From a virus: a DNA stretch of 33,534 nucleotides. Position numbers and translations under genes: made by a program. Under the pieces are notes generated by a model. The model had not been told where the DNA came from, made no database searches, and saw nothing but the letters and a program-made list of their open reading frames with translations. Where the stretch lies: positions 1-33,534 of the IMG/VR virus record IMGVR_UViG_3300010370_000011. One strand, given 5' to 3'. Every line of letters starts with the position of its first letter. Within the stretch, counting starts at the first letter, position 1. Shown here piece after piece: positions 1 through 33,534 of the stretch.

Positions 1-123
1 CAGCGATACAAACCATCTGAGAGATATGCTCAGAAAAGATGCGTATTTTTACAAGGAGAGATTGATCGGATTCTTGAAAGATGATAACGGAGTAAAGTAT
101 CCGGAATACATCATCTGTTGCGA
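1..123. repeat. Terminal direct repeat, left copy
   Basis: These 123 bases are identical to the last 123 of the window. The reading frame of the connector gene continues without a break from the right end into this copy, which shows that the two ends are the same place on a circular or circularly permuted molecule. Whether it is a true terminal repeat or an assembly overlap cannot be told from the sequence alone. Confidence 0.95.
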
Positions 124-193
124 TGACAACGAATGCAATGAATCCGTGAAGAAAGATCACACAGGATACAAACCTTTTGGATGGATAGTATGA
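1..193 (+). CDS. Head-tail connector-like protein (DUF6712-like), 3' part
   Basis: This is the C-terminal part of the gene that starts at 33089. The frame enters at base 2 (the first base is the last base of the preceding codon) and ends with TGA at 191-193. The part unique to this end includes a Cys-Cys-Asp-Asp stretch and ends in G-W-I-V. The stop overlaps the start of the next small gene in an ATGA arrangement, suggesting translational coupling. Confidence 0.7.
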   Translation, partial: SDTNHLRDMLRKDAYFYKERLIGFLKDDNGVKYPEYIICCDDNECNESVKKDHTGYKPFGWIV

Positions 194-315
194 AGCAATT
201 CAAAGCAAGTCAGAAACAGATCGATAAACTGAAAAAATACCTAAATGGAAAAGACACTAAACCAAATAATGTCAATGCTGGAGGAAATAGCAAACCAGCA
301 CAGGCAAATAAATGA
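190..315 (+). CDS. Small hypothetical protein, 41 aa
   Basis: ATG overlaps the connector stop (ATGA). The protein is 41 residues, with a Lys/Gln-rich first half (Q-K-Q-I-D-K-L-K-K-Y) and an Asn/Gly/Pro-rich tail. Its end overlaps the next gene by 47 to 71 bases, depending on which start that gene uses. I do not recognise it. The ATGA coupling and ordinary codon use favour a real gene, but a chance reading frame is possible. Confidence 0.45.
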   Translation: MKQFKASQKQIDKLKKYLNGKDTKPNNVNAGGNSKPAQANK

Positions 316-835
316 GTTTTTTCAAGGTGATTTTTTAGACGCCATCTCCAGAGATGCTGCTCAGTACAAGCTGATGGTAGCATCATTGCAGCCTGGAGGC
401 ATGGGAGCAGGGTATGTTCGCGTGAATATCGTCATCACAATATGTGATAAGTACAATCATTCCGAATATCGCCAAGTGAATGAGGTCCATTCAGACTGTT
501 TGCTGATCTGTAATGATATTAAAACTACGTTGAATCAATATGTATGGACAGAGTTCGCAGATGTCACCACGGAGATTGCTACGGATCCATTCATCAACAG
601 AGGCCAGGACATGGTGGCAGGATGGACCATGCTCATAGGATTGAACGTATTTGATGACGAGAACTGGTGTGCTATCCCTTACGACAACTATGACTTTGAG
701 AATGGCACTCCAGGATCTACAGGCGATAACTGTGATCCGATTACTGAATACCATCTGTATGTGGATGGAGTTCTGGAGGAGACTTTCTTCCAGGCAACAA
801 ATGAAAATAATACTATCAATATAACACTAAGCTGA
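245..835 (+). CDS. Tail terminator/neck-like protein
   Basis: A protein of 196 residues; internal ATGs at 269 and 275 are alternative starts that would reduce the overlap with the small upstream gene. Residues 15-30 carry H-R-Q-I-N-E-F-F-Q-G-D, and residues 120-145 carry D-M-V-A-G-W followed by N-W-C-A-I-P. These are hallmarks I associate with a tail-completion-like family that sits between connector and tail genes in Bacteroidota phages. The location directly after the connector supports a neck or tail-terminator role. The C-terminal 50 residues are Asn/Thr/Gly-rich and may be exposed on the virion. Confidence 0.55.
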   Translation: MEKTLNQIMSMLEEIANQHRQINEFFQGDFLDAISRDAAQYKLMVASLQPGGMGAGYVRVNIVITICDKYNHSEYRQVNEVHSDCLLICNDIKTTLNQYVWTEFADVTTEIATDPFINRGQDMVAGWTMLIGLNVFDDENWCAIPYDNYDFENGTPGSTGDNCDPITEYHLYVDGVLEETFFQATNENNTINITLS

Positions 836-1512
836 TGGCAATCACTGACATTAACATAACGACAAGCGGATATAAAACTGTAAAGGATGAAAGCACTGCG
901 CTGACTCAAAGATCTGTGTTGAAATTCGCAGGATCAGGAGTGAGTGCTGCGGATACCGGAGGCGAGACTGTGGTTACTATTCCAGGATCACCAGCGACAA
1001 CTAACTACGGACTATTCGCACAGACTGCTAACAGCCCAACACTTACAGCATCTACAGCAGAAGCCACATTGATTGATGGTGGAGCTGGTACCTTATCAGT
1101 TCCTGCCAATGGTTTTGCTGTTGGTGATTCGTTCCAGGTGAGTATGGGAGGAATGATCTCTGCAAGGAATAATGATACTATCACTATCAGATTGAAAACG
1201 GGATCTGTAATCCTGGCTACATCAGGAGCATTAACGATGCCTGTTATAAACAATCAAGTATGGTATCTCACAGCTCAATTTACAGTTCGATCTATCGGAG
1301 CTGCTGGTGTAGCTTCTATTGTTAGCATTGCGCAGTTCCATATCTTGAAAGCTGCATCTGGAACGCAGGAAGGATTTGCCTGGAACACAGTGAACAGCAC
1401 TACATTTGATACAACGATATCGAACACCTTGAATATCACAGGGCAGTTTAGTTCAAATAGCTCATCGAATAGCATATACTCTGATCTGTTCATATTGAAT
1501 AAGATATACTGA
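835..1512 (+). CDS. Tail fibre / receptor-binding-like protein
   Basis: A protein of 225 residues whose start overlaps the preceding stop (TGATG). The N-terminal part has a G-S-G-V-S-A-A-D-T-G-G stretch leading into a V-T-I strand, a linker-like segment seen in phage fibres. The rest is rich in Thr, Ser, Ala and Gly with alternating hydrophobic residues, as in a beta-sandwich head, and it ends with a Ser/Asn-rich turn and an aromatic C-terminus (N-K-I-Y). Probably a trimeric distal fibre or spike part that contacts the host surface. The exact receptor cannot be deduced. Confidence 0.6.
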   Translation: MAITDINITTSGYKTVKDESTALTQRSVLKFAGSGVSAADTGGETVVTIPGSPATTNYGLFAQTANSPTLTASTAEATLIDGGAGTLSVPANGFAVGDSFQVSMGGMISARNNDTITIRLKTGSVILATSGALTMPVINNQVWYLTAQFTVRSIGAAGVASIVSIAQFHILKAASGTQEGFAWNTVNSTTFDTTISNTLNITGQFSSNSSSNSIYSDLFILNKIY

Positions 1513-2924
1513 TGGATAACTTCTTCGACATAACCAAGCGAAGGCTTAGAGAACTTGAGGCAAGTTCTGGTACCATTAGTGATGGTGACAAAGGTGATCT
1601 TACTGTCAGCGGATCTGGAACAGTTTGGAATATTAATACCAATGCTGTAACTGATAACGAAATAAACGATGTTGATGCCAGCAAGGTCACAGAATCAGCT
1701 CTAAAAAGATTCACTACAGATACAGAAAAAAGTACCTGGAATGGAAAGCAGGATGATATTCCTGCGATATCAGGAGGAACATTTGTATTTGTAACTCAAA
1801 AATCTGACTTGCCTACACCATCCGCTGGAGTAATCACATTAGCTGATGGTATTACGTACTTCTTTACAGATGAGATAGACCTTACGGGGGATAGGTTAGT
1901 ATGTGGTATTAATACCACTATATTAGGAGGTTCATCTGAGAACTGCCGAATAAAATCAACAGGACTTACAGGCACTGCATTGATTACATCTAACTATTCG
2001 CTGCCCATACGTAATATTACTATTGAGGCTAACGTAGCTTTAAATCTTGACGGAGACGGAACTACTACGGCTATAGATTGGTTCGGTGTTAACTTCACGG
2101 ATTGCGCTACTATCGGAACCATCAAGGACTATTCCAACTTTATCATGCAGGATTCTGCGTTCTTGAATAGTGGTAATCTTACATTTGATGGAACGATAGG
2201 TACAATCGGAGCTACTCAATGCTTGTTCAATTGTAATGCATCAGGAACAGCTTTCATTTTAGCTCCTACATTAACTGTTACACGTAGATTCAGAATCGTT
2301 TACTCATCGTTTATCATTCTATCCGGTGAGAAAGGAATCGATACTACTCCTGCACCAACAATACCAGATGATGCATTCATTTTGAATTACTGCAATTTTT
2401 CTGGAGGAGGTACTTATCTTGATGGATTTGACTATACATCTGTGAAATCTTTGTTCATAAATAATGTAGGCATAACCAATACATCCAACGTAGGTCATAA
2501 CTACATGATAAACAATACCACTAACACTACAATCGGAGTTCCTAACGTTAATGTATGGGTAAAAGCTGCCGGCACAACTACTGTAGGTATAGGAAATTCA
2601 CCTAAGTGGACACAGCCAGCGAACAACAGACTGCTTTATGGTGGTATTATTTCAACCGAGTTTATATATAACGCTGTTGGAACTGTTCAGAGCGCATCAC
2701 CTAACCAAGTAATATCTGTTGCTTTAGCAAAGAATGGAGTGGTACAAGCTGAGTCTGAGATAACCGTAAGAACAGCAACTGCTAACCAGCCATATCCTTT
2801 TTCTCTTCAAGATGTAATAAATGTATCTACGGGTGATTACTTAGAAATATATGTTCTAAATACTCAATCTGCAGATATCAGGGTAGGAGATCTAAATGTG
2901 ATTATTCAAAAAGTAACCGGATAA
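1512..2924 (+). CDS. Tail fibre/spike with likely beta-helix
   Basis: A protein of 470 residues, coupled to the previous gene by TGATG. The first 80 residues form a short attachment region with D-G-D-K-G-D-L-T-V-S-G-S-G, common in Bacteroidota phage fibres. Residues 90-330 show repeated short hydrophobic strands separated by Asn, Gly, Thr and Asp, including D-L-P-T-P near the beginning, which resembles a right-handed beta-helix of the pectate-lyase type. The last 110 residues look like a separate beta-sandwich. No enzyme active site is obvious, so binding is more likely than depolymerase activity. Codon use is more AT-rich than in the replication genes. Confidence 0.65.
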   Translation: MDNFFDITKRRLRELEASSGTISDGDKGDLTVSGSGTVWNINTNAVTDNEINDVDASKVTESALKRFTTDTEKSTWNGKQDDIPAISGGTFVFVTQKSDLPTPSAGVITLADGITYFFTDEIDLTGDRLVCGINTTILGGSSENCRIKSTGLTGTALITSNYSLPIRNITIEANVALNLDGDGTTTAIDWFGVNFTDCATIGTIKDYSNFIMQDSAFLNSGNLTFDGTIGTIGATQCLFNCNASGTAFILAPTLTVTRRFRIVYSSFIILSGEKGIDTTPAPTIPDDAFILNYCNFSGGGTYLDGFDYTSVKSLFINNVGITNTSNVGHNYMINNTTNTTIGVPNVNVWVKAAGTTTVGIGNSPKWTQPANNRLLYGGIISTEFIYNAVGTVQSASPNQVISVALAKNGVVQAESEITVRTATANQPYPFSLQDVINVSTGDYLEIYVLNTQSADIRVGDLNVIIQKVTG

Positions 2925-2949
2925 CTGAAACATTTTCGCATAATAAGAT

Positions 2950-3219
2950 ATGGATCCTAAGAGTTTTTCAGACTACTATAAAAAGTACGGAAGCGGTTTC
3001 TTATTGTGGTGTGCGATATTTTTTTTATACACTGAGCTTTCATCCTACAAGGAGAAGGTAGTTAAAATTGAGGAGAAGCTATATGATTGCCTTCAAAGGT
3101 CTGCGTACACGAATGCAGGAACGGAAACAGAAAAGGAAAGCCAAGAGGCTACGAAAATCTACGCTATTAAAACGGAAGAATATGACACTAAAAGAGAGAT
3201 GGTCAGCGAAAACTCCTGA
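2950..3219 (+). CDS. Small membrane protein with coiled coil, lysis cassette
   Basis: A protein of 89 residues. One membrane segment lies at about residues 14-30 (G-F-L-L-W-C-A-I-F-F-L-Y), followed by a charged Lys/Glu-rich helix to the C-terminus. This is the shape of a spanin-like or accessory holin protein. It precedes the holin-like and endolysin genes and overlaps the holin gene by 38 bases. The assignment to lysis comes from topology and location; no family signature was recognised. Confidence 0.6.
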   Translation: MDPKSFSDYYKKYGSGFLLWCAIFFLYTELSSYKEKVVKIEEKLYDCLQRSAYTNAGTETEKESQEATKIYAIKTEEYDTKREMVSENS

Positions 3220-3391
3220 CTTCTGGAAGAAAGTACAGAAGATCGGAATCGCATGTGGAGCTGTTGGTGCTGCAATCATTGCTGCTCCTGTAGCATTGCC
3301 TGCTGCATTAGTAACTGCTGGAGGATATCTGATAGCTGTAGGTGGTGTGACTGCTACACTATCACAATTCACTAAGGATGACGCTAAGTAA
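3182..3391 (+). CDS. Holin-like protein
   Basis: I chose the ATG at 3182 (69 residues): the open frame runs further upstream, but that part is a Lys/Arg-rich shadow of the overlapping coiled-coil gene. The protein starts with T-L-K-E-R-W and W-K-K-V-Q-K-I-G, then has a long hydrophobic stretch (about residues 19-62) rich in Gly, Ala and Val that can form two membrane helices. This pattern is common in Bacteroidota phages directly before an M15 endolysin, and holin is the natural role. It overlaps the endolysin start by 14 bases. Confidence 0.7.
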   Translation: MTLKERWSAKTPDFWKKVQKIGIACGAVGAAIIAAPVALPAALVTAGGYLIAVGGVTATLSQFTKDDAK

Positions 3392-3839
3392 TCACGTTTC
3401 ACTCGCTGAATTCTGTCACTCCGATACTGCCAAGCGCAGAGGAATCGACAACACTATCAAGGATCCTGCTCACCTGGCATCTGCAAAGCTGCTATGTGAG
3501 AAAGTATTCGAGCCTATACGGGAACATTTCGGAGTTCCTATCCATATCAGCTCTGGGTACCGATCCGCAGCCTTGAATCGTGCGGTCAAGGGGAGTGCCT
3601 CATCGCAGCATTGCAAGGCTGAAGCTATGGATATTGATGCTGATCGCTATGGAAAGGTGACTAATAAAGAAATTTTTGACTATATTCGTGAGCATCTTGA
3701 ATGGGACCAGATGATCTGGGAGTTCGGGAATGATTTGCAGCCTGATTGGGTACATGTATCATTCAAGGCTACTGGAAATAGGAGACAAATACTAAAAGCT
3801 ATTAAAGAGGGGGCCTCTACAGAATACGTGAAATACTAA
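3378..3839 (+). CDS. Endolysin, peptidase M15 family
   Basis: A protein of 153 residues that fits the Peptidase_M15_3 type of peptidoglycan peptidase, which cleaves peptide cross-links in the cell wall. Visible motifs are S-S-G-Y-R-S at residues 58-63, the metal-binding pair H78 and D85 in S-Q-H-C-K-A-E-A-M-D-I-D, and W-V-H-V with H126 as third zinc ligand. There is no signal peptide, so export would depend on the holin just upstream. An intrinsic terminator follows about 40 bases after the stop. Confidence 0.9.
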   Translation: MTLSNHVSLAEFCHSDTAKRRGIDNTIKDPAHLASAKLLCEKVFEPIREHFGVPIHISSGYRSAALNRAVKGSASSQHCKAEAMDIDADRYGKVTNKEIFDYIREHLEWDQMIWEFGNDLQPDWVHVSFKATGNRRQILKAIKEGASTEYVKY

Positions 3840-3877
3840 CAAAGCTGATGTTGCCAAGCATTTGCGCTGTGTTTTAG

Positions 3878-3907
3878 AAGGGAATCAAACGAGGTTCCCT
3901 TTTTTTT
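3878..3907 (+). terminator. Intrinsic terminator after the lysis genes
   Basis: AAGGGAA (3878-3884) pairs with TTCCCTT (3895-3901) around a 10-base loop, and a run of eight T (3900-3907) follows. It closes the fibre-lysis transcription unit and insulates it from the early promoter. Confidence 0.85.
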
Positions 3908-3930
3908 GTTGAAAAAAGTTTTAATAAATG

Positions 3931-3959
3931 TTTGTATAAATAAAAATATACTATATTTG
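3931..3959 (+). promoter_or_regulatory. Early promoter, Bacteroidota type
   Basis: TTTG at 3931-3934 and TATATTTG at 3952-3959 fit the TTG / TANNTTTG promoter pattern of Bacteroidota with a 17-base spacing. The gene start at 3981 lies 21 bases downstream. Confidence 0.8.
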
Positions 3960-3980
3960 TAAACATAAAACACAGCAGTT

Positions 3981-4226
3981 ATGAACAAAGTCACAGCAAT
4001 TAAAGAGAGGGTACAGGTGTTATCCGATCTTGTTGAGCTCATGGATGAGATCAACGACAATCTAATCATGGAGAAAAAATACAGAGAGCTTTACGGAGCT
4101 TACTATGATCCAGAAAAGAAAAAGGAAGTAGATGATCGCATTGATCAGTACGAGTTCCAAATGAAAGCTAATTACAATACACTTATCGGACTATGCGAAG
4201 TAATCAAGGAAGTCGTGCATTTGTAA
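3981..4226 (+). CDS. Hypothetical early protein, 81 aa
   Basis: First gene of the early operon, directly behind the promoter at 3931-3959. It is 81 residues, highly charged and probably all helical; the stretch from residue 8 to 50 has a heptad-like pattern of Leu, Ile and Val. I do not recognise a family. Early position and small size fit a host-takeover or regulatory accessory protein, but that is inference. The stop overlaps the next start (TAATG). Confidence 0.75.
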   Translation: MNKVTAIKERVQVLSDLVELMDEINDNLIMEKKYRELYGAYYDPEKKKEVDDRIDQYEFQMKANYNTLIGLCEVIKEVVHL

Positions 4227-4384
4227 TGTGCGAGGAATGCTCAGGACAGGGATACGTTGAGATTGGTCCCGATTGTGATCGCCCAGCATCAATGTGCTGC
4301 GGAGGATGCTACAAGAAAGTAAAATGTGAAACGTGCAAAGGCAAAGGCTATGAAAAACAAGAAGCAAACAACGAAGGAGAATAA
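4226..4384 (+). CDS. Small zinc-finger protein, DnaJ-like CXXCXGXG
   Basis: I chose the ATG at 4226 because it overlaps the previous stop and directly precedes the motifs; the open frame extends upstream to 4193 without support. The 52-residue protein has C-E-E-C-S-G-Q-G at its N-terminus, C-C-G-G-C in the middle and C-E-T-C-K-G-K-G at the end: two halves of a DnaJ-type cysteine-rich zinc fold. Small proteins of this type recur in early regions of Bacteroidota phages, with unknown function. Confidence 0.75.
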   Translation: MCEECSGQGYVEIGPDCDRPASMCCGGCYKKVKCETCKGKGYEKQEANNEGE

Positions 4385-4493
4385 GTACATCCCATTCTCA
4401 TTCCCAGTTAGATCAAAGATAAGCTGGTGGAAGAAAGAAGGATCGTTTAATGTGGAACTTTATATGGCATTGTGCCAGGCTAAAAAAGACTAA
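4350..4493 (+). CDS. Hypothetical protein, 47 aa
   Basis: This ATG-started frame overlaps the zinc-finger gene by 35 bases and ends with TAA two bases before the next start. The product is basic, with W-W-K-K in the middle and a C-terminal Q-A-K-K-D. I do not recognise it. It fills an otherwise empty stretch with operon-like spacing, which favours a real gene. Confidence 0.55.
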   Translation: MKNKKQTTKENKYIPFSFPVRSKISWWKKEGSFNVELYMALCQAKKD

Positions 4494-4495
4494 TC

Positions 4496-4651
4496 ATGAA
4501 GGATCTCATAGCACTATCAGCAATTCTGTTGGCCATCGTTATCGGATGCGGTTTCTGGTACCTGGTCTACACGTTTACCGGGTGGATCGGAGTGACTGCC
4601 ATCGTGATGATCTTAATGTCAATACTAATCTTTTTATTCACAAGCAAATGA
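4496..4651 (+). CDS. Small two-helix membrane protein, 51 aa
   Basis: A protein of 51 residues with two membrane segments, at about residues 5-24 and 31-49, separated by a short loop with T-F-T-G-W. It has the same length and layout as the product of 9735-9890, and several positions agree (M-K start, I-G, F-Y/W-Y, a Gly-Trp turn, I-L-M-S), so the two are probable paralogs. The stop overlaps the next start (ATGA). Function unknown; membrane-active early proteins of phages often alter the host envelope. Confidence 0.6.
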   Translation: MKDLIALSAILLAIVIGCGFWYLVYTFTGWIGVTAIVMILMSILIFLFTSK

Positions 4652-4791
4652 TGTGGAAAGTAACATACAAATTCAAGGGGCCATCAGGATGGCAGCTAGG
4701 ATACAAAACACTCAAGGCAAACAGCCGAGAGGATGCAATCAGATTGGCCGATATGTGGCCTAAATTAATTAAGAAAATAGAAGCACTATGA
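4648..4791 (+). CDS. Hypothetical protein, 47 aa
   Basis: I chose the ATG at 4648, coupled to the previous stop by ATGA. The same frame is open back to 4450, but that part lies over two small genes and looks like a shadow. The product begins M-M-W-K-V-T-Y-K-F and has a helix with S-R-E-D-A-I-R-L-A-D, a small alpha/beta protein of unknown function. The start at 4788 of the next gene overlaps its stop. Confidence 0.65.
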   Translation: MMWKVTYKFKGPSGWQLGYKTLKANSREDAIRLADMWPKLIKKIEAL

Positions 4792-4985
4792 CACCAAAAG
4801 ATAAAGCAGAAGAATTAATAGACAAGTTCACTATTGATTTAAGACCATTTTCAGAACATGGAGAATGGTCGGAGCATCAAGCAAAGAGATGCGCTTTAAT
4901 TGCAGTTGATGAGATGTTAAATCTTCTTCCATTAGCAAATAGAGATTATTGGCAACAGGTAAAACAAGAAATAGAAAACCTTTAA
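4788..4985 (+). CDS. Small early protein, KAEEL / CALIAVDE family, copy 1
   Basis: A protein of 65 residues with a signature shared with the products of 5191-5376 and 10942-11241: an N-terminal T-P-K-D-K-A-E-E-L, a central A-K-R-C-A-L-I-A-V-D-E, and a C-terminal Y-W-Q-Q-V-K-Q-E-I-E. Proteins of this pattern are frequent in Bacteroidota phages; their function is not known to me. The Lys/Glu helices suggest a small protein-protein contact domain. Its last two codons and its stop are supplied by the first copy of the repeated leader. Confidence 0.8.
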   Translation: MTPKDKAEELIDKFTIDLRPFSEHGEWSEHQAKRCALIAVDEMLNLLPLANRDYWQQVKQEIENL

Positions 4986-4999
4986 ATCAGAGTAAGATG
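4977..4999 (+). repeat. Repeated intercistronic leader, copy 1
   Basis: AACCTTTAAATCAGAGTAAG followed by ATG. Its first nine bases encode the Asn-Leu-stop of the upstream gene; its end supplies the start context of the gene at 4997. Confidence 0.9.
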
Positions 5000-5179
5000 A
5001 AAGTAGAAATCAAAGCAAGTATGACAGTAAGTGGTGAATACGGACGTAAATTTTTGACAATTAAAATAACTGAAGAGGATTTAATTGAACTGGCTAAAAA
5101 GAAAGCACTTGAAAATTTTGAGCCATCGTATTATGATAAGGCTGAATATGAAGAAATGGAAATAACTACTAACCTTTAA
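4997..5179 (+). CDS. Hypothetical protein, 60 aa
   Basis: I chose the ATG at 4997, which is the ATG of the repeated leader; the frame is open upstream to 4949 but there overlaps the preceding gene. The product is acidic, with an N-terminal strand-like K-V-E-I-K-A-S-M-T-V and a helix containing E-E-D-L-I-E-L-A-K-K. Unknown function. The codons are AT-rich compared with the replication genes. It ends in N-L-stop written by the second leader copy. Confidence 0.7.
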   Translation: MKVEIKASMTVSGEYGRKFLTIKITEEDLIELAKKKALENFEPSYYDKAEYEEMEITTNL

Positions 5180-5193
5180 ATCAAAGTAAGATG
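5171..5193 (+). repeat. Repeated intercistronic leader, copy 2
   Basis: AACCTTTAAATCAAAGTAAG followed by ATG, one base different from copy 1. Again it encodes Asn-Leu-stop of the upstream gene, and it leads to the gene at 5191. Confidence 0.9.
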
Positions 5194-5376
5194 ACACCAA
5201 AAGAAAAAGCAAGAGAATTGTTTGATAAAATGTGCTATTGGCACATGGTAGACGGAGGAAGTAATCAGCATGAAGCCAAGCAATGCGCATTAATTGCAGT
5301 TGATGAGATAATAGATACTCCAAATCCAATGCCAAATTATTGGCAGGAAGTTAAACAAGAAATTGAAAAGCTATGA
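5191..5376 (+). CDS. Small early protein, KAEEL / CALIAVDE family, copy 2
   Basis: A protein of 61 residues, clearly paralogous to the gene at 4788: T-P-K-E-K-A-R-E-L at the start, A-K-Q-C-A-L-I-A-V-D-E in the middle and Y-W-Q-E-V-K-Q-E-I-E at the end. The two copies lie 205 bases apart with one unrelated gene between them, and copy 2 is preceded by the repeated leader. The variable middle (C-Y-W-H-M-V-D here) is where the paralogs differ most. The stop overlaps the next start (ATGA). Confidence 0.8.
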   Translation: MTPKEKARELFDKMCYWHMVDGGSNQHEAKQCALIAVDEIIDTPNPMPNYWQEVKQEIEKL

Positions 5377-5807
5377 ATCCAAAAATAGACCTAATAAAAC
5401 AACTCGCTAAGGATCACGGACTGATCACCACAAAGAGGGATAGAGAGATCGTGTACAAGCGTTACTACCTTTACTCGGAGCTACGGCCATATTGCTCCCT
5501 TCAACAGATCGGTGATATCTTTGAGAAGGACCATGCATCAGTATGCCATGGAATCAAAGCGCATCACGTTTGGATGAGAGCAAAGGATCATGTATATATG
5601 CAAACCATCCGTGATCTATATGCTGCCGTGAATTTGTACGACATGGAGCTGGAATTGAATTTGAAGGACAATCAGATCATGGTGCATACAGCAAAGATTG
5701 CTAATAACATGGTGCATGTGGTCCTGCAATTTAGATCAATGGATCCTGAGAGATATCAGAAGCTCGATGGTCTGATGAGTATCAACGAATTCAAACAGTT
5801 AATCTGA
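5373..5807 (+). CDS. DnaA domain IV-like DNA-binding protein
   Basis: A protein of 144 residues. Residues 22-62 resemble the C-terminal DNA-binding domain of the replication initiator DnaA: an R-E-I-V-Y-K-R-Y-Y-L-Y helix, then C-S-L-Q-Q-I-G-D-I-F and the signature-like D-H-A-S-V-C-H-G-I-K. There is no ATPase domain, so it would bind DNA without acting as a complete initiator. It is followed by a winged-helix-like gene and then the repeat-rich region at 6080-6298, in front of the primase-helicase gene. This suggests a role in origin recognition or in regulating the replication operon. Confidence 0.7.
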   Translation: MNPKIDLIKQLAKDHGLITTKRDREIVYKRYYLYSELRPYCSLQQIGDIFEKDHASVCHGIKAHHVWMRAKDHVYMQTIRDLYAAVNLYDMELELNLKDNQIMVHTAKIANNMVHVVLQFRSMDPERYQKLDGLMSINEFKQLI

Positions 5808-6079
5808 TGCCCAAGTACAACATGAGAAAGAAACTAAGACGAATGAGCGTGATTGTTTACTGCCTACAAGTAAGGCCGTACAAGCTCACCAGATTGCATG
5901 ACAAGGTATGCCATATCACCGGGTATCCATACAGCCAGAGCATCATTGAAAAGGATATGGCCATGCTCAAGGAAGAATTCGATTGCCCTATTATCAGGAC
6001 TGTGAACGGACTGCACATTGAGGAGCAATATGACTTCATGGCTAAGATCAAGGAGTGGATTGATCTGTATGTGGAATAG
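5807..6079 (+). CDS. Winged-helix-like regulator, 90 aa
   Basis: The start overlaps the previous stop (TGATG). The basic N-terminus (M-R-K-K-L-R-R) is followed by a pattern resembling the HTH_11 winged helix: R-L-H-D-K-V as first helix, a turn with the recognition-like segment S-Q-S-I-I-E-K-D-M-A-M-L-K, then I-I-R-T-V-N-G-L as the wing. It is the last gene before the control region at 6080-6298 and may regulate that region. Assignment is by pattern, with no family search. Confidence 0.55.
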   Translation: MPKYNMRKKLRRMSVIVYCLQVRPYKLTRLHDKVCHITGYPYSQSIIEKDMAMLKEEFDCPIIRTVNGLHIEEQYDFMAKIKEWIDLYVE

Positions 6080-6096
6080 GTGTGCACTCTGAATCA

Positions 6097-6267
6097 ATTC
6101 ATAGGGCACTTTTAATAAATTGAAAAATCAGAATGAAAAAAAATATTTTTTTTTATTTTACTCTGCACTTTTGGTTCATAGTACCTGTATCCCGCATAAA
6201 CACTGGGAAAATGGTATGAACTTGATGTTTATTTTGTGCATAGTAAGTTCATAGTTAGTTCACAGTT
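6097..6267. promoter_or_regulatory. Repeat-rich control region, candidate origin or operator
   Basis: The 219-base gap between genes (6080-6298) is AT-rich, with an A/T run at 6136-6160. It contains GTTCATAG at 6174-6181 and 6247-6254, GTTCACAG at 6258-6265, ATTCATAG at 6097-6104 and an inverted GTATGAAC at 6214-6221. Two copies form a tandem pair of 11-mers, AGTTCATAGTT (6246-6256) and AGTTCACAGTT (6257-6267), directly before the -7 element of the primase promoter. Such spacing fits a regulator operator or an iteron set. Confidence 0.6.
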
Positions 6268-6280
6268 TTTAGTATATTTG
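6250..6280 (+). promoter_or_regulatory. Promoter of the primase-helicase operon
   Basis: TATATTTG at 6273-6280 is a good Bacteroidota -7 element. No clean TTTG lies at -33; that position is instead taken by the tandem AGTTCA repeats, suggesting that a protein bound there activates or represses. The ATG at 6299 is 18 bases downstream. Confidence 0.65.
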
Positions 6281-6298
6281 AAACCAAACACAACGCAA

Positions 6299-8524
6299 AT
6301 GACAAAAACCTATTTAAGAAAACTCAGTTCACTGGGTTACTCCATCATCCCCGTAGATGAAAACAAGAGACCAATTGGAGCATGGAAAAAATACCAAACA
6401 GAAGCAAGATCACCTGATGAGGTAGAGCAATTAGATTCACCACTATATGGACTCGTCACAGGAGTGAATGATTTGGAGGTGATAGATGTGGATCTGAAGG
6501 TTCTTGTCGGACTCCAGGAGCAGAAAGCCTGGTGGAAAGAATACATCTCATTCATTGAGGATAACATCGAGGACTTTGCTGATAAGGTAGTGATCGCCAA
6601 AACAAAGAACGCAGGCTTCCATATCCTTTACAAATGCAAGAATGTAGGCACCAATACCAAGATAGCAACTCCAGAAGGATCATCGGAGGCTATCATTGAG
6701 TCAAGAGGTACAGGAGGGATGGTAGTTATCTACGAAAATTTCCTCACAGATAAACAATACCATGACATCAAGTACATCACAAATGAGGAGAGAGATATCA
6801 TTTGGGCGATTTCCCGCACTTTTAATCACGTCGAGGAGCAAACTATAGACGAGCCAAAGAAAAGCGATTACAAGGCCTCTAATGAGATGGACATTACTCC
6901 ATGGGCTGAATATAACGATAGGCATACAGCTCTTGATTTGATATCTGATGACTTTACGATAGTCAGAAACACATCAACCAGGTACATAATCAAGCGAAAT
7001 GGAGCCACATCCCCACATTCGGGATACGTCTACAAGGATTCTGGATGCATGTATCTGTTCACTACGGGTACCATCTATCCCAATGAGAAGCTGATAAGCC
7101 CTTTCATGATCTATGCCTACAAGTATCACCTGGGAAATACCACAGAAGCAGCTCGTGATCTGTATCAACAAGGATACGGATCCAGAAAAGCTCCGAAGGT
7201 AGAGATCAAGGCAGAGGTTCCTGATATCATCGATAGGGTTCAGTTCCCATTGGATATTTTCCCGGAGGACCTACAGAAATACATCGTACATTCAGCAAAT
7301 ACTCTTGGACTATCTACGGACTACATGGGATCCGCATTCATTTGGCTAACATCTGTCATCATTGGGAATGCTTTGAAGATAGAGGTCAAGCCAGGATGGC
7401 AGGAAACAGCTACAGTATGGATTGCAATAGTTGGTAAGCCTGGTATCGGAAAGACTCCATCGATTAATCAGATGATCTATCCACTACGTGAGGCCAATGT
7501 CAAGGAGCAAAAGGAATACGTGAAGCAATACGCCAAGTGGAGGGAATACGAAGCACTCGATAAAAAGGAGAAGCAATATGCTGAGGAGATTGATAAGCCT
7601 GTTAGCAAGCAGTTCCTGGTAGGTGATATCACACTTGAGGCCCTTGTGGATCTACATGAGCAGAATCCGAATGCTATTGGAGTATTCAAGGATGAGCTTG
7701 CTGGATGGTTTAAGGACATGAATAAGTACAGGCAGGGATCTGATCTCGAGTTCTGGCTATCATCCTGGTCAGGAACCAGCATCTCACTCAACAGAAAGAC
7801 ATCAAAGAGTGCATTCGTTGATCAGCCATTCATCCCTGTTCTTGGTGGCATCCAGCCTTCGGTATTTGAGGAATTCACTACGGGCCACAATAAAGAAAAT
7901 GGATTTGTTGATAGGATTCTGATAAGCTATCCTGAGCTATCCGTGAATCACTACAACAATGAGCATATGGATGAGGATGTCATCGAATGGTACCGGGCAT
8001 TTGTAATGAACTTTAGAGATGTGGTGAATAAGAAGCTACTTAAGTTCAATGAGAGGGCAGAGATTGAGAGCATCGTAGCCAAGTTCAACAACAAGGCCAA
8101 GGCCGAATGGATCCGAATACATGACAAGATCACTGACATCCAAAACTCAGAGGATGAAAATGAGTACATGAAGAGTATGCTTCCAAAACAAAAGAGCTAC
8201 ATTCCAAGGTTCGCACTGATATTGAATACCATCTGGAGCATCGTTGAAGATGAATACCAGGTGGCAACCATCCAGGTGGACAGCATTAAGCGAGCTGAGA
8301 GACTATCAGAGTATTTCATCAACATGAGTAAGCTAGTTAAGATGGATGTCAAGGAAAAGAATAACCTTCGGGTATTGGCTAAGACTACAGGATCGCTCTC
8401 AGAATTTGAGCAGTTTAAAGCTATGTATAAGGCGAATCCGAATCTGAATCGCACAACGGCATCAGAGATCCTGGAGGTTAGCAAGAGAATTATTTACAAA
8501 TGGATTAAAAAAATTGAGGAATGA
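6299..8524 (+). CDS. Primase-polymerase / DUF3987 helicase-like replication protein
   Basis: I chose the ATG at 6299 (741 residues) because the upstream alternative at 6236 would begin before the promoter. The first 200 residues look like an archaeo-eukaryotic-type primase-polymerase domain: G-Y-S-I-I-P-V then K-R-P near the start, and I-D-V-D-L-K at about residue 60 with the metal-binding Asp pair. The second half fits DUF3987: Walker A G-K-P-G-I-G-K-T-P at about 379-387, and an acidic K-D-E-L-A-G-W-F at about 464. The C-terminal 40 residues look like a helix-turn-helix. It likely primes and unwinds phage DNA. No separate DNA polymerase is present, so the host enzyme is probably used. Confidence 0.85.
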   Translation: MTKTYLRKLSSLGYSIIPVDENKRPIGAWKKYQTEARSPDEVEQLDSPLYGLVTGVNDLEVIDVDLKVLVGLQEQKAWWKEYISFIEDNIEDFADKVVIAKTKNAGFHILYKCKNVGTNTKIATPEGSSEAIIESRGTGGMVVIYENFLTDKQYHDIKYITNEERDIIWAISRTFNHVEEQTIDEPKKSDYKASNEMDITPWAEYNDRHTALDLISDDFTIVRNTSTRYIIKRNGATSPHSGYVYKDSGCMYLFTTGTIYPNEKLISPFMIYAYKYHLGNTTEAARDLYQQGYGSRKAPKVEIKAEVPDIIDRVQFPLDIFPEDLQKYIVHSANTLGLSTDYMGSAFIWLTSVIIGNALKIEVKPGWQETATVWIAIVGKPGIGKTPSINQMIYPLREANVKEQKEYVKQYAKWREYEALDKKEKQYAEEIDKPVSKQFLVGDITLEALVDLHEQNPNAIGVFKDELAGWFKDMNKYRQGSDLEFWLSSWSGTSISLNRKTSKSAFVDQPFIPVLGGIQPSVFEEFTTGHNKENGFVDRILISYPELSVNHYNNEHMDEDVIEWYRAFVMNFRDVVNKKLLKFNERAEIESIVAKFNNKAKAEWIRIHDKITDIQNSEDENEYMKSMLPKQKSYIPRFALILNTIWSIVEDEYQVATIQVDSIKRAERLSEYFINMSKLVKMDVKEKNNLRVLAKTTGSLSEFEQFKAMYKANPNLNRTTASEILEVSKRIIYKWIKKIEE

Positions 8525-8712
8525 AAACAGTATCAGCAATCATGTTCGTAGCATACAGCGTACTGCTGTACATGCTACTGAGCAAGGAGGAAAAAAAGCA
8601 AGTCATCACTCCTGAGAAAGAAGCATTCACATATGTGAACATCGAAGAGGATACAACGCTAAACAATAATCAGAAAGCATATTACGATTACCTTTATGAA
8701 CACACAAAATAA
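8521..8712 (+). CDS. Small membrane-anchored protein, 63 aa
   Basis: The start overlaps the previous stop (ATGA). Residues 4-20 form a hydrophobic segment, followed by K-E-E-K-K-Q and an acidic, Asn/Tyr-rich tail. The short basic start and the lack of a clear signal peptidase site favour an inner-membrane anchor. Unknown function; its end overlaps the nuclease gene by 17 bases. Confidence 0.65.
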   Translation: MKTVSAIMFVAYSVLLYMLLSKEEKKQVITPEKEAFTYVNIEEDTTLNNNQKAYYDYLYEHTK

Positions 8713-9163
8713 GAAACGAATCCAGCAGATGGAGCTGGAGAATCTCAGACAGAAACATCCATCTGTTCCAGAGCATTGCCTGGCTAAGTCAGCATGGAGT
8801 GATAAGACAGCTAACGGACTCACAAAGATGGTCACATCGTTCTTGTCATTCTCAGGACATCAAGCAGAGCGAATCAATACCATGGGTACTTTCCGAGGAC
8901 CAAAGAAATACACTAACCTTGATGGAGTCACCAGATCAGTAGGCAGAGGAACCTATACAAAAACAACAGGCACCAAAGGATCCGCAGATATTTCAGCTAC
9001 CATCAACGGCAGATCAGTTAAGATTGAAATCAAGATAAATGATAGACAGTCTGAAGATCAGAAACGATACCAGGAATCTATTGAGCGAGCTGGAGGGGTT
9101 TACAAAATTGTTCGAAACTTTGATGAATTTATTGAGTGGTACGATTCCTTTGTATTAAAATAA
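8696..9163 (+). CDS. VRR-NUC-like nuclease (PD-(D/E)XK fold)
   Basis: A protein of 155 residues. The second half carries the restriction-nuclease core: G-T-K-G-S-A-D-I with D98, then V-K-I-E-I-K with E111 and K113, followed by S-E-D-Q-K-R-Y with Q122, and G-G-V-Y near residue 135. This order matches VRR-NUC nucleases, which can act on branched DNA. Located between the helicase and the annealing protein, it is a good candidate for resolving replication or recombination intermediates. The N-terminal 60 residues are not recognised. Confidence 0.75.
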   Translation: MNTQNKKRIQQMELENLRQKHPSVPEHCLAKSAWSDKTANGLTKMVTSFLSFSGHQAERINTMGTFRGPKKYTNLDGVTRSVGRGTYTKTTGTKGSADISATINGRSVKIEIKINDRQSEDQKRYQESIERAGGVYKIVRNFDEFIEWYDSFVLK

Positions 9164-9176
9164 TTATTTACATTTG
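9149..9176 (+). promoter_or_regulatory. Promoter of the recombination operon
   Basis: TTTG at 9149-9152 and TACATTTG at 9169-9176, spaced by 16 bases, resemble the Bacteroidota promoter. The first element lies within the end of the nuclease gene. The ATG at 9199 follows 22 bases later. Confidence 0.6.
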
Positions 9177-9198
9177 TATAAATTAAAACACAAATAAA

Positions 9199-9738
9199 AT
9201 GGCAACAAGAAAAACACAAGAAGAGGAGATTTCATCTCCAGCATCTCTGTACATGAAGCTATGGAGAGCAAAGCGTGAGATCGGTAAGGTCCACAAGAAC
9301 GCAAAGAATCCACATTTCAAACAGAACTACGCTGATCTAAATGCGGTCCTGGATGCATGTGAGGGTATTCTACTGGAGCATGGACTGATGATCCTGCAAC
9401 CAATCAAGGAGGATGTAGTGATAACTCAGATAGTAGATATTGATTCCGGGGAATGTATCGAGTCTTTCATCAGACTCCCACAGCTACAGAATCCACAGCA
9501 GCTCGGTTCTGCGATAAGCTACTACAGAAGGTATACATTGATCAGCTGCCTCGCATTAGCTTCTACAGATGACGATGGAGCCGAAGCTGGCAAAGCTATT
9601 CCAAAGCAGATCGAGAAGCCAGGACTCGATGCTGAGAGATTCGCAGGAGCATTGAAGAGCATTGCTGATGGAAAGTACACGGCAGAGCAATTGAAAAAGA
9701 ACTATACACTAACACTTGAGCAACTATCTGAGCTATGA
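9199..9738 (+). CDS. ERF-family single-strand annealing protein
   Basis: A protein of 179 residues of the ERF recombinase type. Visible signatures are K-N-P-H-F-K-Q-N-Y-A-D-L-N near residues 36-50, the core G-S-A-I-S-Y-Y-R-R-Y-T-L at about 103-115, and the acidic D-D-D-G-A-E-A-G directly after. ERF proteins anneal complementary single strands during phage recombination. With the exonuclease at 9887 it forms a typical two-component recombination system. Its own promoter lies just upstream, and its stop is coupled by ATGA to a small membrane gene. Confidence 0.9.
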   Translation: MATRKTQEEEISSPASLYMKLWRAKREIGKVHKNAKNPHFKQNYADLNAVLDACEGILLEHGLMILQPIKEDVVITQIVDIDSGECIESFIRLPQLQNPQQLGSAISYYRRYTLISCLALASTDDDGAEAGKAIPKQIEKPGLDAERFAGALKSIADGKYTAEQLKKNYTLTLEQLSEL

Positions 9739-9890
9739 AAAAACTACTGACATACCTTTTGATCTGCCTGATATTGGCAGCAATCGGAGGAATATTCTAT
9801 CTCATTCATTCATATCTTGGATCATGGCCTGTGGCTATCATCATCTTGATGTCGATGGCATTTCTAATCCTTAAAAATATCGAGTCATGA
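9735..9890 (+). CDS. Small two-helix membrane protein, 51 aa
   Basis: This ATG-started gene overlaps both neighbours by ATGA, a tight coupling that supports it as real. The protein has membrane segments at about residues 4-25 and 31-47. It has the same length and layout as the 51-residue product of 4496-4651, including a Y-L-G-S-W turn between the helices. It lies between annealing protein and exonuclease, but nothing links its function to recombination. Confidence 0.65.
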   Translation: MKKLLTYLLICLILAAIGGIFYLIHSYLGSWPVAIIILMSMAFLILKNIES

Positions 9891-10519
9891 AATGGAGACC
9901 TTCAAGCATCGGCAAGCTGATGACCAACGCAAGATCAAAGAATGAGGTTCTTTCTGAGACTGCAAAGAGCTATATCAAGAGCCATGCGAAACAGAATTTT
10001 TATGGCTACAATCTTGAGCTGAACAACAAGTACATCAACAAGGGAATCCTCCAGGAACATGACTCAATTGATCTGATCAATGCCGTTCGATTCACGGACT
10101 ACTCAAAGCATATCGGAAGGGTAGAGACTGAGCTGATGTCAGGTGAATGTGATATCCTCCTAGATGACATGATCATCGATGTGAAAACATCGTGGTCCCT
10201 GGAGACTTTCCCAGCAACCAGAGATGATGCTGATGATAGAGATTACGAATGGCAAGGAAGAGCCTACATGCATCTCTATGATCGTGATGTATTTGAGGTA
10301 ATCCATTGCATGGTGTCAACAGATCCAAAGGATGAGTTTAATCTACTCACTCCATGGGATAACCTATCTGTTCACCGGGTAGATCATATTGATCCTGCAA
10401 AGCGTATTACTGTATGCAGATACGAGAGAGATCTTGACCTGGAGCTTGACATGCTAACTAAGCTACGATATGCTTCTGAGTTTTATGCTCAAGTGATGAA
10501 TGAATTAGTAAATAAATAA
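9887..10519 (+). CDS. YqaJ/lambda-exonuclease-like nuclease
   Basis: A protein of 210 residues. It starts with K-W-R-P-S-S-I-G-K, typical of YqaJ-type exonucleases, has the nuclease core G-E-C-D-I-L-L at residues 86-92 and I-I-D-V-K-T-S at 96-102 (D89, D98 and K100 as catalytic candidates), and a W-Q-G-R-A-Y-M-H-L helix at about 138-146. The enzyme would digest one strand of DNA ends so that the ERF protein can anneal the exposed strand. It is the last gene before the AT-rich cassette cluster at 10518-11430. Confidence 0.8.
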   Translation: MKWRPSSIGKLMTNARSKNEVLSETAKSYIKSHAKQNFYGYNLELNNKYINKGILQEHDSIDLINAVRFTDYSKHIGRVETELMSGECDILLDDMIIDVKTSWSLETFPATRDDADDRDYEWQGRAYMHLYDRDVFEVIHCMVSTDPKDEFNLLTPWDNLSVHRVDHIDPAKRITVCRYERDLDLELDMLTKLRYASEFYAQVMNELVNK

Positions 10520-10540
10520 CCTTTAAATCAGAGTAAGATG
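10518..10540 (+). repeat. Repeated intercistronic leader, copy 3
   Basis: AACCTTTAAATCAGAGTAAG followed by ATG, identical to copy 1 although 5.5 kb away. Here the upstream gene ends with its own TAA just before, so the copy is almost wholly noncoding. Confidence 0.9.
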
Positions 10541-10732
10541 AATTTTAAAATCAAATTTATTAAAGGTTCTTGGGTTAATGATGATGTAGATTTACTTCCT
10601 ACAATTAAATTAAGAACAGGCAGTAAAGCAAATGAAGAACTTAAAGTTATTGCAACGAGTATAGCTTTATGTTGGTTAAAATGGGGAATTATGTTCTCTG
10701 TTGGTAAAATAGAAACTTTAAAATCAGAGTAA
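10538..10732 (+). CDS. Hypothetical protein, 64 aa
   Basis: The start is the ATG of leader copy 3. The 64-residue product begins with M-N-F-K-I-K-F-I-K and has a hydrophobic C-terminal half with I-A-L-C-W-L-K-W-G. No family recognised. Base composition is strongly AT-rich compared with the exonuclease gene just upstream, a sign of separate origin. The last codons and stop (S-E-stop) are formed by leader copy 4. Confidence 0.65.
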   Translation: MNFKIKFIKGSWVNDDVDLLPTIKLRTGSKANEELKVIATSIALCWLKWGIMFSVGKIETLKSE

Positions 10733-10736
10733 GATG
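10714..10736 (+). repeat. Repeated intercistronic leader, copy 4
   Basis: AACTTTAAAATCAGAGTAAG followed by ATG: one C is missing and one A added relative to copy 1. Because of this the upstream frame reads through the first TAA and stops at the second, inside GAGTAA. Confidence 0.85.
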
Positions 10737-10919
10737 AAAATATTTAGGAGTATAATTCGATTTTTTGGATGTTTTTTATTTATGTATGTTTTTTTGTCAT
10801 ACATCCAAAATCAATGGGATTTTTTAAAATGGGATAAACTTGATAGATTAAGTCATTTTCTGGTCTCTCTTATTTTGTTCGGACTTGCAGAATCATATGT
10901 ATTTCTTAAAAAACAATAA
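10734..10919 (+). CDS. Small two-helix membrane protein, 61 aa
   Basis: Starts at the ATG of leader copy 4. Two membrane segments lie at about residues 10-25 (F-F-G-C-F-L-F-M-Y-V) and 42-57 (F-L-V-S-L-I-L-F-G-L), joined by a Trp/Asp/Lys-rich loop. Strongly AT-rich codons. Not similar in detail to the 51-residue membrane proteins of this genome. Unknown function. Confidence 0.65.
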   Translation: MKIFRSIIRFFGCFLFMYVFLSYIQNQWDFLKWDKLDRLSHFLVSLILFGLAESYVFLKKQ

Positions 10920-10921
10920 AT

Positions 10922-10944
10922 AACCTTTAAACCAGAGTAAAATG
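10922..10944 (+). repeat. Repeated intercistronic leader, copy 5
   Basis: AACCTTTAAACCAGAGTAAA followed by ATG: two substitutions relative to copy 1, the most diverged copy by substitutions. It leads to the third member of the KAEEL / CALIAVDE family. Confidence 0.85.
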
Positions 10945-11241
10945 GAAAAATTAAAGAATTATGCTAACCGCAAGCTGACAGCTAAAGAGAAGGCAGAAGA
11001 GTTAGTTAAAAAAATGCTATCAAAAAGCCCCAACGTACAAGATGGAGTATCAAGCATTGATATCATTCAAGCAAAGTTATGCGCACTGGTAGCTGTTGAT
11101 GAGGTGATGAATGCTCCTCATAACAATATCTACATGGAATTAATACCAGAAGATGCTGATAGTACCGATTGGTTTTGGGATGAATTTGATGCATATTGGA
11201 TTGATGTTCGAAAAGAAATTGAAGCGTTATGGGAGAAGTAG
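10942..11241 (+). CDS. Small early protein, KAEEL / CALIAVDE family, copy 3
   Basis: A protein of 99 residues, longer than its paralogs at 4788 and 5191. It shares T-A-K-E-K-A-E-E-L at about residues 13-21, A-K-L-C-A-L-V-A-V-D-E in the middle and Y-W-I-D-V-R-K-E-I-E at the end. It differs by a basic N-terminal extension and an acidic insert with D-S-T-D-W-F-W-D-E-F. Like copy 2, it sits behind the repeated leader. The end overlaps the next gene by 13 bases. Confidence 0.8.
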   Translation: MEKLKNYANRKLTAKEKAEELVKKMLSKSPNVQDGVSSIDIIQAKLCALVAVDEVMNAPHNNIYMELIPEDADSTDWFWDEFDAYWIDVRKEIEALWEK

Positions 11242-11429
11242 TAATTCAAAAACACAAGTACAATCCAAAGAGTAATGGATACTATTGGCAGATTTCATTC
11301 GTACAATTTTCTTCTGTATCTTTGACGATAGAGGAATATCATGAAGCAGCTCATAAATTGGATAAAATCATTGAGGAAATTGAAGCCAGGAGAATGGCTG
11401 TGGATAGTAATAATCAACACAACAAATAA
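11229..11429 (+). CDS. Hypothetical protein, 66 aa
   Basis: A 66-residue protein: an N-terminal strand-like region with Y-Y-W-Q-I-S-F-V-Q-F, then a helix with E-E-Y-H-E-A-A-H-K-L-D-K-I-I-E-E-I-E. The layout (sheet then charged helix) resembles many small early phage proteins. No family recognised. The stop is directly followed by the start of the SSB-like gene. Confidence 0.65.
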   Translation: MGEVVIQKHKYNPKSNGYYWQISFVQFSSVSLTIEEYHEAAHKLDKIIEEIEARRMAVDSNNQHNK

Positions 11430-11693
11430 ATGGAAACAAAAGTAAACAGCGGAGCGATCTTCAAGAATGATCGTAAAACAGCAGAGAATCAGCCAGACTA
11501 CAGAGGCAAGATCAATGTAGAAGGTAAGGAGTGGGAGATCTCACTATGGTTAAAAGAAGCACAATCTGGGAACAAGTATTTCAGCGCAGCTATCAAGGAG
11601 CCATGGGTAAAGCCTGATGAGGTTCAAGCTCCAGCAAAGCCTGTGCAAACTAATCTAATGAACGAAACTGATGACGATGGACTTCCGTTCTGA
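11430..11693 (+). CDS. SSB-like protein (DUF736-like)
   Basis: A protein of 87 residues. The body begins G-A-I-F-K-N-D-R-K and contains P-D-Y-R-G-K-I-N-V-E-G-K-E-W-E-I-S-L-W, the pattern of short OB-fold-like phage proteins often annotated as DUF736 or single-strand binding. The C-terminus D-D-D-G-L-P-F copies the acidic tip of bacterial SSB, which recruits partner enzymes. It would protect single-stranded DNA for the ERF and exonuclease system upstream. The OB fold is inferred. Confidence 0.65.
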   Translation: METKVNSGAIFKNDRKTAENQPDYRGKINVEGKEWEISLWLKEAQSGNKYFSAAIKEPWVKPDEVQAPAKPVQTNLMNETDDDGLPF

Positions 11694-11880
11694 TAGATCA
11701 TTGAGTGACACGTTGAGGGATGAGCTGAATGCTCGTCTCTCAGCTCGTTACAAGCTCAAGAACTTCGCTAATGATACAGGTCTCAAGTACTATTCACTAT
11801 GGAGATTCATGAATCATAAGCCTGTGACCAACCAACTACTCGATGAACTGTATGCTGTTCTGGCACAGACAAGCCTATGA
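11671..11880 (+). CDS. Small helix-turn-helix protein, 69 aa
   Basis: A protein of 69 residues with a helix-turn-helix pattern at about residues 30-55 (L-K-N-F-A-N-D-T-G-L then Y-S-L-W-R-F-M-N) and a following helix L-L-D-E-L-Y-A-V-L. The start could be the ATG at 11671 or 11677; both overlap the SSB-like gene. It overlaps the sigma-like gene downstream by up to 38 bases. Probably a transcription regulator, possibly acting with that factor. Confidence 0.65.
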   Translation: MTMDFRSDRSLSDTLRDELNARLSARYKLKNFANDTGLKYYSLWRFMNHKPVTNQLLDELYAVLAQTSL

Positions 11881-12355
11881 GATCGCTCACAAGATCACCG
11901 GAGGCCATCCACTACACGAGGACCTGGTCTCACATACCTATCTTATACTCTCAAAGCACAATATCCCCTCAGCCGATCTTCCAAGAACCTTCGCTCGGTT
12001 CGCATGGAATCAGTGGAAATGGCCAGAGAGTGAATTCAACAAGCTATTCAAAGCAGATACCAGAGTACTATCATATGACATCGACATCGAATTCAGAGAG
12101 AAGGATGAGGAGGACTTATCCGAGTACAAGCAGATCCTGGAAGAGCATCTGGATAAATCTCCTGAGAATGATCAGGAGCTGTTTCTCAATACGATAGTCA
12201 AGATGCATCTGTGTGGGATGACCTTCCGTGATATCAAGTCAGAGACAGGACTATCACTCAGAGTAATACATTCAGCAATCAAACAATTCAAATATGATTT
12301 ACATTCTTTTTATTCTGTCGAGCATCGGGATAGCCCGTGCGATGCAGACATTTAG
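11843..12355 (+). CDS. Sigma-70-like factor
   Basis: A protein of up to 170 residues; ATGs at 11843 and 11852 are both possible, the second giving a shorter overlap. The first part has a sigma region 2-like helical pattern with H-E-D-L-V-S-H-T-Y-L-I-L. Residues 112-150 resemble region 4: F-L-N-T-I-V-K-M-H-L-C-G-M-T-F-R-D-I-K then L-S-L-R-V-I-H-S-A-I-K-Q-F-K, with the second helix as the -35-type reader. It is small for a sigma factor, like ECF-type or phage factors. It may direct host RNA polymerase to late genes. Confidence 0.65.
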   Translation: MNCMLFWHRQAYEIAHKITGGHPLHEDLVSHTYLILSKHNIPSADLPRTFARFAWNQWKWPESEFNKLFKADTRVLSYDIDIEFREKDEEDLSEYKQILEEHLDKSPENDQELFLNTIVKMHLCGMTFRDIKSETGLSLRVIHSAIKQFKYDLHSFYSVEHRDSPCDADI

Positions 12356-12506
12356 CATGCCAGATATCAAGCCGTTCAACTGTCAGTCATGCATGTCATT
12401 CTGGGGATGCCTGGCACTGATAGGATTCTATGACTGGCATATGATTCCCCTGGCTTTCATTAGTTACTTACTTTCAGACTTGATACTGGTATGGGAACAA
12501 AAATAA
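12294..12506 (+). CDS. Small membrane protein with CXXC, 70 aa
   Basis: The gene begins 62 bases before the end of the sigma-like gene in another frame. The 70-residue protein has hydrophobic segments at about residues 2-17 and 35-64, and a F-N-C-Q-S-C-M-S-F-W motif between them. Proteins with P-F-x-C-x-x-C-x-S-F-W are frequent in Bacteroidota phages and resemble DUF1360-type membrane proteins. Role unknown. A shorter start at 12342 would remove the first membrane segment. Confidence 0.65.
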   Translation: MIYILFILSSIGIARAMQTFSMPDIKPFNCQSCMSFWGCLALIGFYDWHMIPLAFISYLLSDLILVWEQK

Positions 12507-12691
12507 AACAGCTTTTGAAGAAGCTCTTCAAGAAGCGAGACATCCGAGAGATGACAGAGCAAGACATAAAGATGGCCATGATCGGAGCTATTGTACTACA
12601 GGAGCTTCATGACGATAGAGGTCTACGCAGAAAGCTCAGAGGCACACAGCTAGAGCAGAAACTAAAATACATAATACGCAATGATTTCTGA
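12491..12691 (+). CDS. Hypothetical basic protein, 66 aa
   Basis: Starts 16 bases before the end of the membrane gene. It has a strongly basic N-terminus (K-Q-L-L-K-K-L-F-K-K-R) and a following helix with T-E-Q-D-I-K-M-A-M-I-G-A-I. The amphipathic start could bind nucleic acid or membrane. No family recognised. The end overlaps the next gene by 11 bases. Confidence 0.6.
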   Translation: MGTKIKQLLKKLFKKRDIREMTEQDIKMAMIGAIVLQELHDDRGLRRKLRGTQLEQKLKYIIRNDF

Positions 12692-13034
12692 TGAATTAAA
12701 AACACAGGTGCAGAGGTTCCAAAGAACAAGATCCTTTGCCCTTAATGAGAACCTTAAGGAGGAGCTGGCAGATTGGTTCCGCCTTACAAGGCAGGCAACT
12801 CTCAATGTGAGATGTGGCACATGCCTACGCAATGCTATGAATGATCTGGCAAAGTCTATCCAGGAGGAATCCAACAAGGAGATCAAACCAGCGAAGATTC
12901 AGTTTATCGGTGTGAAACAGTACAACTATGATGGCATGAGCTACAACGAGCTGAAGCGTGAGGCCAAGAAGAAAGGTATCAAGATGGAGCAGGCACCAAC
13001 AAAGCAGGAACTATTAGAAGCCCTCAAGAAATGA
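12681..13034 (+). CDS. Hypothetical protein with HeH/SAP-like C-terminus
   Basis: A protein of 117 residues. The middle has V-R-C-G-T-C-L-R-N-A-M, a Cys pair in a helix context. Residues 86-117 (M-S-Y-N-E-L-K-R-E-A-K-K-K-G then T-K-Q-E-L-L-E-A-L-K) match the short two-helix HeH/SAP-like motif that binds DNA. Proteins with this pairing are common in Bacteroidota phages just before late genes. Its stop overlaps the start of the first glycosyltransferase gene (ATGA). Confidence 0.65.
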   Translation: MISDELKTQVQRFQRTRSFALNENLKEELADWFRLTRQATLNVRCGTCLRNAMNDLAKSIQEESNKEIKPAKIQFIGVKQYNYDGMSYNELKREAKKKGIKMEQAPTKQELLEALKK

Positions 13035-13753
13035 TAGTAGCACCCATTCCAATATACGGAAGGCTTCCCCTGGTGAAGCTCACAATCCAAAGGCTACAGG
13101 ACCAAGGAGCGCATGTCATCGGTATAGGCCATGAGAAGGAAGCTAAGGATCTGGTCCTATCGATGGGAGCTGAGTGGGTAGAACACAGCAATGATCCTTT
13201 GGGTGCCAAGTGGAATGCCGGATTCAAGGCTGCAAGGAAACACAATCCAAGCGGTGTGATATTCATGGGATCATCAGACTGGTGTTCCGATAACTACATC
13301 GAGACATGTGAACTACTGCTTGATGAGTACGATCTACTCGGAAAGCTCGGATGTCACTTCATCGATGTGGCTGATGATATCAGACTCGTCAACTGGAATG
13401 GATACGGAACAGGACCAAGATCATATGAGCCGATAGGTATCGGAAGAGTGCTATCAGATAGGTTCCTCAACAAACTCAACTGGCAGCCATTCGATCAGAG
13501 ACTGTCATCCGGACTCGATTGGTCCATGTGGCTGAAAGCTATCCATGCTGATGCAGCTGTCGGTATCCTGGAAGATCCTGATTTGATACTGATGTCAATA
13601 TCCACAAGCGCATGGAATAACAAGCACAAGTTCAATGATCATTGGACAGGTCCCCTCAAGAGTGATCGTATCACAGACTTATCAACAATCTACAAAACAT
13701 TCCCACAAATCACAGAGCTACATGAAACAATGCTGGATATCACAAAGCCTTGA
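13031..13753 (+). CDS. Glycosyltransferase-like protein, GT-A type
   Basis: A protein of 240 residues. The first 100 residues follow the GT-A nucleotide-sugar fold of family 2-like enzymes: an N-terminal strand I-V-A-P-I-P, a helix, a second strand H-V-I-G-I-G, then G-A-K-W-N-A-G-F-K-A and V-I-F-M-G-S-S-D-W at about 76-84, where D-x-D-like metal contact usually lies. S-S-D-W replaces a canonical D-x-D, so activity is not certain. A later D-Q-R-L-S-S-G-L-D-W could carry the catalytic base. First of four sugar-related genes in tight overlap. Confidence 0.65.
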   Translation: MIVAPIPIYGRLPLVKLTIQRLQDQGAHVIGIGHEKEAKDLVLSMGAEWVEHSNDPLGAKWNAGFKAARKHNPSGVIFMGSSDWCSDNYIETCELLLDEYDLLGKLGCHFIDVADDIRLVNWNGYGTGPRSYEPIGIGRVLSDRFLNKLNWQPFDQRLSSGLDWSMWLKAIHADAAVGILEDPDLILMSISTSAWNNKHKFNDHWTGPLKSDRITDLSTIYKTFPQITELHETMLDITKP

Positions 13754-14447
13754 GGGACTCGAGGATGACATCATGCGCAAGTACAATCTCACAGAGCGCA
13801 CTGATCTCAATGAGCCATGCGGATTCTTTGGCATGTACAGAGAGGAGGATCTCCAGGCACTGATCGATCACAAAGGTGATTGCTTTGTCGTATGGATGGG
13901 ATCAGATGCCAAGGATCTACCAGGTGAATGGATAGCAGAACTAAGCAAGCACATGCACATAGCTATCAGCATCCAGGTACAGAACTCCCTTGCCAAGAGA
14001 TCCATCAAATCATTCTACCTTCCCCTCAATGCTACCATCGCAGAGGACTGGCCTTGCACTCCCAAAGGTGACAAGATCTACTGGTATTACAACGAAGGCT
14101 GCAAGGAGTTCTATGGATCCGAACTGATAGAACAGATAGAGCAGCGTATAAACATTCCTATCATCAAGGCAGACTATCAGACCTTCACCAGGGATCAGCT
14201 ATACGATGTATACTCTCAATGCTTTATCAACCTGAGACTCACTCCTCATGATGGATGCCCGAATACCAATCTACAGATGGGACTCATGGGCCGAAAGTCA
14301 ATATACAACGGAGACCTTCCTCATTCAATCAGATGGGAGGGCATCGATGATATCTGCGAGTCAATACTCAATGAATACAACCAGAGACACGTATCAGATT
14401 CTGTCTCAAAAGATTTCTATAACTTTGTTAAAATATCAACCAAATGA
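13722..14447 (+). CDS. Glycosyltransferase-like protein, GT-B type
   Basis: I chose the ATG at 13722 (241 residues), which overlaps the previous gene by 32 bases; the ATG at 13773 is a shorter alternative, and the longer frame from 13635 is a shadow. The protein has a strand pattern V-V-W-M-G-S-D-A-K at about residues 60-68 and, near the C-terminus, G-C-P-N-T-N-L-Q-M-G-L-M-G-R, which resembles the nucleotide-sugar binding segment of GT-B (family 4-like) enzymes. It is shorter than most family members, about half a typical enzyme. Likely works with the adjacent GT-A-like protein. Confidence 0.6.
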   Translation: MKQCWISQSLEGLEDDIMRKYNLTERTDLNEPCGFFGMYREEDLQALIDHKGDCFVVWMGSDAKDLPGEWIAELSKHMHIAISIQVQNSLAKRSIKSFYLPLNATIAEDWPCTPKGDKIYWYYNEGCKEFYGSELIEQIEQRINIPIIKADYQTFTRDQLYDVYSQCFINLRLTPHDGCPNTNLQMGLMGRKSIYNGDLPHSIRWEGIDDICESILNEYNQRHVSDSVSKDFYNFVKISTK

Positions 14448-15514
14448 AAGAATGCCCGAGATGCCTCTTCACTGAGGACTTTGCAACCATAGGACACAAG
14501 CAGTGCGAATATTGCGACATGCATGATACCATGCAGAAACAAGCGGATCCCACTAAGCTGTTCCCACTAATCAATCAAATCAGATCATCCGCTGATACAG
14601 ATGCCAAATACGATTGCATCATGGGGATATCCGGAGGCCTTGATTCATCGACACTGCTATACACTGCGGTACGCTACTGGGGACTCAAGCCGCTTGTCAT
14701 TCACTTCGACAACCATTGGAATGCTCCAGAGGCTGAGCATAACATGAAGCAGCTCATCAAGAAGCTCAACGTTGATGCCATCACATTCATGGTAAACAAG
14801 CAGGAGTACGATACGCTGAATGAGGCATTCCTATTCGCTGGACTTCCTGATGCTGATATCCCCAATGATATCGCCATGACCAAGCTCATGTACCAGACTG
14901 CTGACATGTACAAGATCAAGTACATTCTCAATGGACATGACTTCCGTACTGAAGGATCTACACCAAAGCCATGGACTTACATGGATGCTAAGTACATCAG
15001 ATCAGTGTACAAGGCATATGCTCACAAGGATCTCAAGAACTATCCACTATTCACATTCAAGGACCAGCTATACTATGCCTGGAAGGGAATCAAGAACGTG
15101 AGACCTTTCCACTATGGATTCGACAGAGAAACCATGGAAACTGAGATGAAGAAACTGATCTCATGGCAGGACTACGGAGGCAAGCACTGCGAGAACGTAT
15201 ACACTGAATTCGTAGGCAGTTACTTGCTACCAAATAAATTCAACATCGACAAACGCATCGTTTACCTTTCTGCTCAAGTTAGATCAGGAAAGCTGACCAA
15301 GCAACAGGCCAGAGACCTATTCAATGACAAGCCAGAGTTCGATCTGAACAAGCTCGCTGATAAACAGGATAAGTTCAATCAGCTCGTGAACCTTCGCAAA
15401 GGTGAGAGATCATCCTATGCTCGATACAACTTCAAGGCATATAGACCATTCATATGGATACTTGCCAAGATGAAAGTGGTGCCCTATACATTCTACGTCA
15501 AATACTGTAAGTGA
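14444..15514 (+). CDS. N-acetyl sugar amidotransferase (PseA/WbpG-like)
   Basis: A protein of 356 residues. The N-terminus has two Cys pairs, C-P-R-C (4-7) and C-E-Y-C (21-24). The ATP-pyrophosphatase loop S-G-G-L-D-S-S lies at 63-69, followed by H-F-D-N-H-W-N, and Y-I-L-N-G-H-D-F at about 164. This order is that of amidotransferases such as WbpG and PseA that put an amidino or amino group on an N-acetylated sugar in O-antigen or flagellin glycan synthesis. The family usually gets ammonia from HisH/HisF-like partners; none is encoded here, so host partners or free ammonia would be needed. Overlaps the GT-B gene by ATGA. Confidence 0.8.
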   Translation: MKECPRCLFTEDFATIGHKQCEYCDMHDTMQKQADPTKLFPLINQIRSSADTDAKYDCIMGISGGLDSSTLLYTAVRYWGLKPLVIHFDNHWNAPEAEHNMKQLIKKLNVDAITFMVNKQEYDTLNEAFLFAGLPDADIPNDIAMTKLMYQTADMYKIKYILNGHDFRTEGSTPKPWTYMDAKYIRSVYKAYAHKDLKNYPLFTFKDQLYYAWKGIKNVRPFHYGFDRETMETEMKKLISWQDYGGKHCENVYTEFVGSYLLPNKFNIDKRIVYLSAQVRSGKLTKQQARDLFNDKPEFDLNKLADKQDKFNQLVNLRKGERSSYARYNFKAYRPFIWILAKMKVVPYTFYVKYCK

Positions 15515-15966
15515 TGCCAATACCTAAACCAAGACCAGGAGAGAATCAGAATGAGTTCGTTACCAGATGCATGGGTGATGAGAAGATGAAGGATGAATAT
15601 CCATCGACACAAAGATATCCGGTATGCAAGGCATCATGGGACAGATCTCGCAATGAGTTCCAGGATACGCACAATGACTACCCCGATGCTGTGGTCAACA
15701 ATGCCAAGAGAGGAATTGAACTCAATGACAAGATCGGCAACAAATGCGCCACTCAAGTAGGCAAGGTCAGAGCGCAGCAACTCGCCAACAGAGAGAAGAT
15801 ATCTATCGAGACCATCAAACGCATGTACAGTTATCTGTCCCGTGCTGAGGTCTACTATGACAATGGAACACCAGAGGACTGCGGATATATCTCATATCTT
15901 CTGTGGGGTGGTAAGGCTGCCAAGGACTGGGCGCAGTCAAAGATCAATGATCACAACAATGGCTAG
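15514..15966 (+). CDS. Head-morphogenesis-associated domain protein
   Basis: I chose the ATG at 15514 (TGATG with the previous stop; a GTG at 15511 is also possible), giving 150 residues. The N-terminal part, K-P-R-P-G-E-N-Q-N-E-F-V-T-R-C-M followed by Y-P and V-C-K-A-S-W, and the C-terminal part with V-G-K-V-R-A-Q-Q-L-A and T-I-K-R-M-Y-S-Y-L, are segments I associate with prohead-protease or minor-head proteins of phages. It is unusual to find them as a separate protein among sugar genes, far from the capsid genes. Exact role unknown. Confidence 0.55.
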   Translation: MPIPKPRPGENQNEFVTRCMGDEKMKDEYPSTQRYPVCKASWDRSRNEFQDTHNDYPDAVVNNAKRGIELNDKIGNKCATQVGKVRAQQLANREKISIETIKRMYSYLSRAEVYYDNGTPEDCGYISYLLWGGKAAKDWAQSKINDHNNG

Positions 15967-16252
15967 GATATCATTTGATTACGATGGTACTATCTCAACG
16001 GCCAAAGGTACCGAGATGGCTATTCAGTTTGTGGAGTCTGGTGATACAGTCTACATCATTTCCGCAAGGGATAGAAAAACACCAATGTTCGCGAAGGCCG
16101 AACAGGTAGGAATACCATTCAGCCGGGTATATGCCACAGGATCAAATGAGGCTAAAATTGAAAAAGTGAAACAGCTCAAGATACAACGTCACTATGACAA
16201 TAATCCAGACGTAGTAAAGGAGCTTCCTGGTATAGGTAAACTTTTTAAATAA
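15959..16252 (+). CDS. HAD-like phosphatase, 97 aa
   Basis: I chose the ATG at 15959, because the HAD motif begins five residues later; the longer frame from 15842 is not supported. Motif I is F-D-Y-D-G-T with D7 as nucleophile and D9 as acid/base. Motif II is I-I-S-A-R at 33-37, and K66 may be the motif III Lys. Y-D-N-N-P-D (79-84) takes the place of motif IV. The protein is a minimal HAD fold without a cap domain. It may remove phosphate from a sugar or nucleotide; its place at the end of the sugar genes suggests a sugar phosphate, but that is inference. Confidence 0.7.
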   Translation: MARISFDYDGTISTAKGTEMAIQFVESGDTVYIISARDRKTPMFAKAEQVGIPFSRVYATGSNEAKIEKVKQLKIQRHYDNNPDVVKELPGIGKLFK

Positions 16253-16284
16253 TATAATATAATATAATATAATATATATATATA
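16251..16284. repeat. AT-rich pentanucleotide tract before the terminase genes
   Basis: Five tandem AATAT units (16251-16275) run into alternating AT to 16284, directly after the HAD-like gene stop and 44 bases before the terminase small-subunit gene. Such a tract melts and bends easily and may belong to a promoter or a packaging site. No TANNTTTG element is visible in the gap. Confidence 0.85.
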
Positions 16285-16327
16285 CAATTAATATTATGTT
16301 AAATAGAACAACTTTACATATTACAGA

Positions 16328-16729
16328 ATGGCCTATTCAGATGACTTCATAAAACACCTGGATGAGTTAGCTCACATCTACATCACTGAGTGCTTGTCTC
16401 ACCAGAAAGAAACACTATCCAATAAAGGAGAGGTTATCATGGTAGCGGATAGACACATCCCTACAATCGATTATTTTCTGAGGATATGGATACCGATCAT
16501 CAGGAATGAAAAAACAATACACAGGGACACTTACTATACATGGTTAAATTCTGAGGACAAACTCAAAACCGACACTATTAAAAAAATAGACAACATGTTT
16601 AAGTGCCTGGCAAAGGACATTGTAGCTAATGAAGGCAAGGGAATATTCTACGCAAAGAATGCTCTCGGGATGCATGATCGTCAGCAAGTCGAAACACGAA
16701 ATGTTGACAAATTCGATTTTGAGCAGTAA
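16328..16729 (+). CDS. terS: Terminase small subunit-like protein
   Basis: A protein of 133 residues, directly upstream of the large terminase gene. It has an H-R-D-T-Y-Y-T-W-L-N segment followed by D-T-I-K-K-I-D-N-M-F and a conserved-looking I-V-A-N-E-G-K-G-I-F-Y-A-K-N-A-L-G-M. These are features of small-terminase-like DNA-recognition proteins in Bacteroidota phages, with an N-terminal helix-turn-helix. It would recognise the phage packaging site and hand the DNA to the large subunit. The name rests on position and pattern. Confidence 0.7.
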   Translation: MAYSDDFIKHLDELAHIYITECLSHQKETLSNKGEVIMVADRHIPTIDYFLRIWIPIIRNEKTIHRDTYYTWLNSEDKLKTDTIKKIDNMFKCLAKDIVANEGKGIFYAKNALGMHDRQQVETRNVDKFDFEQ

Positions 16730-16761
16730 CTTAGCAAAGTTTTATTTCATAAAATCTGATG

Positions 16762-16777
16762 TGTTAAACGATTAACA
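16762..16777. promoter_or_regulatory. Inverted repeat between the terminase genes
   Basis: TGTTAA (16762-16767) and TTAACA (16772-16777) are exact inverted halves around ACGA. The symmetry fits a dimeric regulator site. It lies 17 bases before the terminator hairpin upstream of the large-subunit gene. Confidence 0.5.
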
Positions 16778-16793
16778 GCGATAGGTATCCGGG

Positions 16794-16818
16794 AGCGCAG
16801 CGCACTGCGCTTTTTTTT
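16794..16818 (+). terminator. Terminator hairpin abutting the large-terminase start
   Basis: AGCGCAG (16794-16800) pairs with CTGCGCT (16805-16811) around the tetraloop CGCA, followed by eight T (16811-16818). The next start codon is at 16823, four bases later. Confidence 0.85.
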
Positions 16819-16822
16819 ACAC

Positions 16823-18025
16823 ATGGCAACAATCAAAGGATACAAACCACATGATCAGCAGCGAGCAATCCACAATGCTATCAATCAAGGCAGCGAGAAA
16901 TACTATGCGCTGAATATAGGTAGGCAGTTCGGAAAGACCTTGCTCGGAATCAATCAGCTTCTGTACTGGGCCATCAATGATCCAGGCTGCCAGATAGCTT
17001 GGGTTACTCCAGTCTATAAGCAAAGCAAGAAAGTATTCAGTGAGCTGGAGAGGGCAGTAAAGAATTCGGGCCTCTTTGAGTTCAATAAATCTGATCTGCG
17101 AATCACGGGATTCGGTTCCTCAATTGAGTTCTTTTCCGGGGAACGGCCAGACAATATCCGAGGGAATACATTCCACTACATGGTAGTCGATGAGATGGCC
17201 TTCACCAGGCCAGAGCTGTGGGATGAGGTCCTTAGTGCAACAGTCATGGTCAAAGGAAAAAAGGTGATATTCATCTCAACACCCAAAGGAAAGAATCATT
17301 TCCACAGGATCTGTATGCAGCCTAACTATGATCCCAGGTACCGGTACTTTCATTTCACATCCTATGACAATCCAATGATAGCACCCGAGGAGCTGAATGA
17401 AAGAAAGCGATCCCTTCCGGATCACATCTTCAGACAGGAATACATGGCTGAGTTCATCGACAATGCTTCTGGACTATTCAAGAACATCAAGGATTGCGCT
17501 GGAACATGGGAACGCAAAGGCAAGAACTATGCAGGCCTTGACATCGGAAGAGCTGATGACTACACTGTCCTGACTATCCTTAACGAATCAGGAGAGCAAA
17601 TCTATCTGAACAGATGGAGGCATGACGAGTGGTCCAGGATCATCGACAAGGTAGCCGACATCATCAAGCAATACCAAGCGGTGACACTGATAGAGGTAAA
17701 TAACCAGGGCGATATCTTCTACGAGATGCTATCGGGCAAGATGCGCAACCTGGTGAATCCATTCACTACCACATCAAAGACCAAGCCCATCATCATTGAG
17801 GACCTTGCTCTGGCATTTGAGCAGCGTGATATCAAGATCATGAATGAGGCATGGTTTATCGATGAGCTTGAGAACTTTACGTATATTTACAATCCGAATA
17901 CCAGGTCTGTGCAATACTCTGCTCCTGTCGGGCTGCATGATGATGGAGTCATCTCATTAGCACTGGCATGGCATTGCAGAAAGAACTACAGCAAACGTGG
18001 ACAATACAAAATACTCAGAGCATGA
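16823..18025 (+). CDS. terL: Terminase large subunit
   Basis: A protein of 400 residues, the ATP-driven DNA-packaging motor. The ATPase part shows the Walker A-like G-R-Q-F-G-K-T at 33-39, Walker B with catalytic Glu as M-V-V-D-E-M at about 120, and the coupling motif F-I-S-T-P-K-G at about 149. The nuclease part starts with L-D-I-G-R-A-D-D-Y-T at about 238, the acidic metal site of the RNase H-like fold. Length is at the short end of the family. A terminator-like hairpin ends four bases before the ATG, so translation or transcription of this gene may be attenuated. Confidence 0.95.
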   Translation: MATIKGYKPHDQQRAIHNAINQGSEKYYALNIGRQFGKTLLGINQLLYWAINDPGCQIAWVTPVYKQSKKVFSELERAVKNSGLFEFNKSDLRITGFGSSIEFFSGERPDNIRGNTFHYMVVDEMAFTRPELWDEVLSATVMVKGKKVIFISTPKGKNHFHRICMQPNYDPRYRYFHFTSYDNPMIAPEELNERKRSLPDHIFRQEYMAEFIDNASGLFKNIKDCAGTWERKGKNYAGLDIGRADDYTVLTILNESGEQIYLNRWRHDEWSRIIDKVADIIKQYQAVTLIEVNNQGDIFYEMLSGKMRNLVNPFTTTSKTKPIIIEDLALAFEQRDIKIMNEAWFIDELENFTYIYNPNTRSVQYSAPVGLHDDGVISLALAWHCRKNYSKRGQYKILRA

Positions 18026-18732
18026 TCATTGAAGCATCATATCCAAAGACGATTAAGGAATGTACACCTGATCAGTTAACCAAGTGGTTAATCCTGGCAC
18101 CCGTTATCCAGGATGCAGATAAGTCATTCACCAGAATGCTTGATTTCCAGGTGCAGCTCGTGAGCATATTCACCGGCCTTCCTGTGAACAAAGTCAGAAA
18201 GGTCCATGTAGATGATATCCTGGCAGCAAGTACAGAGCTGCTGAAGATGCTATCGGAATACAGGAACACGGAGCCTTCAGAGTTCATTGAGGTAGATGGC
18301 AAGCGGTACCGGTTCGAGAAGGACTTCAATCATGTTGAGACTGGTCAGATCATAGACATGAAACTTCTTGAGGATGTCTCAATGAATCCTTGCGAGGCAT
18401 TGGCTATCTGCTACATCGAGGAAGGGATGACATACTGCCAGGAAGATGCTAGAGGAAAGGTTTTGAATCCGAATAAGAAACGGGAAGAGATATTCAAGAG
18501 GGCATTCCCTGGAGATGAATTTCTGAATTTCTTCGCTTTTTTTTTGCGAGAATCAGAGAAGCGGAAGCTCGCTATATTGGGGATACAGATAGCGAGAGTG
18601 ATGAGTCAGAATCAGACAATGCACAAGAAGCTCCTCGAGACAGCGAATGGTTTACGTGGACAAGAATCCTCCTCAAGCTGGCGCAAGAGCTTGGCAAAGA
18701 TGTGGACACTATTACCCGCCAGCCGTATGTGA
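18022..18732 (+). CDS. Tail assembly chaperone-like protein, frame-0 product
   Basis: I chose the ATG at 18022, coupled to the terminase stop by ATGA; the frame is open back to 17968. The first 174 codons look like a conserved protein that follows TerL in many Bacteroidota phages and may serve as tail assembly chaperone. After a run of nine T (18537-18545), frame 0 continues for 62 codons with a Lys/Ser-rich sequence of low quality that looks noncoding in style. The frame-0 form would be 236 residues. The function is inferred from the frameshift layout and its place before the tail genes. Confidence 0.6.
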   Translation: MIIEASYPKTIKECTPDQLTKWLILAPVIQDADKSFTRMLDFQVQLVSIFTGLPVNKVRKVHVDDILAASTELLKMLSEYRNTEPSEFIEVDGKRYRFEKDFNHVETGQIIDMKLLEDVSMNPCEALAICYIEEGMTYCQEDARGKVLNPNKKREEIFKRAFPGDEFLNFFAFFLRESEKRKLAILGIQIARVMSQNQTMHKKLLETANGLRGQESSSSWRKSLAKMWTLLPASRM

Positions 18733-18803
18733 AAACTCTGTTCTGGATGAATTACTTCAAGCTCAAGTCAGAACAAGATTACATATTACAACGACATGGC
18801 TAA
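18022..18803 (+). CDS. Probable -1 frameshift fusion of the chaperone-like gene
   Basis: Frame 0 to 18543 joined to frame -1 from 18543 to the TAA at 18801-18803 gives 260 residues. The slippery site is T-TTT-TTT inside the T9 run (18537-18545). The extension first has an acidic Asp/Ser/Glu linker, then a well-formed domain with W-F-T-W-T-R-I-L-L-K-L-A, and ends just past the next start codon, as expected of a real gene end. This mirrors the G/GT frameshift of phage lambda tail genes. A single-base error in a homopolymer could give the same picture. Confidence 0.65.
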
Positions 18804-19326
18804 TGATCTGGACTTTCTTGATTCGCTTGGTTTGTCTCAGACTGATCTGAGCCAACCTGAGTCTGCATATGACAAGTTTATTCTGGGCCTTGCCAATGAG
18901 GTTACTGCTCAGTTCCAGGAATACATCACGGAAAATGTTAACAACACTGGAGGACTCGCAGCTTCCGTAGTTTACTTCCCTACCGGAGCCATGTCATTTG
19001 AGATTCAAGCGGATGACTACTACAAGTTCCAGGATCAGGGAGTCAATCCAATAGGTCAGCAAAAGTATCCAACACCTTATCAATTCAAGCTGCCGTATGT
19101 GACCAAGAATCACGCACAAGCTATCAGAGAATGGAAAGGGTACGACATGAGCCATGCATATGCATCGGCAGCAGCTACCAAGTTTAAATATGGACTCAAG
19201 CCTCGCAACATAACAGACAACGTGATGAACGATGATGTGCTGAACAGGATAGCCAATGATCTGGCAACAGTCACAGGTTTAATGTTTGAGGTCAGCTTTA
19301 CTAAAAATACAAGAACATGGCAATAA
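18796..19326 (+). CDS. Tail/neck structural protein
   Basis: A protein of 176 residues, starting 8 bases before the end of the frameshift extension. It has an N-terminal helix region and a pattern D-Y-Y-K-F-Q-D-Q-G-V-N at about residues 73-83, resembling the F-x-D-x-G-x-x G-x motif of HK97 gp10-like and related tail-completion proteins. It overlaps the next gene by 10 bases. I infer a structural role from this location and the short motif; the precise place in the particle is not known. Confidence 0.5.
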   Translation: MANDLDFLDSLGLSQTDLSQPESAYDKFILGLANEVTAQFQEYITENVNNTGGLAASVVYFPTGAMSFEIQADDYYKFQDQGVNPIGQQKYPTPYQFKLPYVTKNHAQAIREWKGYDMSHAYASAAATKFKYGLKPRNITDNVMNDDVLNRIANDLATVTGLMFEVSFTKNTRTWQ

Positions 19327-20525
19327 CATTCGTAAGTGATCCGGATCCTTTCTTCCCTGTATGCAATCCATCTAATTGGGTGTTTGAATCTGATCAGACT
19401 GCTCAGGCAAATTTCAGCTTTATCGTTGAGCTTTACTTTAGCGGTGTACTTCATTCTACTCATGAGGTGTATCCAGAATCTGCCAATGTTGGTAAGTTTA
19501 GCCCCACATCAATTGCCAGGGCAGCGGTAACATCTAACTATCCAGATGCTTCTGTCTTATCACAGAATCTGAATCCTGATCTGTATTGGGACATCATCGT
19601 GTATGAGAAATACGGAACTCCTCCTGTGGCTGATCTTGGATCCGCTACTTCAGCTCCTGCGGTAGTTTATTATTTGAATGGATCATTCAGATTTGGTGAG
19701 GCACTTGACTACGCATATGAGGATTATGATCTTGATACAGGTGGGAAAGGTGATTTGTTTCTCACTGACTTTCCAAGAAATAGGAAGGATATGTGTTCAT
19801 ATGAGCAGCATAAATTCCTAGCAATCATAAACAGCGGTGTTGACAACTGTACTGGATACGTAAGCCTCTATGATATCACTGGCACATTGATCACATCTGC
19901 TACCTGGACAGGAGCCTTGGCCACTAACCTACGTACACCGATGGTATGTGTTACTCCATTGACATTGGTAGATGGCACATCCCTTGTCCAGAGTGATTTC
20001 GACAATTGCTACTACTACACAATTCAGATCAAGCAAACAGCTACATCTTCAAAAGATTCAGAGATCTACAGAATTTACTATGATCAGGAGTGCAGCTCAT
20101 ATTCAAGGAGAACACTGATCTGGCTTAATAAGTTTGGAGCATGGGATTCATTTGCATTTACCTTGCTTTCAGAAGATAGCACAGATATCACATCGAACAA
20201 ATACAACAGGCAGACTGGAAGATGGGAAGCTGGTGACTATACTTACAGCTTGAGTGATGGCTTTCAGATGACACAAAGTAAATTCATGCAGGATAAACTC
20301 ATATTGAATTCAGACTGGATACATGAGGAGGTGCAGCAATGGCTTGCTCGTGAGCTTTATGAATCTCCGAGAGTTTACTTACTGAATGATTTCGGAAGCT
20401 CAGTGCTTGAGCCTGTAAACGTTACGAATGTCAGCTATACTCTGAAGCAAAGAAGGAAAGCAGGACTCATCCAAGAGCAGGTACAGATCGACAGAACTTA
20501 CACCAAAGTTTCTCAATTAGGATAA
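19317..20525 (+). CDS. Tail structural protein, 402 aa
   Basis: A protein of 402 residues with a mixed beta-rich sequence, several Cys (C-S-Y-E-Q-H-K-F and Y-D-Q-E-C-S-S-Y) and R-R-T-L-I-W-L-N-K-F-G-A-W-D at about residues 262-275. In Bacteroidota phages a protein with L-x-W-x-N-x-x-G-x-x-D precedes the large baseplate-like protein, as it does here. No enzyme motif is seen. Likely a distal tail or baseplate component; start chosen because it overlaps the previous stop by 10 bases. Confidence 0.6.
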   Translation: MAITFVSDPDPFFPVCNPSNWVFESDQTAQANFSFIVELYFSGVLHSTHEVYPESANVGKFSPTSIARAAVTSNYPDASVLSQNLNPDLYWDIIVYEKYGTPPVADLGSATSAPAVVYYLNGSFRFGEALDYAYEDYDLDTGGKGDLFLTDFPRNRKDMCSYEQHKFLAIINSGVDNCTGYVSLYDITGTLITSATWTGALATNLRTPMVCVTPLTLVDGTSLVQSDFDNCYYYTIQIKQTATSSKDSEIYRIYYDQECSSYSRRTLIWLNKFGAWDSFAFTLLSEDSTDITSNKYNRQTGRWEAGDYTYSLSDGFQMTQSKFMQDKLILNSDWIHEEVQQWLARELYESPRVYLLNDFGSSVLEPVNVTNVSYTLKQRRKAGLIQEQVQIDRTYTKVSQLG

Positions 20526-20526
20526 G

Positions 20527-22929
20527 ATGGAGCTGTACATTAACGATTTCAAGGTAGACATCAATGAGAGGCTTCCGTTCCCATTGACGTACAGCATCAG
20601 CGATATCAAGGATCTGAGCGCAAGGAAAGGGAACAACTCAAAGACCATCAGCTTACCAGGTACCAAGGGGAATCTTTTCCTGATGTACAATGCTTTCAGC
20701 TTATCGGTGACTCAATCAATCACCGGTGATGTCAGCTCCTTTGACTTTGATCCATCGGTAAAGGTATCTGCCAGGTATTACGAACAGGGCTTATTGCAGT
20801 TTAATGGATACTGTCAGCTCACAGACTGCGAGTATCTGAATGGAGAGTGGTCCTTCAACGTGGTATTATTCAGTGATCAGATTGACTACGTATCAAGACT
20901 ATCTAAGATCAAGATCAATGAGCTTGACTGGAGCGAATACAACCATGACTGCACCCGAGACAATCAAACTGATTCATGGGCAGGAACTATCCAGGTGAAT
21001 GCTACTCCGACAAGCAACAAGTCTGGAGCCAATTGGGATGGCCTTGGGTATTACTATGGCCTCATCGATTACGGATTCAATAGAGCTGATGCGTATACAT
21101 TCAACGTTGAGCATATAGCTCCTCAGGTATTCTGCTATGACATCCTCAAGAAAGCATTTGAATATTGCGGTATCACCTGGACATCTACGTTCCTGGAATC
21201 TCAGACCTTCAAGAGAATGCTGATGGCATACCAGGGAGGAACATTCCCGGAGATCACTGCTGCTGAAGCTACGGCACTGTCAGCCTATACTGATGAAGAG
21301 AACAGAGCAGGCGGTTACATCATGAATACGGGAATCTCATTGGATGGTCCATGGCAGACAATCATCGGAGGAGGTGGATCACGTAAGGCAGACTACGCAT
21401 TCACAGCAAATGTACAACCTGTGTGGGTAGATACTGTTACTGATCCGTCATCACAGGTAACTCAAGAAACTCCTTTTAAGTTCCAGGCAGCACAGACAGG
21501 ACTATACACGATAGACTATTCTGGGGACCATGATGTGACCTTTGACTTTACCATAGCAGGAGCAACTATCCTGGATGCACATTTGAGATTCAAGCTCAGA
21601 CTGTTAGTCTACAAGAATGGATTCAACATCGTTAATGATATCGTATACCAGGGTGATCTTGATAATGCTACTGGAGATGTGACAGGTACTATCTCATTCA
21701 ACTACACTCGGCAGATTGATGTTACCATCAACGATGTGATACAAATGAATTATGCTGTAGTGATTGAGGATAGTGATGTGGTAGTGAGTACGATCCCGAC
21801 AGCATTCAGCACAGTGTTTAAGATTGCAAATGTGAATGCTACCATGAACATTCTGAAGAATGCTCAGTCATTCGCTCCAGGATCTACAATCAATCTGAGT
21901 GACTTCCTCCCGGATATGGATGCAGCAACATTCATGAAGGGATTCGTTACAGCGTTTAATCTCTATGTGAAGCCATCAGTAGATGATCCAACTATCCTTG
22001 AGATTGAGCCTCTGAATGACTTCTATGAGGATGCATCTACAGCATTGAACTGGACTGATAAGCTGGACTACAGCAGATCACTCAAGGTGACTCCGACAAT
22101 TAACTTTGCCAGCAGTGCATATCAGTTTAAATTCGCTGATGATACTGACTATTACAATACAAGCTACCAGGATGACAGAGGAGAGCAGTACGGATCCTTC
22201 ATGCTTGAGTCACAGAATCAGTTCAGCAAGGATACAACAGAATTCACTCTGCCATTCGCACAGAAGCTCCTTGTCAATATTCCCGTGGATGATGTAACCT
22301 ACACAGGTATCGTGATTCCGAGATCATTCCAGGCGAAAGTAAACGAGGATGGAACGTCATCAATCAACGTACAGAAGGGTAAGCCCTTTGTAGTGCAGCT
22401 CGGGCCAATGACTACAGCAGACTGGAATCATGTTGATGAGAGTGGGATGCTACATGCTGAGAGCAGCTATCCGTATGTGGGGCATCTTGACAGCTTGACA
22501 TCACCAACATTCGATTTTAATTTCGGGGTTCCTGATTACATCTACTACGATGGAGCCAGCTACACCACATCGAATCTATATTTCTATCATGAGACATTCA
22601 TGAAGGAGATCGTTAGTAAGTTCGGGAAGCAACTAACTTGCTACATCAAGATCACTCCAGACATGATCAATCTCTTGGACTTTAAGAAACTTATCAACAT
22701 TGATGGGATAGTCTACAGGCTTCAGAAGATAGAGAACTGGGACTCAGGCAAGGATCAGACTACGATGGTGGAACTGATTCGCATAATAAAGGGAGAAGGA
22801 TTGGCAGCATTCACCAACATTCCTCCATTCAATCCGGAGATCGGAAGAAACTGGAGAGTGATAGAATCTGGATCAATGCTTCTCGGAATCAGGGAGACTG
22901 AGGATGGACAACTAAGAACAATACAATAA
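20527..22929 (+). CDS. Large tail/baseplate-like protein, 800 aa
   Basis: The largest gene product of the window, 800 residues. The N-terminus M-E-L-Y-I-N-D-F-K-V-D and F-P-L-T-Y-S-I-S-D-I-K-D-L with S-K-T-I-S-L-P-G-T, then F-D-P-S-V-K-V and a G-Y-C-Q-L, form a pattern typical of large tail proteins of Bacteroidota phages. The C-terminal third contains a region resembling a baseplate hub strand-rich domain and ends with a G-S-M-L-L-G-I-R-E segment that may attach fibres. One base separates it from the preceding stop. Confidence 0.65.
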   Translation: MELYINDFKVDINERLPFPLTYSISDIKDLSARKGNNSKTISLPGTKGNLFLMYNAFSLSVTQSITGDVSSFDFDPSVKVSARYYEQGLLQFNGYCQLTDCEYLNGEWSFNVVLFSDQIDYVSRLSKIKINELDWSEYNHDCTRDNQTDSWAGTIQVNATPTSNKSGANWDGLGYYYGLIDYGFNRADAYTFNVEHIAPQVFCYDILKKAFEYCGITWTSTFLESQTFKRMLMAYQGGTFPEITAAEATALSAYTDEENRAGGYIMNTGISLDGPWQTIIGGGGSRKADYAFTANVQPVWVDTVTDPSSQVTQETPFKFQAAQTGLYTIDYSGDHDVTFDFTIAGATILDAHLRFKLRLLVYKNGFNIVNDIVYQGDLDNATGDVTGTISFNYTRQIDVTINDVIQMNYAVVIEDSDVVVSTIPTAFSTVFKIANVNATMNILKNAQSFAPGSTINLSDFLPDMDAATFMKGFVTAFNLYVKPSVDDPTILEIEPLNDFYEDASTALNWTDKLDYSRSLKVTPTINFASSAYQFKFADDTDYYNTSYQDDRGEQYGSFMLESQNQFSKDTTEFTLPFAQKLLVNIPVDDVTYTGIVIPRSFQAKVNEDGTSSINVQKGKPFVVQLGPMTTADWNHVDESGMLHAESSYPYVGHLDSLTSPTFDFNFGVPDYIYYDGASYTTSNLYFYHETFMKEIVSKFGKQLTCYIKITPDMINLLDFKKLINIDGIVYRLQKIENWDSGKDQTTMVELIRIIKGEGLAAFTNIPPFNPEIGRNWRVIESGSMLLGIRETEDGQLRTIQ

Positions 22930-22931
22930 CT

Positions 22932-23198
22932 ATGGCACTTTGGGAAGAATTACTGGTAGCAAGCCAGGGGACAGTGATCGTGAATGACACGACTGAGAAA
23001 ACAATCAGCTACGATGCAATCTTCGTTTTGGAAGATACAGTATTCAACAGCATCAAGGTAGCTGGAGTGGATATCAAAGCTGAGTTAATAACTACACCAG
23101 CAACAGCGGTAAAAGCTGGAGCAATGATCCGATGCACTGGAGCACGTAAGTTCTCAGCGGTAGATTTGACATCAGGATCTGTAGCTTTAATTTTGTAA
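22932..23198 (+). CDS. Small fibre-associated protein, 88 aa
   Basis: A protein of 88 residues with alternating hydrophobic residues (V-I-V-N-D-T-T-E-K, F-N-S-I-K-V-A-G-V-D) that suggests a compact beta structure. It lies between the baseplate-like protein and the fibre genes, two bases after the preceding stop. It may be a fibre connector or a head-like cap; no family recognised. Confidence 0.6.
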   Translation: MALWEELLVASQGTVIVNDTTEKTISYDAIFVLEDTVFNSIKVAGVDIKAELITTPATAVKAGAMIRCTGARKFSAVDLTSGSVALIL

Positions 23199-23199
23199 G

Positions 23200-23340
23200 A
23201 TGTACGGGTACGGATTCTCAATGTTCATGAATAGCGTTCAGTCTACTATCAAGGCTGCTGCTTCGCTGTTCTATAGACTCACTGAGGATGGAGTGAATAG
23301 ATCAACAGAAGATAACCAACAACGAATAACAGAAGAATAA
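23200..23340 (+). CDS. Small hypothetical protein, 46 aa
   Basis: The ATG follows the previous stop by one base, and the TAA overlaps the next ATG (TAATG), so the spacing is that of a real gene. The product begins M-Y-G-Y-G-F-S-M-F-M and ends with a charged tail rich in Glu, Asn and Gln. It may be a short adaptor for the fibre that follows. Not recognised. Confidence 0.6.
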   Translation: MYGYGFSMFMNSVQSTIKAAASLFYRLTEDGVNRSTEDNQQRITEE

Positions 23341-23783
23341 TGGGACAGAAGATAAGTTTAATGACTCCGAAAGGATCAGCTTTAGGACAAACAGATTTAA
23401 TTGAGGCATCTGTAGATGCAGGTGGCGGTGTATTTGTAACTCGCAGTGTATCGGGAGCAGATATTCGTGATCCTCGTGTTCAGTCTGTTACAAGTTCTGC
23501 AACCGTTACTGCTACTTCTACAAACGATTTAGTAAAGATTACAGCACAGGCAGCAGGTCTTACTTTGGCTAATCCTACGGGAACATTCGCTGAAGGACAA
23601 GCATTGATTTTTAGAATTAAAGACAATGGCACTGCTCGTTCTATTTCTTTTGATACTAAGTTCAGAGCAGTTGGAGTTACGCTACCTACTACCACAACGA
23701 TAAGTAAGACCACTTATGTAGGATGTATTTATAATTCTACAGATGATAAGTTTGATGTGATTGCGTCTTTAACTGAAGCATAA
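23340..23783 (+). CDS. Tail fibre protein, 147 aa
   Basis: A protein of 147 residues. The second half has T-F-A-E-G-Q-A-L-I-F-R-I-K-D-N-G-T-A-R and ends with a Y-V-G-C-I-Y-N-S-T-D segment: a short beta-sandwich module that recurs in fibre proteins of Bacteroidota phages. Codon use is clearly more AT-rich and the GATC content lower than in the flanking tail genes, so the fibre block probably came from another phage. Confidence 0.65.
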   Translation: MGQKISLMTPKGSALGQTDLIEASVDAGGGVFVTRSVSGADIRDPRVQSVTSSATVTATSTNDLVKITAQAAGLTLANPTGTFAEGQALIFRIKDNGTARSISFDTKFRAVGVTLPTTTTISKTTYVGCIYNSTDDKFDVIASLTEA

Positions 23784-24559
23784 TGTACTACGGACTATTA
23801 GGATTAGCAAGTAAAAAAGCTGCTGCGACTGACGCGGATGCAGATGCATTTATTTTAGCTGCTGGAATTACAGATAATACTCAAAAGTCGGCGATTCAGA
23901 CTTTAGTAATTGATCTTAAGGGGTATGGTGTTTGGACTAAGATGAAGGCTATCTACCCAATGGTTGGTGGTACTTCTACTACTCATAAATACAATCTTAA
24001 AGACCCTCAAGATACTGATGGAGCGTTTAGATTAGTATTTAGTGGTGGATGGACACATTCAAGTACAGGAGCCTTGCCTAACGGAACTAATGCGTATGCA
24101 GATACTAAATTGAATGCAAGTACTGTGCTTTCTTCATTTAATAGCAATCATATTTCTTTTTATTCAAGAACTCAAAACTTAACAGACTCAGCTAATATGG
24201 GTGGAGGTTCTGGTAGTGCTTATTTCACATTGGAAAAAGCAACTAATTGGAATGGAAGTACATTCTTAAATTATGGCATTGACCCTACTACTGGTCTATT
24301 TATAAATGCCCGAACGGCTAACAATGTTCAAAAGCTATATAGAAACGGAAGCCAATTAGGAAGTACAAATACAACTACAAGTACTGCATCTGCAAACGCA
24401 AATTTATATTTAGGTGCAAGAAATATTGGAGGAGGTAATCAATACGCAGCAAGAGAATGCGCATTTGCCACAATAGGAGACGGGTTAAACGACACAGAAT
24501 CGTCTAACTTATACACGGCAGTACAAGCATTTCAAACTACTTTATCTCGTAACGTATGA
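23783..24559 (+). CDS. Tail fibre tip, lectin-like
   Basis: A protein of 258 residues, coupled by TAATG. Residues 20-100 have I-T-D-N-T-Q-K-S-A-I and G-V-W-T-K-M-K-A-I-Y-P-M-V-G-G-T, followed by K-Y-N-L-K-D-P, a module I know from fibre tips of Bacteroidota phages. The remaining part is Gly/Ser/Thr/Asn-rich with alternating strands, similar to a concanavalin-like fold (L-Y-L-G-A-R-N near the end). Probably binds a surface glycan or protein on the host. Confidence 0.65.
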   Translation: MYYGLLGLASKKAAATDADADAFILAAGITDNTQKSAIQTLVIDLKGYGVWTKMKAIYPMVGGTSTTHKYNLKDPQDTDGAFRLVFSGGWTHSSTGALPNGTNAYADTKLNASTVLSSFNSNHISFYSRTQNLTDSANMGGGSGSAYFTLEKATNWNGSTFLNYGIDPTTGLFINARTANNVQKLYRNGSQLGSTNTTTSTASANANLYLGARNIGGGNQYAARECAFATIGDGLNDTESSNLYTAVQAFQTTLSRNV

Positions 24560-24813
24560 AGCTAACAGATATCACACAGGCAGAATGGTCTACATATGTA
24601 GGACTATTGACAGAGGTGCAAAAAAACCAATTAGTAGGACAGCAGTACACAGCAGACAGCTATTTCAATCCGATTCAGGATGCAGATGATAACTGGGTAA
24701 TATCTGTAGAAGAAATGGAATACTGCACTAATTCTACTTTTGCATGGGTAAAGAACTTGGATTTAATCACGTACAATCCTAAACCTGCTCCGCCTTTTCC
24801 ACCAATTAACTAA
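24556..24813 (+). CDS. Small protein after the fibre gene, 85 aa
   Basis: A protein of 85 residues coupled to the fibre by ATGA. It starts with T-D-I-T-Q-A-E-W-S-T-Y-V and contains F-N-P-I-Q-D-A-D-D-N-W-V-I-S, ending in a Pro-rich tail. Placement directly after the fibre tip suggests a fibre assembly factor or accessory; this is inference. It is the last gene before a terminator. Confidence 0.65.
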   Translation: MKLTDITQAEWSTYVGLLTEVQKNQLVGQQYTADSYFNPIQDADDNWVISVEEMEYCTNSTFAWVKNLDLITYNPKPAPPFPPIN

Positions 24814-24821
24814 CTTTAAAC

Positions 24822-24844
24822 GGGCAGCATGACTGCCCTTTTTT
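24822..24844 (+). terminator. Terminator hairpin before the tape-measure gene
   Basis: GGGCAG (24822-24827) pairs with CTGCCC (24833-24838) around CATGA, followed by six T (24839-24844). The tape-measure ATG is at 24855. Confidence 0.85.
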
Positions 24845-24854
24845 ATACAACGAC

Positions 24855-27089
24855 ATGGCAAACAAAGAAGCTGTATTTTCTCTAAGGGTTGATACCGGTA
24901 ACTCGGTACAGGATGTTCAGTCTTTTGACAAGGCAGTCAACAGTCTCAATAAGGATCTCAATGCTGTCGATAAAACAGCGAGCAGCCTTGATGGCATCGA
25001 TGACTTTACTCAGCGGATGAATGAGCTATCTGCAAGGATAGAAGCTGGAGGTCTGACAATGCGAGACATGACTCAAGTCATGAAGCAATACCAGACCATC
25101 GCTGCTCAAGCTGGCATGGAGTCACCTGTAGGACAGCAGGCATTGCAAGCTGCTGCACAGCTCAAGGATCAGATCAGTGATTTGAAGGCTGCTACTACTG
25201 CACTATCCTCAGATTTTGTGGCCCTTGACACTACACTCGCAGGAGTGGAGACAGGAGCTGCTGTATTCCAGGGATTCGAATCAACTATTGCTTTGACAGG
25301 CGTAGAGAGTGAAGCTCTTGTGCAGACAATGGTTAAGCTACAAGCTGTACAAGGTGCGGTGAATGCTGTTCAAACTATTGCGAACAATCTTAATTCAGAT
25401 GCCATCCTGGGGATTCAATTGAGAACAGCATATGAGAAAGCATATACTGCTGTTGTTGGCCAATCAACTGGAGCATTAAAGGTATTTAAGATAGCACTTG
25501 CAGCTACTGGTATAGGTGCTGTGATCGCATTGGTAGGCACATTAATAGCAAACTTTGACAGCCTCAAGGATAGAATCTTTGGTACAAGCGAAGCTACCAG
25601 AGCAATGGCCGCCACAATGGATGCTTATAAACAAGGAGCACAGGATGCTATTGTGCAGACTACTGAGGTAGGCAATGCATTTGAACTTGCAAGAAAGGGA
25701 GTTATATCTAAGGAAGAAGCATTATACACATACAATGAAACTCTCGGGGATGCATTCGGAAGGACAACGGATCTGAATGAAGCTGAGAATATCTTCATAA
25801 AGAAAAAAGAGGCATTTGTTCAAGCAGCTGCACTCAGGGCACAAGCTACAGCACTCTTCGCTAAGGCGGCTGAAGAACAAGTAAAAGCATTGACTGCATC
25901 ACAAGAGGATCAGACTACATTCCTGGATAAAACATCGACAGCATTTAAAACATATTTTTTCGGTATTGAGGAGGGAGCTAAGAATCAGTTGAATGCTCAG
26001 AAGAAAAGAATCAAAGAACAGGAAACTCTGTATAATAAAAATGCGGAGATGATTCTAAATGTAGGTAAGGCTAAAATGTTGGAAGCTGAAACTACAGAGA
26101 ATATGAATGGAATCATCTCAGAGAATGAAAAAAAGACTCAAGATGATATCGCAGCTAAAAGGAAAGAAGCAGCAGAGAAAGCCAAGAAGCTACGTGAGCA
26201 ACAGCTTGAGGATGCAAAAAAAGCCTGGGAAAAAGAGAAGGAACTATCATTGAAATATGCAGAGGATCTCGCTAAAATAATTGAGGATAGAGTAAAGAAA
26301 GAAGATGAGATCATTCGGCAGTCTGCAATCACAAAGGCTGAGCTTATGGAGCGTGAAGCTGCAAGAATAGACAAGCTGCGCCAAGATGAATTCAATGACG
26401 CCATAGGATATTTGGAAGCAGACCTGATAAACAATGAGAACAACTTCAATGCAAAACGTGATCTACTTGAAATGCAGAGACTGGAGGAGCTTTCAAATAA
26501 GGAGCTAACTGAAGGTGAAATCACAGCAATTGAGGCCAAGTATGCTAAGCAAAGATCAGATTTAAATAAGCAGGAGCAGGACTTAAAAATTCAAGCTGTA
26601 CAAAATACTCTGACAACCATCAGTAATCTCGCTCAGTTATTTGCTGGAGGTAGTGAGAAGCAACAGCGTAAAGCATTCCAAATACAAAAAGCTGTAAGCA
26701 TTGCACAGGCTACAATAGATACTTACAAAGCAGCTCAGGCGGCATATGCATCATTGGCTGGAGTTCCGGTAGTAGGTCCTGCCCTTGGTGCTGCTGCTGC
26801 TGCCGCAGCGGTTAGTGCTGGTTTATTGAATGTAAAAAATATAGCATCACAGAAATTTGAAGGAGGAGGTTCTTCTGGATCAACAGCATCTGCTGGAGCT
26901 GTATCTGCTGGAGCAACATCAGCTCAACTCGGTGGAGCTGGTACCAATGCGAATCTGAATACACAGCAAACCAATACAGCGGATCTGATAGCTCAGAGCA
27001 ATGAGGGGACTCCAGTCTACGTTCTTGAGTCTGACATCACAGGCACTCAGAACAAGGTGGCTATGCAGAATAAACTTAGCGTGTGGTGA
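24855..27089 (+). CDS. Tape-measure protein
   Basis: A protein of 744 residues that would set tail length. It is helical throughout, with a hydrophobic stretch at about residues 211-234 (A-A-T-G-I-G-A-V-I-A-L-V-G) and a second, Ala-rich one near 640-660. In between (about 420-620) lies a long Lys/Glu/Ala-rich coiled-coil. The C-terminus is Gly/Ser/Thr-rich. At about 0.15 nm per residue, a tail near 110 nm would be expected (inference from the usual tape-measure relation). It overlaps the antisense gene by 14 bases at the 3' end. Confidence 0.85.
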   Translation: MANKEAVFSLRVDTGNSVQDVQSFDKAVNSLNKDLNAVDKTASSLDGIDDFTQRMNELSARIEAGGLTMRDMTQVMKQYQTIAAQAGMESPVGQQALQAAAQLKDQISDLKAATTALSSDFVALDTTLAGVETGAAVFQGFESTIALTGVESEALVQTMVKLQAVQGAVNAVQTIANNLNSDAILGIQLRTAYEKAYTAVVGQSTGALKVFKIALAATGIGAVIALVGTLIANFDSLKDRIFGTSEATRAMAATMDAYKQGAQDAIVQTTEVGNAFELARKGVISKEEALYTYNETLGDAFGRTTDLNEAENIFIKKKEAFVQAAALRAQATALFAKAAEEQVKALTASQEDQTTFLDKTSTAFKTYFFGIEEGAKNQLNAQKKRIKEQETLYNKNAEMILNVGKAKMLEAETTENMNGIISENEKKTQDDIAAKRKEAAEKAKKLREQQLEDAKKAWEKEKELSLKYAEDLAKIIEDRVKKEDEIIRQSAITKAELMEREAARIDKLRQDEFNDAIGYLEADLINNENNFNAKRDLLEMQRLEELSNKELTEGEITAIEAKYAKQRSDLNKQEQDLKIQAVQNTLTTISNLAQLFAGGSEKQQRKAFQIQKAVSIAQATIDTYKAAQAAYASLAGVPVVGPALGAAAAAAAVSAGLLNVKNIASQKFEGGGSSGSTASAGAVSAGATSAQLGGAGTNANLNTQQTNTADLIAQSNEGTPVYVLESDITGTQNKVAMQNKLSVW

Positions 27090-27717
27090 TGAACTTCCAT
27101 GTATCCTTGTTTGCCATGAACTGATCGGATATGCTGAAGCAACCATAGAGGTCAAGGAATTCCTTGGCCTTTTTTTTGTCCTTGGCAATCTTGATATTTT
27201 CACCTGGTGAATGTGGTACCTGGTAATAATTCAGATACATGCTCTTGATGAAATGATTATGACCTGACCATGTGATGGAATCGAATAACTCAATGAGCTT
27301 GTTGCTGTTCATCATGACTGGAGCATGGCATTCAAAGTTAATCGTAGTGCATTCCATAGCTTTGAGCGCATCCATAGTGTTCTGCATTGCTTCCTGGTAG
27401 GTAGGTGCATGTCTGTCATTGATCAGCATTGGCCCAGATGATAGGACTCTGTTAGGATCGAACTTGGGACCAAGAAAGAAATCATCATTCATGTAGATGA
27501 AATCTCCTCCGATCAGCGAGGCAAAGGTAAGGATCTTGTGAGTGACATCACATCCCCGGATGGATGATCTGCTGCGAGGTTCCAAATTGATGGTGCCAGG
27601 GACATGATCTCCGATAACGTAGATCTCTGCATCGGGGTAAACATTCAAAGCCCATCGGATGGACTCACTGATGCACTGATCATCACGCAGTCTTTTGTAA
27701 GGGTATACGAATCTCAT
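27076..27717 (-). CDS. Stealth-like sugar-phosphate transferase
   Basis: The only gene on the minus strand, 213 residues. It shows core features of the Stealth family (hexose-1-phosphoryltransferases of surface polysaccharides): an N-terminal S-E-S-I-R-W-A-L-N with I-Y-V-I-G-D, F-I-Y-M-N-D-D-F-F at about 73-81, and E-C-H-A-P at 129-133. It lacks the N-terminal W-V-D-G type motif and is about half the usual length, so it may be a minimal or divergent member. It sits between tape measure and head genes like a moron, with a TAATTTTG promoter element four bases from its ATG. Confidence 0.65.
   Translation of the reverse strand: MRFVYPYKRLRDDQCISESIRWALNVYPDAEIYVIGDHVPGTINLEPRSRSSIRGCDVTHKILTFASLIGGDFIYMNDDFFLGPKFDPNRVLSSGPMLINDRHAPTYQEAMQNTMDALKAMECTTINFECHAPVMMNSNKLIELFDSITWSGHNHFIKSMYLNYYQVPHSPGENIKIAKDKKKAKEFLDLYGCFSISDQFMANKDTWKFITTR
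27150..27177 (+). terminator. Terminator inside the antisense gene
   Basis: On the plus strand GGTCAAGG (27150-27157) pairs with CCTTGGCC (27162-27169, one G-T pair) around AATT, followed by eight T (27170-27177). It lies 60 bases after the tape-measure stop. On the minus strand the same bases code for the K-K-K-A-K-E-F-L segment of the Stealth-like protein. Confidence 0.8.
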
Positions 27718-27721
27718 GAAA

Positions 27722-27729
27722 CAAAATTA
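27722..27729 (-). promoter_or_regulatory. Minus-strand -7 element of the Stealth-like gene
   Basis: CAAAATTA on the plus strand reads TAATTTTG on the minus strand, a fit to TANNTTTG. It ends four bases before the ATG, so the transcript would be leaderless or nearly so. No clear TTTG upstream element is seen. Confidence 0.45.
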
Positions 27730-27740
27730 CATATTTAAGT

Positions 27741-28364
27741 ATGAAAAGAGAACTGCCTGTATATGAGATCTACATTGATCTGAATGAAGAGGAGACAACT
27801 GTATCATTCAATTCCCTTGTGGCAGAGCCTGCGCATGAGATTAGCTATCAGACTTTCAGCAAGGTGAAACGCTACCAATTCAATGAGGAGGAGCGAGTTA
27901 TCACAGGTGTGGCTATTTCAGCAGATACTCCTATTTACAGATATGACGATGAGACTAAGGAGGAATACTATGTGGTGTTCACCAAGGATGCTATCAAGAA
28001 CATCATCGTTGACTATGCAAGAAAGCAGAATTTCAATAACGTTAATCTGAATCACAATCCTAACCAGGTGGTGGATGGTGTGTACATGATCCATAGCTAC
28101 CAAGTAGATGAGGCCAAAGGATTCACCAAGCCAGAGAGATTCCATGATGTGAATGATGGATCCTGGATCGTTAGCTACAAGGTCATGAATGATGAGGTTT
28201 GGGATAAAGCCAAGTCTGGACAAGTATCAGGCTTCTCTGTAGAGGGATCATTCTTTCTACAGTACACCGGAAGAACTACTGAAACGGAAATGATGAACCA
28301 GATATTCAAGGCCCTTGAGGATCTGCGTGGAACAATAAAGCATATTAACAAAAACAAAAGATAG
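27741..28364 (+). CDS. Prohead protease, XkdF-like
   Basis: A protein of 207 residues. Residues 142-170 contain W-I-V-S-Y-K-V and V-W-D-K-A-K-S-G-Q-V-S-G-F-S-V-E-G, the pattern of XkdF-type putative phage serine proteases, with the second Ser in S-G-F-S as a candidate nucleophile and an N-H-N-P segment at about 112 as candidate His donor. It would process scaffold or capsid proteins during maturation, consistent with the scaffold-like and capsid genes right after. The start is 23 bases from the divergent gene's start. Confidence 0.75.
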   Translation: MKRELPVYEIYIDLNEEETTVSFNSLVAEPAHEISYQTFSKVKRYQFNEEERVITGVAISADTPIYRYDDETKEEYYVVFTKDAIKNIIVDYARKQNFNNVNLNHNPNQVVDGVYMIHSYQVDEAKGFTKPERFHDVNDGSWIVSYKVMNDEVWDKAKSGQVSGFSVEGSFFLQYTGRTTETEMMNQIFKALEDLRGTIKHINKNKR

Positions 28365-28970
28365 ATGAACGAGAATTTCAAAAAAGTAATGGATGCCATT
28401 GCCGACATGAAGACAATGTTCTCAGGTACTGCTGAATCAACAGAGCAGAACTTCTCTGAGGCTTTGCTAATGGATGGTACTGCTATCGCTTACGAAGGAG
28501 AATTAGCTCCAGGCACACAAGTATTTGTGGTAGCTGATGGAGAACAGATTCCTGCACCAGAGGGCACACATGCACTTGGTGGGGAATATGAAGGATTAAG
28601 CATTGTTGTTGATGCGAATGGTGTTATCACAGAGGTTATTGATGAGCGTGCTGCTGAGGCTGCTGCTTCATCTGAAGAGACTCCTGCTGAAGCTCCTGCA
28701 ACAGAACAAGCAATGAGTGCAGCCGATGTTGAGGCAATCGTGACAGCAAAGATGGCAGCATTCTCTACAGTGGTCGAATCACTTGGAGAAATGCTTCAGA
28801 CTATTGTGTCCGACAATGAATCACTTCGCACTGAAATGTCTGCAATGAAATCAGAATTCGATGCATTCAAAGCAGCTCCTTCAAACAGCACTACAGAAGG
28901 CGAAAAATTCGCAAGGGTTACGAGTACCTTAACATCTCGTCAACAATTTTTAAAATCACAAATCAAATAA
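28365..28970 (+). CDS. Capsid scaffold-like protein
   Basis: A protein of 201 residues that starts directly after the protease stop. The middle is a small beta domain with L-L-M-D-G-T, P-G-T-Q-V-F-V-V-A-D-G-E and a G-G-E-Y-E-G-L turn; the second half is acidic, Ala/Glu/Pro-rich and then helical. Such an arrangement between protease and major capsid protein is typical for scaffold proteins in Bacteroidota phages. The final residues (Q-Q-F-L-K-S-Q-I-K) may contact the capsid protein. Function inferred from position. Confidence 0.65.
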   Translation: MNENFKKVMDAIADMKTMFSGTAESTEQNFSEALLMDGTAIAYEGELAPGTQVFVVADGEQIPAPEGTHALGGEYEGLSIVVDANGVITEVIDERAAEAAASSEETPAEAPATEQAMSAADVEAIVTAKMAAFSTVVESLGEMLQTIVSDNESLRTEMSAMKSEFDAFKAAPSNSTTEGEKFARVTSTLTSRQQFLKSQIK

Positions 28971-28982
28971 AAACAGACAACC

Positions 28983-29954
28983 ATGAGTTTAAAGAAATTC
29001 ATTAAGCAAAAATTCGATTACGATGTGTCAGGATTGGCAGCATACGTAGACGAGCAAAGAGAAGACTTGATCACAAGATCAGTAACTGAAGCGAAAACAC
29101 TTCGCTACATCTCTATCCAAGAAGGTATCAAAGGATCTCAAGAGATCAAACTTCTTGATGACACATTAACTTACCAAGCAGGTGACTGCGAGATGACACC
29201 AGCAGGAGACACTGTCTTCACTGATCGTGCTATCGCTGTTGAAACTCTTGGTTACATGAAACGTTTCTGCCAGAAAGATCTTGACGGATTCTGGACTCAG
29301 TTGGCATTGCGCCCAGGTGCATCTGCTGAGGACAAGTCTCTTCCTTTCGAGGCACAGATCACAAACTACCTTTTGACTCTTCATGCTCTTGAGCTTGATA
29401 AGTTGATCTGGAGAGGTAACAAATCAACAGGGACAGGGAACCTTCAGTGGATGAATGGGTACCGTCAGTTCTTGACTGTTGCTAACGGATGTGTGAACTT
29501 GAATACTTCATCTACTGCGAGCATCGATGCTTCAAATGCTTATGATGTATTCTATGAGGTGTTCTCTAACACACCTGAGGCTGTTGCTGAATCAACTGAT
29601 TTCGTATGCTTCACAGGCCGTGAGAACTTCAACTTCTTGATGAAGAACTTGGTAGACTTGAATTTCTTCCATTATTCTCCAGCACAAATCTCTACAATGG
29701 AAGAGATCATCGTGCCAGGAACAGACATGCGAGTAGTGAAAGTTCCAGGATTGAACACTTTGGATAACATCTACACAGGTAAAGCATCTCATTTCGTATT
29801 CGGTACTGACTTAGTATCTGACTTCGATTCTTATGATTTGTTCTATTCTCAAGATGACGATGTAATCTATGTACGTTCTAAATTCCGTGCAGGGGTACAG
29901 GTTCCATTCTTGGATCAGATCGGTGTGTGGAACGGAACAGGTTCACCTAACTAA
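28983..29954 (+). CDS. Major capsid protein
   Basis: A protein of 323 residues, probably HK97-fold. Gene order (protease, scaffold, capsid, terminator), a codon use that is well adapted and even, and motifs such as E-A-K-T-L-R-Y-I near residue 37 and P-F-E-A-Q-I-T-N-Y-L support it. The C-terminal part has F-V-F-G-T-D-L and R-S-K-F-R-A-G-V-Q-V-P near the end, like other capsid proteins of Bacteroidota phages. A strong terminator follows the stop after 12 bases. Confidence 0.8.
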   Translation: MSLKKFIKQKFDYDVSGLAAYVDEQREDLITRSVTEAKTLRYISIQEGIKGSQEIKLLDDTLTYQAGDCEMTPAGDTVFTDRAIAVETLGYMKRFCQKDLDGFWTQLALRPGASAEDKSLPFEAQITNYLLTLHALELDKLIWRGNKSTGTGNLQWMNGYRQFLTVANGCVNLNTSSTASIDASNAYDVFYEVFSNTPEAVAESTDFVCFTGRENFNFLMKNLVDLNFFHYSPAQISTMEEIIVPGTDMRVVKVPGLNTLDNIYTGKASHFVFGTDLVSDFDSYDLFYSQDDDVIYVRSKFRAGVQVPFLDQIGVWNGTGSPN

Positions 29955-29966
29955 TTGAATTAACCG

Positions 29967-29988
29967 GGGGACTTCGGTCCCCTTTTTT
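29967..29988 (+). terminator. Terminator after the capsid gene
   Basis: GGGGAC (29967-29972) and GTCCCC (29977-29982) form a perfect stem around the stable TTCG tetraloop, followed by six T (29983-29988). The next start codon, GTG, is at 30010. Confidence 0.95.
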
Positions 29989-30009
29989 GAAACTTAAAAA
30001 ATAAGAATC

Positions 30010-30543
30010 GTGAGCTGTAACATGACTTCGGGTTTTAATGATCGTAGCTGCACCAATGGAAAAGGGGGCATCAAATCGGTTATTTTCTTCCCGCTATCCG
30101 CAATAGCTACTGGACCAACTTTGACAGGTAACGAGGTTACAACCTTGACTGTTACAGGTGAGGTATTCCAGTACAAATTAAAATCTAACCTTTCCAGCTA
30201 CACTGCTCCTATTCGTGTGAACAAGGACAATGGTACTCTTTGGTACGAGCAAACTTTGAACATGATCCTTGCATCAGATACAAAGGAACTACGTGCAGAG
30301 ATCCATTTGCTTGCGCAGAATGAGGTGGTAGCAATCGTTGAAAAGGCTGATGGTAACTATGTAGCACTTGGCCTTAATGAAGGTATCCAGGTGAACGATG
30401 CATCTGAGTATACTTCCGGTGTTATCAAGTCTGATAGAAACGGTCATACTATCGTATTGGCTGGACTTGAGAATGACGAGGTTCCAGATGTAAATGCATC
30501 AATTGTAGCTACATTGTTGACTCAACAATCTCCTGTAGTTTAA
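30010..30543 (+). CDS. Major tail (tube-like) protein
   Basis: A protein of 177 residues with a GTG start; I chose it because the N-terminus M-S-C-N-M-T-S-G-F and the later G-G-I-K-S-V-I-F match the conserved beginning of a tail-tube-like family in Bacteroidota phages. An ATG at 30022 is an alternative that would cut this region. The middle contains N-G-T-L-W-Y-E-Q-T-L and the C-terminus a compact beta region with G-H-T-I-V-L-A-G-L-E. It is flanked by two terminators, suggesting a single-gene transcript at high level. Tube role is inferred. Confidence 0.65.
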   Translation: MSCNMTSGFNDRSCTNGKGGIKSVIFFPLSAIATGPTLTGNEVTTLTVTGEVFQYKLKSNLSSYTAPIRVNKDNGTLWYEQTLNMILASDTKELRAEIHLLAQNEVVAIVEKADGNYVALGLNEGIQVNDASEYTSGVIKSDRNGHTIVLAGLENDEVPDVNASIVATLLTQQSPVV

Positions 30544-30563
30544 TCTGCAATTAAACCATAAAG

Positions 30564-30594
30564 AAGGGAGAGGGTTTGCCCTTTCCCTTTTTTT
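30564..30594 (+). terminator. Terminator after the tail-tube gene
   Basis: AAGGGAGAGGG (30564-30574) pairs with CCCTTTCCCTT (30579-30589, one G-T pair) around TTTG, with T continuing to 30594. The next start is at 30608. Confidence 0.9.
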
Positions 30595-30607
30595 GTAACT
30601 TAGAGCC

Positions 30608-30844
30608 ATGAAAATACAAAAGAAATTCATCGGAGCGAAAGTCAAAAGTAATCTGGTCAACAGATACTACGTGATTGAGGAGGGAAACGAAGAGCTTTAT
30701 ATTAAGCTCGGATTACTCCACATTTTTGAAGCATCAGAACCTAAGATAAAAAAATATGCTAAGATTGGAAAGGAATCAGACAAGCACAATGATAGTGACA
30801 GTGACGGAGCTAAAGACTCTGGCGAGTCCGTATTGGCTGTTTGA
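30608..30844 (+). CDS. Small neck-region protein, 78 aa
   Basis: A protein of 78 residues. The central pattern Y-Y-V-I-E-E-G-N-E-E-L-Y-I-K-L-G-L-L-H-I-F-E is one I know from small proteins beside portal genes in Bacteroidota phages. The C-terminal third is rich in Lys, Asp and Ser. It overlaps the next gene by 56 bases in another frame, which suggests coupled translation. Function unknown. Confidence 0.65.
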   Translation: MKIQKKFIGAKVKSNLVNRYYVIEEGNEELYIKLGLLHIFEASEPKIKKYAKIGKESDKHNDSDSDGAKDSGESVLAV

Positions 30845-31124
30845 ATTTGAGGAAGAGCAATCTTTCGACAAAGTATACTGCATCCTGCCTAACATCTCTA
30901 CATCAACAGAACGCTTTGATGAATTCGAGGTGACTGATGGTGTGGATGTCACCTTTCCATATGCTGGATTCTACACGTACAGAATCTATGAACAAACAAG
31001 CCCAAGCAATCTTGATCCTGATCTTGCCACATCACTATGTGAAGAGGGCCGAGCGCATGTATTTGAGATTGCATCCCCATCAAATGAGTTCCATACAACT
31101 ATAGTAAACAACATCTATGAATAA
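30789..31124 (+). CDS. Head/neck protein, 111 aa
   Basis: I chose the ATG at 30789 (111 residues) because the recognisable start is M-I-V-T-V-T-E; the frame is open back to 30756. It has S-P-Y-W-L-F-E-F-E, then E-R-F-D-E-F-E-V-T-D and G-F-Y-T-Y-R-I-Y-E-Q, followed by C-E-E-G-R-A-H-V-F-E: the pattern of a small beta-rich protein found next to portals in Bacteroidota phages. Probably an adaptor; overlaps the portal start by 8 bases. Confidence 0.65.
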   Translation: MIVTVTELKTLASPYWLFEFEEEQSFDKVYCILPNISTSTERFDEFEVTDGVDVTFPYAGFYTYRIYEQTSPSNLDPDLATSLCEEGRAHVFEIASPSNEFHTTIVNNIYE

Positions 31125-33087
31125 GATCACATCACTTTCATTCAGTAAAGAATACCAGAAGCCTGTCGAGGAGAAAGATCGGCAGCGTGGATTCATGAAA
31201 TGGGGAAAGAAAAATGACTATCCTTTCTTTTTGATAGAGCTGCTGCAAGGATCTGCCTGGCACCAGGGTATCATCAAGAATAAAACATACTACATTGCTG
31301 GAGGTGGACTCGAGACAGTATCCGGTGATGCTACTTTATTCTTAAAAAATAGCTTCTCTGACTTCGACATGAATGAGATCGTGCAGAGAATGACATTTGA
31401 CTTCGAGCTTTTTGGAGCCATGGCTGTGATAGGTACATGGAACAGAGAAGGATCCAAAGTAGTGCGCTGGGAATACATCGCTGTGGATCTTATCCGAATG
31501 ACAGAAGATGAGCGCACTTACTTTGTTTCTGATGATTGGTCATCTCTTCAGCAGACTCCAGAGGCTACAAATTTCAGAAGCTATCCTGCCCTTGATGAGA
31601 ATAATCGCACAGGATCCTTCATGCTTTATTACAAGGAGCCAGCGAAACAAGCCAAAGGAGAGAAAGGAATCTATCCGAAGGCACCATATTACGGAGGAAT
31701 CACTGCTATTCAGACTGATGTTGACATTAGCAAGTTCCATATGTACGAGCTACAGAATGGATTCAAGGCAGGAACACTTATCAACCTTGCATCAGGTGAG
31801 CCTGAGACAGCAGAGGAAGAGAGAAAAATCAAGGACCAGATCAAGGGCCGTACACAATCTGTTGAGGATGCTGGTGAGATCATCATCACATTCAGCAATG
31901 GAGCAGATGAGGCACCATCTGTAATGCCATTGAATGGGAACAATTTACATGAGCGTTATTTGATGACAGAGAAATCTGTTCAGCAGAATATCCTGGTAGC
32001 TCATTCGGTGGTAGCTCCATCACTCTTTGGCATTGCTCCTACAGGATCATTCAATGCTGCTGAAACTGCGGATCTCTTTGAAATCTATAAGACAACCTAT
32101 GTAAATGCTCGCCAAAAACAGATTGAGTGGATGGTTAACTACATGGCAAAGCTGTCTGCGGCCGTGGCTACATTGAAACTTGTCGATGTAAATCCAATTA
32201 ACGTGCAACAAAATCAGCCAATTGCAGGGCCTACAGCGACAGATCAGCCATCAACTGATACTGCGGTAGTGGATGTGGCTAAATCAGCTCTAAACGGGGC
32301 GCAAATCGCATCACTTGTTGAGGTGGTAGCTAACATTAAAGGAGGAATATTGACTGCTGACTCAGCACTACAGATCATTCTGGCATCATTCCCAACAATT
32401 GATGAGGCACAAGCTCGTAAAATCGTGGGCCTTCCCACTACTTTGATGTCAAGCTGTGATCATAAACATCAGTTTAATGCTGATGAGATCGGCATCTTTT
32501 CGGAGTACGGAATGAATGCTGATGAATACAAGGTGATCAAGAGTGAGGTCATTGAATGGGATACACCTTCAGATGAGATATTCGGCAAGGAACAGATGAT
32601 GTTCGCTACAATCGGAGAGATCAAGGCTAACATCTCGGCCCTGGACAAATCAGTCCTTTCAATGCTTGCTGAAGGAGAGGATTCTACAGCTATAGCACAG
32701 GCAACTGGTAGCACAATTAAAGATGTGGCCGAGGCCATTGCTCGATTGGTAGCATATGAAATCTATGTGGATGGCGAGGTTAATGACCTGGGAAAGTCAT
32801 TGCTGGAGGAAGCTCCAGCTCCCGTTGATAGATTCATGGTAGTGTATACGTACATGGAAAGACCAGGTGTCCCCCCTGTGATCACCAAGAGCCGTGACTT
32901 TTGTCTTCGTTTGTTGAGCCTCAATAGACTCTACACCCGGGATGATATCAATAACATCAGCTCAAGATTAAGCCCATATCGTGATGTATGGAAATACAGA
33001 GGAGGATGGTATACCAATCCTGAGACAGGAGCTTCAACACCTTACTGCCGACATATTTGGATGCAACAACTTGTAATAAAGAAATAA
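31117..33087 (+). CDS. Portal protein with C-terminal extension
   Basis: A protein of 656 residues. The first 400 residues are portal-like: an N-terminal K-K-N-D-Y-P, a central F-E-L-F-G-A-M-A-V helix, and V-A-P-S-L-F-G-I-A followed by E-T-A-D-L-F-E-I-Y-K-T-T-Y, the stem-like region. The remaining 250 residues are not typical of portals: residues 510-550 look like a helix-turn-helix or winged-helix segment, and the end has S-R-D-F-C-L-R-L-L, G-G-W-Y-T-N-P and Y-C-R-H-I-W, reminiscent of the C-terminal domain of SPP1 gp7/Mu F-like minor head proteins. The portal thus seems fused to a second head domain. Confidence 0.75.
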   Translation: MNKITSLSFSKEYQKPVEEKDRQRGFMKWGKKNDYPFFLIELLQGSAWHQGIIKNKTYYIAGGGLETVSGDATLFLKNSFSDFDMNEIVQRMTFDFELFGAMAVIGTWNREGSKVVRWEYIAVDLIRMTEDERTYFVSDDWSSLQQTPEATNFRSYPALDENNRTGSFMLYYKEPAKQAKGEKGIYPKAPYYGGITAIQTDVDISKFHMYELQNGFKAGTLINLASGEPETAEEERKIKDQIKGRTQSVEDAGEIIITFSNGADEAPSVMPLNGNNLHERYLMTEKSVQQNILVAHSVVAPSLFGIAPTGSFNAAETADLFEIYKTTYVNARQKQIEWMVNYMAKLSAAVATLKLVDVNPINVQQNQPIAGPTATDQPSTDTAVVDVAKSALNGAQIASLVEVVANIKGGILTADSALQIILASFPTIDEAQARKIVGLPTTLMSSCDHKHQFNADEIGIFSEYGMNADEYKVIKSEVIEWDTPSDEIFGKEQMMFATIGEIKANISALDKSVLSMLAEGEDSTAIAQATGSTIKDVAEAIARLVAYEIYVDGEVNDLGKSLLEEAPAPVDRFMVVYTYMERPGVPPVITKSRDFCLRLLSLNRLYTRDDINNISSRLSPYRDVWKYRGGWYTNPETGASTPYCRHIWMQQLVIKK

Positions 33088-33088
33088 A

Positions 33089-33534
33089 ATGAACTACCTA
33101 CTATCCGTTGAGAATTTAAAGAAGCTCGGTCTCATCCATGCGAATACCGACACAAAGATCCTTTCTGTTTGCATCAAGCGATCACAGGATATGCATCTAC
33201 AGCCAGCACTCGGAACACCTTTGTACAAGGCTTTACTCACTCGTGTTGAAACAAGTACATGGACTGCTGACTATCTTACGCTGATGAATGATTATGTGGT
33301 GCCTTGCTTGGTAGCATTTGTGGACTATCGTGCTGCGGCCATGCTCAATGAGAAGCTAACTAATAAAGGAGTGGGCCGACAGGATGACGAGACTATGACT
33401 CCGAATACTGACAGCGATACAAACCATCTGAGAGATATGCTCAGAAAAGATGCGTATTTTTACAAGGAGAGATTGATCGGATTCTTGAAAGATGATAACG
33501 GAGTAAAGTATCCGGAATACATCATCTGTTGCGA
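33089..33534 (+). CDS. Head-tail connector-like protein (DUF6712-like), 5' part
   Basis: Starts with ATG one base after the portal stop codon and is still open at the window end. Joined to bases 1-193 across the terminal repeat it gives a protein of about 171 residues. The N-terminal pattern (a leader with L-K-K-L, then N-T-D-T-K-I-L, then an A-L-G-T-P-L-Y-K-A-L block) matches a protein family that follows the portal in many Bacteroidota phages and is annotated DUF6712. Family and position suggest a gp6-like adaptor that joins portal to tail. The function is inferred from gene order and pattern memory, not from a search. Confidence 0.7.
   Translation, partial: MNYLLSVENLKKLGLIHANTDTKILSVCIKRSQDMHLQPALGTPLYKALLTRVETSTWTADYLTLMNDYVVPCLVAFVDYRAAAMLNEKLTNKGVGRQDDETMTPNTDSDTNHLRDMLRKDAYFYKERLIGFLKDDNGVKYPEYIICC
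33412..33534. repeat. Terminal direct repeat, right copy
   Basis: Exact copy of bases 1-123, inside the connector gene. Because the repeat is inside a coding sequence and not beside the terminase genes, an assembly overlap of a circular or permuted genome is more likely than a functional packaging end. Confidence 0.95.

Follow-up and report, generated by a model that had tools for sequence, protein, structure and literature searches.

Results

Organization of the locus

The window analyzed here is the whole of IMG/VR record IMGVR_UViG_3300010370_000011 (33,534 bases). Its two ends share an identical 123-base sequence, which marks the window as a complete phage genome of ~33.4 kb. Three adjacent genes at positions 13031-15514 form a cassette encoding two glycosyltransferases (GT-A and GT-B) and an N-acetyl sugar amidotransferase (NASAT). 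The cassette site is flanked by a gene for a HeH-like protein and by the gene before TerL.

1-123 and 33412-33534: terminal repeat, exact 123-bp identity.
12681-13034, + strand: upstream boundary gene with a C-terminal HeH/Ish1/SAP-like domain (Ish1, E = 3e-4), outside the cassette.
13031-13753, + strand: GT-A, GT2-like glycosyltransferase by fold, 240 aa, invariant cassette core gene.
13722-14447, + strand: GT-B, minimal GT4-like glycosyltransferase by fold, 241 aa, occupying an exchangeable slot.
14444-15514, + strand: NASAT of the WbuX/WbpG/PseA family (TIGR03573), 356 aa, invariant core gene.
15514-15966, + strand: prohead-protease-associated domain protein (phrog_2859, E = 1e-11), "head gene", neighbor of the cassette.
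15959-16252, + strand: small HAD-like protein, 97 aa (phrog_8630 nucleotidase, E = 2e-4), neighbor of the cassette.
16328-16729, + strand: gene before TerL, conserved and bounding the cassette site downstream; a probable small terminase, judged from its position alone.
27076-27717, - strand: Stealth-like putative sugar(-phosphate) transferase, 213 aa (phrog_7999, E = 4e-10; weak Stealth_CR2).

An earlier sequence-only reading of this DNA had proposed GT-A-like and GT-B-like genes and an amidotransferase with an SGGLDSS motif and two cysteine pairs, and all three are present at the positions listed. It had also described mostly ATGA-type junctions. This holds for the HeH-like/GT-A and GT-B/NASAT junctions, but GT-A and GT-B overlap by 32 nt, NASAT and the head gene meet at TGATG, and the head and HAD genes overlap by 8 nt.

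NASAT family membership

The phage NASAT aligns over its whole length with TIGR03573 (WbuX) (E = 4e-51, model positions 1-328 of 344). Its score of 174 bits falls under the NCBIfam curated cutoff of 203.2 for this family, and the nearest bacterial homologues score 257-289 bits. On these scores the protein counts as a homologue and as an outlier within the NASAT superfamily group, but not as a certified WbuX. Identity to the bacterial homologues is 27-32% over the alignment and up to 37% locally. The NASAT profile also matches LpNASAT (8wex; E = 0.0065), a crystal structure of the family in which the zinc tetracysteine site was shown (PMC10607449).

The PP-loop motif SGGxDS occurs in 21 of 21 phage NASATs, and the zinc cysteines C4, C7, C21 and C24 are invariant, bacterial homologues included. 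The motif CxxCxn[GN]xCxxC keeps its four cysteines, and the [GN] position is K, H, S or E in all 21 proteins. Alignment with the bacterial homologues shows that the YGxKHxE and DKR motifs are kept. The phage C-terminus (IWILAK.KVVPYTFYVKYC) is strongly conserved in the phages and absent from the bacterial homologues; this stretch may serve for docking or for contact with a membrane.

Pfam scans of the main ORFs found no HisH/HisF ammonia-supplying partners in the phage. HisH/HisF lie beside the L150 locus and were not seen beside L149 and others, so these partners are not universal in the NASAT family; several bacterial homologues are likewise without visible partners. The bacterial homologues sit in polysaccharide clusters.

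Glycosyltransferase folds

The sequence-only reading had called for a structure-based search of four proteins. For GT-A and GT-B, AlphaFold models provided this check and show the two folds it had proposed. The GT-A model, built from 20 relatives, has a pLDDT of 91.4. Its best PDB matches are AvpGT, a Leptospira GT (6p61), WrtF, RmlT and TarS (E down to 3.5e-9); nucleotidyltransferases appear further down. In BFVD the closest entry is a GTA-type protein from an uncultured phage. A Che8 GT is among the distant fold matches. No named GT family profile in Pfam, PHROG or NCBIfam recognized GT-A, and it is by model fold alone that the protein is placed among the GT2-like glycosyltransferases.

The start of GT-B was set to ATG 13722, judged from relatives. 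Its model (pLDDT 83.9) has a small GT-B fold and matches the GT4 enzymes BA1558, SdgB, BshA, TarM and SenB in the PDB (best E = 5e-5), with moderate similarity (TM about 0.45-0.63).

An exchangeable slot between GT-A and NASAT

The position between GT-A and NASAT is a slot that holds one of two GT-B types (21-25% identical to each other), a larger GT4-like protein of 303 aa, a SAM methyltransferase of 179 aa (Methyltransf_23, E = 6e-14), or nothing. The window carries GT-B type 1. Slot content was mapped onto a NASAT tree of 56 distinct NASAT/slot combinations. At least 14 changes are required, compared with a minimum of 4 for five states and a mean of 25.7 after shuffling, which indicates that the slot is inherited over the short term and yet repeatedly exchanged. 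Different slot enzymes occur beside NASATs that are only about 1% apart.

The head and HAD genes belong with the prohead protease

The sequence-only reading had placed a head-associated gene inside the cassette and counted the HAD-like phosphatase as a cassette gene. The head gene begins at ATG 15514 and follows the cassette. In L130 (19216-20427) the head and HAD domains are fused to an XkdF-like prohead protease in one 403-aa frame. In L295-L299 the protease reading frame takes in the head domain, and in L290-L292 it takes in the HAD domain. Where the head domain is joined to the protease it is usually missing beside NASAT, and many NASAT genes and cassettes have no head or HAD gene alongside. 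The fusions and these absences rule out both genes as cassette members. From the reading frames, the two are judged to be separable C-terminal domains of the prohead protease, and the cassette is thus limited to three genes. Because both domains belong with the protease, their adjacency is no pointer to glycosylated heads, and the earlier argument for virion glycosylation from a head gene within the cassette falls. The two domains alternate between fusion to the protease and free genes beside the terminase.

Distribution and selection

Searches with NASAT, GT-A and GT-B gave zero matches in 50,697 phage-isolate records, and a bacterial NASAT query found no match in the phage records. When a mixed phage-bacterial NASAT alignment was used, the same phage family was alone among the best 80 matches, so other phages may carry NASATs as well. 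No report of a phage NASAT was found in the papers searched. These results agree with the earlier remark that no described system with this exact gene set is known. In IMG/VR, 169 stretches match NASAT and 163 match GT-A. Wherever a locus is long enough to include both genes, the two occur together; the exceptions are contigs ending within about 800 bases. GT-A had no homologue in 395 Bacteroidota genomes at E = 1e-5, in a search run without a positive control.

The cassette is missing from a related lineage (TerL 78-80%; L128 and L130-L143, where covered). There the HeH-like gene is followed directly by the gene before TerL, with a gap of 72-203 bases. In an unrooted TerL tree this empty-site lineage is one clade beside the clade of the window. 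L127 carries a different 249-aa GT-like gene (8838-9587), alone in the cassette site. L003, a near-identical relative, has a 383-aa ORF (9580-10731) between the head gene and TerL, and the usual gene before TerL was not detected there.

Median dN/dS was 0.060 for NASAT, 0.117 for GT-A, 0.135 for GT-B and 0.172 for the slot methyltransferase, compared with 0.070 for TerL. These ratios indicate that the cassette genes are under purifying selection. With more than 160 relatives and medians of 0.06-0.17, the cassette is more than a chance arrangement.

The phage family

The cassette carriers are an uncultured freshwater phage family. The portal is 24% identical to those of Nonlabens phages P12024S/L, and the only other matches among phage isolates are distant ones to TerL; neither the major capsid protein (MCP) nor the Stealth-like protein has a relative in the phage-isolate records. 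The MCP gave one match (23%) in the 395 Bacteroidota genomes. Shine-Dalgarno-like motifs are scarce (1 of 38 gene starts). A candidate host in the Bacteroidota fits both this scarcity and the portal match. The scanned proteins of the complete genome included no integrase.

Discussion

The sequence-only reading had interpreted the locus as a cassette for sugar attachment and amidination. This stands for the three genes, on the strength of the two folds, the family membership of NASAT, the invariant pairing and purifying selection, and it does not extend to the excluded head and HAD genes. That the cassette is an amidino-glycan modification module is probable, with appreciable doubt. Against it stand the NASAT score below the WbuX cutoff, the missing [GN], the absence of HisH/HisF and the moderate GT-B matches.

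In the predicted pathway, GT-A would transfer a sugar from the host nucleotide-sugar pool to an acceptor. By analogy with its family, for which chemistry converting ATP to AMP and PPi has been proposed (PMC10607449), NASAT would activate the N-acetyl oxygen of a 2-acetamido-type sugar at the expense of ATP (to AMP + PPi), and ammonia would replace the activated oxygen to give a positively charged acetamidino group. The ammonia would come from the pool or from a host glutaminase, since no HisH/HisF was found in the phage. The slot enzyme, where there is one, would extend, cap or methylate the glycan, and slot swapping would make that glycan vary between close relatives. Such swapping suggests that the phages diversify a glycan on either their own particles or the host.

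The likelier acceptor is a virion protein, which would be modified in the cytoplasm ahead of assembly; a lipid-linked precursor of a host surface glycan is less likely. The chance that the virion is the acceptor is put at slightly under even. No transmembrane segment was found in the cassette proteins (maximum 19-residue hydropathy of 1.36 or less), and with no integrase seen among the scanned proteins, a virion acceptor fits better than serotype conversion. The cassette also holds no membrane GT, flippase, polymerase or acyltransferase. In the mycobacteriophages Che8, Corndog and Myrna, it is established that phage GTs glycosylate the virion (PMC12363180). The fuller proposal, that this widespread family decorates its own particles with acetamidino-sugar glycans and changes them through slot-enzyme swaps, as antigenic or charge variation of the virion coat, is put forward tentatively.

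Modification of the host surface is the main alternative. The cassette would then alter the charge or structure of lipid-linked O-antigen, capsule or S-layer glycan precursors and keep the same or competing phages from adsorbing again. Known NASATs serve surface-glycan pathways (PMC10607449), the bacterial homologues sit in polysaccharide clusters, and slot swapping resembles serotype diversification. The acetamidino group can also decide phage recognition, because on flagella the acetamidino-modified form is the only pseudaminic acid to which a Campylobacter phage protein binds (PMC4690887). A cassette devoid of a membrane protein, flippase or polymerase argues the other way, and a phage with no integrase seen would have little time for surface turnover; this alternative is regarded as rather unlikely. 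It is improbable that NASAT is a repurposed PP-loop protein acting on DNA, RNA or another small molecule whose product the GTs decorate, in the manner of hypermodified phage DNA. Phage GTs can modify DNA, the cassette adjoins DNA genes, and the PP-loop ATPases QueC, TilS and NadE match NASAT weakly, but TIGR03573 (E = 4e-51) is ahead of every other PP-loop family by over 40 orders of magnitude. DNA hypermodification was rejected because no supporting gene, whether for thymidylate synthase, a hydroxymethylase or 7-deazaguanine, turned up among the scanned proteins. A passenger origin, in which host genes with no role in infection hitchhike next to the terminase, has very little probability. The related lineage does manage without the cassette, but purifying selection largely refutes this explanation: NASAT has a dN/dS as low as that of TerL and the frames are open throughout. 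The lack of a GT-A relative in the Bacteroidota genomes, from the search without a positive control, also counts against passenger genes.

Phage glycan modification is known as a general kind of system; the enzyme content and the exchangeable slot are new. WbpG (P. aeruginosa O5), WbuX (E. coli O145), PseA (Campylobacter) and LpNASAT (8WEX) share whole-length homology with the phage NASAT, and the PP-loop SGGxDS, the four zinc cysteines, YGxKHxE and DKR are common to all. Unlike this bacterial family, the phage enzyme is phage-borne, falls below the curated cutoff, has no [GN] before the second cysteine pair, carries a conserved phage-specific C-terminus and comes from a genome in which no HisH/HisF was found. 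The serotype-conversion modules GtrABC and Oac are accessory sugar genes that vary between relatives, as the cassette does, but they are membrane systems of temperate phages, whereas the cassette lacks transmembrane segments and no integrase was seen. In Che8, Corndog and Myrna the GTs that glycosylate the virion are phage-encoded, as here (PMC12363180 and its ref. 18). The sections of PMC12363180 cited describe no amidotransferase or exchangeable slot in those phages; the hosts differ, and the acceptor of the present cassette is predicted only.

Combined amidination and methylation has a precedent, because Campylobacter synthesizes acetamidino as well as N-methylacetimidoyl sugars (PMC3958885). 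Its N-methylacetimidoyl legionaminic acid on flagellin joins the two modifications as NASAT and a methyltransferase in the slot would allow. The Campylobacter system is a bacterial flagellin pathway, whereas the cassette is phage-borne and its methylation is predicted. Bacterial O-antigens and flagellins are known to contain acetamidino sugars, on which at least one phage protein relies. A two-gene core, a swappable third enzyme, an empty site in relatives and strong purifying selection together give a natural variant series for testing phage-made glycans.

The Stealth-like gene lies outside the cassette, within the structural genes on the opposite strand. Its product gave no meaningful match to PDB sequences. 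The MNDDFF motif is invariant in 8 relatives, cassette-minus genomes included, and the gene is a candidate for a putative second glycan enzyme present family-wide.
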